64,000 bases of DNA from Allomuricauda sp. TY007 (GTDB taxonomy: Bacteria > Bacteroidota > Bacteroidia > Flavobacteriales > Flavobacteriaceae). Where the stretch lies: positions 186,001 to 250,000 of the forward strand of contig NZ_WUEG01000001.1 in assembly GCF_010468565.1 (NCBI RefSeq), read 5' to 3'. Shown here piece by piece: positions 1 to 64,000 of this stretch. Numbering within the stretch: position 1 is the first letter of the stretch; every line of letters starts with the position of its first letter. The position numbers and the translations under genes are program-made. The notes beneath the pieces were generated by a model. That model did not search any database. It saw only the letters and a program-made list of their open reading frames with translations, and was not told the DNA's origin.

Positions 1-84
1 TTCCACGGCATCGGCCGCTTTGCTTTCGACTGCGAAATCCAAGGTTGCTTTTGCGTAACGTATGGCTGCCCTGTTTTGGTTCAT
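1..84 (-). CDS. atpH: F1 ATP synthase delta subunit, N-terminal fragment (runs off window)
   Basis: The last 84 bases on the minus strand encode MNQNRAAIRYAKATLDFAVE and eight more residues, then the window ends. The start MNQNRAAIRYAKA matches the usual N-terminus of the delta (OSCP) subunit, which joins the F1 head to the peripheral stalk. The ATG lies 6 bases after the atpF stop, so it is in the same operon. Only about 28 residues are visible; identity rests on these and on position directly after atpF. Confidence 0.85.
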   Translation of the reverse strand, partial: MNQNRAAIRYAKATLDFAVESKAADAVE

Positions 85-90
85 GGTCTT

Positions 91-591
91 CTAGTTCAGT
101 TTAATATCGCCCAACATATCCTCGACCAACTTTTCTTGCTTGTCTTTATCGGATAGTTCTTGTTTAATTACTTTTTCGGCAATCTCTACAGATAAGTTTG
201 CTACCTGAGCCTTAATATCGGCAACAGCGGCTTTCTTTTCGCTTTCGATAGTAGCTTGGGCCTGCTTGATCATTTTATCGCCTTCCACTTGTGCTTGCTC
301 CTTGGCTTCGGAAATGATACTGGCCTTTATATCTCTTGCTTCTTTTAGCAAAACATCCCTTTCGGCTCTGGCTTCTTTTAAAAGTCTTTCACTGTCGGCA
401 GTAACGTTCTGCATTTCTTTCTTGGCAGCTTCTGCAGCGTCAAGGGCATCTTTAATGCCTTCTTCACGTTTTTCAACGGAATTCATTATAGGTTTCCAAG
501 CATATTTGGCCATGATGAATATCAAAACCAACATGATTAATGTTTGCATTACAAACAAGCCTGGGGAAAAATCGTTTAATAATTGTTCCAT
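91..591 (-). CDS. atpF: F0 ATP synthase subunit b
   Basis: A 166-residue protein with one N-terminal membrane helix (about residues 12-32) followed by a long charged, Ala/Glu/Lys-rich coiled coil. This is the normal form of the b subunit, which builds the peripheral stalk and holds F1 still while the c-ring turns. It lies between atpE and atpH. The ATG at 591 follows an intercistronic hairpin that separates it from atpE. Length and hydropathy are typical of the family. Confidence 0.95.
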   Translation of the reverse strand: MEQLLNDFSPGLFVMQTLIMLVLIFIMAKYAWKPIMNSVEKREEGIKDALDAAEAAKKEMQNVTADSERLLKEARAERDVLLKEARDIKASIISEAKEQAQVEGDKMIKQAQATIESEKKAAVADIKAQVANLSVEIAEKVIKQELSDKDKQEKLVEDMLGDIKLN

Positions 592-612
592 AACTAAATT
601 AAAATTTAAAAG

Positions 613-648
613 GCTGCCGATAGATAACCAACCGTTACCATCGGCAGC
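613..648 (-). promoter_or_regulatory. Intercistronic hairpin between atpE and atpF
   Basis: A perfect 9-bp inverted repeat, GCTGCCGAT at 613-621 and ATCGGCAGC at 640-648, with an 18-base loop. On the minus-strand transcript it comes after the atpE stop and is followed by a T-rich run, so it resembles a weak terminator or an mRNA-stabilising stem. The c subunit is needed in many copies per enzyme, so partial termination or 3'-end protection here would make sense. That role is inferred. Confidence 0.6.
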
Positions 649-669
649 TTAATGATTTTGCTTTTTGGA

Positions 670-882
<213 letters not shown>

Positions 883-899
883 TTAAAAATAAACTCAAT

Positions 900-2069
900 T
901 TAAATAAAGTCTGCTCTTACTTCTTCTGCATCATCTTCCTCTTCGTGGTCATGACCATGATCATGTTCGGCAACCGCCATACCAATAAACAGCGCGGACA
1001 ACATGGTAAATATATATGCTTGCAAAAATGCAACCAATAACTCTATCAATGTAATAAACAAAGAAAGAACAAATGACAACAAACCAGAGCCGAACACGGT
1101 CAATTCTGATTTCATTGTTATTAGAATGGCAATAAGACTCATGACCACAATGTGGCCCGCCGAGATGTTAGCAAACAAACGAACCAACAATGAGAACGGT
1201 TTGATCAAAAACGCTCCGGCCAATTCAATCACTGCCAAAACAGGACGAATCAATACAGGAACTCCTGGCATCCAGAGCATATGCTCCCAATAGTCCTTGT
1301 TTCCTTTAAATGTGTAGATGACCAATGTAAAGATGGCTAAGGCTGCGGTTACTGCAATCTGACCCGTTACATTGAAACCGAAAGGCGTAAGCCCCAAAAG
1401 GTTCAAAATCCATATAAAAAAGAAAACGGTCAGAAGATACCCTGTAAACTGACGGTATTTGTGCCCAATATTAGGCTTTGCAATCTCATCTCGCACATAA
1501 AGCACCAAAGGCTCCAAAATACGGCCAAAACCGGTTGGGATTTGTTTTTTCTTGTACTGCCTGGCCAAACCACCAAACCATACGATCATAAGAACACCTA
1601 TTAGGAGCATTCCAAAAACACTTTTGGTAATTGAAAAATCCAAAACTTTATGCGCGTTAACTGGATGGTGTTCTTCATCAAAAGAAATCTCTTCCGCACC
1701 AGATTCCAATTCGTAGATTTTGCTATGAAGTTTTACAAAACGTGTCCCTCCGGCTTCAACAATGTGATTACCTGAATCATCATGATGAAATCTTGAGGAC
1801 ATAAAAGCAACAAGACCTTCGCTAGACCAAACGATTACAGGTAGTGGAAATCCGACGTGCTTGCGCTCTCCCTCTGAATTTGTATAAGAAAAAAGATGAA
1901 AGTCGTGAGAATCTTTAATGTGGTGCAGTATGTAGCTCTCTACCTCTTCTTGGGTATTTACTGCTCCCTCTTTTTCTTCGTCGGAGGAGGAGCTTGCGCT
2001 AACCCCAATGGAAAACAACAATATAAACAGTGTGGCTGCTAAATCAATGGATCTTTTAAATACCCGCAT
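900..2069 (-). CDS. atpB: F0 ATP synthase subunit a
   Basis: A 389-residue protein, longer than the 270-residue E. coli subunit because of a signal peptide (cleavage near residue 24) and a periplasmic N-terminal domain of about 120 residues, as is usual in Bacteroidota. The catalytic membrane part carries the essential arginine, Arg297, in LLVRLFANISAGH. The C-terminus is His/Asp/Glu-rich (EHDHGHDHEEEDD). It forms the proton half-channels against the c-ring. It is the first gene of the core atp operon, with a -7 promoter box just upstream. Confidence 0.95.
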   Translation of the reverse strand: MRVFKRSIDLAATLFILLFSIGVSASSSSDEEKEGAVNTQEEVESYILHHIKDSHDFHLFSYTNSEGERKHVGFPLPVIVWSSEGLVAFMSSRFHHDDSGNHIVEAGGTRFVKLHSKIYELESGAEEISFDEEHHPVNAHKVLDFSITKSVFGMLLIGVLMIVWFGGLARQYKKKQIPTGFGRILEPLVLYVRDEIAKPNIGHKYRQFTGYLLTVFFFIWILNLLGLTPFGFNVTGQIAVTAALAIFTLVIYTFKGNKDYWEHMLWMPGVPVLIRPVLAVIELAGAFLIKPFSLLVRLFANISAGHIVVMSLIAILITMKSELTVFGSGLLSFVLSLFITLIELLVAFLQAYIFTMLSALFIGMAVAEHDHGHDHEEEDDAEEVRADFI

Positions 2070-2106
2070 TGTAACTATAGAATTTATCCGTTCGTCAAAT
2101 TCCGCG

Positions 2107-2114
2107 CAAAGGTA
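2107..2114 (-). promoter_or_regulatory. Bacteroidota -7 box upstream of atpB
   Basis: The minus strand reads TACCTTTG followed by C, an exact match to the Bacteroidota sigma factor -7 element TAnnTTTG. It lies 38 bases upstream of the atpB ATG. No TTG sits 19-21 bases upstream, so the -33 element is weak. It would drive atpB-E-F-H separately from the upstream genes. Confidence 0.6.
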
Positions 2115-2151
2115 GTATTAAAAAGTCAAAAAATAATTTTTTTTCGAGATT

Positions 2152-2541
2152 TCATTCCATTCTTTTCAAAAGTTGACTCAAAAAGAACACCTCACAGCCC
2201 AAACCCAAAAATACCGGTATTAGAAAATGGCCTTTATTTATCTCGGTTTCAGCGATGTCACCAAAAAAATAATTCTGGAAAACTACTACAAAAAGCAGCA
2301 ATTTCAACACCAATGTCGCCAAATATATAAACCCCAATTGGTCCTTTAGTTTTTTAACCTGAGCCAATATAAGGAACACGATTACCACCAATAACGTAAA
2401 AGATAATAGAAAAACGTAAGGCTTAAATAAAGCGCAGTTTTTAAAAAAGGGATTGCAACCAATTAAATATGCATGCAATAGGTAAGTTAAAATAAAAGAC
2501 AAAATAAAAACTGTTGCCTGTAGCAGACCTTTTCCCTTCAT
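2152..2541 (-). CDS. Small polytopic membrane protein, DUF6168-like
   Basis: A 129-residue protein with four predicted membrane helices and a Lys-rich segment in the middle (QVKKLKDQLG). Proteins of this size and pattern are found between AtpZ and atpB in Flavobacteriaceae and are labelled DUF6168. Its ATG overlaps the atpZ stop by 4 bases (ATGA), so the two are translationally coupled. Position suggests a role in assembling F0, but no function is known. The family name is from memory of the context. Confidence 0.7.
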   Translation of the reverse strand: MKGKGLLQATVFILSFILTYLLHAYLIGCNPFFKNCALFKPYVFLLSFTLLVVIVFLILAQVKKLKDQLGFIYLATLVLKLLLFVVVFQNYFFGDIAETEINKGHFLIPVFLGLGCEVFFLSQLLKRME

Positions 2542-2765
2542 TTGCTCAATTGAATAGCCTGTTTTATTAATATGTACATGGCCATGATTATTGCGATAAA
2601 AGTAATCAGTTCTTCAGCAAATGAAAACTCATATTTGTTTTCTACCCATGACCCCAATAGATTTCCTAAATAAATAGTAGCACCCATTTGAATGGCAGAA
2701 CCAGACAAACGGGCGGCTGTATTGATTGTTTTTTTATATTTTTTAGGAGGCTTTTGCTGGCTCAT
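2538..2765 (-). CDS. atpZ: AtpZ/AtpI family F0 assembly protein
   Basis: A 75-residue protein starting MSQQKPPKKYKKTINTAARL, with a basic N-terminus and two membrane helices (about residues 22-42 and 52-72). AtpI/AtpZ proteins assist c-ring assembly or Mg2+/Ca2+ supply for the ATP synthase. The ATG at 2765 is chosen because upstream residues in this frame are only the shadow of the bactofilin gene, whose 3' end it overlaps by 23 bases. It sits two genes ahead of atpB. Confidence 0.8.
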   Translation of the reverse strand: MSQQKPPKKYKKTINTAARLSGSAIQMGATIYLGNLLGSWVENKYEFSFAEELITFIAIIMAMYILIKQAIQLSK

Positions 2766-3168
2766 TCTTTGCAGTTGACTGCATTTTGGTTGCGGATGCA
2801 GATGCAGCTGCTTTGCCCATGGTACAGGCAGCATTAAAGGTAGCTCCCGGCTCCACGGCCAATTTGGCCACGCTTACGGTACCCTCAATGGTTGCAGAGG
2901 ATTTTAAGGAAAGTAAATCCTTTACTATAAGTTCTCCATTAAACCGCCCTTCAATATCTGCATTCACACATTCTACCTTTCCATTGATGTAGCCATCTTT
3001 TCCGATGACGACCTTGCCGGAGGTGGTCACATTGCCTTCCAATTTGCCATCTATCCTAAAATCGGCTTCGGAGGTAATCTCGCCCTTTATTTTGGTGTTT
3101 TTTTCAATTCTATTGGGCTGTCCGCCAAATTCATTCATAGGTCGAGGTTTTTTGTTGTCAGAAAACAT
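2743..3168 (-). CDS. Bactofilin (polymer-forming cytoskeletal protein)
   Basis: A 141-residue protein whose core (about residues 20-115) is a series of short beta-helix turns such as EGNVTTSGKVVIGKDGYINGK, the hallmark of bactofilins. These self-assemble into nucleotide-free filaments at the membrane and scaffold cell-shape or stalk proteins. The C-terminal tail is Ala/Lys-rich. Its end overlaps atpZ, and it follows the SprE-like gene by 21 bases, so all three are probably co-transcribed. Confidence 0.9.
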   Translation of the reverse strand: MFSDNKKPRPMNEFGGQPNRIEKNTKIKGEITSEADFRIDGKLEGNVTTSGKVVIGKDGYINGKVECVNADIEGRFNGELIVKDLLSLKSSATIEGTVSVAKLAVEPGATFNAACTMGKAAASASATKMQSTAKNEPAKAS

Positions 3169-3189
3169 TGTGTTCTAGGGTTTTGGGGA

Positions 3190-5721
3190 TTAAAATTGTG
3201 CTTTGTATGATTCTAAGTTCTTGTGGACCTGTATTATTTTATAATTATCGGATAAAATTACAAAATTCTCATCTTTAATAAGGTAGTCCCTATTGTTTTT
3301 TATAAGCTCCGCAAAGCCTAAGGCAAAATCTTTGGACGGAAAACCGTGTACCACCACAAATTGATCTTCCAGATTATATATGTCCTTGGATACAATGTTC
3401 TTGTAATTTAGTTCGTCCACCACCTCGACCAAACGGTTTTTGAGCTTGACGGCCTTTTCATCATTTTTGATTTTAAACGGAAAAACCACTTTCCAGTTTC
3501 CTGTTCCGGTGGAACCTGTTTCTGGGGAAAACTCCTTGGTCTCCAATTTGGGCAATTGCTCTTCCACCATTTGTTCCGCTTTCTTCCCTTCTGGATTGTT
3601 AGGGTAGGTAAGTGCAACGTAGTTAAGTGCTTCCTTGAACGGTTCAAACCCTTGTAAACGTCCTATCGCATTTGCTTTGAGCATCTCGAACTTGGGTACA
3701 ATAGGGTCGCCCGTAAATTGATTGATATACTCTTCGGACTGGGTAATGACCTGCAAAAATTCTTGTTTTTGGTATTGTTTGAACAAGGCCGCATACCTGG
3801 CATCGGGACTGTCCGTGTTTCCGTCAAGTATAGCCTGTGGGTTCAACAAAATTTCCGCGTAGCGTGTATCCGGGTGATTGGTCACGATGTTCTGCTTCAT
3901 ACCCACAGCCAATGGGCTTCCTGTTTCCTCATAAATCTTGAACAGGTTGTATTTTGATGGCAAAATCAAGCGCTCTTCGGGATTGGAGGACAGTACGCGC
4001 TCCAACTTGGCAGCGGCCAGCATGTTGTCCTTAAACTTTTCTTTGTAGATCAGCCCCAGCTGATAATTGGCAAAATTGCGTTCGCCCTTCAAACTATCGA
4101 TAACGGCCACATCGGTGGGAACTTGCTCCAAGTAATAATCCACCGAATACTTTTGGTCTTCGGTCAACACCTCGTCATTGGCGGCAATTTCTTCCCCTGT
4201 TGCCTCGGAAACCAGTGTTTTGGATTTGTTGCTCCAACGCCAATCGTCCTCGAGATTCCTTGTGCCCCATCGGGTCTTGAAATCGTTTCTGCCGTGGCCT
4301 AGACTGGTAATGTTATAGAAATAGAACTTTCCCTGATTCTCTTTGCCGCCCTTGCTATCGGCAAAAGTGGCAAATCCAGCCTTGGTGCGTTCCAATTCCT
4401 TTTCGGCTTCGGCCTCTTCTTTACGCTTCATCTCGGCAATGTAGTCCTCAAAATAGGCTTTGCGTTCCGCCACGGGCATTTGGTATAAGGTAATCACACT
4501 ATCGGCATGCTGTACAATATCCTCGTATTTGATGACATCCTCGAGGTTGTCCAATCGCTTTTTAATGTCACGATGCTTTCTCGTGTTCTCGTTCAGGTTG
4601 GTCAGGGTGCTGTCGTAGTAGGAGCCCGCTATTCTGTATTCGTCCTCATCAAAATGGTAATCGGCCAAACTTTGATAATTCAGCGCGTTCAATTTTCGCT
4701 CGCCCTGGGTAGCCTGTATGGATTTGTTGTAATAGGCCAAGGCCAAACTATCTTCTTCGTAGGCCATGTGAAACTCGGCAACTTGACGATAGATTTTGTC
4801 CAAGAAAGGTCGGTTTTCGCGGTTTTCTTCCAAATCGGTGAGGTATTCCAGCATTTCTGCCCTATTGCCCTCCGTAAGTTCGATGTTCTGTATTTTCTTT
4901 AGGTGAGCATTGATCATGTACACCCTGGGCGATTTACGGTTGAGCTCGATGACCTTGTTATAAGCGTAGTTGGCGCTATCTTTATGACCCAATTGGTCGT
5001 ACAACTGTCCGATTATGAACAGGTATCTTCCTTTTTCTGGGTTCTTTTTGGTGTAGGCCTGGGATATTTTCAGTTTTTGAATGGCAGTATCCGGAGCATT
5101 CAGGTTGATGTAGCACTGTGCCAAAACAGCATTGGCATCGGCATATTCTTGATCTTTCAACTTTTCATACTTGAACAAGCGTTTTAGGTTTTTGATGGCC
5201 ACTTCGGGATTGTCCAACCGCATGTTGGTTTTTTCCCTCCAAATGGTTGCCTCGTTCAGCTTATCGCTCTCGACATATTTTCGTAGAATATAGTTGAAAG
5301 ACTCCAAAGCCGGAATGTAGCGTTGGTCGAAATATCTGGACTTCCCCAGCAAAAGAAATGCTTCATCAATCTGTGGATTGCGCTCCTCGTCCTTGATGTC
5401 CATGCTGTGCTTTTGGATGGCCTTGGTGGCCTTTTCCTCGGCAATAAGGAAGTTGGGGTTGTTGTCCTCTGAGTCTAGTTTTATCTCGTCGGTGACCTTT
5501 AAGCGCTCCACGGGAAGGATTTCCCAATAATCGTCACGATACGTGGCATTGATTTCTTCCAATCCTTTTTGAAAGGCCAAATTGCCATTGTACAAGGTGT
5601 TGTACTCGGTGTTGAGTGCGTGCCAATTTCGGTTGATGAACTTGTCCTTTTGGGTGGAACATGCATTGAATGCAAGCCCTCCCAAAACCATGGCACCTAA
5701 AAATGTGTGATGAAGCTTCAA
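3190..5721 (-). CDS. sprE: SprE/PorW-like TPR lipoprotein of the type IX secretion/gliding machinery
   Basis: An 843-residue protein with a lipoprotein signal (Cys21 in FNAC) and a solenoid of TPR-like helical repeats over about residues 100-420 and 540-730. Size, lipobox and the N-terminal motif INRNWHALNTEYNTLYNGN match the SprE/PorW family, needed for type IX secretion and gliding in Flavobacteriia. PorW is thought to link the outer-membrane translocon to the inner-membrane motor. The start is a TTG at 5721; the next ATG (residue 11) would leave too short a signal peptide. Its location before bactofilin and atpZ fits flavobacterial gene order. Confidence 0.8.
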   Translation of the reverse strand: MKLHHTFLGAMVLGGLAFNACSTQKDKFINRNWHALNTEYNTLYNGNLAFQKGLEEINATYRDDYWEILPVERLKVTDEIKLDSEDNNPNFLIAEEKATKAIQKHSMDIKDEERNPQIDEAFLLLGKSRYFDQRYIPALESFNYILRKYVESDKLNEATIWREKTNMRLDNPEVAIKNLKRLFKYEKLKDQEYADANAVLAQCYINLNAPDTAIQKLKISQAYTKKNPEKGRYLFIIGQLYDQLGHKDSANYAYNKVIELNRKSPRVYMINAHLKKIQNIELTEGNRAEMLEYLTDLEENRENRPFLDKIYRQVAEFHMAYEEDSLALAYYNKSIQATQGERKLNALNYQSLADYHFDEDEYRIAGSYYDSTLTNLNENTRKHRDIKKRLDNLEDVIKYEDIVQHADSVITLYQMPVAERKAYFEDYIAEMKRKEEAEAEKELERTKAGFATFADSKGGKENQGKFYFYNITSLGHGRNDFKTRWGTRNLEDDWRWSNKSKTLVSEATGEEIAANDEVLTEDQKYSVDYYLEQVPTDVAVIDSLKGERNFANYQLGLIYKEKFKDNMLAAAKLERVLSSNPEERLILPSKYNLFKIYEETGSPLAVGMKQNIVTNHPDTRYAEILLNPQAILDGNTDSPDARYAALFKQYQKQEFLQVITQSEEYINQFTGDPIVPKFEMLKANAIGRLQGFEPFKEALNYVALTYPNNPEGKKAEQMVEEQLPKLETKEFSPETGSTGTGNWKVVFPFKIKNDEKAVKLKNRLVEVVDELNYKNIVSKDIYNLEDQFVVVHGFPSKDFALGFAELIKNNRDYLIKDENFVILSDNYKIIQVHKNLESYKAQF

Positions 5722-5821
5722 AATTATCGATAATCTTGTGTAACCTTAAACTCAAAAATGAGCGGATTATTATAAGGCTTATCGATAAAATGCAAGAATT
5801 TTTGGCGATGCTTTTCAAACA

Positions 5822-6517
5822 TCAACCGGCAAAGAAAGCTTCGAGCTCCTTCATGGTTTCCGCAGAGGTATGGATGTCTTTCACGATTTCGCCTTTGTTG
5901 AGCACCACGATACGTTCGCAGACTTCGGTAACATGAATCAAATCGTGACTGGAAACCAATACCGTGACACCTTCTTTGGCTGCCAAATCCTTGATGATTC
6001 CCTTCAACCGAATTTGGGTGGTCGGGTCCAAATTGGCAAAGGGTTCGTCCAAGACCACTACTTCGGGGTTGCCAATAAAGCTGGCCACAATGCCCACTTT
6101 CTTTTGGTTTCCTTTGGAAAGATCTCTCAAATACTTTTTCTGACCCAATATTTCCCCATGGAAGAAATCGTCGAAATTGGCCAGTAGGGCATCCACATCG
6201 GCCTTGTTTCTACCGCGCAGTTCCCCGATAAAGTAAAAATACTCTTCGGGAGTTAGGTAGCCTATCAAAAAGGTCTCATCAATAAATGCCGAAGTAAACG
6301 GTTTCCAAGCTTCGCTTTGGTCTACTTGCACATCTTTGTTGACAATGTGCCCGGTTGAGGGCTGAATCAAATCCAACAACAGACTGAAAAGGGTTGTTTT
6401 TCCCGCTCCGTTGTTCCCGACCAGACCAAAACTTTGGCCTTTGGGGATTTCCAGTTGTTCAATGTTCAAAACGGTGTTTTGGCCGTAGGTCTTGGTTAAA
6501 TTATGAACTGTGATCAT
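5822..6517 (-). CDS. ABC transporter ATP-binding protein
   Basis: A 231-residue ATPase domain with Walker A GNNGAGKTT (residues 34-42), a signature segment LSKGN (133-137), Walker B VVVLDEP (153-159) and H-loop His191. The signature has Lys instead of the usual Gly (LSGGQ), as in several exporter subfamilies. It lies 21 bases after the DUF5687 membrane gene, so the two should form one exporter. The substrate cannot be told from sequence. Confidence 0.92.
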   Translation of the reverse strand: MITVHNLTKTYGQNTVLNIEQLEIPKGQSFGLVGNNGAGKTTLFSLLLDLIQPSTGHIVNKDVQVDQSEAWKPFTSAFIDETFLIGYLTPEEYFYFIGELRGRNKADVDALLANFDDFFHGEILGQKKYLRDLSKGNQKKVGIVASFIGNPEVVVLDEPFANLDPTTQIRLKGIIKDLAAKEGVTVLVSSHDLIHVTEVCERIVVLNKGEIVKDIHTSAETMKELEAFFAG

Positions 6518-6538
6518 GTATTTTTTATTAATGGTGTG

Positions 6539-8008
6539 TTATTTCTGTTTGTAAGCTTGTAAGGTTTTGTACTTCTCCTTTTTGTAAATGCCCTCGATCA
6601 TGGTGAACACCTTTTCCTTAAAAACAAATCCAAGTAAGCCAAAAACGGCAACAAAAATGTACCCTGCGGTCGGGTTGATCAAAAAATGGCCTAGGGCATA
6701 AATCCCGATCGGCAATGCCAATTTGGGCAAAGTGAGCAAAAGTGTCTTGGCATTAAAGGCCTGCTTATCGCCAAATGCCTTTTTATTGGAGGTGAGGTCT
6801 ATCGGGGTTTTTACATAAGCACCGCCCCAAAGCACCAAGTAACTATTTATTCCAATATTATAGATTGCACCTACCAAGACAGCAGCATAGGCCTCCCATC
6901 CAAAATAGATATAAAAGGTGGCCAAAATGGTGGAGATGATGGTCGCAATGATCACCAAATACCATTTGGATGACAAGTACTCGCGGTACTTGATGTTCTG
7001 GCTCATCATCAAAGGATAATAGCTACTGTCCCAACTGGGCACATACTGCCCAAAACTAAAGAGGAACCCTCCAGTAACAAAAATCCCCGCAAAAATTTTC
7101 CAAAAGGGCCCGTCGTATACTTCGAGGGCGCCCGTAAAAAAGAGCAATCCATAAAATATAAAGAAGAAGCCCATGAGCACCGCCGTTCGCGATCTTTTGT
7201 TCCGCTTTATGAGTTTGATGTCGTTCTTTAAAAAGGTGCCCAGATTGCCAAAGCGATCTAACCACTCTAAGTTTTCTGTCTTAGCTTCGGCCTGTTTTTT
7301 GGCCAGACCACCATCCAGATACATATGCTTTTTAAAATAGGAGAAAGCACCGTAGTACATTCCCAACAAAACCGACCAAGGAATTATGGCCGTCCAAGGC
7401 ATGTCGTAGAAAAAATCGAAAATGGGCTGGGTATAAACGGTAATATCAAACCATTGGTAGTACTGGGAGGCACCGGCCAGAATAAACAATACGGCAAACA
7501 CATAAAAAACAGCATTTTTGTTGTTTACCATAACATTGAGAAAGTTGTTACAGTAAAAAAGGGCCATCAAAGCCAAATGCCATCCAACAACCTGTATTGG
7601 TGGATATCCCTCAACCAGCAAAACAATACTAAAGGGAATAAAAAAGAACGCGTGGGCTATGTTAAAAAACGAGATTACGGTTTTACCCAGCGAAAAATTG
7701 ACAACCTTGGTTTTGTTAATGGGCAAATACAACAAAGGTTTAATATTGGTTACTGGCATTTTTTGCAGCATGTACCTAAATACAAGATCAAAGGCAAAAT
7801 AGTAAACCATAAACCGATTGACCACCCGCAACGGATCGCCAATTTCCATATCCTCGATAATAAAATAGGCCCCAACGCCCATTCCCAGGAACACAACAAT
7901 AAAGTATAGTGCTCCCAAGGCCATTAAAATCTTAAACCAAATCTCTGTTTTAAAACTTGCTGACCTAAAAAATGACTTCCACTGGAGTCCAATAAAATGT
8001 TTGAGCAT
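6539..8008 (-). CDS. ABC exporter membrane subunit, DUF5687-like
   Basis: A 489-residue polytopic protein starting MLKHFIGLQWKSFFRS with about ten to twelve hydrophobic helices. An upstream in-frame ATG at 8143 would overlap the divergent reductase gene, so the ATG at 8008 is preferred. Flavobacterial proteins of this type are labelled DUF5687 and pair with an ABC ATPase, as here. The cargo is unknown. Confidence is high for a transporter subunit and moderate for the family name. Confidence 0.8.
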   Translation of the reverse strand: MLKHFIGLQWKSFFRSASFKTEIWFKILMALGALYFIVVFLGMGVGAYFIIEDMEIGDPLRVVNRFMVYYFAFDLVFRYMLQKMPVTNIKPLLYLPINKTKVVNFSLGKTVISFFNIAHAFFFIPFSIVLLVEGYPPIQVVGWHLALMALFYCNNFLNVMVNNKNAVFYVFAVLFILAGASQYYQWFDITVYTQPIFDFFYDMPWTAIIPWSVLLGMYYGAFSYFKKHMYLDGGLAKKQAEAKTENLEWLDRFGNLGTFLKNDIKLIKRNKRSRTAVLMGFFFIFYGLLFFTGALEVYDGPFWKIFAGIFVTGGFLFSFGQYVPSWDSSYYPLMMSQNIKYREYLSSKWYLVIIATIISTILATFYIYFGWEAYAAVLVGAIYNIGINSYLVLWGGAYVKTPIDLTSNKKAFGDKQAFNAKTLLLTLPKLALPIGIYALGHFLINPTAGYIFVAVFGLLGFVFKEKVFTMIEGIYKKEKYKTLQAYKQK

Positions 8009-8128
8009 GGTTGGCGTTTTTTTAGTTGGTGTCCAATTTATTGGATTTGTTACAGAAGAGGGACGCTTTTTATAAAAATAGCTGCTCAAAAGGAGTGTAA
8101 TGCTTAATTTTGCAGCAAAATTCTTTAC

Positions 8129-9175
8129 ATGAGCCATTTTCATGCTTTAACCATAGCCGCGGTGGACCAATTGACTCCCAATGCCGTGGCCCTTACTTTT
8201 GATGTTCCAGAAAATCTTAAAGAAGCTTATCGTTTCAAAGCTGGACAGTATATTACCTTAAAACATAAATTGAACGGACAGGAACTACGCCGGGCCTATT
8301 CCATTTCCACACCACCATCTTCGGGAAAATTAACGGTGGGCATTAAAAAGATGGATGGCGGTACCTTTTCCGTATATGCCAACGAGAATTTAAAGATCGG
8401 TGATACCATAGAGGTAATGGTTCCAGAAGGCCGTTTTGTTTTTGATGAAACCTCTCCAAAAAAAATTGCCGCGTTCGCTGCCGGCAGTGGTATTACGCCG
8501 ATCATGAGCATTGCCCAAACCGTTTTGGAAAACAACCCGGAAAATACCTTTGTATTGGTATTTGGTAACCAATCGCCCGAAGAGACCATGTATTTTAAAA
8601 CAATACAGTCGCTAAAGGAACAATATGGCGACCGCTTTTTTGTGCAATATGTATACAGTAGGTCCCATGAGGAAGACGCCCTTTTTGGTAGGATTGAACG
8701 ATCTACCGTAAACTTTGTGCTCAAAAACAAGTTCAAGGGGACTGAGTTTGATGCTTTCTACCTCTGCGGACCCGAAGATATGATCCAACAAGTATCCGCT
8801 ACACTTAAAGAAAACAGTGTTTCCGAAGAAAAAATCCATTTTGAGCTTTTTACCAGCGATGATACCGAAGATGAACTTGCCGGAACACTGAAAGGCAAGA
8901 CCCAGGTGGAGGTAATCTTGGATGATGAGACCTTCACTTTTGTGATGGATAAAAAAGAATTGGTCCTCGATGCTGTTTTAAAACAGGATATAGACGCTCC
9001 TTATTCTTGCCAAGGTGGTGTTTGTAGTAGTTGTATTGCCCGCTTGACCGAAGGAAAAGTGGAAATGGTAAAAAATCAGATCCTTACCGATGGTGAAATC
9101 GAAGAAGGTTTTGTTTTGACCTGTCAGTCGCATCCCATCACACCAAAAATAAAAGTGGATTACGACGATGTTTGA
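8129..9175 (+). CDS. PaaE-like flavin/2Fe-2S oxidoreductase (ferredoxin-NADP reductase family)
   Basis: A 348-residue electron-transfer protein with three domains: an FAD-binding barrel with RAYSIS (residues 55-60), an NAD(P)-binding domain with GSGITP (119-124), and a C-terminal plant-type 2Fe-2S domain with Cys294, Cys299, Cys302 and Cys332. This order is that of the PaaE/HmpX reductases that pass electrons from NADPH to an oxygenase. No paa genes are nearby, so its partner is unknown. A possible -7 box TAATTTTG lies at 8105-8112. Confidence 0.9.
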   Translation: MSHFHALTIAAVDQLTPNAVALTFDVPENLKEAYRFKAGQYITLKHKLNGQELRRAYSISTPPSSGKLTVGIKKMDGGTFSVYANENLKIGDTIEVMVPEGRFVFDETSPKKIAAFAAGSGITPIMSIAQTVLENNPENTFVLVFGNQSPEETMYFKTIQSLKEQYGDRFFVQYVYSRSHEEDALFGRIERSTVNFVLKNKFKGTEFDAFYLCGPEDMIQQVSATLKENSVSEEKIHFELFTSDDTEDELAGTLKGKTQVEVILDDETFTFVMDKKELVLDAVLKQDIDAPYSCQGGVCSSCIARLTEGKVEMVKNQILTDGEIEEGFVLTCQSHPITPKIKVDYDDV

Positions 9176-9509
9176 TGCTCGATGTCAGAAGCCCGAAGTC
9201 GGGTGTCCGTTTCGGGTTTCAAGTTTCGGGTTTCGGGTTGCTGGACCAATAACTTAGTCCGAAATGTCACGTTGAGCGCCCGCCTGCCGGACGGGCAGGC
9301 AGTCGAAACGTCCGAAGTCGGAAGTACGCAGTCGGCAGTGGCAGTTTGCAGTAACTCAATAATCCAATAACTCATAACTCTGAACTTGTGTCTTGGCTCT
9401 TGAACTTAATACTTGACACTTGAACCCCGTCAACAGCACAGTGGGCGAAATACGGGATGAACTAATCCATTAACTGAGCAACTGAACAACAAAAAACAGG
9501 ACTAGGGGC
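9176..9509. repeat. Gene-free stretch of degenerate short-word repeats
   Basis: No credible gene. It holds successive patches of short words: TTTCGGGT-like units (about 9209-9239), GTCGG/AAGT-like units (9311-9352), AATAACTC units (9352-9380) and CTTGAAC-like units (9382-9425). A palindromic element lies at 9266-9310. Such word patches are common between genes in Flavobacteriaceae; their function is unknown. It separates two genes that converge on it. Confidence 0.6.
9266..9310. repeat. Palindromic intergenic element with an inserted smaller palindrome
   Basis: The halves GTCACGTTGAGCGC (9266-9279) and AGTCGAAACG (9301-9310) together resemble the element seen at 11092-11116. They are separated by 21 bases (9280-9300) containing a hairpin with 7-bp arms GCCTGCC and GGCAGGC. 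This looks like one small repeat inserted into another. Confidence 0.6.
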
Positions 9510-10274
9510 TTACAAAAATTGCTCCAAGGCCCTACTGCCGTACTCATACCCAATATTAAAGGCGTTTTCGATACCCTTTTTATCCAATACCCCGATCGAA
9601 TCCAATTCCTTTGGTTCGATAAAAAGGTCGCATTGGTGCAATTTTTCATTGTTTGAAGCATGGATCATTAAACTAGTGACCCTTCCCGTAAGCTGAAAGG
9701 AGTTTCGCAAATCTTTCTTTTCCAGAGGCGTGGTTATGGATACGTTGCTCCCTATAATAAAATCCGCTAGGTGGTCTACATATTCCTTTGGAAAATTGTT
9801 CATGATGCCCCCATCTGCATAAAGCACATTATCAATCTCCACCGGACTAAAAACGGGTGGCAGGGCTGCCGATGCCAAAAGGGGTTTTATGAGTTCTCCA
9901 TCGTAAAACACTTTTTCATTTCCTTTTAATAAATCCGTGGCCACCACAAAAAGAGGCCGCTTCAAGCTTTTAAAACTATTGTCCGGGAAAAATTCTTTAA
10001 AAATATTAAAGTAGCGTTCCGTGTCTATAAAGCCGGGCTTTTTTATGGCAAAGAAGCTATATTGGAACAAAGGGGTCTCTTTAAAAAAAGTGATCATTTC
10101 CTCCACAGAATTATCGTTGGCGTAAAGTGCCCCCACCAAGGCACCGACACTTGTGCCAGCCACTACTTTGGCTTCAAGATGGTGTTCGCGCATGGCCTTG
10201 ATCAGGCCTATGTGCGCCATTCCGCGAACACCTCCCCCAGAAAGCACGAGGCCTATGGATTTGTTTTCAAGCAT
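9510..10274 (-). CDS. Patatin-like phospholipase family protein (RssA-like)
   Basis: A 254-residue serine hydrolase with the oxyanion loop GGGVRG (residues 13-18), nucleophile Ser42 in GTSVG (40-44) and catalytic Asp154 in DGG. It forms the Ser-Asp dyad of patatin lipases. There is no signal peptide or barrel domain, so it is probably cytoplasmic, like RssA/YchK, and acts on lipids or lysophospholipids. It appears to be a single-gene unit. Confidence 0.9.
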   Translation of the reverse strand: MLENKSIGLVLSGGGVRGMAHIGLIKAMREHHLEAKVVAGTSVGALVGALYANDNSVEEMITFFKETPLFQYSFFAIKKPGFIDTERYFNIFKEFFPDNSFKSLKRPLFVVATDLLKGNEKVFYDGELIKPLLASAALPPVFSPVEIDNVLYADGGIMNNFPKEYVDHLADFIIGSNVSITTPLEKKDLRNSFQLTGRVTSLMIHASNNEKLHQCDLFIEPKELDSIGVLDKKGIENAFNIGYEYGSRALEQFL

Positions 10275-10294
10275 TTGGGTACATCAATATACAG

Positions 10295-10302
10295 CAAAGT
10301 TA
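10295..10302 (-). promoter_or_regulatory. Possible -7 box for the patatin-like gene
   Basis: The minus strand reads TAACTTTG, matching TAnnTTTG, 20 bases upstream of the ATG at 10274. No clear -33 TTG at the right spacing, so this is a weak call. Confidence 0.35.
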
Positions 10303-10430
10303 ACATATTGCGGCTTTGGATACATTGCCAATAGGTCGTATTTAGATTAAATAATCATCAATCTTACCAAAAACCAAACCCTCCCCGCAAAAACTCCGTA
10401 AGTGGTTATATAAACTAAAATTTAAATCAC

Positions 10431-10991
10431 ATGAAATCTTTAAGAACATTGACGCTGATGGCATCCTGCGTTGGATTTATGACAATTACAACCGGATTCT
10501 CTCAAACTAAAATGGTGGGAGGCGCCCCTATGTACCCGAGCAAGGACATTGTTTCCAATGCCGTGAACTCCAAGGACCATACTACTTTGGTAGCTGCGGT
10601 AAAAGCCGCTGGTCTGGTAGAGATATTGCAAAGCGAAGGACCTTTTACGGTATTTGCTCCTACCAACAGTGCATTTGAAAAATTACCGGAAGGAACCGTG
10701 GCTACCTTGCTCAAGCCAGAAAATAAGTCAAAATTACAAAGCGTACTTACCTATCACGTAGTGGCCGGAAAGTACAATGCCAGTGATTTGATGGAATGGA
10801 TCAAAAAAGGTAATGGAATGACAGAGCTTACTACGGTAAACGGGGACAAATTGACCGCAATGATGAGTGAAGGCACCATTATGATCAAGGACGGTGCTGG
10901 AAACGTGTCTACAGTAACCATAGCTGATGTGAACCAATCCAATGGGGTGATCCATGTTGTTGATACCGTAGTGCTTCCTTCGACAAAATAG
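10431..10991 (+). CDS. Secreted fasciclin (FAS1) domain protein
   Basis: A 186-residue protein with a Sec signal peptide (about residues 1-25, ending GFSQ) and a single FAS1 domain over residues 40-183. Both FAS1 signature regions are visible: FTVFAPTNSAFEKLP and the C-terminal NGVIHVVDTVVLP. FAS1 domains mediate adhesion in the extracellular space or periplasm. It appears monocistronic; its 3' side holds an inverted repeat at 11045-11116 that could end transcription. Confidence 0.93.
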   Translation: MKSLRTLTLMASCVGFMTITTGFSQTKMVGGAPMYPSKDIVSNAVNSKDHTTLVAAVKAAGLVEILQSEGPFTVFAPTNSAFEKLPEGTVATLLKPENKSKLQSVLTYHVVAGKYNASDLMEWIKKGNGMTELTTVNGDKLTAMMSEGTIMIKDGAGNVSTVTIADVNQSNGVIHVVDTVVLPSTK

Positions 10992-11044
10992 TTTTTGGTC
11001 GGTTTATATTTGAATGAGCACAAGAGGTGTTTAAAAAGCTCGTT

Positions 11045-11116
11045 GTCAGTTCGAGCGCGGTCGAGAACTTAAGTCAGGTTGATAATCAATGGGTTTCGAC
11101 TGCGCTCAACCTGACA
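11045..11116. repeat. Inverted pair of a dispersed intergenic element
   Basis: Left arm 11045-11069 (GTCAGTTCGAGCGCGGTCGA then GAAC) and right arm 11092-11116, whose reverse complement begins GTCAGGTTGAGCGCAGTCGA. They can pair to form a long stem. This sequence type is widespread between flavobacterial genes. It follows the fasciclin gene and may act as a terminator. The rest of 10992-11304 shows no gene. Confidence 0.65.
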
Positions 11117-11304
11117 AATTCAAAATTTTGTTGCTTTTTAGACACCTTTTCATTTTAAAAGCCTTATAATCAGATGTAATCTTGTTTATTTTGACAACAC
11201 CCACAATTTATTGATCAAAACATGTAATCTATTCCATATCGTTTCGACCAAAACGAATAGTGATATTTGTTGTATGTTTAGGTGAAACATTAAATCAAAG
11301 AAAC

Positions 11305-11640
11305 ATGGCCAAATCATATTACGACCCAGCAGACTTGAGAAAATTTGGTAAGATCACCGAATGGAGCGAAGAACTGGGCAACAAGTTTTTTGACTACTAC
11401 GGAAAAGTTTTTGAGGAGGGAGCGCTGAGCGCCAGAGAAAAATCTTTGATCGCCCTGGCCGTATCGCACGTGGTTAAATGCCCGTACTGTATTGATGCCT
11501 ACACCAAGGATGGCCTGCAACGGGGAATCACCAAAGAAGAAATGATGGAAGCCGTACACGCAGGTGCTGCCATAGAAAGTGGCGCCACCTTGGTCCATGG
11601 AGTACAAATGATGAACAAGTACGACAAGCTTTCCATGTAA
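11305..11640 (+). CDS. AhpD/carboxymuconolactone-decarboxylase-like protein of the ArsS pair
   Basis: A 111-residue protein starting MAKSYYDPADLRKFGKITEW; the ATG at 11305 is chosen over an upstream in-frame start with no family match. It carries the redox motif C59-P-Y-C62 of AhpD-type peroxidases. Proteins of this form are found next to ArsS and are described as arsenosugar biosynthesis-associated peroxidase-like; some homologues have selenocysteine at the first Cys. Here both positions are normal TGC/TGT cysteines. It precedes arsS by 120 bases on the same strand. Confidence 0.85.
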   Translation: MAKSYYDPADLRKFGKITEWSEELGNKFFDYYGKVFEEGALSAREKSLIALAVSHVVKCPYCIDAYTKDGLQRGITKEEMMEAVHAGAAIESGATLVHGVQMMNKYDKLSM

Positions 11641-11654
11641 TTTTGGAACACTTC

Positions 11655-11694
11655 GCTTTTAGACATTAGACCGCTACGCTGTTAGCCATTGGAC
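11655..11694 (+). repeat. Imperfect tandem repeat between the AhpD-like gene and arsS
   Basis: CGCTTTTAGACATTAGAC (11654-11671) is followed by CGCTGTTAGCCATTGGAC (11677-11694), two 18-base copies with four differences. The role is unknown; it lies in the spacer of a likely operon. Confidence 0.5.
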
Positions 11695-11760
11695 AGAAAG
11701 TGTAAACAACAATATATCAGATGGAAATAAAATTTCCGTTATGATTAGAGAGATTATAAT

Positions 11761-12849
11761 ATGACGCAAAGCATACTTACAGACCTAAAAAAAGCTGCCA
11801 AAAAATCCTTAAAGGCACAGAAAGACGCACTTGCCAATACCCAAACACAGCTAGAGGTTCTAAATGGGGGGCTTTTTGCCGATGGTGAGCTGCCCTACTT
11901 TAAAGATAAAATTGCAGAAACAGGTCAGTTTCCGTTACGGCCTAAAAAGTTAGAGGTGCTCCAGATCAACGTGGGATATATGTGCAATCAGGTTTGCGGA
12001 CACTGCCATGTGGATGCCGGTCCAGATCGGAAGGAGATCATGACCCGGGAGACCATGGAGCAATGTCTGGAGGTGATTCGGAATACTGGGGCCCATACCC
12101 TAGATCTTACCGGCGGCGCGCCCGAAATGAACCCCGATTTTAGATGGTTTGTAGAGGAAGCTTCCGAAGCGGGCATTAAAGATTTTATAGTCCGTTCCAA
12201 CTTGACCATTATTTTGGCCAATAAAAAATATAACGGCCTCCCTGAATTCTTTAAAAAGCACAATGTGCACGTTGTATCGTCCATGCCCCACTACACTCGC
12301 GGCAAAACGGACAAACAACGCGGGGATGGTGTTTTTGATAAATCTATAAAAGCGTTGCAAATGCTCAACGAAGTGGGCTATGGGATGCCCGATAGTGATT
12401 TGCGATTGGATTTGGTTTACAATCCTTCGGGGGCATTTTTGCCTGCCGACCAAGCTGCCATGGAACACGATTTTAAAAAAGCACTGAAAGCCGATTTTGA
12501 CATTGACTTCCACAACCTTTTTGCCATTACCAATTTGCCGATTTCAAGGTTTTTGGATTATCTCATCGCGTCGGACAATTATGAGGATTATATGTACTCC
12601 TTGGTGGAAGCCTACAACCCGGCTGCGGTAAAAAATGTAATGTGTACCAACACCATTTCCGTAAGTTGGGACGGTTGGCTCTACGATTGCGACTTTAACC
12701 AAATGTTGGACCTAAAGGTAGCGAGCAAGGTAAAGCACATTAAGGACTACAATGATGATGTGCTGAGCAATCGGGACATTGTTGTCTCACAACATTGCTA
12801 TGGCTGCACCGCAGGAGCGGGAAGTAGTTGCCAAGGTTCGGTGGCTTAA
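11761..12849 (+). CDS. arsS: Radical SAM protein ArsS (arsenosugar-type)
   Basis: A 362-residue protein with the radical SAM cluster motif C75-x3-C79-x2-C82 in GYMCNQVCGHCHVDAGP and a C-terminal Cys-rich DUF3641-type tail with Cys346, Cys349 and Cys357 (HCYGCTAGAGSSC). ArsS is proposed to join a 5'-deoxyadenosyl group to dimethylarsenite in arsenosugar synthesis. No arsM methyltransferase is in view, so that role is not confirmed here. It pairs with the AhpD-like gene upstream. A radical SAM enzyme is certain; the substrate is not. Confidence 0.88.
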   Translation: MTQSILTDLKKAAKKSLKAQKDALANTQTQLEVLNGGLFADGELPYFKDKIAETGQFPLRPKKLEVLQINVGYMCNQVCGHCHVDAGPDRKEIMTRETMEQCLEVIRNTGAHTLDLTGGAPEMNPDFRWFVEEASEAGIKDFIVRSNLTIILANKKYNGLPEFFKKHNVHVVSSMPHYTRGKTDKQRGDGVFDKSIKALQMLNEVGYGMPDSDLRLDLVYNPSGAFLPADQAAMEHDFKKALKADFDIDFHNLFAITNLPISRFLDYLIASDNYEDYMYSLVEAYNPAAVKNVMCTNTISVSWDGWLYDCDFNQMLDLKVASKVKHIKDYNDDVLSNRDIVVSQHCYGCTAGAGSSCQGSVA

Positions 12850-12894
12850 GACGTACTGTACTGCAGGAACGACCGCGCTTGCACTAACGGGACT

Positions 12895-13155
12895 TTACTT
12901 TCCATAATGGTATCGGCAAGCTGCAATCAATAACCTATCATTTTCATATTTGTAGACCAATCGGTGTTCCGATGTTATTCGTCTTGACCAATAGCCCTGT
13001 AAGTCTCCTTTTAAGGCTTCGGGTTTACCAATACCCTCAAAAGGGGTGCGTATACAACTTTTAATAAGCTCGTTTATTCGTTTCACTATTTTCTTGTCGA
13101 CTTTCTGCCAATACAGATAATCTTCCCATGACGATGTGGACCAGGTCAGCTTCAT
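12895..13155 (-). CDS. yoeB: YoeB/Txe family toxin (ribosome-dependent mRNA endonuclease)
   Basis: An 86-residue protein that aligns with E. coli YoeB with no gaps at key positions. The catalytic residues Glu46, Arg65, His83 and Tyr84 are all present (RYHYGK at the C-terminus). YoeB cleaves mRNA at the ribosomal A site when its antitoxin is degraded. It directly abuts the yefM stop, the standard antitoxin-first order. With all active-site residues kept, it is probably functional. Confidence 0.95.
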   Translation of the reverse strand: MKLTWSTSSWEDYLYWQKVDKKIVKRINELIKSCIRTPFEGIGKPEALKGDLQGYWSRRITSEHRLVYKYENDRLLIAACRYHYGK

Positions 13156-13404
13156 CTACTCGATCATATCTCTTTCAATGCCTTTTTCTGCTTCCAGTTC
13201 CTTGATGGAGTTCAAGAGGACATCCCTGTTCTTGCCCGTCAGCAAATAGGTCGTTTCTTTTAATGAATTGTATTCGTCCAATGATATCAAAACAAGATCC
13301 TTGCCGCCCTTGCGTTTGATGATGACCTCGCTTACATCGTTGATGACTTTATCGAACCAATGTTTTAGGTTTGACCTGAATCTTGTGTAGTTTACTGTTT
13401 CCAT
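13156..13404 (-). CDS. yefM: YefM/Phd family antitoxin
   Basis: An 82-residue protein with the Phd/YefM fold: N-terminal DNA-binding part with YTRFRSNLKHWFDKV and EVIIKRKGGKDLVLISLDEY, and a C-terminal toxin-wrapping helix rich in Glu. It neutralises YoeB and represses its own promoter. A palindromic operator and a -7 box lie just upstream (13410-13444). The start ATG at 13404 is the only reasonable one. Confidence 0.94.
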   Translation of the reverse strand: METVNYTRFRSNLKHWFDKVINDVSEVIIKRKGGKDLVLISLDEYNSLKETTYLLTGKNRDVLLNSIKELEAEKGIERDMIE

Positions 13405-13409
13405 ATATG

Positions 13410-13444
13410 CAAATATATCAAAAAAGTACTTAAATAAGTACTTT
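13410..13444 (-). promoter_or_regulatory. yefM-yoeB promoter and palindromic operator
   Basis: The minus strand has a -7 box TATATTTG (13410-13417). Immediately upstream is a palindrome with 10-bp arms AAAGTACTTA / TAAGTACTTT and a 2-base centre (13423-13444). It covers the space between -7 and -33, ideal for repression. E. coli YefM also binds palindromes with a GTAC core, which supports an autoregulatory operator. Confidence 0.65.
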
Positions 13445-13455
13445 TAATTGAGTAG

Positions 13456-13514
13456 GTGGAACGCACCTGCAATTCACCATTGGTGCGAACCTGCCTTTGT
13501 CGGCAGACAGGCAT
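13456..13514. repeat. Diverged repeat, copy 1 (between the two TA modules)
   Basis: Resembles 14218-14287. The best conserved part is TGCCTTTGTCGGCAGACAGG here against TGTCTTTGTCGATAGATGGG there. The part here can form a small CTGCC/GGCAG stem. The remaining bases to 13618 show no gene. Confidence 0.4.
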
Positions 13515-13618
13515 CACGCTCGTATATCCCTTCTCTTAATTATTTTTTCAAAGAACATAAGCTTATTATACTCGCTTACTCATGTTCGGTGCGAGCCAAG
13601 AGACTGGCTTAACAGGGG

Positions 13619-13909
13619 TTATGTTTTCCTCTTTTCTGGATTTTGCCATGTGTTGAACACGGAGTAAACGATTACTTTGTTTTTTATGACCTCGTAAACA
13701 ATCAAGAAAGGAAAACGCTTTATGAATGCTTCTCGGTAAGGTTTGCGTTTTTGTGGGAAGTGTTTCGGGTTTGTGGTGATTCTATCAAAATAACTGTCCA
13801 AGTGTTCCAAAAATTCTTCACCCAATCCCCTACGTTTTTCCTCATAATAAAGATAGGCCTCGATGATTTCCAGATTGGCCTCATCTTTGACCTCTAAAAT
13901 ATATGTCAT
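13619..13909 (-). CDS. RelE/ParE family toxin
   Basis: A 96-residue protein of the RelE/ParE superfamily: YILEVKDEANLEIIEAYLYYE at the N-terminus, GLGEEFLEHLDSYFDRI in the middle and the core strand RFPFLIVYEVIKNKVIVYSVFNTWQNP at the C-terminus. It directly follows its antitoxin with no gap. By sequence it sits between ParE (gyrase poison) and RelE (mRNA cleavage); which activity it has cannot be told. A second, distinct TA module 215 bp from yefM-yoeB. Confidence 0.88.
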   Translation of the reverse strand: MTYILEVKDEANLEIIEAYLYYEEKRRGLGEEFLEHLDSYFDRITTNPKHFPQKRKPYREAFIKRFPFLIVYEVIKNKVIVYSVFNTWQNPEKRKT

Positions 13910-14146
13910 CTACTGACCGGCGTTTCTTGCGTTCTGTTTGACCTGTTCCCAAGTAAGGGATTTGCTTTCCCCCTTTAAATGGGCTTCCCTCCGCTTGTCG
14001 ATCATTTGATATTGTTCTTCGGTCAAGGCAAGTTCTTGCTCATCTTTTTGGTAACTTTCGGCCAAAGCCTTTATCATTTTCAAAAGTCTTATATCTGCTG
14101 TTTCCACGTACCCCTTTACAGTATCCCTTAAATCCATCGTTGCCAT
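13910..14146 (-). CDS. Antitoxin of the RelE/ParE-type module
   Basis: A 78-residue acidic helical protein starting MATMDLRDTVKGYVETADIR and ending in a toxin-binding segment (KGESKSLTWEQVKQNARN). It matches the 'addiction module protein' antitoxins that pair with ParE-like toxins. The ATG at 14146 is chosen because family members start MATMDLR; an in-frame ATG at 14191 would add 15 poorly matching residues. Its stop abuts the toxin ATG. Confidence 0.82.
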   Translation of the reverse strand: MATMDLRDTVKGYVETADIRLLKMIKALAESYQKDEQELALTEEQYQMIDKRREAHLKGESKSLTWEQVKQNARNAGQ

Positions 14147-14217
14147 AATAGCTTCGTTTTTCTTATAATAAAGGTACAAATTCTGTTCCATAGGGATTTG
14201 TCTTTTTCAATTTAAAG

Positions 14218-14287
14218 GATGGGACGCGCCTATTTTTCAAGTCTCTCGCAGGTAAAAGCGTGTCTTTGTCGATAGATGGGTATCGTA
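14218..14287. repeat. Diverged repeat, copy 2 (upstream of the second TA module)
   Basis: Related to 13456-13514 (see that entry). A copy lies upstream of the ParDE-like module and another just upstream of yefM-yoeB, suggesting the two modules arrived or were shuffled with similar flanks. No clear promoter box is visible here. Confidence 0.35.
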
Positions 14288-14357
14288 CTTATATCACTAA
14301 AATACTCTATTGCATATTCCTGTAAAGTCGAGCTAACAAGTAGGGGGATCATATTAT

Positions 14358-14975
14358 TCAATAATCAAGGTTTCTAAAACTTGTTTTGCTTGAATTTATC
14401 ATGTAGTAAGATGTAAGCGGTATGTATTGCTCATATTGTCGCTTCTCCTCATCTGATATGTTTCTTTTACCAAAGTATGCTTCATAATCCCTGAGTTCAA
14501 CATAGCTAATGCTGTTTGAATCTTCCTTCAATAATAAACCGTCATTTATTTTGTTCAATTTCTGAAATCCTCCGAATTCATTGATTAAAAAGTCCATTAG
14601 AAAATACAGCCCATCAATATCTTTGTCCTCTTTGCACATCGCGCAGCCTGTCCAACTCCATTGGGGCACAAAACCTAAATTGTCGGTCAAACTTCTTTTT
14701 TCGGCATTGCTTATATCTTTAAATTCATTTTGCGATGAATGACTTAACAGTATCATTCCTGTAAAGCCCTTGGATTTTCTCCTTTTGGACGAAGGAGGCA
14801 TTGTAATTAGTGGCATGTCGAGAAACATTTCCCAACCATTTTCCAGTTCTCGTATCCGACTATGCTTAAAAAGTATTTGCCTTTCTGAAATCAGATTTAT
14901 CAATTTGTTCCGAACAGCTTCAATGGGGGCAAAATTTGAGTTTTCATAATATAGTCTGAAACAAGGACCCGCCAT
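14358..14975 (-). CDS. Protein of unknown function (accessory patch)
   Basis: A 205-residue soluble protein that I do not recognise. There is no signal peptide or membrane helix. Visible features are a basic patch PPSSKRRKSKGF near residue 60, a CxxC pair in WTGCAMCKEDKD near residue 110, and a Tyr-rich C-terminus. It lies 17 bases after the 275-residue gene upstream, so the two are probably co-transcribed. The pair sits between TA modules and a duplication scar, where defence, toxin-immunity or phage-derived pairs are common; no such role is shown. Confidence 0.6.
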   Translation of the reverse strand: MAGPCFRLYYENSNFAPIEAVRNKLINLISERQILFKHSRIRELENGWEMFLDMPLITMPPSSKRRKSKGFTGMILLSHSSQNEFKDISNAEKRSLTDNLGFVPQWSWTGCAMCKEDKDIDGLYFLMDFLINEFGGFQKLNKINDGLLLKEDSNSISYVELRDYEAYFGKRNISDEEKRQYEQYIPLTSYYMINSSKTSFRNLDY

Positions 14976-14992
14976 TTTAATTGTTTTAACAC

Positions 14993-15820
14993 TTATTTTA
15001 TGTCACCCCCACGTTTGTGATCAAGCGTGTTAAATGCGAACAACTTATTGAGCTCTCCCTTTAAACTATTGTCCAACTTGAGATTGAAAAGTACCTTGAG
15101 CGATCTGTTTATTTCTTTTTGCTCCTGAATATTCATTGTTTCAATATATTCTTGTACATCACCAGTAGTTTCCTCACCGGAAAAATGGCTATTTTGACAC
15201 CCCTCTACCTTTTCTATACAACAATCTGTATTATCAAAAAGTAAATCATAGAGCTGAAATGCAGCAAATCTTTTGAATTCAAAAGTGTTTAGCTTAATAG
15301 CTTCCTTTAGGTAATAAATAATTGATCCCCAAAAAGATTCTGTTTCCATCTCATTTCTTGAAAACTCTAGCTTACCACCACTGATTTTATATTCGTCTAT
15401 CCATCGAGTATCCTTATCACCGGACGAAAAAATGAAAAAATGACAACTCTCCAGATAACTACTTACGCTCAATAGTGCAAAATAGAAGTTATACATGGGC
15501 ATAAACGCAACATCCCCCATCATGTCCAAACATAAAAACCAATCATCATCTTCAAAGCAGTCAATTAAACAGTTCTGTTTCTGTCTAATACTTCCTTGGT
15601 TGTATAATTGAATTTGATACTTCAGATGTTGTGGAAATAAATGGTATATCCTTTTCACATCCTCTATTGCATCCGTATTGATTTTTATAAAAACCCTGTT
15701 ATACGAAGGTTCCCTAAAAGGACACACTTGATTAAACTCTAAGCGATATCGGCCAAAAAAAGGGCTCGTTGTATCTTTTAACAATCCTATTTTCGGGTCT
15801 ATTTTTTTAAATGGATTCAC
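14993..15820 (-). CDS. Protein of unknown function (accessory patch)
   Basis: A 275-residue soluble protein that I do not recognise. It is rich in Phe, Tyr and Cys and has an acidic stretch FEDDDWFLCLDMMGD near residue 90. There is no signal peptide, and no nuclease or ATPase motif was found by eye. The start is a GTG at 15820 (NPFKKIDPK follows). It is probably in one transcript with the 205-residue gene downstream. Base composition looks AT-richer than the neighbouring core genes, which fits horizontal transfer. Confidence 0.6.
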   Translation of the reverse strand: MNPFKKIDPKIGLLKDTTSPFFGRYRLEFNQVCPFREPSYNRVFIKINTDAIEDVKRIYHLFPQHLKYQIQLYNQGSIRQKQNCLIDCFEDDDWFLCLDMMGDVAFMPMYNFYFALLSVSSYLESCHFFIFSSGDKDTRWIDEYKISGGKLEFSRNEMETESFWGSIIYYLKEAIKLNTFEFKRFAAFQLYDLLFDNTDCCIEKVEGCQNSHFSGEETTGDVQEYIETMNIQEQKEINRSLKVLFNLKLDNSLKGELNKLFAFNTLDHKRGGDIK

Positions 15821-15953
15821 TTTATTTCCAAATGGAGCTTGGTATGCTCTTTAGCTTTCAATACTTAAAGATGGTAGATTTAGAGGCAAAGAACAACATA
15901 GACTTGATCATTGGTGCCCAATGGTCCATGAATACCCCTTATGATTTGACGGA

Positions 15954-16050
15954 TGGCTACAAAACCCCCAATAACTTCTCCAATACTTCTTGCGGTTGAA
16001 TGGTTTTCATGGGTTTTTATGGCATTTGTAGCCTTCTGGAGTAATTAAAA
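15954..16050 (-). pseudogene. Duplicated 3'-end fragment of the heptosyltransferase gene
   Basis: Bases 15960-16012 repeat 17907-17959 exactly (53 of 53). That block encodes the last residues MKTIQPQEVLEKLLGVL of the GT9 gene at 17898-18947. Similarity continues with small indels to about 16050 and outward to GGCTAC at 15954. The copy has an early in-frame stop and a small internal duplication, so it is a dead fragment. It marks a past duplication, insertion or deletion. The rest of 15821-16203 holds only the element at 16077-16158. Confidence 0.85.
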
Positions 16051-16076
16051 AACTGATTGTCCGCTTAAGTTTTTGG

Positions 16077-16158
16077 CGTCATGTTGAACTTGTTTCAACA
16101 TCTCATCCTGCTGAATATGAGCATTTTTATGTGACCCTGAATCAAGTTCAGGGTGACG
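16077..16158. repeat. Inverted pair of a dispersed intergenic element
   Basis: Left copy CGTCATGTTGAACTTGTTTC plus AACATCT (16077-16103). Right copy, 16133-16158, whose reverse complement begins CGTCACCCTGAACTTGATTC. Each copy is itself a palindrome-like hairpin. This TGAACTTG-TTCA family is common between genes in Flavobacteriaceae. Confidence 0.65.
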
Positions 16159-16203
16159 TTGGTAAATTTATGACACATTACGGACATTCAAATTAAAAAA
16201 TCT

Positions 16204-17688
16204 TTAATTCGTCTCTTCCACAATATCAAAGTTTATCTTATATATTTTTCCATTGTCCACAACATGAACATATCCTGTTTTGTCCATGCTTATTGTGTTA
16301 TAGTCCTCTGCTGAAAAGATTCCACTGGAAATAGATGTGGGGTAAAAAATAAAGCTGTCAATGGAAATATTGCCCGCACTAAACTTTGATATGTTTATGT
16401 TTTCAATATTTTCTGAAAATTTAACAAAAAGCTGACCGGCAAAGAACTCACTCTCTGGTGTATACAAAACTGCTTCCGTAACTTGCAAAGTAGGGTGTTC
16501 TGCATAGTCTGTTGTGAATACAATTTCCTTTTCCAGGGTTTTGGTGAAATGTTCCTCTTTCATAACAGCGACAACAACAACTTCATATTGAGTATTTGGT
16601 TCAAGACCCTCAATAAGATAATTTGTCTCCAAAATATAGGTGTTGGACGGTTGCTGCTGCACCCCATCAAGATAAACACTATAAACCACCTCCTTGTCTT
16701 CAGGATAGGTGGAGGGCGTCCATTCTACAGATGCAGATGTACTATCAAAACTTGTGATTTCAACATCAAAATCAGTAAGTTCGGGATGTGTTAGGGTGGT
16801 AAAAGTAATGGTTTCTATGGTCTCTGTCTCATTTAAGGCTTTAGCGACTATTTCGACCGTATAGGTTTCTCCTTCATTTAAACCCTCAAATATATATGAG
16901 TCTGCTGTACTGACAAGATTTTCCAATACAAGAACATTATCTAAGTAGATATTGTAATCATAATCGTACCCGCCCTCAACTGTAGGAGGAGTCCATGTAA
17001 CTTGTAGACCATAAGGATCTAAATCCTCCAGTCCATTAATTGAGTTTCCGACAGACAATGGAAAGCTCGTAGGTGGAACACCAAGAGTTTTAAAAGAGCT
17101 TTGTGCGCTTTTCTTCTTTCCGTTTGAGCCAACGGCAACGACTTCTACTGCATGTTCCTTAAAAGACTCCAGTTCTTCCAACAAAAGTGAAGTTCCATTA
17201 AAATTCTCTTGCAAAAGGTCATCGTTTAAATATACTTCGTAACTAATTTCAGAATCGCCTTCAATGGTTGAAGATGTCCATGTTAACTGTGCACTATTGC
17301 TTGTTATTTCATTTACGTTTATCTCAAAACCTGTTGGGCTAGGTGCCTGAACTGTGGTGAACGAGTACACCTTCTCGCTAGTTTTTCCCTTATTGCTAGA
17401 TGCAACAACTTTTCCGGAATATTTTGTCAACTCTTCCAAATTTTCCAATTTTAAAAAACTTGATGTAACATTTTCGGCCACTAAAGAACCTTCCAAAAAT
17501 ACTTTAAAGCTCAATTTGGATTTATCAGAAATAGATGCCGTCCATTTCAACATAGCGGAAGAGCTTGTTATTTCTGTTGTTTTGATATCGGAAACCACGG
17601 GTACTATTGATTCCTGAACGGAACTTTCTTCATCTTTAGAGCAGGAGAGTATCAACAAAGAGAAAAGGAATAAAAAATATTTTTTCAT
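16204..17688 (-). CDS. Fibronectin type III repeat lipoprotein
   Basis: A 494-residue secreted protein with a lipoprotein signal (LILSCSKDEE, Cys16) and four consecutive Fn3 domains of about 85-95 residues. Each has SAxLxWT-type strands (for example SSAMLKWTAS, NSAQLTWTSS, TSASVEWTPS) and a LEELTKY/LNEGETY-type turn. The last 100 residues lack an Fn3 pattern. Such proteins sit on the cell surface or in the periplasm and bind partners or glycans. It lies between the duplicated gene end (15954) and the parent gene (17898), as if inserted there. Confidence 0.85.
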   Translation of the reverse strand: MKKYFLFLFSLLILSCSKDEESSVQESIVPVVSDIKTTEITSSSAMLKWTASISDKSKLSFKVFLEGSLVAENVTSSFLKLENLEELTKYSGKVVASSNKGKTSEKVYSFTTVQAPSPTGFEINVNEITSNSAQLTWTSSTIEGDSEISYEVYLNDDLLQENFNGTSLLLEELESFKEHAVEVVAVGSNGKKKSAQSSFKTLGVPPTSFPLSVGNSINGLEDLDPYGLQVTWTPPTVEGGYDYDYNIYLDNVLVLENLVSTADSYIFEGLNEGETYTVEIVAKALNETETIETITFTTLTHPELTDFDVEITSFDSTSASVEWTPSTYPEDKEVVYSVYLDGVQQQPSNTYILETNYLIEGLEPNTQYEVVVVAVMKEEHFTKTLEKEIVFTTDYAEHPTLQVTEAVLYTPESEFFAGQLFVKFSENIENINISKFSAGNISIDSFIFYPTSISSGIFSAEDYNTISMDKTGYVHVVDNGKIYKINFDIVEETN

Positions 17689-17897
17689 AATAACGAATTA
17701 GGTTTAATCGAGTCAGATTGAATATCTAACATACAAGTTGCCAAATTCAGAAATTAATCCTTATTTGTTTTGACGCAATTGATGGGTGCCCTATTACAAT
17801 TGATGGATGGCCCTAACTAATTGACCAATTTGTTTTTGGAAATTTTGCGAGAACAAACTCCAGAAGCTTAAAAATAAATCAGAGGCTACAAAATGGT

Positions 17898-18947
17898 TTA
17901 AACCTCCAAAACCCCCAATAACTTCTCCAATACTTCTTGCGGTTGAATGGTTTTCATGGCATTTTCGTAGCCTTTGGGTACTTTATTGCCATAAACCGAA
18001 GTAGGAATCAAGGGATAGGCTTCGCGGTCGGCCATAAGTGCGTTTTCCAAAGGCTGCCCAAACGGATAAAACCCAGCATACGGGTGGGTTACACCCCAAA
18101 GGGTTACTACTGGAATGCCATAGTTGGTGGCCATGTGTGCATTGCCGCTGTCCATGGACAACATGACATCCAAGTTGGAAATGAGCTCCAGTTCTTCGGA
18201 TAGATTCAACTTGCCCGCCATGCACAAGGTATTTTTGTAGGTAGCTGCAAGCTGTTCCAGCACCTCCACTTCTTTGGTACCGCCTCCAAACAACAATATT
18301 TTATACTTATCGGTATCACTAAGGGTTTTTATTATCTCCTCCATGTGTTTCAACGGATACATTTTCCCTTCGTGGGCGGCAAATGGTGCTATACCCACCC
18401 ATTTTTTGGTGCCCTGCTGCACAAGTTCCAATACTTTTTCTGAAAGTTGAACACGTTCCAATGGTTTGGCAGTGGATAAATCAATAGGAAAACCGAGTTC
18501 GGCAAAAACATCGGCATATCGCTGATGGGTACTTTTTAATTGCTGAAATACTTTGTTCTTGGGACGGGTAAGTGCTTTTTTATCCTTTCTACCTTTATCA
18601 ATTTGGGCAAATGGTATGCTTTCCAACGCAAAATACTTTTGGAGTATGCGGCTACGCAACACATTATGCAAGTCGGCAACTGCATCAAACTTTAGCGGCT
18701 TCAATTCTTTGTACAGAAGCCAAAGCCCCATCAAACCCTTGTGTCGATTTTTAACATCGGCTTCTTTTACCCGAACATTCCCCAACCCATTAAAAATGGG
18801 GATGAACGGTTTTTTGGTAAGTACGGTAAGCTGTATTTGTGGGTATTGTTCGGTCAGCGCACGGATAACGGGAATGGTCATAGCCACATCGCCCATCGCC
18901 GACAACCGAATCAACAAAATATGGGTATGTTTACCCTTTTTGTCCAC
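17898..18947 (-). CDS. Glycosyltransferase family 9 (ADP-heptose:LPS heptosyltransferase-like)
   Basis: A 349-residue GT-B enzyme. It has the N-terminal ILLIRLSAMGDVAMTIPVI of GT9 enzymes and the C-terminal donor-site region SMDSGNAHMATNYGIPVVTLWG. GT9 proteins add heptose to the lipid A core on the inner face of the membrane. The start is a GTG at 18947 inside the end of the DUF4254 gene (17-base overlap). Its 3' end is duplicated 1.9 kb downstream (15954-16050), so this gene was the target of a past rearrangement. Confidence 0.88.
   Translation of the reverse strand: MDKKGKHTHILLIRLSAMGDVAMTIPVIRALTEQYPQIQLTVLTKKPFIPIFNGLGNVRVKEADVKNRHKGLMGLWLLYKELKPLKFDAVADLHNVLRSRILQKYFALESIPFAQIDKGRKDKKALTRPKNKVFQQLKSTHQRYADVFAELGFPIDLSTAKPLERVQLSEKVLELVQQGTKKWVGIAPFAAHEGKMYPLKHMEEIIKTLSDTDKYKILLFGGGTKEVEVLEQLAATYKNTLCMAGKLNLSEELELISNLDVMLSMDSGNAHMATNYGIPVVTLWGVTHPYAGFYPFGQPLENALMADREAYPLIPTSVYGNKVPKGYENAMKTIQPQEVLEKLLGVLEV
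17907..17959. repeat. 53-bp exact direct repeat, parent copy
   Basis: Identical to 15960-16012. This copy lies inside the coding end of the GT9 gene. The two copies are 1,947 bp apart in the same orientation and enclose the Fn3 lipoprotein gene and an intergenic palindrome. Confidence 0.9.
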
Positions 18948-19536
18948 GAAGTACAGGGTTTAGTTCATCGTCGTTGTACATTTTCATCTGTTTGTAGACT
19001 TTCATGTACTTGTCTCCCGCCTCAATGTCTGCCAATAATTGGTCAATGGCTATGGAAAGGTCTTTTTTCTGCTCCAAAAGCACGGCAAGTTTATCACTAC
19101 ATTTTTGGATGTGCTCCTTTGAGGCATCCGTTCGGTTCACCTCTTCTTGCATGTGATAAATTTTTAATGCCAAAATGGAAAGTCGGTCAATTGCCCATGC
19201 AGGGCTTTCGGTATTGATAGTGGCATTATCCTTTACTTGTACCGACTGGTATTTATTCAGAAAATAGCTATCAATATATTCTACCAAATCCGTGCGGTTC
19301 TGGTTGCTCGCATCGATTTTCCGTTTAAGGTCCAGCGCGGCCACAGGATCAATCTCTGGGTCGCGGATAATATCTTCATAATGCCATTGTACCGTATCGA
19401 TCCAGTTTTTTCTATAAAGCAAGTGCTCTACTTTATCCTTTGGATAAGGGTTGGTAAATTCTTGGTACACATCGTCCTTGATGTGATAGGTATCTATACT
19501 TTCCTGAAATATCTTGAAGGCAAAATCGCTGAACAT
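18931..19536 (-). CDS. DUF4254 family protein
   Basis: A 201-residue soluble, mostly alpha-helical protein, with YRKNWIDTVQWHYEDIIRDPEIDP and a long charged C-terminal helix. In Bacteroidota, DUF4254 genes stand directly before a GT9 heptosyltransferase, as here with a 17-base overlap, so a role in LPS core assembly is likely. Its reaction is unknown. Confidence 0.85.
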   Translation of the reverse strand: MFSDFAFKIFQESIDTYHIKDDVYQEFTNPYPKDKVEHLLYRKNWIDTVQWHYEDIIRDPEIDPVAALDLKRKIDASNQNRTDLVEYIDSYFLNKYQSVQVKDNATINTESPAWAIDRLSILALKIYHMQEEVNRTDASKEHIQKCSDKLAVLLEQKKDLSIAIDQLLADIEAGDKYMKVYKQMKMYNDDELNPVLRGQKG

Positions 19537-19575
19537 AGCTTAAAATTTGTTCAAAGATATTGCTTTATGCCATAT

Positions 19576-20505
19576 TTACTTAAGATGAATGGCAAAAAGC
19601 GAGCAGGCCACGATCATGCTGAATATTAAAACCATTTCTTGAAGCCTAGGCTTTTTTATACCCTCGAAATAGTTGGTAACAAAAACGGCTGCGGGGAAGA
19701 ACGTGATCAACACTGGCGAAGCATCGGCCGGGGTAAAAAGAATAACGCCCGTTCCCAAAACAAAGATCAGGAATACTATCCTTAGCAAAAGTAATTTGCC
19801 GCCGCTCACATTGCGCAGTCGTACAAACACCAAAACGGAAACAACGATCGTTAAAATAAGGTAAACCAAAGTCTTTATATTCAACACCTGAAAGAATGAT
19901 CTGGTGGTAAAAAGACCCAATGAGAACTGGTAGTGCTCTTCAAAAAAACCCAAAGACCCTTTCAATTTTAAAACAGTGAACGTCAATATAAATATGGTAC
20001 CCATACCAATAAAGGGCACCAACCAATTCTTAAATGTTTTACGATCATACGCACCAATCACAAAAAAGACAAGAAGCATAAATGCAAGGGACCAATCGTA
20101 AAATAAACTTGCAAGGGCAATCAATAGGGAGGCATCAAAAATCTTGTGTTTTACATTTCTTGTGGATTTGATGGACAATATCCTCCAAAATGCCAAAAGC
20201 AAAAAAAAGTTGGCGAAAATCACATTTTGAAGAATGAGCTCATCAGAAAAGGTGATAATCAAAAGTAAAAAAAACAGCATGGCATAGGAGTTAAATTCCG
20301 TGGCCTTTTCGGTTCTTACAATTTGGTTGACAATAAATGTGGACAACAACAAGGCCGCGAACAACAAGATTTCCAAAGTAATAACCTCATTGATTCTTTG
20401 TTCCCCGAGCTGAAAAAAAACATTGGTGAAGTAAAAAAGAAACAAAATAATGGCAAGAACAATGTAATTTATGGGTTTAGTTTTTCCGAAAAAGCTTGAA
20501 ATCAT
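19576..20505 (-). CDS. Polytopic membrane protein, DUF6427-like
   Basis: A 309-residue inner-membrane protein with about nine hydrophobic helices, starting MISSFFGKTKPINYIVLAI. Flavobacterial proteins of this form near purD and DUF6341 are labelled DUF6427. It is followed by DUF4254 and the GT9 gene, so it may take part in envelope glycan assembly, but no function is known. It is divergent from the 73-residue gene at 20545 with a 39-base gap. Confidence 0.8.
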   Translation of the reverse strand: MISSFFGKTKPINYIVLAIILFLFYFTNVFFQLGEQRINEVITLEILLFAALLLSTFIVNQIVRTEKATEFNSYAMLFFLLLIITFSDELILQNVIFANFFLLLAFWRILSIKSTRNVKHKIFDASLLIALASLFYDWSLAFMLLVFFVIGAYDRKTFKNWLVPFIGMGTIFILTFTVLKLKGSLGFFEEHYQFSLGLFTTRSFFQVLNIKTLVYLILTIVVSVLVFVRLRNVSGGKLLLLRIVFLIFVLGTGVILFTPADASPVLITFFPAAVFVTNYFEGIKKPRLQEMVLIFSMIVACSLFAIHLK

Positions 20506-20544
20506 CCTATCTTTTGCTACTTTTGTAAAGTAAATATAGCCAAC

Positions 20545-20766
20545 ATGAGCAAGTTTTTTTACGGTATAGAGGACTTATTTGTAAACTACCTTTTCGCACC
20601 ATTGGATTTTTTCCGTTTTATGGATAGCTGGTGGGGTTCCAACACCATTAACTGGATTTTCTTTGTTATTGGTTTGATAGCCTCCGTTTATTGGATGCAA
20701 CAGTTGAAAATATTCAACGACAATGGCGAGGAGGACAAGAGCATCAGCTCTCACTCTTACCTATAA
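20545..20766 (+). CDS. Small membrane protein, DUF6341-like
   Basis: A 73-residue protein with a Trp/Phe-rich N-terminal half (FFRFMDSWWGSNTINW) and one clear membrane helix (about residues 35-53). It matches the DUF6341 type found beside purD in Flavobacteriaceae. Its stop overlaps the purD stop tail-to-tail by 6 bases. Function unknown. Confidence 0.78.
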   Translation: MSKFFYGIEDLFVNYLFAPLDFFRFMDSWWGSNTINWIFFVIGLIASVYWMQQLKIFNDNGEEDKSISSHSYL

Positions 20767-22032
20767 ATCGAATCCTAAATCCTTTCGATAGTACATGCCA
20801 TCAAAATGGAGTTTTTCCATATTTTGATAGGATTTCTGTAGTGCTTCTTTAAAGTCCTTTCCAAAGGAAGTAATTGCTATTACGCGTCCACCATTGGTTA
20901 CCACTTTTTCGTTGGACAGTTTTGTGCCTGCATGGAACACAATGGAATCTTTAATTTTTTCCGTCCCCGATATTTCCTTGCCTTTTTCGTAGGCTTCGGG
21001 ATAACCGCCCGATACTGCCATAACGGTTGTTGCTGCCCTCTCGTCAATTTGAAGGTCTACTTGATCCAAAGTTCCATTGGCCATGGCCAAAAGCACCTCC
21101 ACCAAATCGCTTTTTAACCTTGGGATGACTACTTCGGTTTCGGGGTCGCCCATACGAACGTTGTATTCGATTACTTTGGGTTCGTCACCGACTTTTATCA
21201 AACCAATAAAGATGAAACCAACATAAGGCAGATTGTCGGTTTTAAGACCATCTACGGTCGGTTTTACGATTTGACGCTCTATCTTTTCCATAAAGACGGA
21301 ATCGGCAAAAGGAACGGGGGAAATGGCCCCCATGCCTCCCGTATTGAGTCCGGTGTCGCCCTCGCCTATTCTTTTGTAGTCCTTGGCTGTTGGAAGAATT
21401 TTATAGTTGGTGCCGTCAGTGAGTACAAAGCAGCTCAATTCAATGCCGTCCAAGAACTCCTCGATGACCACCGTGGCACTTGCATCTCCGAACTTGGAGT
21501 CTAGCAACATGGATTTTAACCCGTCTTTGGCTTCTTGTAAATCTTGAAGAATCAATACCCCTTTCCCTGCTGCCAGACCATCGGCTTTGAGCACGTAGGG
21601 TGGTTTTAAGGTTTCCAAAAAGCTATACCCTTCTTCCAAGGTCTCGCTAGTAAAACTTTGATAGGCTGCTGTTGGAATATTGTGTCGCATCATAAACTCC
21701 TTGGCGAATTCCTTGCTTCCTTCGAGTTCTGCTGCCGCTTTCTCTGGCCCGATTACCGGAACAGATTTCAATTCAGCATCATTCAAGAAAAAATCGTGCA
21801 CCCCGTTTACCAAGGGGTCCTCTGGTCCCACCACCACCAAATCGATACTCTCTTTCAACACCAATGCTTTAATGGCTTCAAAATCGTTAACCCCTACCTC
21901 AATATTTGTGGCAATTTGAGAGGTTCCAGCATTGCCGGGCGCTACAAAGAGTTTGGATGTTTTGGGGCTTTGTGAAATTTTAAGGGAAATGGCATGTTCG
22001 CGACCGCCAGAGCCCAGGACCAAGATGTTCAT
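20761..22032 (-). CDS. purD: Phosphoribosylamine-glycine ligase
   Basis: A 423-residue ATP-grasp enzyme of purine synthesis, joining glycine to 5-phosphoribosylamine. It starts MNILVLGSGGREHAI and has the family motifs APGNAGT, VKADGLAAGKGV (here LKADGLAAGKGV) and GDPETE near residue 290. Length is normal. It is apparently a single-gene transcript; two candidate -7 boxes lie upstream (TATTTTTG at 22048-22055 being the nearer). Confidence 0.97.
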   Translation of the reverse strand: MNILVLGSGGREHAISLKISQSPKTSKLFVAPGNAGTSQIATNIEVGVNDFEAIKALVLKESIDLVVVGPEDPLVNGVHDFFLNDAELKSVPVIGPEKAAAELEGSKEFAKEFMMRHNIPTAAYQSFTSETLEEGYSFLETLKPPYVLKADGLAAGKGVLILQDLQEAKDGLKSMLLDSKFGDASATVVIEEFLDGIELSCFVLTDGTNYKILPTAKDYKRIGEGDTGLNTGGMGAISPVPFADSVFMEKIERQIVKPTVDGLKTDNLPYVGFIFIGLIKVGDEPKVIEYNVRMGDPETEVVIPRLKSDLVEVLLAMANGTLDQVDLQIDERAATTVMAVSGGYPEAYEKGKEISGTEKIKDSIVFHAGTKLSNEKVVTNGGRVIAITSFGKDFKEALQKSYQNMEKLHFDGMYYRKDLGFDL

Positions 22033-22115
22033 GATTCAACGTTTTGGCAAAAATAACGCAATTCAAATTTAATTTGGGCCTTATTTGTAAATGATCTGCA
22101 CTCACTTTTTGACAC

Positions 22116-22136
22116 TCCTGCCTGCCGCAGGCAGGA
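22116..22136. repeat. Perfect small palindrome upstream of purD
   Basis: TCCTGCCTGC, one base, then GCAGGCAGGA: 10-bp arms. This CCTGCC-type element also appears in altered form at 9282-9300 and 13489-13508. Confidence 0.7.
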
Positions 22137-22172
22137 ATTTCACGAATACCACTAAGCCATTGTAGAGAGCAG

Positions 22173-22254
22173 TTGTCATTTCGAGCGTATGCGGAAAATC
22201 TACAATAAGTCAGATTTCTCAATTGTAGCTTCGTTCCTCATTTCGAAATGACAA
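22173..22254. repeat. Inverted repeat at the 3' end of the UXS gene
   Basis: TTGTCATTTCGA (22173-22184) and TCGAAATGACAA (22243-22254) are perfect 12-bp arms. It lies just after the UXS stop on the minus strand and could end transcription of the polysaccharide locus before purD. Confidence 0.6.
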
Positions 22255-22259
22255 AAAAA

Positions 22260-23246
22260 TTACTTTTTGTTATGGTTTGAAAAGTCTCTGTGCTCGGTTT
22301 TCTCGAGTTCGTCTTTGGATAAGCCTTTGAAAAATTCAAACGTTTTGCGCATGCCTTCCTCACGTCCCACTTTAGGTTCCCATCCCAGAATTTCCTTTGC
22401 TTTGGTTATATCGGGTTGGCGTTGCATGGGGTCGTCTTTAGGCAACGGCTTATAAATGATTTTTTGATCGGTTCCAGTAAGCTTGATAATTTCCTCGGCA
22501 AAATCCTTGATGGTGATTTCATTGGGGTTTCCAATATTGACGGGAAGCGTGTAGTCGCTCATCAGTAAGCGATAGATTCCTTCGATTTCATCATCTACAT
22601 AACAAAAAGAACGGGTTTGTGAACCATCGCCAAAAACGGTCAGGTCCTCACCACGAAGTGCTTGCCCCATAAATGCTGGGATTACACGGCCATCGTTCAG
22701 TCGCATTCGAGGGCCATAGGTGTTGAATATTCGTACAATCCTTGTGTCCAACCCGTGGAATCTGTGATAGGCCATTGTGATGGATTCTTGAAAGCGTTTG
22801 GCCTCATCATACACACCTCTTGGTCCTATGGTATTAACGTTACCGTAGTACTCCTCGGTTTGTGGGTGCACCAAGGGATCCCCATATATTTCCGATGTAG
22901 AGGCTATCATAAAGCGAGCGTTCTTTTCCTTGGCAAGGCCCAACAGGTTATGGGTTCCCAACGCACCTACTTTTAGCGTTTGAATGGGAATCTTTAAATA
23001 ATCGATAGGACTTGCAGGAGAAGCAAAATGAAGGATATAATCCAGATTTCCTGGAACATGCACAAAGTTGGTTACATCGTGATTGTAGAACGTAAATTGT
23101 TCCAAGGGGAATAAGTGTTCTATGTTTTTAAGGTCTCCGGTAATAAGGTTATCCATTGCAATAACCTCGTGCCCTTCTGCAATAAATCTGTCACAAAGGT
23201 GAGAGCCAAGAAAACCTGCTGCTCCGGTAATAAGAGTTCTTTTCAT
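22260..23246 (-). CDS. UDP-glucuronate decarboxylase (UDP-xylose synthase, UXS-like)
   Basis: A 328-residue extended SDR enzyme with the NAD-binding GAAGFLG (residues 8-14), [11 protein letters not shown] (73-83, typical of UXS), Ser/Thr 116-118 and the catalytic Y146-x3-K150. UXS turns UDP-glucuronate into UDP-xylose, which would add xylose to the glycan made by this locus. A TATGTTTG -7 box lies upstream at 23280-23287. No UDP-glucose dehydrogenase is in the window, so UDP-glucuronate must come from elsewhere. Confidence 0.88.
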
Positions 23247-23279
23247 TTGTTTTTATGTCAATTGGAATCTTCAACTTTA

Positions 23280-23287
23280 CAAACATA
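23280..23287 (-). promoter_or_regulatory. -7 box for the UXS gene
   Basis: The minus strand reads TATGTTTG, an exact TAnnTTTG match, 33 bases upstream of the ATG. No TTG at the ideal distance. Confidence 0.5.
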
Positions 23288-23343
23288 GCCTATCCGAACA
23301 CGGAATAAAAACTTTTCTGGGCGAGTTGCAGAAATTTTTCGGT

Positions 23344-24696
23344 TCAATACGCTTTTGCCTCCCCTTTTAGGGCATTAAGGATAGTTTGTACAATAATCTT
23401 TAAATCCAGAAACAAAGACCAGTTTTCAATATAAAAAATGTCGAACTTAATCCTGTTTTGAATATCTGTTTCTTGTTCAATCTCACCTCGATACCCTCGA
23501 ACTTGGGCCAAACCAGTTATTCCGGGTTTTACAAAGTGACGAACCATATACTTATCTACACTTGTTGCGTATTCGTTAGTGTGCTTTACCATATGTGGGC
23601 GTGGGCCAACCACGGACATGGTTCCGAACAAAACGTTATAAAATTGAGGAAGCTCATCTATGCTGGTCTTTCTAATGAACCGGCCTATTTTTGTGATTCG
23701 CATATCATTCTTAGTGGCTTGGATATGGTCGGCATTCCTGTTGGGGGCCATAGACCGGAACTTGTAACAATAAAACTCTCTGTTATCAATACCGTTCCTG
23801 GTTTGTCTGAAAAACACGGGGCCTTTGGATTCCAAAGTAATCAATATAGCCAAAATAGGTGTCAGCCAAGAAAGCAGCCCAACAATAATCACTAAGGAAA
23901 AAATAATGTCAAAAGTTCTTTTGATGAAAGCATTGATAGGGCTATCTAAAGGTATGTCTCGTAGAGATAGCACGGGAATATAGTCGTAGTACTCAAATTT
24001 TAATTTTTTGGAAAAGATGTTTTTATTGTCCGGTATAAACTTGAGCGTTTTCAAGTTATTATCGGCAAAGCTGATGAACTTGGCTATCTCCTCATTTTTG
24101 AGTTCTGAAATGGAGCAGTAAATTTCATCAATATTGTTTTCCACTATATAATCAAAACAATCTTGAATGATAAAGTCCTTGGATTTAGTGGAAAATTGAT
24201 TCCGAAAATTATATCCGAATTCAGCTCTTTCAAGAAAGACCTGCCGAAGCTGGTCAGCTTTTTTGTTTTTGCCAATGATTACCACGTTTCTTAGGTTTCC
24301 CTTGACCTTGCTGCGATACTTCATCAAAAAATAATAGTTTAGGAACTTTACTGTAGATACAACAATCAAAGAAAAGGTCAAAAATTGAGCAAGTGCCAAC
24401 CTACTAATATTGGGTTGTTTAAAAAACCCGATAAAGGCAAATAATATTAAGGTAAAAAAGAAAAATTGACTGCTGATAAGAATTAAGAGGCGTGTAACTT
24501 TAGTGTACCTGTATATTATGTAATATTCTGATTTTGTTGCAATTATAATCCATGCAATATTTATGTAGGAGTAAAAAAGTAAGGGATATTTAAATTGTAA
24601 GGGTAAATTATACGCCAGCACATTAATGGTAATTAAATCCGACAAATAAGATAGTGGTACAATTATTCCTGAATATCTATGATGTTTAAAAAACAT
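23344..24696 (-). CDS. Polyprenyl-phosphate sugar-1-phosphate transferase (WcaJ/WbaP-like)
   Basis: A 450-residue enzyme with an N-terminal four-to-five-helix membrane domain, a Rossmann-like middle (NVVIIGKNKKADQLRQVFLE) and the C-terminal catalytic domain (KRTFDIIFS, FFRQTRNGI, YKFRSM, SIDELPQFYNVLFGTMSVVGPRP). It starts the repeat unit by loading the first sugar phosphate onto undecaprenyl phosphate. The ATG at 24696 is chosen; it lies just after a well-formed promoter (24718-24747). Confidence 0.93.
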   Translation of the reverse strand: MFFKHHRYSGIIVPLSYLSDLITINVLAYNLPLQFKYPLLFYSYINIAWIIIATKSEYYIIYRYTKVTRLLILISSQFFFFTLILFAFIGFFKQPNISRLALAQFLTFSLIVVSTVKFLNYYFLMKYRSKVKGNLRNVVIIGKNKKADQLRQVFLERAEFGYNFRNQFSTKSKDFIIQDCFDYIVENNIDEIYCSISELKNEEIAKFISFADNNLKTLKFIPDNKNIFSKKLKFEYYDYIPVLSLRDIPLDSPINAFIKRTFDIIFSLVIIVGLLSWLTPILAILITLESKGPVFFRQTRNGIDNREFYCYKFRSMAPNRNADHIQATKNDMRITKIGRFIRKTSIDELPQFYNVLFGTMSVVGPRPHMVKHTNEYATSVDKYMVRHFVKPGITGLAQVRGYRGEIEQETDIQNRIKFDIFYIENWSLFLDLKIIVQTILNALKGEAKAY

Positions 24697-24717
24697 AATT
24701 GCTTGCTTGAAAGTACA

Positions 24718-24747
24718 CAAAATTAGTCTTTAAAGATGTATATTCAA
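24718..24747 (-). promoter_or_regulatory. Full Bacteroidota-type promoter of the initiating sugar transferase
   Basis: The minus strand reads TTG (24745-24747), 19 bases, then TAATTTTG (24718-24725). Both elements and the spacing match the Bacteroidota TTG-N19-TAnnTTTG consensus exactly. Transcription should begin about 15 bases before the ATG at 24696. It separates this gene and UXS from the rest of the locus. Confidence 0.75.
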
Positions 24748-24894
24748 TACTACTTGGCCACAAGAATCAAAATCTATCGTACAAAATGGAATTAAAAAGG
24801 GGGTGCTTCTAAACACAATGTAACATTGACAGTTGTGTTTTCCCTAATTTCTATCTCATGCCTATCATAAAAATCTGATTTCCTGTCCCACCGT

Positions 24895-25845
24895 ATGACC
24901 AAGCCTATAAAAATATTGGACAATTCAAAGCACAATGCCTTTCCAAGTATAGAAATGGACAATAATGGAAGGTTGTTTATCGGTTATCAACAAGTCATTT
25001 GAGCCCTATCGCAAAAGATTGTTTGTTAATCAGTAGTGATATGGGGCGTTCATGGTCGGAAGAAATTACATTGGACAATGGTAAAGATTTTTTGGACACC
25101 AAGTTTGGAATTCGAGGAGTTAACTTATCACGTTTGAACAATAAAATTGTAGCAACCTATCATGTCAACAACGGTGATTATGGAAATATATATTATAGAA
25201 TTTCCAAAGGGAATTATAAAAATTGGTCCAAAAGAAAAAAATAGAACTTGAAAACATTTCTGTAAACAAAATAAGTTGCGAAGGTCAAATGATACAGGAA
25301 AACTCCTCTTATATATTGCCTGTTTTCTTAGGTAACGAGAATAACTTGTTAGATGTAGGTGTGGCCATTTCAAAAAACTTTCGCCATTGGAAATATTTTC
25401 CGTTCCAAACCAAAGCAGCAAAGAGGTAGAAAATGTAATTGTCAAAGCGGGCAATGATATCTTGATGTTTTATTCAGATCCATCAAAAAGTATTCTCTAT
25501 AGAACCACATCCATTGATGGTGGGCAAAATTGGTCCAAGCCAGAAGACGTAACTTTTACAGGATGGATCGTTCATAGACCGAATATTTATTATAATAAGA
25601 ATAACGAAACAATGTTGCTTGTCTACCGAGAGGGCAAGTATAACACGGGCGCAATTGCGCTGTCCAAAGACAAAGGTAATTCTTGGAAAAAATTATTTTC
25701 TATAAATGAGGACAATAGAAGAATCACCTATGCGGATTTCGTTGAACTAAATGATAATACACTAGGGTTTATTTATGCTACCGAGAATAATTTGAACGGA
25801 GACGATTCTGATCTGTTCTATACAACCATACATATTGTGCATTAA
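24895..25845 (+). pseudogene. Frameshifted sialidase-like (BNR/Asp-box) protein gene
   Basis: Four overlapping frames together give one protein of about 315 residues. Asp-boxes S-x-D-x-G-x-x-W appear three times: SSDMGRSW, SIDGGQNW and SKDKGNSW, with N-terminal HNAFPSIEMDNNGRLF and a later VHRPNIYYNKNNETMLLVYR. Each break (near 24990, 25240 and 25400) needs one added base; the last two are in runs of A and T. So it is either decayed or carries sequencing errors. Such beta-propellers cleave sialic-acid-type or other glycans. It stands on the opposite strand to the polysaccharide genes, and its 3' end overlaps the epimerase end. Confidence 0.75.
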
Positions 25846-26846
25846 TTTGAAAAATCCTCTGGAGCAATGGAAATCCAATGATCTAAAGATTTTTCAAAAC
25901 CATATTTAAAATCAAAATCGTTCTGGATTAAATATAGTGGTTTAATATTTGTGGGGAAACCTGCCTTTCGCACTCTTACGGGATGGATCTCACTTTCTTT
26001 CCCAATAAGTTTTGAGCCAATTTGAATTAAACGCGCCAAAAAAGACAGTAACATTACAGACAAGCTTATTGTAGGTTTGCTATATCCCAATTTTGCCTTT
26101 GCCGCTTTGGTCATTTGATTCAGTGTAAGCAAAGGGTTTTCTGCATAATTATATATAATTAAAGACTTCTCTTTCTTTGCCATTGTAAATTCAATACTGT
26201 CTACCAAACCATAAATATATCCGTACGCTTTTATGACATTGCCTCCGTTGGGAAGAATAAATGTCCCTTTTTTGAGGGCCTTTATCATTCTATAAACGTT
26301 GCCAGGATCATGAGGTCCATAAATAACACTTGGCCTAACAATAATCAGTCTGCGGGTCTTATCCTTAACAGCCCAGTTTTTATGGATTTCTTCGGCAAGG
26401 GCCTTTGAAATTCCATAACCTGTTTCTGGATAAAGGGGAGAATTTTCAGTAGTTTGTGCAAGCGATTTACCATATGGAGCTATACTGCTGGTAAAAAAAA
26501 TATTAGAAATACTATATTTTTTAGCAAACTCGACTACATTTTTGGCTCCAGGTATGTTTGTGTCAAAATATTCTCTGAACTCATGGCCAGGCTCTCTATG
26601 TATAGCCGCCAAATTAAACAACCATGTTTCTTTTGGGTCTATATCAAAATCTATGTCAGGCAAATTACACCTTACATCAACGTTTTTATAAACAACGATG
26701 CCTTTATCTATATATTCCTCAAATCCCAAAAGTGGTTTTATGTCATATACCAAATATTTTTCGAACTTGTTTTTCTCTAAAAATACTTTAAGGATATTAC
26801 TCCCTATATAACCCGATCCGCCTATTAGGAATGCTGTTTTCATCAT
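25842..26846 (-). CDS. NAD-dependent epimerase/dehydratase (extended SDR)
   Basis: A 334-residue nucleotide-sugar enzyme with NAD-binding GGSGYIG (residues 9-15) and the catalytic Y144-x3-K148 in TGYGISK. Substrate is not clear: it is neither RfbB, GalE nor PseB by motifs. It may make or modify a sugar nucleotide for the glycan. Two adjacent ATGs (26846 and 26843) could serve as start. A TATTTTTG -7 box lies at 26866-26873. It is divergent from the GT4 gene. Confidence 0.85.
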   Translation of the reverse strand: MMKTAFLIGGSGYIGSNILKVFLEKNKFEKYLVYDIKPLLGFEEYIDKGIVVYKNVDVRCNLPDIDFDIDPKETWLFNLAAIHREPGHEFREYFDTNIPGAKNVVEFAKKYSISNIFFTSSIAPYGKSLAQTTENSPLYPETGYGISKALAEEIHKNWAVKDKTRRLIIVRPSVIYGPHDPGNVYRMIKALKKGTFILPNGGNVIKAYGYIYGLVDSIEFTMAKKEKSLIIYNYAENPLLTLNQMTKAAKAKLGYSKPTISLSVMLLSFLARLIQIGSKLIGKESEIHPVRVRKAGFPTNIKPLYLIQNDFDFKYGFEKSLDHWISIAPEDFSN

Positions 26847-26865
26847 TTGCCTTTGGATGTTTTTT

Positions 26866-26873
26866 CAAAAATA
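26866..26873 (-). promoter_or_regulatory. -7 box for the epimerase gene
   Basis: The minus strand reads TATTTTTG, an exact TAnnTTTG match, 19 bases before the ATG. Lies in the 44-bp divergent spacer shared with the GT4 gene. Confidence 0.45.
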
Positions 26874-26890
26874 GTCTTAATTTCGCTGGT

Positions 26891-27979
26891 ATGAAAAAAA
26901 TACGAGTACTACACATTTCTGAAACATTTGCTGCCGGTGTATATACTTATATCAAAGACATTTGTCACTTTTTTGATAGTATAGAAGAAGTAGAAAACTC
27001 TGTAATCTACAGTGGAGATCGTAAAGATACAGACCATGAGAAAATCAAAACTGATTTTTCTGCAAATACTATTTTGCACCAGTTATCCATGACAAGAGAA
27101 ATAAGTCCTGTAAAGGATATTAAGGCCACTATTAAACTTGCTAAAAAAATTCGTGCTATTAAGCCCGACGTAATTCATCTACACTCTTCCAAAGCTGGTG
27201 TCATTGGTAGAATTGCCTCTTTGTTTTATCCTCGGGCCAAGGTCTATTACACCCCAAATGGATATTCGTTTTTAAGGGAAGATGTTTCCGAATCCAAAAA
27301 GAAGTTTTTTTTTAACATTGAAAAGTACATTCAAAGACTTTTTGGCGGAACTACCATTGCATGTGGTGATTCTGAACATGAAAATGCTTTAAGAATCGGA
27401 CCATCGATTTTGGTTAGAAATGGTGTTACCATCAAGGAGGTTGAGCAATTCAAAGAACCAACTATAAAAACCGATGGCCCTCTTATCGGAACTATGGGAA
27501 GAATGAGCCCACAAAAAAACCCTGCCCTATTCAATGACATAGCCAAAAGATTTCCCAATCTCAAATTTGTATGGATTGGTGATGGTGAACAACGGAATTT
27601 AATCGATGCCGAAAATATTGATGTCAAAGGGTGGATGTCCCGTACTGATGCCATATCTCTTGTGAATACGTTTGATGTTTACATTCAAACTTCGTTATGG
27701 GAAGGGCTGCCCTTTACTATTATAGAAGCGATGGTGCTGGGAAAACCAATAGTTGCAAACAATGTAGTTGGGAATAAGGATGCCGTTCAAAATGAATACA
27801 ACGGATATTTGTGTGATAGTTTGGACCATTTTGAGAAAGCAATTAACCTCTTGGTTTGTGACAAGAAAAAGTTAGACCGGTTCGGTACAAATTCATCCAC
27901 AAGGGCCAAAAAAATATTCGACAAGGATAAAAACTTTGGTAGATTATTCGACATTTATACAGGAAAAGTCACTTTTTAA
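26891..27979 (+). CDS. Glycosyltransferase family 4
   Basis: A 362-residue GT-B enzyme starting MKKIRVLHISETFAAGVYTY. It has GTMGRMSPQKNPALF (donor-domain start) and the GT4 signature TSLWEGLPFTIIEAMVLGKPIVA with its Glu-x7-Glu. It is probably a cytoplasmic transferase that extends the repeat unit. It is the only intact glycan gene on the plus strand within the locus and ends 5 bases from the convergent ligase-like gene. The ATG at 26891 is preferred to an upstream non-ATG extension. Confidence 0.92.
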   Translation: MKKIRVLHISETFAAGVYTYIKDICHFFDSIEEVENSVIYSGDRKDTDHEKIKTDFSANTILHQLSMTREISPVKDIKATIKLAKKIRAIKPDVIHLHSSKAGVIGRIASLFYPRAKVYYTPNGYSFLREDVSESKKKFFFNIEKYIQRLFGGTTIACGDSEHENALRIGPSILVRNGVTIKEVEQFKEPTIKTDGPLIGTMGRMSPQKNPALFNDIAKRFPNLKFVWIGDGEQRNLIDAENIDVKGWMSRTDAISLVNTFDVYIQTSLWEGLPFTIIEAMVLGKPIVANNVVGNKDAVQNEYNGYLCDSLDHFEKAINLLVCDKKKLDRFGTNSSTRAKKIFDKDKNFGRLFDIYTGKVTF

Positions 27980-27984
27980 GATTA

Positions 27985-29199
27985 TTATTTTACCGGTTGT
28001 TTCTGTTTAAACACATTTTCTTCAATAAACAGACAAATAAAAAGAGTAAAAAGCATTATGCCCTTTTGTCTTATCAAATAGGATTCAGTCATGAATGCAA
28101 TCATACAGATTATTACAAACAGTGCACCCTGTATATTTTTCCCTTTAATAGCTATATAAAGACTTCTTAAAAGAATCAACAATAAAATTCCTCCTCCAAA
28201 AATGCCATATTGCAAAAATGTTGTTAAGTATTGATTGTGAGAATTAAGCTTCATGTTTTTTTTATCCATGCCGCTATTTTGATATTGGTTTTTCAGATAT
28301 TCTACTTCGCCATAGGTCCCATATCCAAAAACAGGTCTTTTTTTTATGGTCTCAAAAGAATTTAACCATAAATCCTCCCTTAATGAAAGATTATGATAAT
28401 CCTCACCTATTTCACTTATTGATTCTGATGAAACGAGTCCTACTTTTTCAAGTACACCAAAGTATTTATCTTTTAAATAGGAGCTACTATTTATTAGGAA
28501 AAAAGCCAACAATATTGATAAACCAAAGAATGCAACATTCCTTAGCGTAATCAGCTTTTTTATATTTAATACTACATAAACGGCCGTTATAAGAAAAAAA
28601 GTGGCAATACCTATACGTACCCCAAAAAGAAAGATAACTGTGAAAAATAGCAAGGAAAGTATCTTTTTTAGCAGATTCCCATAATTTCCAAAGAGCAAAA
28701 ATATGTATGCTGTGTTAAGGTACAATGTATCATACGGAAAGTGGAAATGGTACATTGAGCTTTGAGCAAAATTGTAATGATGGGAATACTCATTGTGAGC
28801 CCAAAAATTATACAACAGTGTCGCTATAGATAAAATACAGAACAACGTACAAGACCAAACAAATACTTTTTGTAAAGTCTTTCTTTGTTCAACTCTTAAG
28901 GACATGACCAATACAGCCAAGGGAAATATCAACATTGGAAGCTTTCGAACAATCCTGTCCGTTGCCTCTACCGGGTTTTCAGAATAAAAAACCCCTACAA
29001 AAGACAAAATAAAATAAAAAAGGAACAAATACGAATTATGGAAGTCTGGCATAACCACCTCTTTCCATTTATATGAAATTAAAAGTGCCAAAACCAATAT
29101 TACCATGGCTATGGTAGAAAAAATCAATTCAAATGGAAGTGAAAAGACCAATAACATCAAAATAAAAAACGCATGGTCCTTGTTCAACTTTGTTAGCAT
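27985..29199 (-). CDS. O-antigen ligase/polymerase-like membrane protein (WaaL/Wzy type)
   Basis: A 404-residue polytopic protein with about eleven helices and a large periplasmic loop (residues 240-320) containing LREDLWLNSFETIKKRPVFGYG and LNSHNQYLTTFLQYGIFG. The HNQYL/G motif is typical of the Wzy_C/WaaL family. It either polymerises repeat units or ligates the chain to a lipid. As another polymerase-like gene follows upstream, ligase is the likelier role here; this is inference. Confidence 0.82.
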   Translation of the reverse strand: MLTKLNKDHAFFILMLLVFSLPFELIFSTIAMVILVLALLISYKWKEVVMPDFHNSYLFLFYFILSFVGVFYSENPVEATDRIVRKLPMLIFPLAVLVMSLRVEQRKTLQKVFVWSCTLFCILSIATLLYNFWAHNEYSHHYNFAQSSMYHFHFPYDTLYLNTAYIFLLFGNYGNLLKKILSLLFFTVIFLFGVRIGIATFFLITAVYVVLNIKKLITLRNVAFFGLSILLAFFLINSSSYLKDKYFGVLEKVGLVSSESISEIGEDYHNLSLREDLWLNSFETIKKRPVFGYGTYGEVEYLKNQYQNSGMDKKNMKLNSHNQYLTTFLQYGIFGGGILLLILLRSLYIAIKGKNIQGALFVIICMIAFMTESYLIRQKGIMLFTLFICLFIEENVFKQKQPVK

Positions 29200-29202
29200 A
29201 TT

Positions 29203-30471
29203 TTATGACAATTTACCATTTCTTTTCAGGTTAAAAGCTAAAAATGAATAGAAGCTTATAATCAGAATCAAAAGAATACCTGGAATAGCTTTATTAAAAT
29301 AACCCATTATAAATGAAATCCCCGTCCAATTGAAAAACTGGAAGGTTAAAAGTGACAATATCTGCTTGTTTTTAACCATTAATACATTTAACAACCAGGT
29401 TATTGGAGCCAAAACAGAACCAACTAATAGTGCATGAAAAACATAGGCTATTCCCAAAGGGAATATTTTAAGCAAAATTGCTGGATAAGCATTGGTAAAA
29501 CTAAATCCGTTTTGTATTGATCTTTCTATGTGGTCCAAGTCACCATACCAAAAATATCTCATAAGTACGTGCATCCCCTTGTATAGTTCTTGAAGATCCC
29601 ATGACTTTTCATGACCCCAAAAAACAAATTGTTCAACTGACCCCCAAAACAAATGTGCCTGAAGACCGAAAGCACGATAAAATATTGCTTCGATTGGTGT
29701 TTTAGCCCCAGCATTAATAAACGGATTGTGGATTGAGTATTTTACATATACAAGCCCAAAAATCAAGAAGAAAATTATGGAGAAATAAGATTTGACAAAT
29801 TTTACTACGCTGAATTTGAATACAATGTTCGAAGTCAGTACCCATGGCAAGAAAAAAGCATACAATGACCTTACAATAGGACTGAACTTTTGACCTATTA
29901 GCACCAAATAGGCAATATATATCAATAACAACATCAACCCAGACCTTTTCCTCCTTACATAAATATTGCCAAAAATAAAAGGCAAAAAGGCCGCTGTATT
30001 ACCAAAAATACTTCGCAGCACTGGAAACTTGGAGTTTGGCCAATATGTAAATCTAGTTACGGAATTATCAAACAGGGGACTGGAGCTCATTAGCAAATTC
30101 AACAACAACAAACCTAAAATTAATATGCCCAACGCAAAAATTATCAGATAACCAATATTTGCACCTTGATAGGAAATACTCGGTGCTTGAAACCTAACAT
30201 GACGATTAAGGGATTTAAAGACTCTTTCAACAGAAAATATCGAAATTAGAAAAAAAACGAGGAAACAGAGATTAGCCCATACAAAATAACTTTCCCTACC
30301 CTGTTCGCTAATATAAATGCCGGTTTCAATAAAAGTTAAGGATGCCGAAGTAATAATGCCTTGATAATAAACATAAAGGAGTAAGTAAAACAGCTTGTAA
30401 TTTTTATTTAACCTATGAATGCTAAAAAAAATTACAAAAAGAACAATTGATATATTCAAAAAAAAACTCAT
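29203..30471 (-). CDS. Wzy-like O-antigen polymerase candidate
   Basis: A 422-residue polytopic membrane protein with about ten to twelve helices and a periplasmic loop near residues 235-310. No strong family motif. Its size, hydropathy and place between the flippase/transferase genes and the WaaL-like gene fit a Wzy polymerase, a family with very low sequence conservation. Its ATG overlaps the upstream stop by 4 bases, so it is translated with the sialyltransferase-like gene. Confidence 0.65.
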   Translation of the reverse strand: MSFFLNISIVLFVIFFSIHRLNKNYKLFYLLLYVYYQGIITSASLTFIETGIYISEQGRESYFVWANLCFLVFFLISIFSVERVFKSLNRHVRFQAPSISYQGANIGYLIIFALGILILGLLLLNLLMSSSPLFDNSVTRFTYWPNSKFPVLRSIFGNTAAFLPFIFGNIYVRRKRSGLMLLLIYIAYLVLIGQKFSPIVRSLYAFFLPWVLTSNIVFKFSVVKFVKSYFSIIFFLIFGLVYVKYSIHNPFINAGAKTPIEAIFYRAFGLQAHLFWGSVEQFVFWGHEKSWDLQELYKGMHVLMRYFWYGDLDHIERSIQNGFSFTNAYPAILLKIFPLGIAYVFHALLVGSVLAPITWLLNVLMVKNKQILSLLTFQFFNWTGISFIMGYFNKAIPGILLILIISFYSFLAFNLKRNGKLS

Positions 30472-31496
30472 TCAAGAATTTTTATGCCAACATGTTCAAA
30501 CAGCTTGAGCACCTTTTTATCTACTTGGCCAAAAGGCATCGAATAAACCAAGACATTCTGTTCCTTATCCAGACCCATTTGAATATTGACCAATGCCGTT
30601 GAAAAAAACGAAAAAATTTTGCAAGCCCTTATTTCATCAACAATATCCTCAACTGGCGATTTATCTTGAATCAATTCAACTCGATTTCCAAAATTTTCCT
30701 TAAGCAAACCAAAGGCAACGTGGTAATTTCCATTTCTATGTGGTTTGTAATAAATGGTATTTTCAGTTGAAGTCAATTTTTGAATTTGTTGAATCATAGA
30801 GGAAACCAAATTTCTATATTCTGCATGGCCTAAAACATTTTCGAGTACATCTTGTCCAATGAACAGCACTTTAGTTTTGTCCGCAACATATTTTATTTCA
30901 TTGTAGCCCAATGGAATTGCCTTTTCAGGATATAAAGCAAATTCTGGAAACTTTACATATTGATCTGGAACTTCAGGTAGGTCAATGCCTGAAAGTTGTC
31001 CATTTAAAATGTTATAAGGCATTCCAAAAAAATAAGCAACCCATTTTTTTAATTGGAACGTCCTTCTTCTTTCTCTTGTTATCCTATAGTCATAATAATT
31101 TAAAATACCATCTTCGACTAGAGTACGTTTGATTAGGGTTTTCTTCCTAAATCTAAAGAAAAGGTAGTTGTTTAAAACATCTTCCAAGTTACAATAATAA
31201 AGTTCCCACTGCGAATTGGGCACCCTTCTTTTTAGGGTGTCCAAAGTACTCCGATAAGATTTGATTTTTAAAACCTGAAACTTTACATTTTTAATTATTC
31301 CCCTATTGGATGGGTTTCTCATTGGCATGGGGTCCCCTGCGACTACAATACTCCAAAACTTTTCATCAAATGGATAGTGGCCAGCATTAACTAGGATTTT
31401 TATGCCTGATAGGCCTTTTGCCGCAATAATTTGCTCGAAATTTTTATTGTGCGATGGTGCTATTGACACAAACACATGTTGTTCAGTATTGCTCAT
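30468..31496 (-). CDS. Putative glycosyltransferase with bacterial sialyltransferase-like motifs
   Basis: A 342-residue soluble protein with three features in the order seen in GT52/polysialyltransferase-type enzymes: an acidic EDG (residues 128-130), a KPH (251-253, followed by Arg where HP is usual) and a Ser/Thr pair in SFFSTAL (296-302). In those families EDG and HP help bind the CMP-sugar and catalyse transfer. It stands with NeuB-like and CMP-nonulosonate synthetase genes, which would make its donor. Family membership is tentative; overall similarity is too low for me to be sure. Confidence 0.6.
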   Translation of the reverse strand: MSNTEQHVFVSIAPSHNKNFEQIIAAKGLSGIKILVNAGHYPFDEKFWSIVVAGDPMPMRNPSNRGIIKNVKFQVLKIKSYRSTLDTLKRRVPNSQWELYYCNLEDVLNNYLFFRFRKKTLIKRTLVEDGILNYYDYRITRERRRTFQLKKWVAYFFGMPYNILNGQLSGIDLPEVPDQYVKFPEFALYPEKAIPLGYNEIKYVADKTKVLFIGQDVLENVLGHAEYRNLVSSMIQQIQKLTSTENTIYYKPHRNGNYHVAFGLLKENFGNRVELIQDKSPVEDIVDEIRACKIFSFFSTALVNIQMGLDKEQNVLVYSMPFGQVDKKVLKLFEHVGIKILE

Positions 31497-32742
31497 TGTT
31501 CAAAACGGATTTACCCGGCCCAAAAATAAAATCTATCCTAAAAACTTTTATGCATAATGTATACATAATAGCAAACTCAAAAAAATAAGATATGCAAGTA
31601 GTCCATGCGGCAATTTTATACCCATATTCGGGTATAAGAATAAAGTTTAATATTAAGTTAAGGAAAAAAGCAACCAAGGCCGGTAATATTTGAATCTTAG
31701 TCCTTTTAAAATAGAATGGTACATTAATCAATACTGTGTACAAAAAATAGAAAAACATTCCCAATAAAAGAACCGGTATTATACCAAGAACTTCAAGATA
31801 ACCTGAATTGGATAGCATAAGGACAATCTCCTTTTTAAAAATCAAGACTCCCAAACCAACTATTAACACAAGAAATAAATAATACAGAAATTTTTTTCTT
31901 ATCTGATGGATTCTGTTTTCATTTAGTGCGTCTAACACAAACTTTTGCCACCATTTGTTCGTAGCCATGAAAAAGGCCATGAAAATCATTGCCACCGTGT
32001 AGGCAACGGTATAGTTGGCAACATCTTCCTCTGTCCCATAATAATTTACAATAAATCTATCAGCTGCATTTAATCCTATTGCCGATAAAACACCTAGTAT
32101 CAGCGGCATGCTGAAAGTTAATGAAGATCGGATGCTTTCAACAAAAGATTGCCATTCTATTTTGGTGCTCCTACGCCACAACAACCATAAAAGCGGAAAA
32201 CAGCATAGCGATAAAACAATCATATATACCCATGGGTAAACATGAACGTTTGCTAGATAATAAATAAATATTGCAGCAGTCACCAAATAGGAAAGGCCCG
32301 TTCTAATAAAATATAATATATTATACTTTAAAGCATCGCCTTTTATTTGATAGTAGGACAAAACCATCTCAATAAGAACAAATAAATAGGCTGAAACCAA
32401 TACATAAATATCAAATTTTTGATCAATTAAATAAATGTCCCACCAAGAAAGAATTTGTTTAATCGATAATAACAGTATAAATGTTAGGCTGGAGACTATA
32501 TATACATTCCTCAATAGGTCTATGACATTGATTTCCTTTTCTAAATATGCCCTTTTGACATAGCTTCTTTGGGCAAGGTCGATGAATATAGAGGACAAAG
32601 GCACTGCTACCCAAAAAAGCGAAAGTTTGCCAAAATCAACTTTATCAAGATTGTTGGTAAAAACATGGAAGACGAGAAAGACCGACCCTTTAGAAAATCC
32701 TTCACCCAGCAGATAATAAATTTTTTGCAGCCGATCTTTCAA
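31483..32742 (-). CDS. wzx: Wzx-type oligosaccharide flippase
   Basis: A 419-residue membrane protein with about twelve helices and the RfbX/MOP pattern: GEGFSKGSVFLVFHVF at the N-terminus and LILNFILIPEYGYKIAAWTT in the C-half. It would flip lipid-linked repeat units across the inner membrane. The start is a TTG at 32742; it overlaps the next gene by 14 bases. Only one flippase is seen in the locus. Confidence 0.88.
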   Translation of the reverse strand: MKDRLQKIYYLLGEGFSKGSVFLVFHVFTNNLDKVDFGKLSLFWVAVPLSSIFIDLAQRSYVKRAYLEKEINVIDLLRNVYIVSSLTFILLLSIKQILSWWDIYLIDQKFDIYVLVSAYLFVLIEMVLSYYQIKGDALKYNILYFIRTGLSYLVTAAIFIYYLANVHVYPWVYMIVLSLCCFPLLWLLWRRSTKIEWQSFVESIRSSLTFSMPLILGVLSAIGLNAADRFIVNYYGTEEDVANYTVAYTVAMIFMAFFMATNKWWQKFVLDALNENRIHQIRKKFLYYLFLVLIVGLGVLIFKKEIVLMLSNSGYLEVLGIIPVLLLGMFFYFLYTVLINVPFYFKRTKIQILPALVAFFLNLILNFILIPEYGYKIAAWTTCISYFFEFAIMYTLCIKVFRIDFIFGPGKSVLNNEQY

Positions 32743-32753
32743 TAGACAATTTT

Positions 32754-33791
32754 TTAGTATTTCTCATTTAAATTCATTAAGAACTCCTTCATTACTTCAA
32801 ATTTTTGTTCAAACACATTCTTGGCCTTAAAAAAATCCGTAAAATCACCAGACTTATATTTTTGAATGGCATTTTTGGTCTTTTTGAACAAATCTTTGTC
32901 ATGAATGTTCAGGATCGGCATTTTTAAGGTTTTCATCATCCCCATACCTCGCCCGTCTTCATTAATCAAAATAGATGGCACTCTTCTGCTCAAGAAATAC
33001 AAGTGCGCATGAACCCTGTAACCAATATGAAAATCCATCTGTTCATAAAATTTCATTCTGCCCAGATCATAAGCTATATCCTTGATTTTAATTCTTGGTA
33101 CTATGAGTTTTGAGCCAACACACATAAGTATATAGCCAATACTGGTAACCAGTTTAGTATGTTTATCAGGTAATATTCCCCTGTGAAAACTCAAAATGAA
33201 AGTTCCATTTGGAAATTCTTGTTTCATTAATCTGACCAATTTAATGGTTTGCCAAAATAATCTTGGCGCTGCCGGGGTAGTTATAACGATATTCTTAAAT
33301 TCTTTGGGTTCAAATGTTTTTTCAATATGATTCAAATCATACCATACGGGACACCCTGTCATTTTAACATTTTGACACCCATTGTTTTGCAAAATCCCGT
33401 AAGTTATTTCATCTCTACAACTTGAAAAGTCGATTGCCTCGTGAACATTTTTCAGAAATTCGGCCGATTCTTTATTGAAACAGAAGTTTTCGGGCTCACC
33501 AATTGGAAACCCACTCCAACCAAGCCCAAAGGGGACTATAGGTACTTCTATCGCTTTCAAGTCGTCTACCAAGGGGTAAACACCTTTATAAATATTCGAT
33601 GCATATGCGGGGCCCCCACATAGTACTACGAATCTCGAATTATTGATTGTTTCCAAGTTCGGTGTTAGGTCCTTGGTTCTATCTAAAATTACAACATCTT
33701 TGTCCACGAATTCTTCAAAGAGTTTTTTGGCCCTATCGGTGATTAAAAAATCTCCAATGTTTTTGATTTGCCCAGAAAGCAGAACTATCAT
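32754..33791 (-). CDS. Polysaccharide pyruvyl transferase family protein
   Basis: A 345-residue protein of the CsaB/WcaK fold: N-terminal GQIKNIGDFLITDRAKKLF, CGGPAYAS near residue 60, SCRDEITYGILQNNG near 125, and the C-terminal HIGYRVHAHLYFLSRRVPSILI, where the His-Arg-His segment binds phosphoenolpyruvate. It adds a pyruvyl ketal to a sugar of the glycan. It lies between NeuB and Wzx in a tight run of co-directed genes. Confidence 0.88.
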   Translation of the reverse strand: MIVLLSGQIKNIGDFLITDRAKKLFEEFVDKDVVILDRTKDLTPNLETINNSRFVVLCGGPAYASNIYKGVYPLVDDLKAIEVPIVPFGLGWSGFPIGEPENFCFNKESAEFLKNVHEAIDFSSCRDEITYGILQNNGCQNVKMTGCPVWYDLNHIEKTFEPKEFKNIVITTPAAPRLFWQTIKLVRLMKQEFPNGTFILSFHRGILPDKHTKLVTSIGYILMCVGSKLIVPRIKIKDIAYDLGRMKFYEQMDFHIGYRVHAHLYFLSRRVPSILINEDGRGMGMMKTLKMPILNIHDKDLFKKTKNAIQKYKSGDFTDFFKAKNVFEQKFEVMKEFLMNLNEKY

Positions 33792-33802
33792 TTTGGTTTT
33801 TT

Positions 33803-34867
33803 TTAATTAAACATTTTCCATTCCAGAATAGTATCTTCTGCAATAGTTTGTGTTGCAATTTTTCCAATTAGTTGGTTGATGTCCTTTGGAGAAATACCTA
33901 CCGCTGGTCTTTTCCAAGTTAAGTGTTCTTTGGAAATAACCTCACCCTCTACAATCTCTTTTGATGAAACCAAGCTACGCCTGGCATTATTTCTTGAGAT
34001 AGCTTCGGTTTCCAAGGGAGCTTTAATTTGAGAACCTAGGAGTTCGTATACTTTTACCATCTTGTCAACAAACAATTTTAAATCTTCCTTGTCCATGGCA
34101 TGGTAATGATCATTGCCAGGAAGTGTCTTATCGTGTGTAAAATGCTTTTCCAATACTACGGCCCCTAACAAATTGGCCACCTTAAGTGTTTCCATTTCGT
34201 AAGGCAAGGTATGGTCTGAATACCCTGGAACCGTATCAGGAAATTTCTCCTTCAAATCTTTGATCATGCCCAAGTTTGCATTCTCATCGAGGGTTGGGTA
34301 GTTTAGAATACAATGCATTAAACACACCTTGTTGCCAAATTTGGCTATAGTTTCCAAAGCTTGTTGTATTTCCCATATATAGGATGCCCCGGTGGACAAA
34401 ATAATAGGCTTGCCGAAAGAACACATATACTCAATGAATGGCAAGTTTGTAATGTCCGAAGAGGATATTTTAAAAACATCCATTAAATCGTTTAAATAAG
34501 TGGCGGATTCCATATCGAAAGGTGTGGACATGAATTCGATATCTATCTCGTCACAGTATTCTTTCAGTTTTTCATATTCCGACTTCCAAAATTTATCATA
34601 TTTCTTAAACAGTTCAAATTGACTTTTGGTAGATTCCTTGGTTGTATCCCAATATGAAGGGCTGTTTTTAGATGCAATAGTTTCTGCTTTATAGGTCTGA
34701 AACTTTATAGCATGCGCACCACCCTCCTTTGCCTCATTTATCAATCTTTTGGCTAGTTCCATAGAGCCTTCATGATTTACACCTGCCTCAGCTATAATGT
34801 ATGGGCTATAAAGGCTTGGAGAATTCAAATATTCATTTAAGAAATTTACAATTTTCATTTTACTCAT
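33803..34867 (-). CDS. Nonulosonic acid synthase (NeuB/LegI/PseI family)
   Basis: A 354-residue enzyme with an N-terminal TIM barrel (EAGVNHEGSMELAKRLI, AIKFQTYKAE, PGYSDHTLP, EKHFTHDKTLPGNDH) and a C-terminal SAF/antifreeze-like domain (about residues 295-354). It condenses phosphoenolpyruvate with a six-carbon sugar (ManNAc or a 2,4-diacetamido sugar) to give a nine-carbon sialic-acid-like sugar. Its ATG overlaps the upstream fused gene by 8 bases. Which product it makes cannot be fixed by eye. Confidence 0.93.
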   Translation of the reverse strand: MSKMKIVNFLNEYLNSPSLYSPYIIAEAGVNHEGSMELAKRLINEAKEGGAHAIKFQTYKAETIASKNSPSYWDTTKESTKSQFELFKKYDKFWKSEYEKLKEYCDEIDIEFMSTPFDMESATYLNDLMDVFKISSSDITNLPFIEYMCSFGKPIILSTGASYIWEIQQALETIAKFGNKVCLMHCILNYPTLDENANLGMIKDLKEKFPDTVPGYSDHTLPYEMETLKVANLLGAVVLEKHFTHDKTLPGNDHYHAMDKEDLKLFVDKMVKVYELLGSQIKAPLETEAISRNNARRSLVSSKEIVEGEVISKEHLTWKRPAVGISPKDINQLIGKIATQTIAEDTILEWKMFN

Positions 34868-36488
34868 CTATTACTTTGTTGATCAATTTCAATACTCTTT
34901 TCTTCCCGTTCTTCAGTTCATGGGAAATCATTCGGTCGTGCATCAATATTCTAGTCTCGTAATTAAGAACGCTTTTGTAGGCATTTAAAATCTCTCGGTC
35001 CTCAACATTCACACCAAGGCCTAAATTATAAAATCCGTTTTTTTCAGATGCAAAGAAATGCGTTGTCTCTCTCTTATTCTGACATAGGACAATAGCTGGG
35101 ATTCCAAGCGAGGCAACCTCAAACGTGGTTCTTCCAGCGGAGGTAAAAACCATGTCTGCTTTTGACATTTCGTCAGAAATGCTCTTTACATCTTGTTTAA
35201 CTATAATTTGTGGGTGCCGTGCTTTGATTTCTTCAACATGATTATATCCTAGTCCAGCAACTACTGTAATTTTGGCATTGCCGATTATAGGCAACAACAA
35301 ACCGAGAATGCGTTCCGTAAAGTTGTTTGGATCAACGCCCCCAAATGCCAAAAGAATGTTGTTTACCTCTTTCCTTATTTTAATGTTAGGGGTAAAAATA
35401 AATTCATCTCTCAGAATAAAATACTTTGCCCCAAAGTAATGGTCTTTTACCAGCTTCCCTTCAGGATACATAGCATTTATCACCAAATCTGCCCTATCCG
35501 CACCACCTCCAACATCTTCAAAGTTTATAACCTTATAACCAGCATCCTTCATTTGTTGAATCTCTTCAGCTTCGGTGTCGAGCCTATCATTTACAACAAT
35601 GTCTGGTTCATGGTCTGCTAAAGCTGATATTAGGTTTCCTTCTTCAATTAAATCAACGGAATAGTTGGTCTCCTTTATTTTTTTATAAGCCAACTTGCTG
35701 CCTCGATCAACAAAAAAACCAATATTGTGGTTTAATATCTCATTTGCAATGCTCAACGTATTGTAAACATGTCCCATTCCAATAGTGCTGTTGCCTGCTA
35801 CAATAAACAAAATATTTTTCCTCCTAAGATAATATTCACACAAGTTCCAGTCTTCAAAATCATCAATGTCAATTGCCTCCTTTTTGGAAAGCGGAAAAAT
35901 ACCGATGCTTTTTCCAAATCTAGATGTTTCTGTTACAAAATTGGATTTTGTAATCACGAATCCTCCTGTTTCTTTATATATTTCCGGAAGTTCTTGTCTA
36001 TTAACCCTTTTTTTATAATTAGGAGAAAAACTACCATTGGATTTTATCCAGGTTAGGTGACTGTCCCACTTACCGGAAATTATAGTATCAATTTTTTTTG
36101 ATATAAGTTCCTCAATCCCATTCTCAATAGATTTCGTAGTTAGCAATGGTGAGGTAGGTTGAAGAGTAATGACCAAGTCATAGTCTATTCCTTCCAGTTG
36201 CTTTATTTTAGTATACGCCTCGAATATAACAGGATCCAATGTAGTGCTGTCATCTGCATTTGACTTTGACCTTTTGATTATAGATGCGCCAAATTTTTTT
36301 GCAAGCATCAAAATCTCATCATCTTCACTGGAAACGTAACATGATAAATTATTACACTTTATACTAAGGCCATTCTTTATTGCGTAATAAATCAACGGTT
36401 TACCATTTAAAGGTCTCAAATTCTTTCTGGGAATTCCTTTTGAACCTCCTCTTGCGGGTATAACTACTAATATATTTTTGTCAATCAA
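34860..36488 (-). CDS. Fused CMP-nonulosonate synthetase and PseG-like hydrolase
   Basis: A 542-residue two-domain protein. Residues 1-225 are a NeuA/PseF/LegF cytidylyltransferase (VIPARGGSKGIPRKN near residue 8; LQPTSPLL near 112; IDIDDFEDW near 210), which activates the sugar with CTP. Residues 228-542 are PseG-like: GMGHVYNTLSIANEI keeps the catalytic His of PseG, followed by LLAFGGVDPNNFTERIL and GRTTFEVASLGIPAIVL. PseG removes UDP from a 2,4-diacetamido-trideoxy-hexose before the synthase step. The start is a TTG at 36488. It precedes NeuB with an 8-base overlap. Confidence 0.9.
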   Translation of the reverse strand: MIDKNILVVIPARGGSKGIPRKNLRPLNGKPLIYYAIKNGLSIKCNNLSCYVSSEDDEILMLAKKFGASIIKRSKSNADDSTTLDPVIFEAYTKIKQLEGIDYDLVITLQPTSPLLTTKSIENGIEELISKKIDTIISGKWDSHLTWIKSNGSFSPNYKKRVNRQELPEIYKETGGFVITKSNFVTETSRFGKSIGIFPLSKKEAIDIDDFEDWNLCEYYLRRKNILFIVAGNSTIGMGHVYNTLSIANEILNHNIGFFVDRGSKLAYKKIKETNYSVDLIEEGNLISALADHEPDIVVNDRLDTEAEEIQQMKDAGYKVINFEDVGGGADRADLVINAMYPEGKLVKDHYFGAKYFILRDEFIFTPNIKIRKEVNNILLAFGGVDPNNFTERILGLLLPIIGNAKITVVAGLGYNHVEEIKARHPQIIVKQDVKSISDEMSKADMVFTSAGRTTFEVASLGIPAIVLCQNKRETTHFFASEKNGFYNLGLGVNVEDREILNAYKSVLNYETRILMHDRMISHELKNGKKRVLKLINKVIDE

Positions 36489-36594
36489 AAGTCTATGTGT
36501 TTTTCTGGCTCTTTATTTCTTATTTCCTTCCTTCAAACAAATAAAGGTCCCCTATTTTAATCAAATACAAACTGTTTAGAGTCAATTTCGCAAA

Positions 36595-37140
36595 TTAAAA
36601 CCCATTTTTGAAGGTTGATAACTGACTGTCCTTTATAGAAAAAATTATTTTTTCATTCTTCATTTTCCAATCTATTGATAATACATCATCATCATACTTA
36701 ATCCCCCCCTCAGCATCTCTATTATAATAGTTGTCGCACTTGTAAAATACCTCCGCGGACTCGCTCAATGTTAAGTAGCCATGGGCAAATCCCCTAGGCA
36801 CAAACAATTGCTTTTTATTGTCACTGCTTAACTCTATGGATAAATGCTCGCCAAAAGTAGGGGAATTTTTACGCAAATCCACCACCACATCCTGAATTCT
36901 TCCCGACAACACGGAAACCAACTTGGCCTGGGCATGCTCGCCCTTTTGATAATGCAAACCTCTCAACACCCCTTTCTTGGAAAAGGATTGGTTATCCTGC
37001 ACAAAGTTTACTTCTCGTCCAATCGCTTCACAAAAATCCTTGTGGTTATAGCTTTCAAAAAAATAGCCCCTCTCATCTTCAAAAACTTTGGGCTCAATTA
37101 TAAAGCACCCTTTTAACTTGGTCTCCGTTGCCTTGATCAT
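36595..37140 (-). CDS. rfbC: dTDP-4-dehydrorhamnose 3,5-epimerase
   Basis: A 181-residue cupin enzyme with [33 protein letters not shown] (catalytic His in RGLHYQ) and [10 protein letters not shown]. It performs the third step of dTDP-L-rhamnose synthesis. Its ATG overlaps the rfbA stop by 4 bases (ATGA). It is the last of the four rhamnose genes; a 106-base gap separates it from the nonulosonate genes and may hold a promoter. Confidence 0.96.
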
Positions 37141-38006
37141 GCCTCTTTGCTCAATATGCCCAACAATCTTTTTCCGTAACCACTCTTCATCAATGGTTTT
37201 GCCAGCTCTTTTAACTCATCTTCACTGATATAGCCCATTTCATACGCCGCTGCTTCTATCGAACCCGTTATCAAGCCTTGTCGCTCCTCGATCACTTCTA
37301 CAAATTTTGAGGCTTGCATCAAGGCTTGGAACGTGCCGGTATCTAACCAAGCTGTACCTCTATCTAGAATACTTACATTGAGTTTACCTCTTTTTAAGTA
37401 TGCCTTGTTCACATCAGTAATCTCCAATTCCCCCCTTACACTGGGTTGTATGCTTTTGGCAATGGAGATGACCTCATTATCATAAAAATAAATCCCTGGC
37501 ACTACATAATTGGATTTGGGTTCCTTTGGCTTCTCTTCAATACTGATGGCTTTTCCTGCTTCATCAAATTCTACCACACCATATCGCTGTGGGTCGTTGA
37601 CTCGGTATGCATAAATGATTCCTCCGTCGGGGTCATTGTTTGCTTGCAACAGTTTGGACAAGCCTGCGCCGTAAAAAATATTGTCACCCAAAATGAGGGC
37701 TACCTTGTCTTCCCCAATAAAATCTTCACCTATAATGAAGGCTTCGGCCAATCCATTTGGGGATTCTTGCACCGCGTAGGAAAAGGAACAGCCGTACTTT
37801 TGTCCGTCACCCAACAGTTCCTGGAACAACGGGAGGTCCTTTGGTGTGGATATAATCAATATATCCTTGATTCCCGCATAAATTAAGGTGGACAATGGAT
37901 AATAAATCATTGGCTTGTCGTAAATAGGCATCAACTGCTTGCTCACCGAAAGGGTAAGTGGGTGCAGCCTACTGCCGGTTCCTCCTGCCAAGATGATTCC
38001 CTTCAT
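37137..38006 (-). CDS. rfbA: Glucose-1-phosphate thymidylyltransferase
   Basis: A 289-residue nucleotidyltransferase beginning [18 protein letters not shown] (NTP-binding GGTGSRL) with [15 protein letters not shown] and LGDNIFYG. It makes dTDP-glucose, the first step of dTDP-rhamnose synthesis. Full length. It lies 6 bases after rfbB and overlaps rfbC. Confidence 0.97.
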
Positions 38007-38012
38007 TGTGTT

Positions 38013-39074
38013 TTATTCTTGATATTGCTTTTTATAATATTCCAAATAGTCTCCCGAGGTAACATGGTCCAACCACTCCTGATTGTTAAAATACCAATCT
38101 ATGGTCTTTTCAAGGCCTTCCTCAAATGTTACGGATGGCTCCCAACCCAATTCTTGGTTAATTTTGGTAGCGTCAATGGCGTACCTTAAATCGTGTCCCG
38201 GGCGATCCTTTACAAAGGTTATCAGTTTTTCTGAGGAGCCTTCTTGCCTTTTGAGTTTTTTATCCATCAATCGGCATAACAATTTGGTCAAATCAATGTT
38301 CTTCCACTCGTTAAATCCCCCAATATTGTAGGTCTCTCCCTTTTTTCCTTTGTGAAACACCAAATCAATTGCCCTAGCATGGTCTTTTACGTACAACCAA
38401 TCACGGGTATAATTCCCATCACCATAAATGGGCAACGGCTTGTTTTGTATGATATTGTTAATGAACAAAGGAATCAATTTTTCTGGAAACTGATTGGGGC
38501 CATAATTGTTGGAACAATTGGAAATAACATACGGTAATTTATAGGTTGCTCCATAAGCTCGCACAAAATGGTCGGAACTCGCCTTTGAGGCGGAATAAGG
38601 CGAGTTTGGATCATACGCTGTGCTTTCGGTAAAAAACCCCTCTTTTCCCAAGCTGCCATACACCTCATCGGTGCTTATGTGATAAAACAAGAAGTTTGGG
38701 TTGTTTTTGGCCAACTCCAACGAAGCATTCAATAAATTGACCGTGCCCAAAACATTGGTCCGCACAAAAGATAAGGGGTCCGAAATGGAACGGTCCACAT
38801 GGGATTCTGCGGCCAGATGGATTACACCGTCAAATTTATGTTTAGAGAAAAGTTCATTGATAAAATCGGAATGGGCGATGTCCCCTTTTACAAATGAGTA
38901 GTTGGAAGCTTCTTCAATAGCTATTAAGTTTTCCAGGTTTCCCGCATAGGTCAGCGCATCCAGATTAAAGATTTTGTAGTGATCGTACTTGGTTACGAAC
39001 CGACGAACTACATGGGAACCGATAAAACCGGCACCACCTGTAATTAAAATGTTTTTTGGAATACCCTTGTCCAT
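38013..39074 (-). CDS. rfbB: dTDP-glucose 4,6-dehydratase
   Basis: A 353-residue extended SDR with GGAGFIG (residues 13-19), HLAAESHVDRSI, STDEVYG and the catalytic YSASK. It makes dTDP-4-keto-6-deoxyglucose, the second step of dTDP-rhamnose synthesis. Slightly different bases upstream (39075-39133) separate it from rfbD but no strong promoter is visible. Confidence 0.97.
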   Translation of the reverse strand: MDKGIPKNILITGGAGFIGSHVVRRFVTKYDHYKIFNLDALTYAGNLENLIAIEEASNYSFVKGDIAHSDFINELFSKHKFDGVIHLAAESHVDRSISDPLSFVRTNVLGTVNLLNASLELAKNNPNFLFYHISTDEVYGSLGKEGFFTESTAYDPNSPYSASKASSDHFVRAYGATYKLPYVISNCSNNYGPNQFPEKLIPLFINNIIQNKPLPIYGDGNYTRDWLYVKDHARAIDLVFHKGKKGETYNIGGFNEWKNIDLTKLLCRLMDKKLKRQEGSSEKLITFVKDRPGHDLRYAIDATKINQELGWEPSVTFEEGLEKTIDWYFNNQEWLDHVTSGDYLEYYKKQYQE

Positions 39075-39133
39075 GTAAGCTCCTTTATAACTCTATGTGT
39101 CCTATTTCCTAAAAAAAGAAAACTTTCTGTTAA

Positions 39134-39910
39134 TCATGAAAGAAAACTGTTCTTTGGCCGCTTTGCGAAAGTACGATAATTCGGGTCCAAAACAAGGTTG
39201 ATCTTGCCCGTTAGCCCGTTCTCATCCAGTATTTGCTTGGCAAATTCATACCACGTCATTGGTTTCCCATCTGTAAAATGATATAGGCCGAAGGTCTTTT
39301 TTCCCAACACGATTTCATTTAAAATAAATTTTGCCAATGCCTCCGTGTCAGTCGGACATCCTTTTTGGGCATTTGTAACGTACAAATCTTCTCCCGCCAG
39401 AGCCTTTTTTAAAATTGTTCGATAAAAATTATGACCATATTTTTTACTGTACAGCCAAGATGAACGAATAATAAAATAGTTGGGTAAAATCTCTTGAATA
39501 AACTCCTCTCCCCTTAGTTTTGATCTACCATATTCGTTGATTGGGTTGGTTTTATCATCAACAGTGTATGGGTCCTCTTTTTCTCCGTCAAAAACATAAT
39601 CCGTGGAAATATGGATTAAAGTGGTGTTATGGTCTCTGCATACCTCGGCCAAATTTTTCACCCCCTTCGCGTTAACCTCAAATGCCTTTTCGGGGTACTT
39701 CTCTGCATCCTCTACATGGGTATATGCAGCGCAATTGATACAGAAATCATATTGCCTTTTGTGAAAAGCATTTGCCAACTGGGCGGGTTGGGTAATATCA
39801 AGTGCTGCAGATGTTTTAAAATCAAAAGAAACCTCTGGAAAATCATGGGCCAATTCTTGAAATGTGAGCCCCAATTGTCCTCCAGCTCCAGTTACCAAGA
39901 TTCGCCTCAT
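39134..39910 (-). CDS. rfbD: dTDP-4-dehydrorhamnose reductase, short C-terminus
   Basis: A 258-residue SDR with GAGGQLG (residues 7-13), CAAYTHVEDAE, STDYVFDG and the catalytic YGRSK. It makes dTDP-L-rhamnose in the last step. Usual family members are about 280-300 residues; this one ends KRPKNSFLS, about where others have some 25-30 more residues. The next bases in other frames do not restore them. The active site is intact, so it may still work. Confidence 0.92.
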   Translation of the reverse strand: MRRILVTGAGGQLGLTFQELAHDFPEVSFDFKTSAALDITQPAQLANAFHKRQYDFCINCAAYTHVEDAEKYPEKAFEVNAKGVKNLAEVCRDHNTTLIHISTDYVFDGEKEDPYTVDDKTNPINEYGRSKLRGEEFIQEILPNYFIIRSSWLYSKKYGHNFYRTILKKALAGEDLYVTNAQKGCPTDTEALAKFILNEIVLGKKTFGLYHFTDGKPMTWYEFAKQILDENGLTGKINLVLDPNYRTFAKRPKNSFLS

Positions 39911-39969
39911 ACCATTTTTTATTTTGATTGGTCCAATGCCAAAAACTACTTATCTCTCTAAAAACCGGT

Positions 39970-41019
39970 CTATTTTTGGTTATATGTTTTGAGGTACCTG
40001 TTCAACTCAAGTAAGGCCAAAACTCCAAAGACCAAGACCAACAACAATAGGGGAAGTTTAAACTTGTAACTGTTCCAAATTCCCTTTAGTTCCACCCCTC
40101 TTGTGGGAAAATCACTTATTACATTGATAATCGTGGATTTATTGGCCCGTTCTTTGTTCAAGGCGACCAATTTCTCTTTGAGAACATCTTTTTCTTGTAC
40201 CAACTCCAACTCCCTGCCCTGTGATTCCGAACTTTCCGCAAGATTAATGTTGGTCCCCTGCATAGGTTTGTCCGCCTCCTTCACCATTACTGTCTTGTAC
40301 AGGCTTTGTAGTGAGTCAATCTCGGCGAGCTGGTTTTTGTAGATTTCTTCTTGGAGGTCTAAGTTCTCATCGTTGATTCTTTTCTGAAGCTTAAAGTATT
40401 GATTGACCGCAATCGAATTGATAATGGCCGGTTGCGCCTTTTTGGCCACCTTATTATCCGTACTTATTACAGAGATTTGATGGAACCGTGCATCCATCGA
40501 ATTGAAGTTTTTTAAATAGTTTTCATAATCAATTGCCTTAACCGTAGTAGTGTCCAAGCCACGAATAAACTCATCAAAAAGTTTTATTTTCTGGTTCTCA
40601 TCGGAATATGAATCGGTAAAAATTTCCTTAACAGTGGCCGCTTCATGCTCGGTAATGTTCAGTGCCGTGGCCAAGGCTACGGAATCCTGCGCCTCTGCTA
40701 AATCATTATAAAAGGCTATATTATTGTACAGCTGCTGAACACTATTAAAATTGGGCTCCACAACCATTCTGGAAATATACTTTTCCGGCAGGGTTTTATC
40801 CAAAATAAATCCTCCAACACCCCCTATAATAATAGCTGCCCCAATAACGATGATGTTTTTCTGTACAAAAATGAGGAACAGCATTGCCAAGTGGAAAACT
40901 CCTTTGAAAATGCTACCGATGAAATTGAAGAACTTCTGAAAACCCCTCCCGATCATCTGGAACAATTGTCCCAAATCTATTTCATCTGAATTATTCTGAT
41001 TTACTGGTTGGTCTGCCAT
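39970..41019 (-). CDS. Wzz-like polysaccharide chain-length/copolymerase protein
   Basis: A 349-residue protein with two membrane helices (about residues 40-75 and 320-340) flanking a periplasmic coiled-coil domain (residues 90-300), the PCP architecture. There is no C-terminal kinase domain. The N-terminus carries QPVNQNNSDEIDLGQLFQMI. It sets chain length in Wzy-dependent glycan synthesis. It follows the DUF6909-like gene by only 3 bases, so the locus may be read from there. Confidence 0.82.
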   Translation of the reverse strand: MADQPVNQNNSDEIDLGQLFQMIGRGFQKFFNFIGSIFKGVFHLAMLFLIFVQKNIIVIGAAIIIGGVGGFILDKTLPEKYISRMVVEPNFNSVQQLYNNIAFYNDLAEAQDSVALATALNITEHEAATVKEIFTDSYSDENQKIKLFDEFIRGLDTTTVKAIDYENYLKNFNSMDARFHQISVISTDNKVAKKAQPAIINSIAVNQYFKLQKRINDENLDLQEEIYKNQLAEIDSLQSLYKTVMVKEADKPMQGTNINLAESSESQGRELELVQEKDVLKEKLVALNKERANKSTIINVISDFPTRGVELKGIWNSYKFKLPLLLLVLVFGVLALLELNRYLKTYNQK

Positions 41020-41022
41020 TTC

Positions 41023-42708
41023 CTATGAATTGAATATTTGTTTTAAAATCCTGTCCGTAATTAAATATGTGGGCTTAACCCCTGTTGTTCCCAGTCCACC
41101 AGAAGCCAAGGTGCTTCCTGTTTCCAAGGGATTGTCCGATGCATAATAGGCGTAACGTACCTTAACATCTTTTTTTATGCTTTTTCGGATTTGGGATGCC
41201 GATTGTATCGCTTTTTGATAGTGCACCCCCTCCATTTCCAAACCTATCACGTTCCATGTGGATTCATGGAAAAATTGGAGGATGTCCCTATTTTGCAAGG
41301 ATGTCCCCAATACGGTAACCATGGTGCCTTCCATTACTTTTAGGCCATGTCCTTCAAAATCCGAGCCGTTCAGTTCGTTTTTAAAGGGGTAATTGTCAGC
41401 CGTTCCTTCAAAAATATGTGCCGAGGGAATCATTAAATCTCCTTTGCCACCTTCCAAAATTCCCGCTTTTCCCATTATGGAGACCGAATCAACGTTCAGG
41501 AAAATCTTTTCATCTTCTTCTTCCATAGGCTTTAAAAGTTCATCTATGGTTTCATAAGCTTGTTCCCCAAAGGCATAATCCATCACAAATATAACGGGTT
41601 TTTCTTCCTCAGAAATATCCTCTGGCAACTTATAACAGCAACTCTGTTTTCCGAACTTGGCCGTATCAAATATTTGAACGTCAATATTGGCTCCCGATTC
41701 GTCATCCAAAAAGATCATGCCGTTCTTTTCGGCTAGATTTTTTACTTTTTTATTGAGGCCTTTATGCTTCTCGGAGCCTAACGCCTCATAAATATCCAAG
41801 GATTCATTATCGGGAAATTCTTGTGCCAATGCCTTTTTGGCAAAAAGCGAGTTCATAACACTGTGCATGTTGGCACTGATGATATGCAGCGGCCTATCCA
41901 ATAAGTTATGCTTTTGTAAGGTGCGCTTGATTTTATCGGCCCACTTTTCTCCATGGATGTGGTGCCCCAAACGCTCCCGCAACAAAGGGCTGAAGGTAAT
42001 CGTTCTTTTATTGCCCGTAGTCTCTTCTTCTATGGCGAGTTTTCCCAACCAATACATCACATTTAAAAAACGGTCGGGATCCTGGGGAGTCTTCAATTTG
42101 TTTTGGATATCAACTACCTCATCAAAGGTCCTGCCCAAAATATTGGCACAGTGGATCAGAGCCACCTCTCGCTGGTCATTATCCTTTTCCTCGCTCAGCA
42201 CAAACTCGGTAAGTTTGTCCCAATCACGAATGGTAGCATTGCCATCATCCACCAGTACCCTTTTGGAAATTTTGCCCGATTCCACGAACAAAAAGGTAAG
42301 GTGGGTCAAAATATCATAGATATCACTTCTGCCGCGTGTGATTTCGATGTTCATCTGCTCATCGTCTATTCGGTAGCAGTTTCTTCGCCTTTTGGGCGGT
42401 ACAATGGGTTTCAAGTGTGATTTGGCAAAGCCTTCATCGGAAGTCAGATTAATGAAACGGCACTCCTCAATGCCTTCGGGCAAGCGTTCCAGGACATAGA
42501 TAAGTCCGTTGAGTTCCGCCTTGTCCTCCGCAATGGTGCCGTAAATTTCGGGCCTGAGCAATAAAAGTGCATTTCGAAGTGCGTTGCCCGAAACGCCCGA
42601 TGGTTTGTAAAACCCACGGTTGAGCAAATGGCGCATAGTTATGTACAAACGCTCGATTGCATTCGTGGACTCTTGCGCCCTGGTTGTCTGTTTTACTTCT
42701 GTTGCCAT
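41023..42708 (-). CDS. DUF6909-like protein with a nucleoside-phosphorylase-like end
   Basis: A 561-residue soluble protein (start MATEVKQTTRAQESTN; a TTG-start extension to 42723 is less likely). I recall this type as DUF6909. The N-terminal half is helical; the C-terminal third has VIGLEMEGVHYQKAIQSA followed by YYASDNPLE, which resembles the Glu-Met-Glu and Ser-Asp motifs of MTA/AMP nucleosidases. A nucleosidase-like role is only inferred. It lies in a conserved-looking run with GH3 and M23 genes and 3 bases ahead of the Wzz-like gene. Confidence 0.72.
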   Translation of the reverse strand: MATEVKQTTRAQESTNAIERLYITMRHLLNRGFYKPSGVSGNALRNALLLLRPEIYGTIAEDKAELNGLIYVLERLPEGIEECRFINLTSDEGFAKSHLKPIVPPKRRRNCYRIDDEQMNIEITRGRSDIYDILTHLTFLFVESGKISKRVLVDDGNATIRDWDKLTEFVLSEEKDNDQREVALIHCANILGRTFDEVVDIQNKLKTPQDPDRFLNVMYWLGKLAIEEETTGNKRTITFSPLLRERLGHHIHGEKWADKIKRTLQKHNLLDRPLHIISANMHSVMNSLFAKKALAQEFPDNESLDIYEALGSEKHKGLNKKVKNLAEKNGMIFLDDESGANIDVQIFDTAKFGKQSCCYKLPEDISEEEKPVIFVMDYAFGEQAYETIDELLKPMEEEDEKIFLNVDSVSIMGKAGILEGGKGDLMIPSAHIFEGTADNYPFKNELNGSDFEGHGLKVMEGTMVTVLGTSLQNRDILQFFHESTWNVIGLEMEGVHYQKAIQSASQIRKSIKKDVKVRYAYYASDNPLETGSTLASGGLGTTGVKPTYLITDRILKQIFNS

Positions 42709-42760
42709 CATAACTTCTGGCAAAATAAGCGATTTCCTATAAAAATTAAACAGTTATGGG

Positions 42761-44260
42761 TCAACTAATTTTAAAGGGATGCAATCCATCGGCCACTTTA
42801 CGGTCGTTGGCAAGGCGTTGCACCTTGTTCTGTCCGCCCAATTTGCCTATGGATTTCATATACTCTTGAAACCCATTTGGCTTAATGTTACTGATTTTTA
42901 AGGGTTGAAGAATGTGCCCATCTATCAGATCAAAATAGTAGCTGTTCTGTTTTTTCATACTTTCTTCGATGATTTCAGAAAATTTCGTCCAATCTGATGG
43001 TTCTTTCTGAAATTCGATAAACCATTCGTGATAGGGAAGTTCTCCTTCTTTCGGGTTGGTCTGGGGTGCTACGGTAAATTCGTTTACCACTGCATCCGTT
43101 TGTTTCACGGCCAATTGCAGTGCCTCTTCAACTTCTTTTGCAATTACGTGTTCCCCGAAAGCGGAAATAAAATGCTTGATTCTCCCCGACACCACAATTT
43201 TGTACGGGGCTTTGGAAACAAACCGAACGGTATCACCTAGATTATACCCCCACAGTCCCGCATTGGTAGAAATTACCATGGCATAGTCCACATCCAGTTC
43301 CACATCCGCAATGGTCAACCGTTTTGGGTTTTCATCAAAAAACTCATCTGCCTTTACAAATTCATAAAAGATTCCTGCATCCAAAAGCAACAACATTCCC
43401 TTGTCCTTTTGGGAATATTGGTAGGCAAAAAACCCTTCGCTCGCCGGAAAAAGCTCGATACTGTCCACTTTTTTTCCGATCAGGTCTTCAAACTTGGCGC
43501 GGTAAGGCTCGTAATTCACCCCTCCGTATATGAACAATTGGAATTCTTTGAAAAGGTCACCGACCTTTTTACCCGTTTTGGCATTGAGTTTTTCAAAATA
43601 CATTTGTACCCAGGATGGAATCCCCGCAATAACGGTCATATTCTCATTTTCGGTCTCCTCAACAATTTTGTCCACCTTGGTTTCCCAATCTTCAATACAA
43701 TTGGTTTCCCAGCTTGGCAACCGGTTTTTTTGAAGGTAATTGGGCACATAATGAGCCGATATTCCAGAGAGCCTACCTAATTTAATGCCGTTCTTTTCTT
43801 CCAAAACGGGGCTTCCCTGTAAAAAAATCATTCGGCCATCCACAAAATCGGCGTTTCCGGTTTCATGAATGTAGTTGAGGATGGCATTCCTTGAAGCTTC
43901 GACCTGATTTTTTATGGATGGTTTGGTAATGGGGATATACTTTGCTCCCGAAGTGGTGCCCGAAGTTTTGGCAAAATAAATGGGTTTTCCCGGCCAAAGC
44001 ACATCACTCTTGCCGTTAATAATTTGTTGGATGTATCCTTTTAGTTCCTCATAATCCCGAATGGGAACCCGTTCCACAAAATCTTGGTGCGATTTTATAC
44101 TTTCGAACTGATGGTCCTTGCCAAATACAGTGCTCTTGGCTTGGGCAACCAGTTGATTAAACACCTTTTGTTGGGTTTTTACGGGCCGGTTTACCCATTT
44201 ATCGGTTTTTTTGGCTATCCGATTCGCAAATATTTTTGCTGCAAACGCTTTTAGGGACAT
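42761..44260 (-). CDS. GH3 family acyl-adenylate-forming enzyme
   Basis: A 499-residue protein of the GH3 auxin-responsive promoter family: FAKTSGTTSGAKYIP (ATP-binding P-loop), IYGGVNYEPYRAKFE, ELFPASEGFFAYQ and NLGDTVRFVSKAPYKIVVSGRIKHFISAFGEH. Plant GH3 enzymes join amino acids to hormones; the role of bacterial members is unknown. It directly abuts the M23 peptidase gene and is followed by the DUF6909-like gene. Confidence 0.92.
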   Translation of the reverse strand: MSLKAFAAKIFANRIAKKTDKWVNRPVKTQQKVFNQLVAQAKSTVFGKDHQFESIKSHQDFVERVPIRDYEELKGYIQQIINGKSDVLWPGKPIYFAKTSGTTSGAKYIPITKPSIKNQVEASRNAILNYIHETGNADFVDGRMIFLQGSPVLEEKNGIKLGRLSGISAHYVPNYLQKNRLPSWETNCIEDWETKVDKIVEETENENMTVIAGIPSWVQMYFEKLNAKTGKKVGDLFKEFQLFIYGGVNYEPYRAKFEDLIGKKVDSIELFPASEGFFAYQYSQKDKGMLLLLDAGIFYEFVKADEFFDENPKRLTIADVELDVDYAMVISTNAGLWGYNLGDTVRFVSKAPYKIVVSGRIKHFISAFGEHVIAKEVEEALQLAVKQTDAVVNEFTVAPQTNPKEGELPYHEWFIEFQKEPSDWTKFSEIIEESMKKQNSYYFDLIDGHILQPLKISNIKPNGFQEYMKSIGKLGGQNKVQRLANDRKVADGLHPFKIS

Positions 44261-45130
44261 TTAGTTGAAATCAATATAGTTTTGTGGATCAACAGGCTTT
44301 CCTTTTCTCCAAAGCTCAAAATGTAGGTGGGGCCCTGTTGTGAGCTCTCCCGTGTTTCCAATGGATGCGATTACTTCCCCTGCTTTTACCAAATCGCCTT
44401 GGGATTTGCTCAAGGAACCATTGTGCTTGTATACGGAGGTTATTCCCTCTTGATGCTCGATAATGATTACATACCCTGTTTCCGTTGTCCATTCTGCAAA
44501 TAAAACCGTGCCATCTGCAATGGATTTTACAGGTGTTTCCCTTGGTGCTACCAAATCAACGGCATAGTGTTTGGTCTTTTGGTCAAACTCTTGCGAGATA
44601 GTTCCGTTAACGGGCGAAAAGAACAGAGTTCCCAAGTTCTCGATATCTCTTTCAAAAAGATTGTATTTATCTTCCAGTTCCACTTCTTCCCTCAACAACA
44701 AATCTTGTTTGATCGGGGTAAGGTCCACGGAAGTTGGATCTAATTTATATTGTTCAAAAAGTGAGTCGCGATTTACTTGATTATTCTCGATATCTCCCCG
44801 CAGCACCTTTCTTACATTGTCTAAATACCGGTTGGTATAATTAAGTACGGTGACTAACGAGTCCGTTTTATAGGTAAGCTCGGTGGCCTGTCGTTTTAAC
44901 CTTGTGGAAGAATAGCCTGGAATATATTCCCTTAGCGGGGTAAGGGCAATGATCAAGGTGGTGACCCCTATCAAGACAATAATAAACAAAGTTCCAGTAA
45001 CAAAAACATTAAGCCTGTTGAGCTTAAAGGATATCTTTTCCTCAAAGGTACTTTCGTTAAGAATTACCAAGCGATACTTGTGCAGCAGCTTTCGCTTTAT
45101 CTCTTTTCTTTTCTTTTTGTCCTTTGCCAT
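44261..45130 (-). CDS. M23 family peptidase (LytM-type), membrane anchored
   Basis: A 289-residue protein starting MAKDKKKRKEIKRKLL with one N-terminal membrane helix (about residues 40-65), a coiled-coil region and a C-terminal LytM domain. Zinc-binding motifs are seen: HYAVDLV for the usual HxGxD region and GPHLHFELW at the end. The first motif has Ala-Val instead of Gly-Ile. It cuts peptidoglycan crosslinks or activates amidases. A TATCTTTG -7 box lies only 6 bases upstream. Confidence 0.9.
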   Translation of the reverse strand: MAKDKKKRKEIKRKLLHKYRLVILNESTFEEKISFKLNRLNVFVTGTLFIIVLIGVTTLIIALTPLREYIPGYSSTRLKRQATELTYKTDSLVTVLNYTNRYLDNVRKVLRGDIENNQVNRDSLFEQYKLDPTSVDLTPIKQDLLLREEVELEDKYNLFERDIENLGTLFFSPVNGTISQEFDQKTKHYAVDLVAPRETPVKSIADGTVLFAEWTTETGYVIIIEHQEGITSVYKHNGSLSKSQGDLVKAGEVIASIGNTGELTTGPHLHFELWRKGKPVDPQNYIDFN

Positions 45131-45136
45131 GGTGAA

Positions 45137-45144
45137 CAAAGATA
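45137..45144 (-). promoter_or_regulatory. -7 box very close to the M23 gene start
   Basis: The minus strand reads TATCTTTG, an exact TAnnTTTG match, ending 6 bases before the ATG at 45130. If used, the transcript would be nearly leaderless. There is no -33 TTG at the ideal spacing. Confidence 0.4.
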
Positions 45145-45296
45145 GGCTTAGATTTTAATATGCATGTTAAGCTTTTTTAAAAAGCGTAGGGGATAAGTTC
45201 CTAAAAATCATTTTCAAATGCTAATTTTCGTTAATCGAATGTGCTCTTCAACATCTTTTTAGTACTTTTACATTTCTAATCAAAGCATTTGAAGAT

Positions 45297-45494
45297 ATGA
45301 TTGCTCAAACTATATTTCTTGGTATGTTAGGTCCCTGGCAGATTGTTTTGATCGTTGCCGTGGTAGTTTTGCTTTTTGGAGGCAGAAAGATTCCAGAACT
45401 TATGAAGGGCCTTGGAAGCGGAATCAAAGAATTCAAAAACGCTACCAAGGAAGACGAAAAACTGGAAGGCGAAACAAACGAGTCGAAATCCTAA
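45297..45494 (+). CDS. tatA: Twin-arginine translocase TatA/TatE
   Basis: A 65-residue protein with one membrane helix (about residues 8-27), the [14 protein letters not shown] hinge and amphipathic helix, and a charged tail. TatA forms the pore that moves folded proteins across the inner membrane. Divergent from the M23 gene with a 166-bp spacer. No tatC in the window. Confidence 0.95.
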
Positions 45495-45711
45495 ATTGAT
45501 TCTTGTGGCCTGAAATGCACTGTGTTTTTAATGGTTTTCAACCATCAACAACATCTTTTCTGCATTCAACGCCGCATATTCCCCCTTTCACAACAAAAAA
45601 TTATCACCCCACTTACCATATCCTATTTTAGCGGTTGAAAATAAACTGTTAAGCCCTCTATGCTTAACCTCCAAATGAACCCAATCGTTCATTTGTGCAG
45701 ATGGAGTGGTA

Positions 45712-47733
45712 ATGAAAAGACTTATCTTACTTTTATTCTTCCTATGCTCTTTTGGGGTGTTTTCCCAAGAGATTGCCCTGTCCGAAATTGATGGGTCGTC
45801 CTCCTCTTCCAATAGATTTGCCCCTTCAGAAAACAGCGACTCCAATTTAGCAAACCATCAAGGTGGTCTGGGTGATAAAGGAAAGACCGAAAAACTTATT
45901 GCCTTAGGCAACGATTACTTTGATAAAATGTGGTACGCCAGAGCAGCTCGCGTTTTCGACATTGTTCTTGAAAAAACAGAGACCGAGCACACCTCAGCTT
46001 TGCTGTGGAAAGCAGGTGATTCACATTACTACACAGGAAATCTTGAAAAGGCTTACGAATGGTACCACGAGCTTTATCGACAACATCAAGAGGAAATGCA
46101 TGAGGATGCTTATTTAAAATATGCCCAAACTTTAAAGGGAACAGGAAAGTATCGTAGGGCTGCAACCCTAACAAAGATCTTGCGGCAAAAAAGGGACGAG
46201 CCCTTAAATGAGGTTAATAAAATAGACCCTCGTACATGGGAAGGCGCCTACACCGTTAAAATCAAAAATTTGGGCATTAACTCCCGATATTCTGATTTTT
46301 CTCCCATGTTCCACAACGGTTCCGATATTGTTTATGCCTCTGCAAAGGACACCTTGTTTTTGACAAGTCGGCGTTACCGTCGTACCAATCAACCTTTCCT
46401 CGACCTTTACGTTGCAAAAAGCAAGAACAAGGAAGGTGACCTTTCCTCCCCGCGAAAATTTTCAAAAAAAATAAATACCAAGTACCATGAGGCCTCCATG
46501 GCATTTTCTCCTGACCAAAAAACCATTTATTTTACAAGGAACAACTATGGCAAACGTTTAAAAAGGGGCAAAAACGGTATAAACCACCTAAAAATATATC
46601 GTTCTCAATTTACCAATGGTGAATGGGGCAAGGCAGAAGAGCTTCCCTTTAACAGCGAAGATTATTCTACAGGCCACCCGACCATTAGTCCAGATGGAAC
46701 AAAAATGTATTTTGTTTCCGATAGGCCAGGTGGTTTTGGGGAAACAGATATTTATGTTGTTGATATTATTGAAAACGGGGGCTTTTCTGAGCCAAAAAAC
46801 CTTGGAAGGACCATCAACACCGAAGACAAGGAAATGTTTCCATACGTTGTGGAAAATGCCCTTTATTTTTCTTCCAACAGACCCATGGGCTTTGGTGGTT
46901 TGGATGTGTACAGATCTGATGGGGCAAATGGGGACTTCGGCATAGGGGTCAACCTGGGCAAACCCATCAACAGTAACAAAGATGATTTCTCCTATATTGT
47001 TGATGCTACGGGCGAGCGAGGCTATTTTGCCTCCAATCGCAAAGGTGGCAAGGGTGATGACGATATTTACTCCTTTAAATACACACTCAACCTAAATGCC
47101 ATTGTCGGCACCGTTGAAAACGAGTCAACAGGTGATGCTGTGAACAAAGCCAATATATCCTTGTACAGCTACGAAGGCAAGCTGATAAATGAAACCGTCT
47201 CGGACACAACTGGCAACTATTTGTTCAAAAACCTTGATTCAATAACAAACTACACCGTTGTGGCCAAGAAAAAAGGGTTTGTTAGGGACAGTATGACCGT
47301 GGAAACCAAGAAAAACGAAAATATTTCGGTAACCCAATACTTAAAGAAACTTGTTGAGGAAAAACCAATAGTTGATCTGTTTGAGCCCAGCGATGTATAC
47401 TTTGATTTTGATAGTTTTAAAATCACCCCGCGTTCCGCTCAAGAATTGGATAAGCTCGTTGCCTTATTAAAAGAGAACGAAAACCTGTCCTTAAAAATCG
47501 CATCCCATACCGATGCCATTGGCCCAGAAGACTACAACAAATATCTATCCGACAAGCGCGCCAAATCTACTCGTGACTACCTAGTTTCTCAAGGAATCGA
47601 CCCTTCAAGAATTATTAGCACCACAGGTTATGGTGAAGAGCGTTTGTTGAACAATTGTTCCAATGGAACACCCTGTGCTCCGGACCAACACCGTTTAAAC
47701 AGAAGGTCTGAATTTATTCTGGTTTCTGAATAA
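45712..47733 (+). CDS. OmpA-family protein with TPR, PD40 propeller and carboxypeptidase-regulatory-like domains
   Basis: A 673-residue periplasmic protein with signal peptide (cleavage after GVFSQ). Domains in order: TPR (about 50-150), PD40/WD40-like beta-propeller (about 180-440, with TIYFTRNNYG, KMYFVSDRPGG, LYFSSNRPMG), a carboxypeptidase-regulatory-like domain (450-540) and an OmpA peptidoglycan-binding domain (560-670, YFDFDSF). This is the order of PorE, a type IX secretion component, though many paralogues exist. The ATG at 45712 is preferred to a GTG 6 bases earlier. Confidence 0.9.
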   Translation: MKRLILLLFFLCSFGVFSQEIALSEIDGSSSSSNRFAPSENSDSNLANHQGGLGDKGKTEKLIALGNDYFDKMWYARAARVFDIVLEKTETEHTSALLWKAGDSHYYTGNLEKAYEWYHELYRQHQEEMHEDAYLKYAQTLKGTGKYRRAATLTKILRQKRDEPLNEVNKIDPRTWEGAYTVKIKNLGINSRYSDFSPMFHNGSDIVYASAKDTLFLTSRRYRRTNQPFLDLYVAKSKNKEGDLSSPRKFSKKINTKYHEASMAFSPDQKTIYFTRNNYGKRLKRGKNGINHLKIYRSQFTNGEWGKAEELPFNSEDYSTGHPTISPDGTKMYFVSDRPGGFGETDIYVVDIIENGGFSEPKNLGRTINTEDKEMFPYVVENALYFSSNRPMGFGGLDVYRSDGANGDFGIGVNLGKPINSNKDDFSYIVDATGERGYFASNRKGGKGDDDIYSFKYTLNLNAIVGTVENESTGDAVNKANISLYSYEGKLINETVSDTTGNYLFKNLDSITNYTVVAKKKGFVRDSMTVETKKNENISVTQYLKKLVEEKPIVDLFEPSDVYFDFDSFKITPRSAQELDKLVALLKENENLSLKIASHTDAIGPEDYNKYLSDKRAKSTRDYLVSQGIDPSRIISTTGYGEERLLNNCSNGTPCAPDQHRLNRRSEFILVSE

Positions 47734-47981
47734 ACAGCCCAAACCATTTTAATCGGTACGTAGTTTTTCCTTTTTCCGCTTTAAAGTACAGTTTGTCGAT
47801 ATTTCTGTCCGACCAGCCGTTTGTGGCAATATGCAGTTTGTCGATTAAAATACTGCCCTTGCGGATTCTGAGCTCTAGCCCAAGACTTTTAACTTGTTTT
47901 TACTGCCTTTTGTCCGTTTGTTTTCGATTCTCTTCCGCTAAATCAAACCTTTGACCTGTCTTTAAACCTTAAATCATACTT
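47734..47981 (+). promoter_or_regulatory. Long leader with repeated LytTR-like boxes ahead of a 56-aa protein
   Basis: There is no gene in this 248-bp region. It holds an exact 12-base repeat CAGTTTGTCGAT at 47789-47800 and 47834-47845, and related boxes GCCGTTTGT (47816-47824) and TCCGTTTGT (47913-47921). The boxes ACAGTTTGT (47788-47796) and TCCGTTTGT fit the published LytTR-box pattern. They may bind a LytTR-family response regulator controlling the small gene downstream. Confidence 0.45.
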
Positions 47982-48152
47982 ATGAAAAAACTACTACTTG
48001 TCAAAGAAATTTATGTTGAAGGGTTCCGCAACTTGGGACACTTTTTAATTGAAAAATATTTTAAATTATTCGCCTGGTTTAGTTTTATCCTGTTCTTTAT
48101 AGTGCTTTATGCCTTTATTTACAGGATATCCACAGGCTTTGCATTTGATTAA
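47982..48152 (+). CDS. 56-residue single-pass membrane protein (DUF6747-like)
   Basis: A short gene encoding a 56-residue protein that starts MKKLLLVKEIYVEGFRNLGH and has one membrane helix (about residues 30-46, LFAWFSFILFFIVLYAF) and a short outside tail RISTGFAFD. It lies just before a strong bidirectional terminator. I recall such proteins being called DUF6747 in Flavobacteriaceae. The long leader with repeated boxes suggests regulated expression. Function unknown. Confidence 0.72.
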   Translation: MKKLLLVKEIYVEGFRNLGHFLIEKYFKLFAWFSFILFFIVLYAFIYRISTGFAFD

Positions 48153-48172
48153 CCCCCTAAGCTTTAAAGAAC

Positions 48173-48208
48173 AAAAAAGGCCCGAACTTTAAAAGTTCGG
48201 GCCTTTTT
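48173..48208. terminator. Bidirectional intrinsic terminator
   Basis: The stem GGCCCGAACTT (48179-48189) pairs with AAGTTCGGGCC (48193-48203), flanked by six A on the left and five T on the right. It ends the 56-aa gene on the plus strand and the DUF4837 gene on the minus strand. Confidence 0.93.
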
Positions 48209-48228
48209 GCTTTGTTAACTATGTTTTT

Positions 48229-49230
48229 CTAGTCAGCCGCAGGAGTAGCTGGCTCAAAGTCCACCGTTTTCAATATCGCCTCCAGCTCAAACATATAATC
48301 TCTTTTGGCTTCTGAAGGGGCAAAGGTAAACCCCTCGATAATCATTTTTCGATTGTTTTCCTCATCGTTAATAATGTATGTTAAAAATGGGCCTGCCATC
48401 GGATATCCATGGATTTCCCAAACCCCTTTTACCTCAGCAGCTTTTTTCCCTCCAATTTCTGCAGGGAACACATAAGGCGCAAAAGCTTTCTCAGTAATCA
48501 TATAAGTGTTTTCATAAGGCCCAGGAATGTACTTTTCACCTATGGAATCCCTCATTTTCACAATGTCCTCAACAAAAGTGGAATCGTTGCTAAAGTAATC
48601 CCATGGCATTTCGTAAGCAATGATATTCATGGTGCCTTTCGGAATCTGAATATCCATCCAAACAAAGTTGTCCTCTCTTTTCCCAACCTTATAAAGTGAC
48701 GGGACGTCGAGTTGAATTCCAAACTCTTCTTCCAACGCCTTGTCCTTGCTCAAGGAGCGTTCAAAACGCCTTTGCGCTTCGGCAATCTCGTTTGCCTTGA
48801 ATTCTTTTATGGCCCTATCGGCCAAGGAATCCAAGTTTTTGATCATCACTTCCTCGGTTGGCCCGGTTACCACGGCTACTTTTTGTGGCTTTGCGTATGC
48901 ATTGTCCTTTATGTGCGCCAAAGAAGTTGAATCTTGCTCTACATATAGAATGGACCTGGAATGTGTGGTTGTGCCCTTAAAAACTTGGGGGGGCACTTGG
49001 GTAAGGGTAAATTTGGGCTCTATTTGTGGCAAACCAACAATTTGTGCGGCAAATTCGTCCCTTATTTTTTCTCCTACGGGACCTCTCCAAAGCTCGGTGT
49101 CCATTATAACCATTAAGGAGTTGATGCCTCCTGTGGATGGCGGAAGAAATTTTTTCTTTGAACCTGAGTTCTTACAAGCTCCCAATGCCAACAAAGCTGT
49201 GGCAATCAATAGTATTCCTAATTTTTTCAT
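48229..49230 (-). CDS. DUF4837 family lipoprotein
   Basis: A 333-residue lipoprotein (LLALGACKNSG, Cys19) with the DUF4837 pattern: MVIMDTELWRGPVGEKIRDEF, YEMPWDYFSNDSTFVEDIVKMRDSIG and GVWEIHGYPMAGPFLTYI. The family is common in Bacteroidota; function is unknown. It lies 12 bases after the LysM transglycosylase, so the two are probably in one operon with an envelope role. Confidence 0.9.
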   Translation of the reverse strand: MKKLGILLIATALLALGACKNSGSKKKFLPPSTGGINSLMVIMDTELWRGPVGEKIRDEFAAQIVGLPQIEPKFTLTQVPPQVFKGTTTHSRSILYVEQDSTSLAHIKDNAYAKPQKVAVVTGPTEEVMIKNLDSLADRAIKEFKANEIAEAQRRFERSLSKDKALEEEFGIQLDVPSLYKVGKREDNFVWMDIQIPKGTMNIIAYEMPWDYFSNDSTFVEDIVKMRDSIGEKYIPGPYENTYMITEKAFAPYVFPAEIGGKKAAEVKGVWEIHGYPMAGPFLTYIINDEENNRKMIIEGFTFAPSEAKRDYMFELEAILKTVDFEPATPAAD

Positions 49231-49242
49231 CTTGTGTTAAAT

Positions 49243-50844
49243 TTACGAAGAACAATCACACAATTTAAGTTTTGTGCCCGGTTTTAGGTTATTCCCACTA
49301 ATACCGTTCCATTCTCGTAAATTCTCTATAGAAACTCCAGGATATTTTTTGGAAATCGTCCAAAGGGAATCTCCCGAGCGTACCGTATGAATTTTAGATC
49401 CGCTTACAACAGCTCCCGAAGACTTTGAGCTACTACTCTTTGAATCATTTTTGGCGATATACGGCTTTCTTGGATAAATGGTCAAACGTTGGCCAATACG
49501 AAGATTGTTGCTTCGCAATCCGTTCCATCTTTTAATTTGACTGACCCCGACGCCGTAACGCTCTGCTATCTTGCCCAAATAATCTCCGCTCTTCACCCGA
49601 TAACGAATCTGGTCTTTGGCCGTAACCATATTGGGCAATGGTTTTTCCAAAGAGTCCAATTCCTTCTTCACATAGGCATAGATTTCTTCTTCATTGGATA
49701 CAAACTTGCCGATTTTGGATTTTGGTAAGCGCAACGCATAATCTTTTCCCTCAACTTTTGGTATGATGTTGAGTTTGTACGCAGGATTCAACATTTCCAG
49801 TTCTTCAGTACTAATGTCCACCAGCTTTGAAATTTGATCAAAGGTGATCAAGTTTTTTACATGAACGGTATCTGTCTCAAAATAGGGGCGCTCCGCTTTT
49901 TTGTATTGCAACCCATGCTCCTCGGCATATTCAAAAATGTACATGGTGGCCAAAAAAGCTGGGAGATACCCTGCCGTTTCACGTGGAAGAAATGGCCTAA
50001 TGTTCCAATAGTTTTCATATCCACCGGAACGGCGTATGGCCTTGTTTACATTTCCCGGGCCCGAGTTGTATGCTGCCAATGCCAAATCCCAGTCCCCAAA
50101 AATACCGTACAATCTGGAAAGGTATTTGCTCGCGGCTTTGGTGGCCATTATGGGGTCGTGTCTTTCGTCCACATAGCTGCTTACATCCAGTCCGTACATT
50201 TTGCCCGTGCTGTACATAAATTGCCAAAGCCCCTTGGCCCCCACTCTGGATCGCGCCTTTGGATTAAGGGCGGATTCCACGATTGCCAAGTATTTAATTT
50301 CCAAAGGAATGTTTTGGTTGTCTAGCTCCTGCTCGAACAATGGAAAGTAAAATTGAGAGGCCGTAATCATACGCTGCATCAAATCCCTTCTTCGTGTCAA
50401 AAAGGATTTGATCACACTCTCCAAGGATGAATTATAGGTAATGTTGAATGGGGTCTTCTCGTCCATTCGGGCCAAACGAGCCTTCAGGGTGTCCGTTGGC
50501 AAATCCACCACAAAAATGGAATCGTGTTCAGGGCCTTTCTGAATTTCCAACAACATATCGCTGAACAAATCCGCATTGCTGTGAAGCTCGTTCAACCAAA
50601 GGCTGTCGTATTTCCATGCCTCTTCTAGGTCATGCAACCTAAACTTTCCATCCTCGTGGGTTTCCAAGGCCATGAGCTGGCCATCAATTTTAATATGGGA
50701 TACTTGAACAGCCGGATTTTCATCCTTTTGAAGTGCTGTGGAATCCTGCTCCGTTCCCGTGGTGTTCGCTTTTTGTTGCGCACTTAAAAATGGAGCTGCG
50801 GACATGATGGCCGCAAAAACAACTATTTTCAATTTCTGGCTCAT
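49243..50844 (-). CDS. Lytic transglycosylase with LysM domains (MltD-like)
   Basis: A 533-residue secreted protein starting MSQKLKIVVFAAIMSAAPFL (signal peptide). It has an SLT domain with the catalytic Glu in YLAIVESALNPKARSRVGAKG, then AAYNSGPGNVNKAI. Two C-terminal LysM domains bind peptidoglycan (YRVKSGDYLGKIAERYGV and IHTVRSGDSLWTISKKYPGV). It cuts glycan strands in the periplasm. The ATG at 50844 is chosen because the 18 residues before it precede the signal peptide. Confidence 0.93.
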   Translation of the reverse strand: MSQKLKIVVFAAIMSAAPFLSAQQKANTTGTEQDSTALQKDENPAVQVSHIKIDGQLMALETHEDGKFRLHDLEEAWKYDSLWLNELHSNADLFSDMLLEIQKGPEHDSIFVVDLPTDTLKARLARMDEKTPFNITYNSSLESVIKSFLTRRRDLMQRMITASQFYFPLFEQELDNQNIPLEIKYLAIVESALNPKARSRVGAKGLWQFMYSTGKMYGLDVSSYVDERHDPIMATKAASKYLSRLYGIFGDWDLALAAYNSGPGNVNKAIRRSGGYENYWNIRPFLPRETAGYLPAFLATMYIFEYAEEHGLQYKKAERPYFETDTVHVKNLITFDQISKLVDISTEELEMLNPAYKLNIIPKVEGKDYALRLPKSKIGKFVSNEEEIYAYVKKELDSLEKPLPNMVTAKDQIRYRVKSGDYLGKIAERYGVGVSQIKRWNGLRSNNLRIGQRLTIYPRKPYIAKNDSKSSSSKSSGAVVSGSKIHTVRSGDSLWTISKKYPGVSIENLREWNGISGNNLKPGTKLKLCDCSS

Positions 50845-50962
50845 TTGGACAAGGTTTGATTTTGGGACTAACGAAAATGGCTTTTTTTTCTGAAACAATA
50901 AAGTCCAGAGACAAAAATCCCTCGTCTTTTAACGTTTCCCCCAATAACTCACAACGTGAGAC

Positions 50963-52153
50963 TTAGCCCAATATTGCAGCGATACCCGGCAAGGTTTTCC
51001 CTTCCAAGCTTTCCAACATGGCCCCACCCCCGGTGGATACGTAGCTTACTTTGTCCTCGAAACCAAACTGTTTCACGGCTGCAACGGAATCTCCGCCACC
51101 AACCAAGGAAAAGGCTCCACTTTGGGTGGCTTCATCAATATAGTTGCCCACGGCAATGGTTCCCTTGGCAAAGTTCTCCATTTCAAAAACACCTACGGGC
51201 CCGTTCCACAAGATTGTCTTGGAGGCCAAAATCACTTGTTTAAAGATTTCCAAGGTTTTTGGACCAGCGTCCAGTCCTTGCCATCCATCAGGGATTTTGT
51301 CTACGTCGACAAACTGCGTGTTGGCGCCATTGTCAAAGTCGTCGGCAGCCAAAACGTCTACAGGCAGGTATACTTTCACGTTTTTGGCCTTGGCTTGTTT
51401 AAGAATCTCCAAAGCCAATTCCATTTTATCATCCTCACAAATGGAATCCCCTACTTTGCCACCCTTTGCCTTCACAAAAGTGTAGGTCATACCGCCGCCA
51501 ATGATAAGGTTGTCAACTTTGTCCAATATGTTTTCGATAATCGTGATTTTGGAGGATACTTTTGCTCCGCCCAAAATGGCGGTAACCGGTTTTTCTCCAG
51601 TTTCCATCACTTTGTCTATCGCTTTTATTTCTTTCGCCAGCAGATATCCGAAGCATTTGTTCTCTGGGAAAAATTTGGCCACAATGGTTGTTGAGGCATG
51701 TGCACGGTGGGCAGTCCCAAAGGCATCGTTCACATAAATATCCCCATGTTTGGACAAGGCTTCGGCAAAAGACTCGTCTCCTGCTTCCTCTTCGGCGTGA
51801 AAACGGAGGTTTTCCAACAAAAGCACCTCTCCGCTTTGCAATCCAGCGACGGCTTCATCTGCTTTTGTTCCAACGCAGTCTTCTGTAAATTTTACCTGTA
51901 CCCCGATAATATCGGAAACTTTTTCTACAATGTGGGAAAGCGACATATCCGGGTTTACCTTTCCTTTTGGTCTTCCCATGTGGCTCATCAAAATGGCAGA
52001 CCCGCCATCTTCCAAAACTTTGAGTATGCTGGGTTTTGCTGCATCAATACGGCTAGTGTCGGTTACATTAAAATCGCCATCCAACGGCACGTTGAAATCT
52101 ACCCTGATCAATGCTTTTTTTCCTTCGAAATTAAAATCGTCTATCGTCTTCAT
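50963..52153 (-). CDS. pgk: Phosphoglycerate kinase
   Basis: A 396-residue glycolytic enzyme with RVDFNVPLD (substrate Arg, Asp), [35 protein letters not shown] and the nucleotide-binding [13 protein letters not shown]. Full length and complete. It makes ATP from 1,3-bisphosphoglycerate. A TACATTTG -7 box lies upstream at 52179-52186. The next minus-strand gene, the transglycosylase, begins 118 bases further on. Confidence 0.98.
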
Positions 52154-52178
52154 CTAGTGTGGTCTTTTTTGAGAGTTT

Positions 52179-52186
52179 CAAATGTA
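52179..52186 (-). promoter_or_regulatory. -7 box of pgk
   Basis: The minus strand reads TACATTTG, an exact TAnnTTTG match, 25 bases before the ATG. A TTG lies 17 bases upstream (52204-52206), a little closer than ideal. Confidence 0.5.
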
Positions 52187-52557
52187 AAGATTTCCTGCTT
52201 TTTCAATGGACAGACACGCCCCATAATTTTAAAGTTTCTCAATTTTTAACCAATTTAATTTGATATGTTAAGCAGGCACCTGCTTGTGCAGGGGTTCCTA
52301 ACGGGATTCCTTGTTGTCCGTTTTGACCGATAACGATAGAAGGGTTTCGGTCCAAGTGTGGTCTTAAAAGCCAATTTACAAGGCCAAAGATATGGCAATG
52401 GAACCCACGGAGGAATCAAAACGCAAGCCATTTCCGTTTTATAGGAGCGAGGTTTTATTTGCGATATGTCTTGGAAGCTGTTCAATCCAAAGTAGGGTTA
52501 TATCATTTTTAATTGTTATAAGGTAAAGTGATTATTAACCCCAAAACCTCAAATTTT
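52187..52557. other. Gene-free stretch between pgk and the DUF4382 gene
   Basis: Apart from the pgk promoter I see no gene. A 76-residue minus-strand frame at 52255-52485 has no family resemblance or ribosome-site support. There is an AGCAGGCACCTGCTT-type short palindrome at about 52270. The plus-strand promoter of the next gene should lie here but no exact TAnnTTTG is visible. Confidence 0.5.
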
Positions 52558-53511
52558 ATGCAACCTTTTTTGAAAAATGTAGGATTTGCTATTGGAATAG
52601 CTGTACTGGCGTTTTCTTGTAGCGATGATAATGGTAATGATAACGTAGAGAACGAATCGTATAACACGACCTTTAAAATCACAGATGCCCCGGTGGACAA
52701 CGCAGAAATTGAATCCGTTTTTGTTACGGTCTCCGATGTAAAGGTCAATGGTACATCACTGGAAGGTTTTAACAAAACAACTTTTGACCTAGCTGCCCTT
52801 GTCAATGGTCAGACTAAAACCTTGGGCAACCTGCAATTGGAGGCTGGAGCATATTCCGACCTTGAACTGGTGCTGGACTACGAAACCGATATGGACGGAA
52901 ATTCCCCGGGCTGTTACGTAGAAATGGCAGATGGTTCCAAGGACAAGATAACATCCTCTGCGAGCAGCATTGACATTGTGGATACTTTTGAGGTGTTTGC
53001 CTCGAATACCAATGAGGTCGTTATCGATTTTGATTTGCGAAAGACCATAAAGGAAAATCAAGGTACGTTGGAAACGGATTTTGATTTTGTGACGACGTCC
53101 GAACTCTCCGCAGGAATACGGGCCGTAAACAAAGAAACTACTGGAGAAATTGAAGGAACCATAAACGATGCAGAAAACACATCGGACAAAATTGTGGTAT
53201 ATGCCTATGAAAAAGGCACCTATAATGCAGAAGTTGAAACTCAGGGGCAAGGAGAAAGCAATGTGCGCTTTGCCAATGCCATTACAAGTGCCGAGGCCAG
53301 TGGGCTTAACAATTCCTTCAGCCTTAACTTTCTATCGGCTGGGGAATACGAATTGATTTTTGTGTCCTACGCCCAAGATGGCAATCAATTTTACTTTAAT
53401 TCAACATTAGAGGTGGAATCAACCACTGGGCTCGACCTATCTGCTTTACAAATTACATCCGCTTTACAGTTAAGCGCCAATGTAACAGTGACCGGAACCA
53501 CATCATCCTAA
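52558..53511 (+). CDS. DUF4382 family lipoprotein
   Basis: A 317-residue lipoprotein starting MQPFLKNVGFAIGIAVLAFS with the lipidated Cys at residue 21 (AFSCSDD). The DUF4382 domain covers about residues 35-190: TTFKITDAPVDNAEIESVFV, VSDVKVNG and YSDLELVLDYE. The C-terminal part is a separate beta-rich module. DUF4382 proteins are surface or periplasmic lipoproteins of unknown role. It appears monocistronic and ends at a terminator. The ATG at 52558 starts the signal peptide. Confidence 0.9.
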   Translation: MQPFLKNVGFAIGIAVLAFSCSDDNGNDNVENESYNTTFKITDAPVDNAEIESVFVTVSDVKVNGTSLEGFNKTTFDLAALVNGQTKTLGNLQLEAGAYSDLELVLDYETDMDGNSPGCYVEMADGSKDKITSSASSIDIVDTFEVFASNTNEVVIDFDLRKTIKENQGTLETDFDFVTTSELSAGIRAVNKETTGEIEGTINDAENTSDKIVVYAYEKGTYNAEVETQGQGESNVRFANAITSAEASGLNNSFSLNFLSAGEYELIFVSYAQDGNQFYFNSTLEVESTTGLDLSALQITSALQLSANVTVTGTTSS

Positions 53512-53533
53512 ACAAATATATTGTTCTGTTGAG

Positions 53534-53559
53534 AAAAGCCCCGGTTCGGGGCTTTTTTT
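53534..53559 (+). terminator. Intrinsic terminator of the DUF4382 gene
   Basis: GCCCCG (53538-53543) pairs with CGGGGC (53547-53552) over a 3-base loop, extended by A/T pairs and followed by seven T (53553-53559). Confidence 0.9.
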
Positions 53560-53721
53560 ATGTACTTACTTTACTTTCCTCCTGGCCTGCAGGTCTGCCA
53601 AGCAGGTGGCGTCCAATTCAGGGATATTACCGCCACTGATTATATTGATCGGCAACCATAACACTCCTCTTTTAAATAAAACGGGTAAGGGGTTCAACAC
53701 TTAAAAATGTATCTTTGGAAC

Positions 53722-54873
53722 ATGCTTTTTAAAAATGTTTTAGGACTCGAGCATATCAAAAACCATTTGGTGACCACTGCGGAAACCGGCAGGGTCGCAC
53801 ACGCACAACTTTTTGTTGGCCCCGAAGGTTCCGGGGTGCTGCCCATGGCACTGGCATATGCCCAATATTTACTCTGTGGCAATACAGGTGGAGAAAATGA
53901 CGGGGAAAACACCGTATGCAATACTAAATGCAACTCATTGACACATCCCGACCTTCATTTTGCATTTCCTGTTTCCAATTCGGACAAGGTAAAGTCGCAT
54001 GCCGTGAGCGATCATTATTTGGAAGAATGGCGACAGTTTGTAAAAGACCAGCCCTATGGCAATTTGTTTGATTGGTACCGCCACATCGGCATTGAAAAAA
54101 AGCAGGGCCAAATCGGGGTCGATGAGGCTCAGGACATGGTTAAAAAGCTTTCGTTAAAATCTTACGAAGGTGGATACAAGGTCCTTATTGTTTGGATGGC
54201 CGAAAAAATGAACGTTTCCGCGGCCAACAAACTTTTGAAGTTAATCGAGGAGCCCCCGAACAAGACCATATTACTCCTTTTGGCAGAAGATGAGGAACAA
54301 ATCATCAACACCATTCGTTCCCGTTGCCAAATTTTAAATTTCCCTCCCTTGGCCGAACAAGTAATTACCGATGAACTTATACAGCGGGGAGTGGCACAAA
54401 CCGAAGCACTTACCATTGCACTGGAAGCGAACGGTAATTTTAACAAGGCTCTTGATCTATTGAACAAAGACTCTGAAGATTTGGTGTTCGAACGTTGGTT
54501 TGTGCAATGGGTGCGGAGCGCCTTTAAAGCAAAGGGCAACAAAGGTGCCGTACAGGAACTGATTTTATGGAGCGAGGAGGTCGCCAAAACAGGGCGCGAA
54601 GTCCAAAAAAAATTCCTGAACTACTGCTTAACCATGATGCGGCAAGCGCTTATGCTCAACTACAAGGCAAACGAACTTGTTTATGCCAAAGTGCACATGG
54701 AGGGTTTTGACCTGAACAAGTTTGCCCCTTTTGTACATGAAAACAATATTTTGGATATTGTAAAGGAGTTGGAGCAGGCAATTTTTCACGTGGAACGCAA
54801 CGGAAATTCCAAGTTGATTTTCACAGATCTCTCCATTAAACTTACTCGGCTTTTGCATGCAAAGGCCGCCTAA
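53722..54873 (+). CDS. holB: DNA polymerase III delta-prime subunit
   Basis: A 383-residue clamp-loader protein starting MLFKNVLGLEHIKNHL. The P-loop region reads VGPEGSGVLPMALAYAQ and lacks the Walker A Lys-Thr, as in delta-prime subunits that do not hydrolyse ATP. A Cys cluster (CGNTGG, CNTKCNSLTHPD) forms the zinc module, and NKLLKLIEEPPNKTILLLLA and TIRSRCQ fit the RFC-box motifs. It helps load the sliding clamp. First gene of the plus-strand run to 57613. Confidence 0.93.
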   Translation: MLFKNVLGLEHIKNHLVTTAETGRVAHAQLFVGPEGSGVLPMALAYAQYLLCGNTGGENDGENTVCNTKCNSLTHPDLHFAFPVSNSDKVKSHAVSDHYLEEWRQFVKDQPYGNLFDWYRHIGIEKKQGQIGVDEAQDMVKKLSLKSYEGGYKVLIVWMAEKMNVSAANKLLKLIEEPPNKTILLLLAEDEEQIINTIRSRCQILNFPPLAEQVITDELIQRGVAQTEALTIALEANGNFNKALDLLNKDSEDLVFERWFVQWVRSAFKAKGNKGAVQELILWSEEVAKTGREVQKKFLNYCLTMMRQALMLNYKANELVYAKVHMEGFDLNKFAPFVHENNILDIVKELEQAIFHVERNGNSKLIFTDLSIKLTRLLHAKAA

Positions 54874-54885
54874 ATAAAACCAATC

Positions 54886-55281
54886 ATGGATGATTTATTT
54901 TCAAATGCCACAGAAATACTACTGCTGGTGTTCTTGACCATTACTTTTCTACAGAGCGGGATTGACAAACTTATGGATTGGAAAGGCAATCTGGGTTGGC
55001 TAACGGGCCATTTTTCCAAATCCATTTTTAAAGGAACGGTGCCCGTACTGCTAAGTATTGTTCTGGTATTCGAAATGTTTTCCGGAATACTTTGCGGCGT
55101 GGGTGTTTTTCAATTTGCCGTTGATGGAGAAAGTGTTTTTGGTTTTTATGGGGCCGTTCTTTCTGCCATAACTTTGTTGATGCTTTTGTTGGGGCAACGT
55201 GTTGCCAAAGATTATGTTGGGGCCCAAACCATTGTTGTGTACTTGATTCCCACGGTTTTTTTGGTGTATTTGATGCAATAA
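54886..55281 (+). CDS. DoxX family membrane protein
   Basis: A 131-residue protein with four membrane helices and the DoxX pattern FLQSGIDKLMDWKGNLGWL near the N-terminus. It begins 12 bases after holB on the same strand. DoxX proteins are linked to quinone or oxidative-stress functions in some bacteria; the role here is not known. Confidence 0.82.
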   Translation: MDDLFSNATEILLLVFLTITFLQSGIDKLMDWKGNLGWLTGHFSKSIFKGTVPVLLSIVLVFEMFSGILCGVGVFQFAVDGESVFGFYGAVLSAITLLMLLLGQRVAKDYVGAQTIVVYLIPTVFLVYLMQ

Positions 55282-55293
55282 TAAAGTTCTTCC

Positions 55294-55749
55294 ATGATCA
55301 TTGAACCCGTTCAAAGACCAAATCTATCGAAAAAGACCGAGGCATATTACGGGCAATTTGAACGTTTGATCGTCCAAATCAGGAAAAAGAAACTACCCGA
55401 AGAAATCATGTTGGTCATCAATAAGCAGATTACGGCACTGAACGCAGTAAAGGATTCCGATAAAATTCTAAGAAATGAAATCCGCAAAGTACAATCAAAA
55501 ATTATAGGCACCCTGGCCCAAAAACTTAAAATTGTACCCATTAATTACTACCGAAAGACTTGGTTTGTTCTGGGTATGACTGTTTTTGGCCTGCCCATTG
55601 GAGCGGCCTTGGGCCTTAGTTTGGGGAATATGGCGTTTTTGGGCATTGGTCTGCCCGTGGGAATGTCGATCGGACTTGCCATGGGATCCCGAATGGACAA
55701 CAAGGCAAAGGAAGAAGGCCGACAACTGGATATTGAAATAAAAATGTAA
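55294..55749 (+). CDS. Hypothetical protein with two Gly-rich membrane segments
   Basis: A 151-residue protein. The N-terminal two thirds are charged and helical (SKKTEAYYGQFERLIVQIRK), the C-terminal third has two Gly-rich membrane segments (FGLPIGAALGLSLG and IGLPVGMSIGLAMG, glycine-zipper-like). I do not recognise the family. It lies 12 bases after the DoxX gene and 2 bases before the next, so it belongs to this run. Confidence 0.7.
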   Translation: MIIEPVQRPNLSKKTEAYYGQFERLIVQIRKKKLPEEIMLVINKQITALNAVKDSDKILRNEIRKVQSKIIGTLAQKLKIVPINYYRKTWFVLGMTVFGLPIGAALGLSLGNMAFLGIGLPVGMSIGLAMGSRMDNKAKEEGRQLDIEIKM

Positions 55750-55751
55750 CT

Positions 55752-55934
55752 ATGTTCGGAAAAAAGGCAATCGGACCTTTGGTCATCATCTTGATTGGTT
55801 TAGCCCTGTTCATAATCAATCTATTTGAAATGCAGAAAGACAAGAGTACCATATGGGGGATGGTTTCCAATATTTTATTGATTGTGGCCATGGTCTTGGT
55901 TATGGTTAAAAACACGAAAAAATCAAAAGAATAA
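55752..55934 (+). CDS. 60-residue two-helix membrane protein
   Basis: A 60-residue protein with two short membrane helices (AIGPLVIILIGLALFIINLF and MVSNILLIVAMVLVMV) and a Lys-rich tail. It starts 2 bases after the previous stop, so translational coupling is likely. Unknown function. Confidence 0.65.
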   Translation: MFGKKAIGPLVIILIGLALFIINLFEMQKDKSTIWGMVSNILLIVAMVLVMVKNTKKSKE

Positions 55935-55956
55935 CCCTACCTCATCGATCAAAGCA

Positions 55957-56532
55957 ATGAAAGAACAATTAGAAAACACGGAGGGTGGTTCTGCCCATTC
56001 CATTTTAAACGCTCAAGCCGATTTGCGCAAAGGCTATGCGAATGGCTCTTTAGGGATTATAGCTTCTGGAACGGTATGGATGGTAGCGGCTTTAGTAGCT
56101 TTTTTGGTTTCTTCACAAACCGCTATTTGGACCTTGTTTTTTGGCGGTATGCTCATTCATCCCCTAGGATTGTTAATGGCCAAACTAATAGGGGTTCCCG
56201 GAAGCCATTCTAAACAAAACCCTTTGGGCAAGCTTATTATGGAAGGCACTATTTTTATGCTGATGTGCATTCCCTTGGCCCTGCTCGTCTCTCTACAGGA
56301 CCATGCTTGGTTTTTTCAGGGCATGTTATTGATCATTGGGGGAAGATATTTAACGTTCACTACCCTTTATGGCATCAAAACGTATTGGATTTTGGGCGGT
56401 ATATTGGGCGCAGCGTCCTTTGCGCTGTTTCTTTTGAAGGCTTCTCCTGCCATTTCTGCCCTTACAGGATCGATCATAGAAATTGGTTTGGGGGCTTTTA
56501 TGTTTTTCTCGTACAAAAAGAGTCAACCCTAA
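55957..56532 (+). CDS. Membrane protein, possibly DUF7010
   Basis: A 191-residue protein with about six membrane helices, starting MKEQLENTEGGSAHSILNAQ. The DLRKGYANGSLGIIASGTVWM segment recalls the DUF7010 family (label from memory). The ATG at 55957 is preferred to an upstream frame overlapping the 60-aa gene. It comes 22 bases after that gene. Function unknown. Confidence 0.72.
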   Translation: MKEQLENTEGGSAHSILNAQADLRKGYANGSLGIIASGTVWMVAALVAFLVSSQTAIWTLFFGGMLIHPLGLLMAKLIGVPGSHSKQNPLGKLIMEGTIFMLMCIPLALLVSLQDHAWFFQGMLLIIGGRYLTFTTLYGIKTYWILGGILGAASFALFLLKASPAISALTGSIIEIGLGAFMFFSYKKSQP

Positions 56533-56544
56533 AGTAAAGGCGGT

Positions 56545-57111
56545 TTGGAACAGATCAGGCACTATTTTGAATCGGAATATGGGATTTCATCAAACGATTG
56601 GAAGGTTTTTTCATCAAAATTAAGCCGACATGTATTCCCCAAAAAAAGTAAGCTGGTTGAAGCGGGCAAGGTGGAGAACCATCTGTCCTTTATAGAAAAA
56701 GGAATTGTTCGTCTCTATATTCCCAATGGAGATGGGGAACTCACTTTTGGTTTTGTTTTCAAGGGTGCATTTGTAAGTGCTTATGACTCTTTCCTGACCC
56801 AAAAACCATCCGAATATGTGGTAGAAACGATAACGGATACGGTACTTTGGCGCCTGGACCATAAAGAGCTTCAGGAGGTATATGCATCTTCCAAAATCGG
56901 AAACTTGATCGGGAGAAGGGCCAGCGAGGAGCTTTTCTTGAAAAAATCGAAAAGAGAGCTTTCCCTTTTACGTGATAGCGCGGAACAGCGATATCTCAAT
57001 CTTTTTGATGAACGGCCGGAACTCATCCGTGAAATTCCCCTCAAATATATTGCCTCGTATATTGGTGTTACGCCGCAGGCCTTGAGCCGCATCCGAAAGC
57101 GTATTTCTTAA
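56545..57111 (+). CDS. Crp/Fnr family transcriptional regulator
   Basis: A 188-residue protein with an N-terminal cyclic-nucleotide-binding-type domain (SKLVEAGKVENHLSFIEKGI) and a C-terminal helix-turn-helix (IPLKYIASYIGVTPQALSRI). There is no Fe-S cysteine cluster, so it is not an oxygen-sensing Fnr. The start is a TTG at 56545, 12 bases after the previous stop. It may control the membrane-protein genes of this run; this is inferred from position. Confidence 0.9.
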   Translation: MEQIRHYFESEYGISSNDWKVFSSKLSRHVFPKKSKLVEAGKVENHLSFIEKGIVRLYIPNGDGELTFGFVFKGAFVSAYDSFLTQKPSEYVVETITDTVLWRLDHKELQEVYASSKIGNLIGRRASEELFLKKSKRELSLLRDSAEQRYLNLFDERPELIREIPLKYIASYIGVTPQALSRIRKRIS

Positions 57112-57163
57112 CCTGGGTTCATTGCGTTGCATGTTTTTATGTTGGAGTTTTGCCATAAAAAGT

Positions 57164-57613
57164 ATGAAACCCCTTGCTGTACTTGTTGTTTCCTTTGTTC
57201 TGTCCGTTTTGGTCTTAAAAATCCTTACAAAGGGTTTGGAATTTCAATTGGCAGGTAGAATTGCCATGGCCTGTATGCTGTTGTTCACCGCAATTGGGCA
57301 TTTTGCGTTTTTGGATGGGATGTCGGCCATGGTTCCCTCGTTTGTTCCTTTTAAAAAAGAGGTTATGATAATTACAGGAATCATTGAAATTCTCTTTGCC
57401 GTTGCCCTTTTGTTTCCCCAATATCAGAAACAAACTGGTTGGCTATTGATTCTCTTTTTGGTCTTGGTCTTACCTGCCAACATCAAATCGGCACTACAAG
57501 AAATCAATTATCAAACTGGGCAAATGAACGGGCCCGGGGCGGACTACTTGTGGTTCCGTATTCCATTGCAGTTATGCTTTGTGCTTTGGGTCTATTTTAC
57601 CTCCATTCGATAA
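57164..57613 (+). CDS. DoxX-like membrane protein
   Basis: A 149-residue protein starting MKPLAVLVVSFVLSVLVLKI with four membrane helices. The pattern AIGHFAFLDGMSAMVPSFVP and GIIEILFAVALLFPQYQ is typical of DoxX-like membrane proteins of Bacteroidota. It follows the Crp/Fnr gene and ends at a terminator, so it closes the plus-strand run. Confidence 0.8.
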   Translation: MKPLAVLVVSFVLSVLVLKILTKGLEFQLAGRIAMACMLLFTAIGHFAFLDGMSAMVPSFVPFKKEVMIITGIIEILFAVALLFPQYQKQTGWLLILFLVLVLPANIKSALQEINYQTGQMNGPGADYLWFRIPLQLCFVLWVYFTSIR

Positions 57614-57617
57614 ACAA

Positions 57618-57643
57618 AAAGCCCACTCTAAAGAGTGGGCTTT
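57618..57643. terminator. Bidirectional intrinsic terminator
   Basis: AAAGCCCACTC (57618-57628) pairs with GAGTGGGCTTT (57633-57643) over a short loop. It lies between the convergent DoxX-like and OmpH genes and can serve both. Confidence 0.92.
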
Positions 57644-57667
57644 CTCACTGTGTTGAATGTATTGAGT

Positions 57668-58177
57668 TTAATTCTCGTACTTATCGTTCAAGATCTTAAG
57701 AATGGCATCGGTTACATCTTTGGCTTCATCACCGTAAATTACCGAGCCTCCGTCGCCACCTCCCAAAATGTAGGTATATCCGTTGGCCTTGCCATATGCC
57801 CTAATTTCTTTTTTTACTTTTTTCACCAAGCTGTCCATTTCGGCCTGGCTTTTTTGTTGTAGCTGTTGTTCTTCTTGTTGCAACTGCTGACCTATTTGCT
57901 GACCTCTTTGCTGCAATTGGGAATATTCTTCTTGCGCATTTTTCTGGGACATGTTCTGCGCCTTGCTCTGAAATTGTTGCAGTTCCATTTGGAATGCTTG
58001 GGAAATACTGTCCCGTTTTTTGGTCAATGCCTCGGCCTTTGTTTGGAATCTGGCATCGACATCAACTTTCTCTTGATAATCGTCCATGATTCTTACACTG
58101 TCCACATAGGCAATCTTGTTTTGCTGACATGCCATGGTGGTGATGGCAATAGCAAGCACTACTAATTTTTTCATCAT
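57668..58177 (-). CDS. OmpH/Skp family periplasmic chaperone
   Basis: A 169-residue protein with a lipoprotein-like signal (ITTMACQQ, Cys near 17) and then KIAYVDSVRIMDDY, the conserved Skp/OmpH start. A long Gln-rich coiled coil (about residues 45-125) and a short C-terminal domain follow. Skp-like proteins hold unfolded outer-membrane proteins. The lipidation makes it differ from soluble Skp. A good promoter lies at 58196-58224. Confidence 0.88.
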   Translation of the reverse strand: MMKKLVVLAIAITTMACQQNKIAYVDSVRIMDDYQEKVDVDARFQTKAEALTKKRDSISQAFQMELQQFQSKAQNMSQKNAQEEYSQLQQRGQQIGQQLQQEEQQLQQKSQAEMDSLVKKVKKEIRAYGKANGYTYILGGGDGGSVIYGDEAKDVTDAILKILNDKYEN

Positions 58178-58195
58178 TTACTTTTTAGCGATGCG

Positions 58196-58224
58196 CAAAA
58201 ATAGAAAAGCTTTTGGAATGCCAA
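58196..58224 (-). promoter_or_regulatory. Promoter of the OmpH gene
   Basis: The minus strand reads TTG (58222-58224), 18 bases, then TATTTTTG (58196-58203), very close to the TTG-N19-TAnnTTTG consensus. It lies 19 bases before the ATG. Confidence 0.65.
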
Positions 58225-58230
58225 TCATTA

Positions 58231-58372
58231 AGTTTTTATAATCGGTTGTTTGGTTCAAAACATCATATAAGAAATTCTTATGGGGTCTTGAGTGATTAAT
58301 TACTATTCTTTATTTTGATGGCCTTTAGAAACAGCTCGATTTAAGCACTTCTTTTTTGTTGGATACACTTCC
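58231..58372. repeat. 142-bp direct repeat, copy 1 (left of HigBA)
   Basis: Aligns with 59200-59341 in the same orientation with about 85 percent identity by eye and almost no gaps. Shared exact pieces include ATTCTTATGGGGT and CACTTCTTTTTTGTTG. There is no gene in it. It starts just upstream of the OmpH promoter. Confidence 0.88.
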
Positions 58373-58431
58373 CCGACAGACAAGGAACTCATACAATACC
58401 ATCTACGGATACATTGTCCCTCTTTGCTTAA

Positions 58432-58800
58432 TTATTTCGATAGTTTATAGTTATTTACCAAAACTGATGCCGAGATATGCAAAATTCGCTCTAGTTCCCT
58501 AATCATATCAACGGTCAGTCTTTTCTTTTTGTTAAGAATTTCAGAAACCCTGCTTTTTCCACCAATTATACCAACTAAATCCTTTTGTTTAAGATTCATT
58601 TCTTCCATTCGAATTTTTATGGCTTCGATTGGGTCTGGAGCTTCAATGGGATAATATTGGTTTTCATAGTTTTCAATTAATATTGATAATATCTCGGCTT
58701 CGTCACCTTCTTTCGTGCTTGCGGCTGAATCGAAAATCATTTCTAATCTTTCTAAAGCTCTTTTATAATCTTGCTCAGATTTTATGGGTTTTATTTTCAT
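58432..58800 (-). CDS. higA: HigA-type antitoxin (HTH)
   Basis: A 122-residue protein with an N-terminal helical part and a C-terminal Xre-like helix-turn-helix: EMNLKQKDLVGIIGGKSRVS then EILNKKKRLTVDMIRELERI. It neutralises the upstream toxin and represses the operon. It follows higB by 11 bases, the toxin-first order usual for HigBA. Size is normal. Confidence 0.88.
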   Translation of the reverse strand: MKIKPIKSEQDYKRALERLEMIFDSAASTKEGDEAEILSILIENYENQYYPIEAPDPIEAIKIRMEEMNLKQKDLVGIIGGKSRVSEILNKKKRLTVDMIRELERILHISASVLVNNYKLSK

Positions 58801-58811
58801 AATCTCATTAA

Positions 58812-59108
58812 TTAAATTGTTTCAGCGTCTATTTTATCATATTCCGCATGTGTTCCCACAAATCGTATAAATGCCCATTGCCTATCAAAGTTAAATTTCA
58901 CTATTAATCTATACGAATTTCCTTTAATGTTGAAAACAACTCGGCTGTTTTTTAAAATACTAGCGTTTATATAGGTTTGTTTAATCTCGTTAGGCGAAGT
59001 CCAATTGGAATTTTTGACCGTTTCATACCACGTTTTTAGGTATTGTTCAGAATCAGCGTGCTTTTCCCAAAATTCCCTCAGTGTTCTCTTTGCAATTATC
59101 CTTTTCAT
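58812..59108 (-). CDS. higB: HigB-type toxin (RelE superfamily mRNA endonuclease)
   Basis: A 98-residue basic protein with the HigB core RVVFNIKGNSYRLIVKFNFD and QWAFIRFVGTHAEYDKID, where RFVGTHAEYDKI is a strong family mark. It would cut translated mRNA. Promoter box TATCTTTG and a small inverted repeat lie upstream (59125-59155). The whole module is enclosed by two 142-bp direct repeats. Confidence 0.9.
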   Translation of the reverse strand: MKRIIAKRTLREFWEKHADSEQYLKTWYETVKNSNWTSPNEIKQTYINASILKNSRVVFNIKGNSYRLIVKFNFDRQWAFIRFVGTHAEYDKIDAETI

Positions 59109-59124
59109 ATTTTAAACGCTATTG

Positions 59125-59155
59125 CAAAGATAACCATAGTTCTCAAATAAAGAAC
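59125..59155 (-). promoter_or_regulatory. higBA promoter and possible operator
   Basis: The minus strand has a -7 box TATCTTTG (59125-59132), 16 bases before the ATG. Upstream, GTTCT (59139-59143) and AGAAC (59151-59155) form an inverted repeat with a 7-base gap, a fitting place for HigA repression. The operator is tentative. Confidence 0.5.
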
Positions 59156-59199
59156 ATTTTTAAGTAAAGTGCATCTTCAAATCGCAGACCGATTGATTA

Positions 59200-59341
59200 C
59201 AGTTTTCTAATCGATTGTTTGGCTCAAAACACCATATAAGTAATTCTTATGGGGTGTTGAGCGTTTAATTGTTATTCTTTATTCTGCAGACCTATAGAAA
59301 CAGGTCGATTTGAGCACTTCTTTTTTGTTGAATACGATTCC
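59200..59341. repeat. 142-bp direct repeat, copy 2 (right of HigBA)
   Basis: Partner of 58231-58372; the offset between copies is 969 bp, and HigBA with its promoter lies between them. No other gene is present in 59109-59384. Confidence 0.88.
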
Positions 59342-59384
59342 GCATCCATCTCGTATTTTGGACAGCAGGGACCTTTAAAATGGC

Positions 59385-60215
59385 TTATTTCTCCTTTTTA
59401 AGGATGTAAATCAATGAAGAATGCTCTTTGGTGAAGATGGCGGTTATATTGGACCACAGCCCAACAAAAAATGCACTGATGAGGTACAGCTTGTTGCCTC
59501 GATACTTTTCCGAAAGCATGGAAACATAAAAAGCATCGAACCACATGGGCTTAATTTTGATGACTTTCAATTTGTGACGAGCAAAAAGTTTGGAGATGGA
59601 TTTCTTTGAAAAATGCCAAAGGTGTCTTGGCACATCATAAGCTGCCCAATGTGTTTTATAATGTTTGGCATCAAATGATTTAAAATTGGGAACTGCAATA
59701 ACCAAAACCCCGTCATCTTCCAAAAGGGAAGTCAATGATTTAATCTGTTCTTCCAAATTGGGCAAATGCTCCAAAACATGCCACAGCGTAATGGCTTGAA
59801 ATTTTTGTCCCGACAGATTTTCTAAACTTTGATGAAGTTCAATTCCTTTTTCCTTGGCCAACTGCCTGGCTTTTTCGTTTGGCTCAACACCAATGGCCTT
59901 AAATCCTGATTTTTGGGCTGAAATCAAAAAATCGCCTGTACCAGCGCCTAAATCTAGCAGTGATTCAGGTTTATCTATTTGATTTTCAACAACTTGAATC
60001 TTGTTTTTGAGATTTTTACCCTTAACCAACTGGTATAGCCTATCTGTAAACGACGATTTGGAGTCTGTGTGCGAAATATAGTCCTCACTTTCGTAATACG
60101 GAGCTAGGTTTTTGGGTTGGGGTCGGGTCACCAGCATATCCAAATCCTTATCCCAATGTAGTTCGAATGATTCGCCCGAAACGGAAAAGTCCTTAGTCTT
60201 TAAAAACAACTTCAT
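59385..60215 (-). CDS. Class I SAM-dependent methyltransferase
   Basis: A 276-residue protein. Residues 85-190 form a Rossmann methyltransferase domain with LLDLGAGTGDFLISAQKSGF (SAM-binding motif I) and WHVLEHLPNLEEQIKSL. The C-terminus has a hydrophobic segment (LYLISAFFVGLWSNITAIF) that may anchor it to the membrane. Such enzymes in Bacteroidota often act on lipids or glycans. The substrate is unknown. Confidence 0.88.
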   Translation of the reverse strand: MKLFLKTKDFSVSGESFELHWDKDLDMLVTRPQPKNLAPYYESEDYISHTDSKSSFTDRLYQLVKGKNLKNKIQVVENQIDKPESLLDLGAGTGDFLISAQKSGFKAIGVEPNEKARQLAKEKGIELHQSLENLSGQKFQAITLWHVLEHLPNLEEQIKSLTSLLEDDGVLVIAVPNFKSFDAKHYKTHWAAYDVPRHLWHFSKKSISKLFARHKLKVIKIKPMWFDAFYVSMLSEKYRGNKLYLISAFFVGLWSNITAIFTKEHSSLIYILKKEK

Positions 60216-60524
60216 TGTAATTATCTGTATCCAAATATTCGCTTTTCAAATCCCGAAGATAGAATAAAACTCTATCTCTTTAAACCGAACTTGACAATAA
60301 CCTTCTAAAACCAAAATCCTTTTGTTTGGATTCCCGTTTTCACAGGAATGATAGTTTTACCTGAACCTAAAACAAACCACTTTGGATTTGAAATCATTAG
60401 TTTTAAAGAAAAGAATGAAATTCTTTATTATTAATGGAAAACGGATGGTAAGATTTATGTTGTTTGCTCTGACAACCAATCAAAAAAATAAAAATTAGAC
60501 CCTTTACGAATTCCTTGAAACAAA
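60216..60524. other. Gene-free stretch before the parS-like palindrome
   Basis: No gene seen. A weak hairpin element of a common genomic type, GATTCCCGTTTTCACAGGAA, lies at 60329-60348. The rest is AT-rich with no clear promoter; the methyltransferase promoter should lie in it. Confidence 0.5.
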
Positions 60525-60552
60525 GAACACTGTTCCACGTGGAACAGTGTTC
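60525..60552. promoter_or_regulatory. parS-like centromere site inside a 28-bp perfect palindrome
   Basis: The 16-mer TGTTCCACGTGGAACA (60531-60546) is a perfect palindrome matching the ParB-binding parS sequence (TGTTnCACGTGnAACA class). Six further paired bases on each side (GAACAC/GTGTTC) give 28 bp of perfect symmetry. It lies 5 bases after the mnmG stop and could double as its terminator. ParB loads at such sites to organise the origin region. Confidence 0.85.
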
Positions 60553-60556
60553 TGGA

Positions 60557-62425
60557 TTATCTGCCCAAATACACTAACAACACACTAATATCTGCTGGTG
60601 ATACACCGCTGATTCGTGATGCCTGGGATATAGTAACGGGCTGAATCGATTCTAACTTTTCTCGCGCTTCGTAGGATAGGGATTTTAGTTTGGAGTAATC
60701 AAAATTATCAGGAATTCGAACGTTTTCCAAACGCTGTAATTTATCTGCATTCGTTTTTTCCTTTGCTATATAACCTGAATATTTGACTTGTATTTCGGTT
60801 TGTTCCAACACCTCGGAATCCAATTCGTTTTCTTTCACAAATTCGGAGACTGTATCCAGTTGAAGCATGTGGTCCATAGTCACCTTTGGTCTGGAAAGTA
60901 CCTTGAAAAGTTTATCCGATTGCTTTACCAAAGCCGAATCTAAAGACTCTAAAATTGGGTTTATTTCCTCCGTAGTGAAGCTTGTCTTTTTGAAGAAATT
61001 GACAAAGTTTTCGGACTTGTTCATCTTCTCCTCCATTCTTCGAAGGCGTTCTTCTTTAGCCAAGCCAATTTCATACCCCTTGGGTGTGAGTCTTAAATCG
61101 GCATTGTCTTGGCGAAGCAAGGTTCGATATTCTGCTCGTGAAGTAAACATTCGATAGGGTTCCTCAGTGCCTTTGGTAATCAAATCGTCCACCAATACTC
61201 CAATGTAAGCTTCGTCTCTTTTAAGAATAAACGGCTCCTTCCCATTTATTCTAAGGTGCGCATTAATGCCCGCCATTAAACCTTGGGAAGCTGCTTCTTC
61301 ATACCCGGTGGTTCCGTTGATCTGACCAGCAAAATATAAATTCTTCACCAACTTGGTTTCGAGCGTATGTTTTAATTGTGTGGGAGGAAAATAGTCGTAT
61401 TCAATGGCATAACCAGGTCTAAAAAATTTGACGTTTTCAAAGCCTTTTACAGATTTGAGCGCTTTGTACTGAACATCCTCTGGCAAGGAAGTTGAGAATC
61501 CATTCACATAAACCTCTACGGTATTCCACCCCTCTGGCTCCACAAATATTTGATGGGAATCTTTGTCCGCAAAACGATTGATCTTATCCTCAATCGAAGG
61601 GCAATATCTTGGACCTAAACTTTGAATTCTTCCATTGAACATAGGCGAACGATCAAACCCTTCCCGCAATAAATCATGTACCAATTTACTCGTATGGGTC
61701 ATGTGGCAATTGCGCTGCGTTTTAAGAATTGGAGTGTTTAAATAAGAGAATTTTTCCGGCACATCGTCTCCTGGCTGAGGAATCATTTTGGAATAATCCA
61801 AGGATCTGCCATCTACTCGTGGAGGTGTTCCCGTTTTCATTCTTCCACTATCAAAACCGAGGTCAACCAATTGTTCTGTGATTCCGGTGGCGGCCTTTTC
61901 CCCTGCTCTTCCTCCTCCTAATTGCTTCTCCCCAATATGGATCAGTCCATTCAAAAAAGTACCGTTTGTAAGCACTACTGATTTGGCTCTAATCTCCAAA
62001 CCAAGACTTGTTTTTACACCCACAACCTTATCCCCTTCTATCAACAAGCCATTGACCATTTCTTGATAGAAATCTGCATTTGGAGTGTTCTCCAAAGCCA
62101 TCCTCCACTCCTCTGCAAATCGCATACGGTCGTTCTGAGCTCGGGGGCTCCACATGGCCGGTCCTTTGGATTTGTTGAGCATCTTAAACTGTATGGCAGA
62201 TTTATCGGTAACAATTCCACTATACCCTCCCAGGGCGTCAATTTCTCGTACAATTTGCCCTTTAGCTATTCCTCCCATTGCGGGATTACATGACATCTGA
62301 CCAATAGTTTGAAGATTCATGGTCACCAACAAAGTGCTTGAACCCATGTTGGCGGCAGCGGCCGTAGCCTCTGCACCAGCATGTCCTCCTCCTACAACAA
62401 TAACATCATATTCCTTTTCAAACAT
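60557..62425 (-). CDS. mnmG: tRNA uridine-5-carboxymethylaminomethyl synthase, large subunit
   Basis: A 622-residue FAD enzyme (GidA) with the FAD-binding GGGHAGAEAAAAAANMGSS-type start (here GGGHAGAEATAAAANMGSST), NPAMGGIAKGQIVREIDALG, CPSIEDKI and a C-terminal helical tail. With MnmE it modifies wobble uridine in tRNAs. It follows ybeY by 2 bases, so the two are in one operon. A parS-like site lies on each side, and in many bacteria this gene is near the origin. Confidence 0.97.
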   Translation of the reverse strand: MFEKEYDVIVVGGGHAGAEATAAAANMGSSTLLVTMNLQTIGQMSCNPAMGGIAKGQIVREIDALGGYSGIVTDKSAIQFKMLNKSKGPAMWSPRAQNDRMRFAEEWRMALENTPNADFYQEMVNGLLIEGDKVVGVKTSLGLEIRAKSVVLTNGTFLNGLIHIGEKQLGGGRAGEKAATGITEQLVDLGFDSGRMKTGTPPRVDGRSLDYSKMIPQPGDDVPEKFSYLNTPILKTQRNCHMTHTSKLVHDLLREGFDRSPMFNGRIQSLGPRYCPSIEDKINRFADKDSHQIFVEPEGWNTVEVYVNGFSTSLPEDVQYKALKSVKGFENVKFFRPGYAIEYDYFPPTQLKHTLETKLVKNLYFAGQINGTTGYEEAASQGLMAGINAHLRINGKEPFILKRDEAYIGVLVDDLITKGTEEPYRMFTSRAEYRTLLRQDNADLRLTPKGYEIGLAKEERLRRMEEKMNKSENFVNFFKKTSFTTEEINPILESLDSALVKQSDKLFKVLSRPKVTMDHMLQLDTVSEFVKENELDSEVLEQTEIQVKYSGYIAKEKTNADKLQRLENVRIPDNFDYSKLKSLSYEAREKLESIQPVTISQASRISGVSPADISVLLVYLGR

Positions 62426-62427
62426 AC

Positions 62428-62847
62428 CTATGGTTCCACGTGGAACATTTTAATTTTTTCTTCTTCCTTTTCACGCATCATCAATTTCTCCTCTTTGGTC
62501 TTGTCCCCAAAACCGGCTAGATGAAGAATACCATGGCTCATTACCCTGCGAAGCTCATTTAAAAACTCAACATCAAACTTTACAGCGTTCTCTTGCACCC
62601 TGTCCGTGGATATAAAAATATCTCCCGAAAGCGTGTTTCCATCCTTATAATCGAAGGTGATGATGTCCGTATAAGTATCGTGGTCTAAATACTCTTTGTT
62701 GAGTTCCAAAAGATAATCATCGGTACAGAATATATAATCTATTTGACCAACCACAAACCCTTCGGAAATTATAACCCTATTTATCCAATCGATATACTTG
62801 GATTTGTTAGGGATTGTGAATTTACTTTTAAAATGAAACTCAATCAT
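62428..62847 (-). CDS. ybeY: rRNA maturation endoribonuclease YbeY
   Basis: A 139-residue metalloprotein with the UPF0054 motif HGILHLAGFGDKT, close to the usual H-G-x-L-H-L-x-G-y-D-H, with zinc-binding His residues; the third zinc ligand reads Asp-Lys here instead of Asp-His. LNKEYLDHDTYTDIITFDY is also typical. It matures 16S rRNA. The coding end (KMFHVEP) is itself made by the parS-like sequence at 62432-62447. Its ATG overlaps the upstream stop by 8 bases. Confidence 0.93.
   Translation of the reverse strand: MIEFHFKSKFTIPNKSKYIDWINRVIISEGFVVGQIDYIFCTDDYLLELNKEYLDHDTYTDIITFDYKDGNTLSGDIFISTDRVQENAVKFDVEFLNELRRVMSHGILHLAGFGDKTKEEKLMMREKEEEKIKMFHVEP
62432..62447. promoter_or_regulatory. Second parS-like site, at the ybeY/mnmG junction
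   Basis: GGTTCCACGTGGAACA matches the first site in 15 of 16 bases (14-bp perfect palindrome GTTCCACGTGGAAC). It lies in the ybeY 3' end, 7 bases before the mnmG ATG. The two sites are 1,901 bp apart. Confidence 0.8.
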
Positions 62848-64000
62848 TATCGAAATAAACCTTTACCTTCTTCTCAAAATTTTGCCGCAAAGGTAAAGCT
62901 TGTCTGTTTAATATTTCAATGTTGTTCTGGTATTCTTGAAGTAACTCGGGTTTGGTAGTGATAGGATTAGTAAACTGATTCACATTTGTTTTGCTTTCAC
63001 GCTCCTTCTTTTCCCCTTGTTCCATGGATGCGTTTTCCAGCTTCATCAATTGGTGTTGAATGTTGTTGGCCTTGTTTCGAGTCCTTTCAGTAATTCCATT
63101 CTCCAACAAATCATTCTCAAAATCTTCCATTTGTTGAATCAATTTTTCTGCCAGATTTTTGTCTGACTCGCGCATCATATCCTGCAATTGTTTTTCTAAG
63201 TTTTCTCTTAAAAACTGCTGCTCCTTATAAATCTGGTAAACTTCGTCAAGATTCATTTCTCCTAAACCATTTCCATTGGATTGGGAGCCATTTCCTTGCT
63301 CTTTGCCTTTGTTCCCTGCTTCTCCTTGCCCACCATCTTGTCCTTCCTTTCCTTGTTTTTGGCTGCCTTTATCCCCTTCTTGCTGTCCTCCATCGTTGTC
63401 ACCTGGTCGTTCACCTTGACCTTCGGATTCATTACCCTCTTTTCCAGAGCCATTCATTTTCTCTTGGATGCCCTGTTGTCCTTTAATAATGTCGGGCAAT
63501 TGAAAATCTTGCCCCTCTCCACTACCTTGACCTGGCATCATGTTCTGCTGCATGTTGTCCAAAATATTAGCTAAAAAATCAGCTAAAGCATTCGTGGCGT
63601 TTATTACATATTGCTGATACGATGCTCCCTGGTAAATTTGATTCTCGGCAATGCTTTCCAAAGACTTGTCAATGTTGTAATATACTTCGGTGATTTGCTC
63701 GTTCACAAATTCAGAAAGTTCAGCTCTTCGCAAAGAAAGTGCAAACAGGCTATCATCAACATGCTCGAACAATCTTTTTAGGTTTTGTTGGTCCTTGACA
63801 GTTGTGGAAAATTGGGACATATCAACATCAGCTCGCTGTATGTTGTCAAACAAGTTTTCCTGTTTGAAAGAAAAAGTGACCAAATTATCTAAAATCTGGC
63901 GTAACATTTCGGCATCCTCAGCATCGGAAGAACCCCCGCCCATTGAACTAGATTTCATGGATTGGCTCATTTCCCGCATCTTTTGTGCAGCTGATTTTTG
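62840..64000 (-). CDS. DUF4175-type large protein, C-terminal part (runs off window)
   Basis: The frame is open from the window edge to a stop at 62840; at least 386 residues are visible. It has charged helices, then a long Gly/Gln/Lys-rich, low-complexity part (PGQGSGEGQDFQLP, NDGGQQEGDKGSQKQGKEGQ), then LNRQALPLRQNFEKKVKVYF near the end. This fits the C-terminal part of the large flavobacterial DUF4175 protein that precedes ybeY-mnmG. The N-terminus with its membrane helices would be outside. Function unknown. The family name is by context and recall. Confidence 0.7.
   Translation of the reverse strand, partial: QKSAAQKMREMSQSMKSSSMGGGSSDAEDAEMLRQILDNLVTFSFKQENLFDNIQRADVDMSQFSTTVKDQQNLKRLFEHVDDSLFALSLRRAELSEFVNEQITEVYYNIDKSLESIAENQIYQGASYQQYVINATNALADFLANILDNMQQNMMPGQGSGEGQDFQLPDIIKGQQGIQEKMNGSGKEGNESEGQGERPGDNDGGQQEGDKGSQKQGKEGQDGGQGEAGNKGKEQGNGSQSNGNGLGEMNLDEVYQIYKEQQFLRENLEKQLQDMMRESDKNLAEKLIQQMEDFENDLLENGITERTRNKANNIQHQLMKLENASMEQGEKKERESKTNVNQFTNPITTKPELLQEYQNNIEILNRQALPLRQNFEKKVKVYFDND
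62888..62919 (-). promoter_or_regulatory. Possible internal promoter for ybeY-mnmG
   Basis: The minus strand reads TTG (62917-62919), 21 bases, then TACCTTTG (62888-62895), inside the end of the DUF4175-type gene and 40 bases before the ybeY ATG. It fits the Bacteroidota promoter consensus with slightly long spacing. Confidence 0.5.

Follow-up and report, generated by a model that had tools for sequence, protein, structure and literature searches.

The question raised by this locus is whether a 342-aa protein encoded next to nonulosonate genes attaches the nonulosonate to a surface polysaccharide's repeat unit, and whether it belongs to a new sialyltransferase-like family, as an initial annotation had proposed. 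The window is the whole stretch of 64,000 nucleotides of Allomuricauda sp. TY007 that was analysed; coordinates without a locus name refer to it. The protein very probably moves a CMP-nonulosonate sugar onto a surface polysaccharide, the details being less sure. Its sequence places it, at some distance, in the Pfam family to which the GT38 enzymes belong. The proposed role and the GT-B sialyltransferase fold held up; the claim of a new family did not. The family assignment itself is ordinary. The sequence variant is genuine, and the donor cassettes are distributed in an unusual way.

The transferase gene and its cluster

The transferase gene is carried by the minus strand (left unstated in the initial annotation), the plus strand of 30468-31496 having stops throughout. 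It overlaps wzx (31483-32742) by 14 bases, which makes precise the overlap already described, and the downstream DUF6418 gene (29203-30471) by 4 bases. The genes upstream form one run in the order Wzx, pyruvyltransferase family protein, NeuB, fusion protein, then Rml genes (named by sequence appearance only); NeuB (33803-34867) and the cytidylyltransferase/PseG fusion (34860-36488) are thus in the transferase's own minus-strand run, as had been claimed. The cluster also holds a GT4 and an initiating sugar transferase. Features of the window are as follows.

27985..29199, minus strand: membrane protein of the Wzy_C family, either a polymerase or a ligase (PF04932, 1.6e-19)
29203..30471, minus strand: DUF6418 membrane protein, candidate repeat-unit polymerase (PF19982; a crude hydropathy count gives about 8 membrane segments)
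30468..31496, minus strand: predicted nonulosonate transferase, 342 aa (PF07388 match, GT38-like GT-B fold)
30591..30611, minus strand: SFFSTAL, residues 296-302; S299 and T300 predicted to contact the CMP phosphate
30648..30650, minus strand: E283, predicted ribose contact; invariant, spacing to S299 as in MhPST (see below)
30735..30746, minus strand: KPHR, residues 251-254; HR in place of HP; H253 predicted to contact the phosphate/leaving group; aligns with KPHP of NeuS
31107..31115, minus strand: EDG, residues 128-130, unchanged across the 21 aligned sequences; predicted catalytic base D129
31483..32742, minus strand: Wzx-type flippase (Polysacc_synt and MatE matches)
32754..33791, minus strand: polysaccharide pyruvyl transferase family protein (PF04230, 3.8e-21)
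33803..34867, minus strand: NeuB-family nonulosonate synthase (PF03102, 4.5e-75; TIGR03569, 334 bits, below the cut-off of 400)
34860..36488, minus strand: fusion of a CMP-nonulosonate cytidylyltransferase with a PseG-like hydrolase domain (PF02348; the halves match PseF and PseG, each below cut-off)

A BNR/Asp-box sialidase-like gene (PF13088) is found at 24871-25845 on the plus strand. It is broken across several frames, the open part being the last 152 aa. Relatives that are less broken or intact occur at two loci carrying related transferases, L020 (15817-16767) and L074 (7724-8785); the L074 copy adjoins the transferase.

Family, fold and predicted mechanism

The translated sequence contains EDG (128-130), KPH (251-253) and SFFSTAL (296-302) in the order and with the residue numbers first reported, and R254 directly follows KPH, HP being replaced by HR. 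Such short motifs alone could be produced by chance. The whole protein, however, matches PF07388 (A-2_8-polyST) with E 2.1e-14 and 54.2 bits (cut-off 23.3), the alignment covering profile positions 64-303 of 316. The same model scores the yardstick, E. coli K1 NeuS, at 152.4 bits, and NeuS itself has sequence matches to the structures of the M. haemolytica polysialyltransferase; identity between the window protein and NeuS is about 15%. With this above-cut-off score, a new family is not supported. The right rank for the HR transferases is that of a subfamily or variant: HR is real and marks one clade inside the PF07388 family. Just 9 of the 21 sequences of the transferase set have a PF07388 match of their own at E 0.1. 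The GT52 model (PF07922) is not matched by the window protein in the Pfam search and is weakly matched by 2 of the 21 sequences (best 3.9e-5). The GT38 link comes from the Pfam match and the fold comparison, since a PDB sequence search with the protein and its profile as queries found no relative. Searches of NCBIfam and PHROGs gave no family for the window protein, and a literature search at title and abstract level found no paper on the HR clade.

The AlphaFold2 model of the transferase, built with 21 sequences, has a pLDDT of 91 and a pTM of 0.88. In Foldseek the top match is 5wcn (GT38; E 7.7e-11), followed by the GT52 enzyme 2yk6. VIA-align also places 5wcn at the top (Z 18.7, rmsd 6.5 over 302 residues) with 5wc6 at Z 18.6; GT80 sialyltransferases come next (Z 13.5-15.7), then UDP-sugar epimerases and glycosyltransferases (at most 13.4). 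The high rmsd to 5wcn may reflect two domains closed differently. The fold is therefore of the GT-B sialyltransferase type, with GT38 then GT80 as the best matches and GT52 second in Foldseek. A fold other than GT-B, or membership of TagF or the pyruvyltransferases, had been named beforehand as refuting the proposal; the fold is GT-B, and neither membership was found.

The M. haemolytica polysialyltransferase (MhPST) uses E153 as base and binds the phosphate through H291 and S339/T340 and the ribose through E323 (PMC5517516). The corresponding residues of the window protein are D129 (E153), H253 (H291), E283 (E323) and S299/T300 (S339/T340). The E283-S299 spacing (16) equals that of E323-S339, and EDG aligns with EEG of NeuS. 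All 21 sequences (window included) share E128, D129, G130, K251, H253, R254, G256, E283, F297 and S299; residue 300 is S or T throughout the relatives' alignment. By analogy, the window protein would be an inverting, metal-independent GT-B glycosyltransferase using a CMP-activated nonulosonate: D129 of EDG would be the catalytic base and H253 would stabilise CMP as it leaves; the ribose would be bound by E283 and the phosphate by S299/T300. At the usual proline position the protein has R254.

The HP motif of bacterial GT-B sialyltransferases is absent: His is retained and Pro is replaced by Arg in 21/21 full-length clade sequences. The outgroup L073 carries HP. Most relatives were retrieved by a peptide scan with VEDG[TI]LNY and [NKE][TK][IV]YYKPH; the R is not part of either peptide. 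In the N. meningitidis polysialyltransferase, acidic or glycine mutants of the first motif are inactive, and mutants of the His or Pro of HP keep less than 10% activity in vitro (PMC2169525); P279A is the NmB-polyST mutant with in vitro activity below 10% (PMC2169525), and this loss means that R254 at the proline's place calls for a structural explanation. An HA variant of HP has a single report, in H. ducreyi (PMC2169525).

Relatives and donor cassettes

The relatives comprise 22 loci found in named genomes by peptide scan and three more found by whole-genome searches. Nearly all of the 22 scanned loci are from Flavobacteriaceae or from MAGs labelled Flavobacteriales/Bacteroidia. A transferase match is found in 12 of the 397 genomes of the family sample (one weak) and, in a phylum-wide sample of 395 genomes, in the window's genome only. 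One MAG copy of the transferase gene (L020) has one in-frame stop after 265 codons (10796), beyond which similarity continues in frame.

The direct upstream neighbour of the transferase in the relatives' loci is a Wzx-like gene. DUF6418 is directly downstream in all 23 HR-clade loci with sequence there (window included); next to the transferases of the outgroup, L073 and L074, it was not found. DUF6418, a fixed companion of the HR-clade transferases, is a candidate family of polymerases. A nonulosonate synthase is encoded upstream, mostly at 3 kb or less, in 23 of 24 informative loci (L031 and L040, near-identical pieces of one MAG, counted once; L037 left out, its upstream sequence being too short). 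Together with the fold, this position just downstream of a synthase supports the nonulosonate-adding role put forward initially. L038 has no nonulosonate gene within the upstream 10 kb; its MAG has a PseB over cut-off on a different contig.

Three types of donor cassette are found. Kdn type (11 loci): the synthase adjoins a KdsC-like phosphatase. That of L033 scores 263 bits (cut-off 180) with the KDN-9-phosphate phosphatase model and has 3e81 as best PDB match; L033 alone was profile-scanned, the other ten being assigned by 61-71% identity. Pseudaminate type (9 loci): the synthase is of PseI type, over the PseI cut-off in all four loci scanned; the remaining ones were assigned by identity. 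Third type (window, L020 and the Hyunsoonleella ulvae locus L021): a NeuB at 75% identity and the cytidylyltransferase/PseG fusion are common to the three loci and accompanied by the pyruvyltransferase family protein (L020 and L021 copies at 70-72% identity).

Eight genomes were compared for pathway enzymes (L020, L021, L022, L024, L033, L036, L038 and window). PseB is over cut-off in those of L022, L024, L036 and L038 and absent at that threshold from those of L020, L021, L033 and the window; KDN phosphatase is over cut-off in that of L033 only. The window genome (99.96% complete) has no PseB, PseC, LegB, NeuC or KDN-9-phosphatase over cut-off. The window's pathway is hence one without any known first enzyme of the Pse, Leg, Neu5Ac or Kdn routes over cut-off. 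A PseC-like aminotransferase at G000:C24 was rejected, from its sequence start and neighbourhood only: it lies beside galE-like and Kdo-transferase-like genes, with no nonulosonate set. The Rml genes, considered as the source of the third-type donor, are uninformative, being also present in Kdn loci. At L075 (7811-9990), galE-like and DegT-type aminotransferase genes adjoin a probable Kdo transferase gene; a possible role of this pair is in making a lipopolysaccharide-core amino-sugar.

On the transferase tree, the third type forms one clade (100/98), and Kdn and pseudaminate loci interleave; a single Kdn clade is rejected (AU p 6e-7). L035 (pseudaminate) and L039 (Kdn) are sister transferases with 63% identity, and L036/L041 (pseudaminate) group with L028 (Kdn), L036 and L028 being 53% identical. 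Cassette labels were given before tree building; these two exchanges were singled out afterwards. In the mixed-type pairs, Wzx is 62-68% and DUF6418 69-81% identical, and the synthases, of different types, only 35%. The same-type pair L028/L033 has Wzx at 60% and DUF6418 at 68%. Since Wzx and DUF6418 are as alike as in the same-type pair and the synthases are not, the exchanges lie upstream of Wzx. Parallel residue changes between the two separate pseudaminate lineages within the Kdn group number 3-5, against 0-10 in Kdn pairs; as they are no commoner than among Kdn pairs, no donor-determining residue is claimed.

From their position, each cassette would supply the adjoining transferase. The transferase then either tolerates several nonulosonates or adapts through changes too scattered to be visible in this set. 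A joint reading can be offered tentatively: the HR clade would tolerate, or easily re-adapt to, chemically different nonulosonates; at least two Kdn/Pse cassette exchanges would have occurred in marine flavobacteria with Wzx, transferase and DUF6418 kept; and the window's own clade would use a pathway without a known first enzyme. To our knowledge, pseudaminate and Kdn transferases are hardly known compared with Neu5Ac ones. The pairs L035/L039 and L036/L028 are natural pairs of close enzymes beside different sugar pathways, which makes the donor-specificity determinants of bacterial sialyltransferases directly testable. Two further leads from the clade are DUF6418, a candidate polymerase, and the nonulosonate pathway that has no known first enzyme over cut-off.

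Alternative activities and comparison with known systems

A processive enzyme building a nonulosonate homopolymer in the manner of NeuS would account for the Pfam family common to NeuS and the window protein and for GT38 being the closest fold. Two residues strictly conserved in polysialyltransferases and placed in donor/acceptor binding, R259 and K293 (MhPST numbering), are nevertheless D216 and N255 here (alignment through NeuS and MhPST); NeuS itself has K at the R259 position, K293 being the clearer difference. No membrane segment was found in the transferase by hydropathy count, which, with the missing R259/K293, fits single transfer. The Wzx flippase, the two polytopic Wzy-like membrane proteins and the initiating sugar transferase of the cluster point to one nonulosonate per repeat unit, and the Rml genes, the GT4 and the initiating transferase imply a hetero-oligosaccharide unit. 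A homopolymer is accordingly very improbable; we infer that the likely product carries one nonulosonate per repeat unit. In this single-transfer scheme, one residue would be added in the cytoplasm to a lipid-linked oligosaccharide, the presumed acceptor; Wzx would flip the finished unit, and its polymerisation would fall to a Wzy-type protein, more likely DUF6418 than the Wzy_C protein.

Transfer of another CMP-ulosonate such as Kdo, or of a different charged sugar, would make the nonulosonate neighbours a matter of cluster architecture only. The HP motif does occur in beta-Kdo transferases (PMC5517516) and many enzymes have GT-B folds, but one transferase type adjoins synthases that belong to two or three unrelated nonulosonate pathways, and structure comparison puts sialyltransferases above the remaining GT-B enzymes; such a transfer is very improbable, by a hair less so than the homopolymer. 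The alternatives raised initially, a pyruvyltransferase or a polyol-phosphate transferase of TagF/TagB type, have negligible probability; the Pfam result and the structure ranking already make them very unlikely. TagB-domain proteins have been proposed as Pse/Leg transferase candidates in Tannerella (as cited in PMC7439481); the window protein has no such Pfam match, and the pyruvyltransferase family protein of the cluster is a separate gene (32754-33791). Transfer of a nonulosonate is thus preferred.

Known systems compare with the window protein as follows. GT38 (E. coli K1 NeuS, N. meningitidis SiaD, M. haemolytica PST 5wcn/5wc6): PF07388, the GT-B fold, D/E-D/E-G, KPH, the S-S/T pair and a ribose-binding Glu with equal spacing are common; the window protein differs by HR for HP, by the lack of a detected membrane segment, by an identity of only about 15% to NeuS and by a Wzx/Wzy cluster in place of the KpsMT-type ABC export cluster of GT38 systems. 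GT52 lipooligosaccharide sialyltransferases (Lst, NST 2yk6): GT-B fold and motif order are common, whereas PF07922 is unmatched by the window protein. GT80 (PmST1, Photobacterium enzymes): the GT-B fold and the roles of the Asp in DDG and the His in HP are common; identity to the window protein is 10-13%, and the inter-motif stretch of GT80 is about 50 residues longer (PMC2169525).
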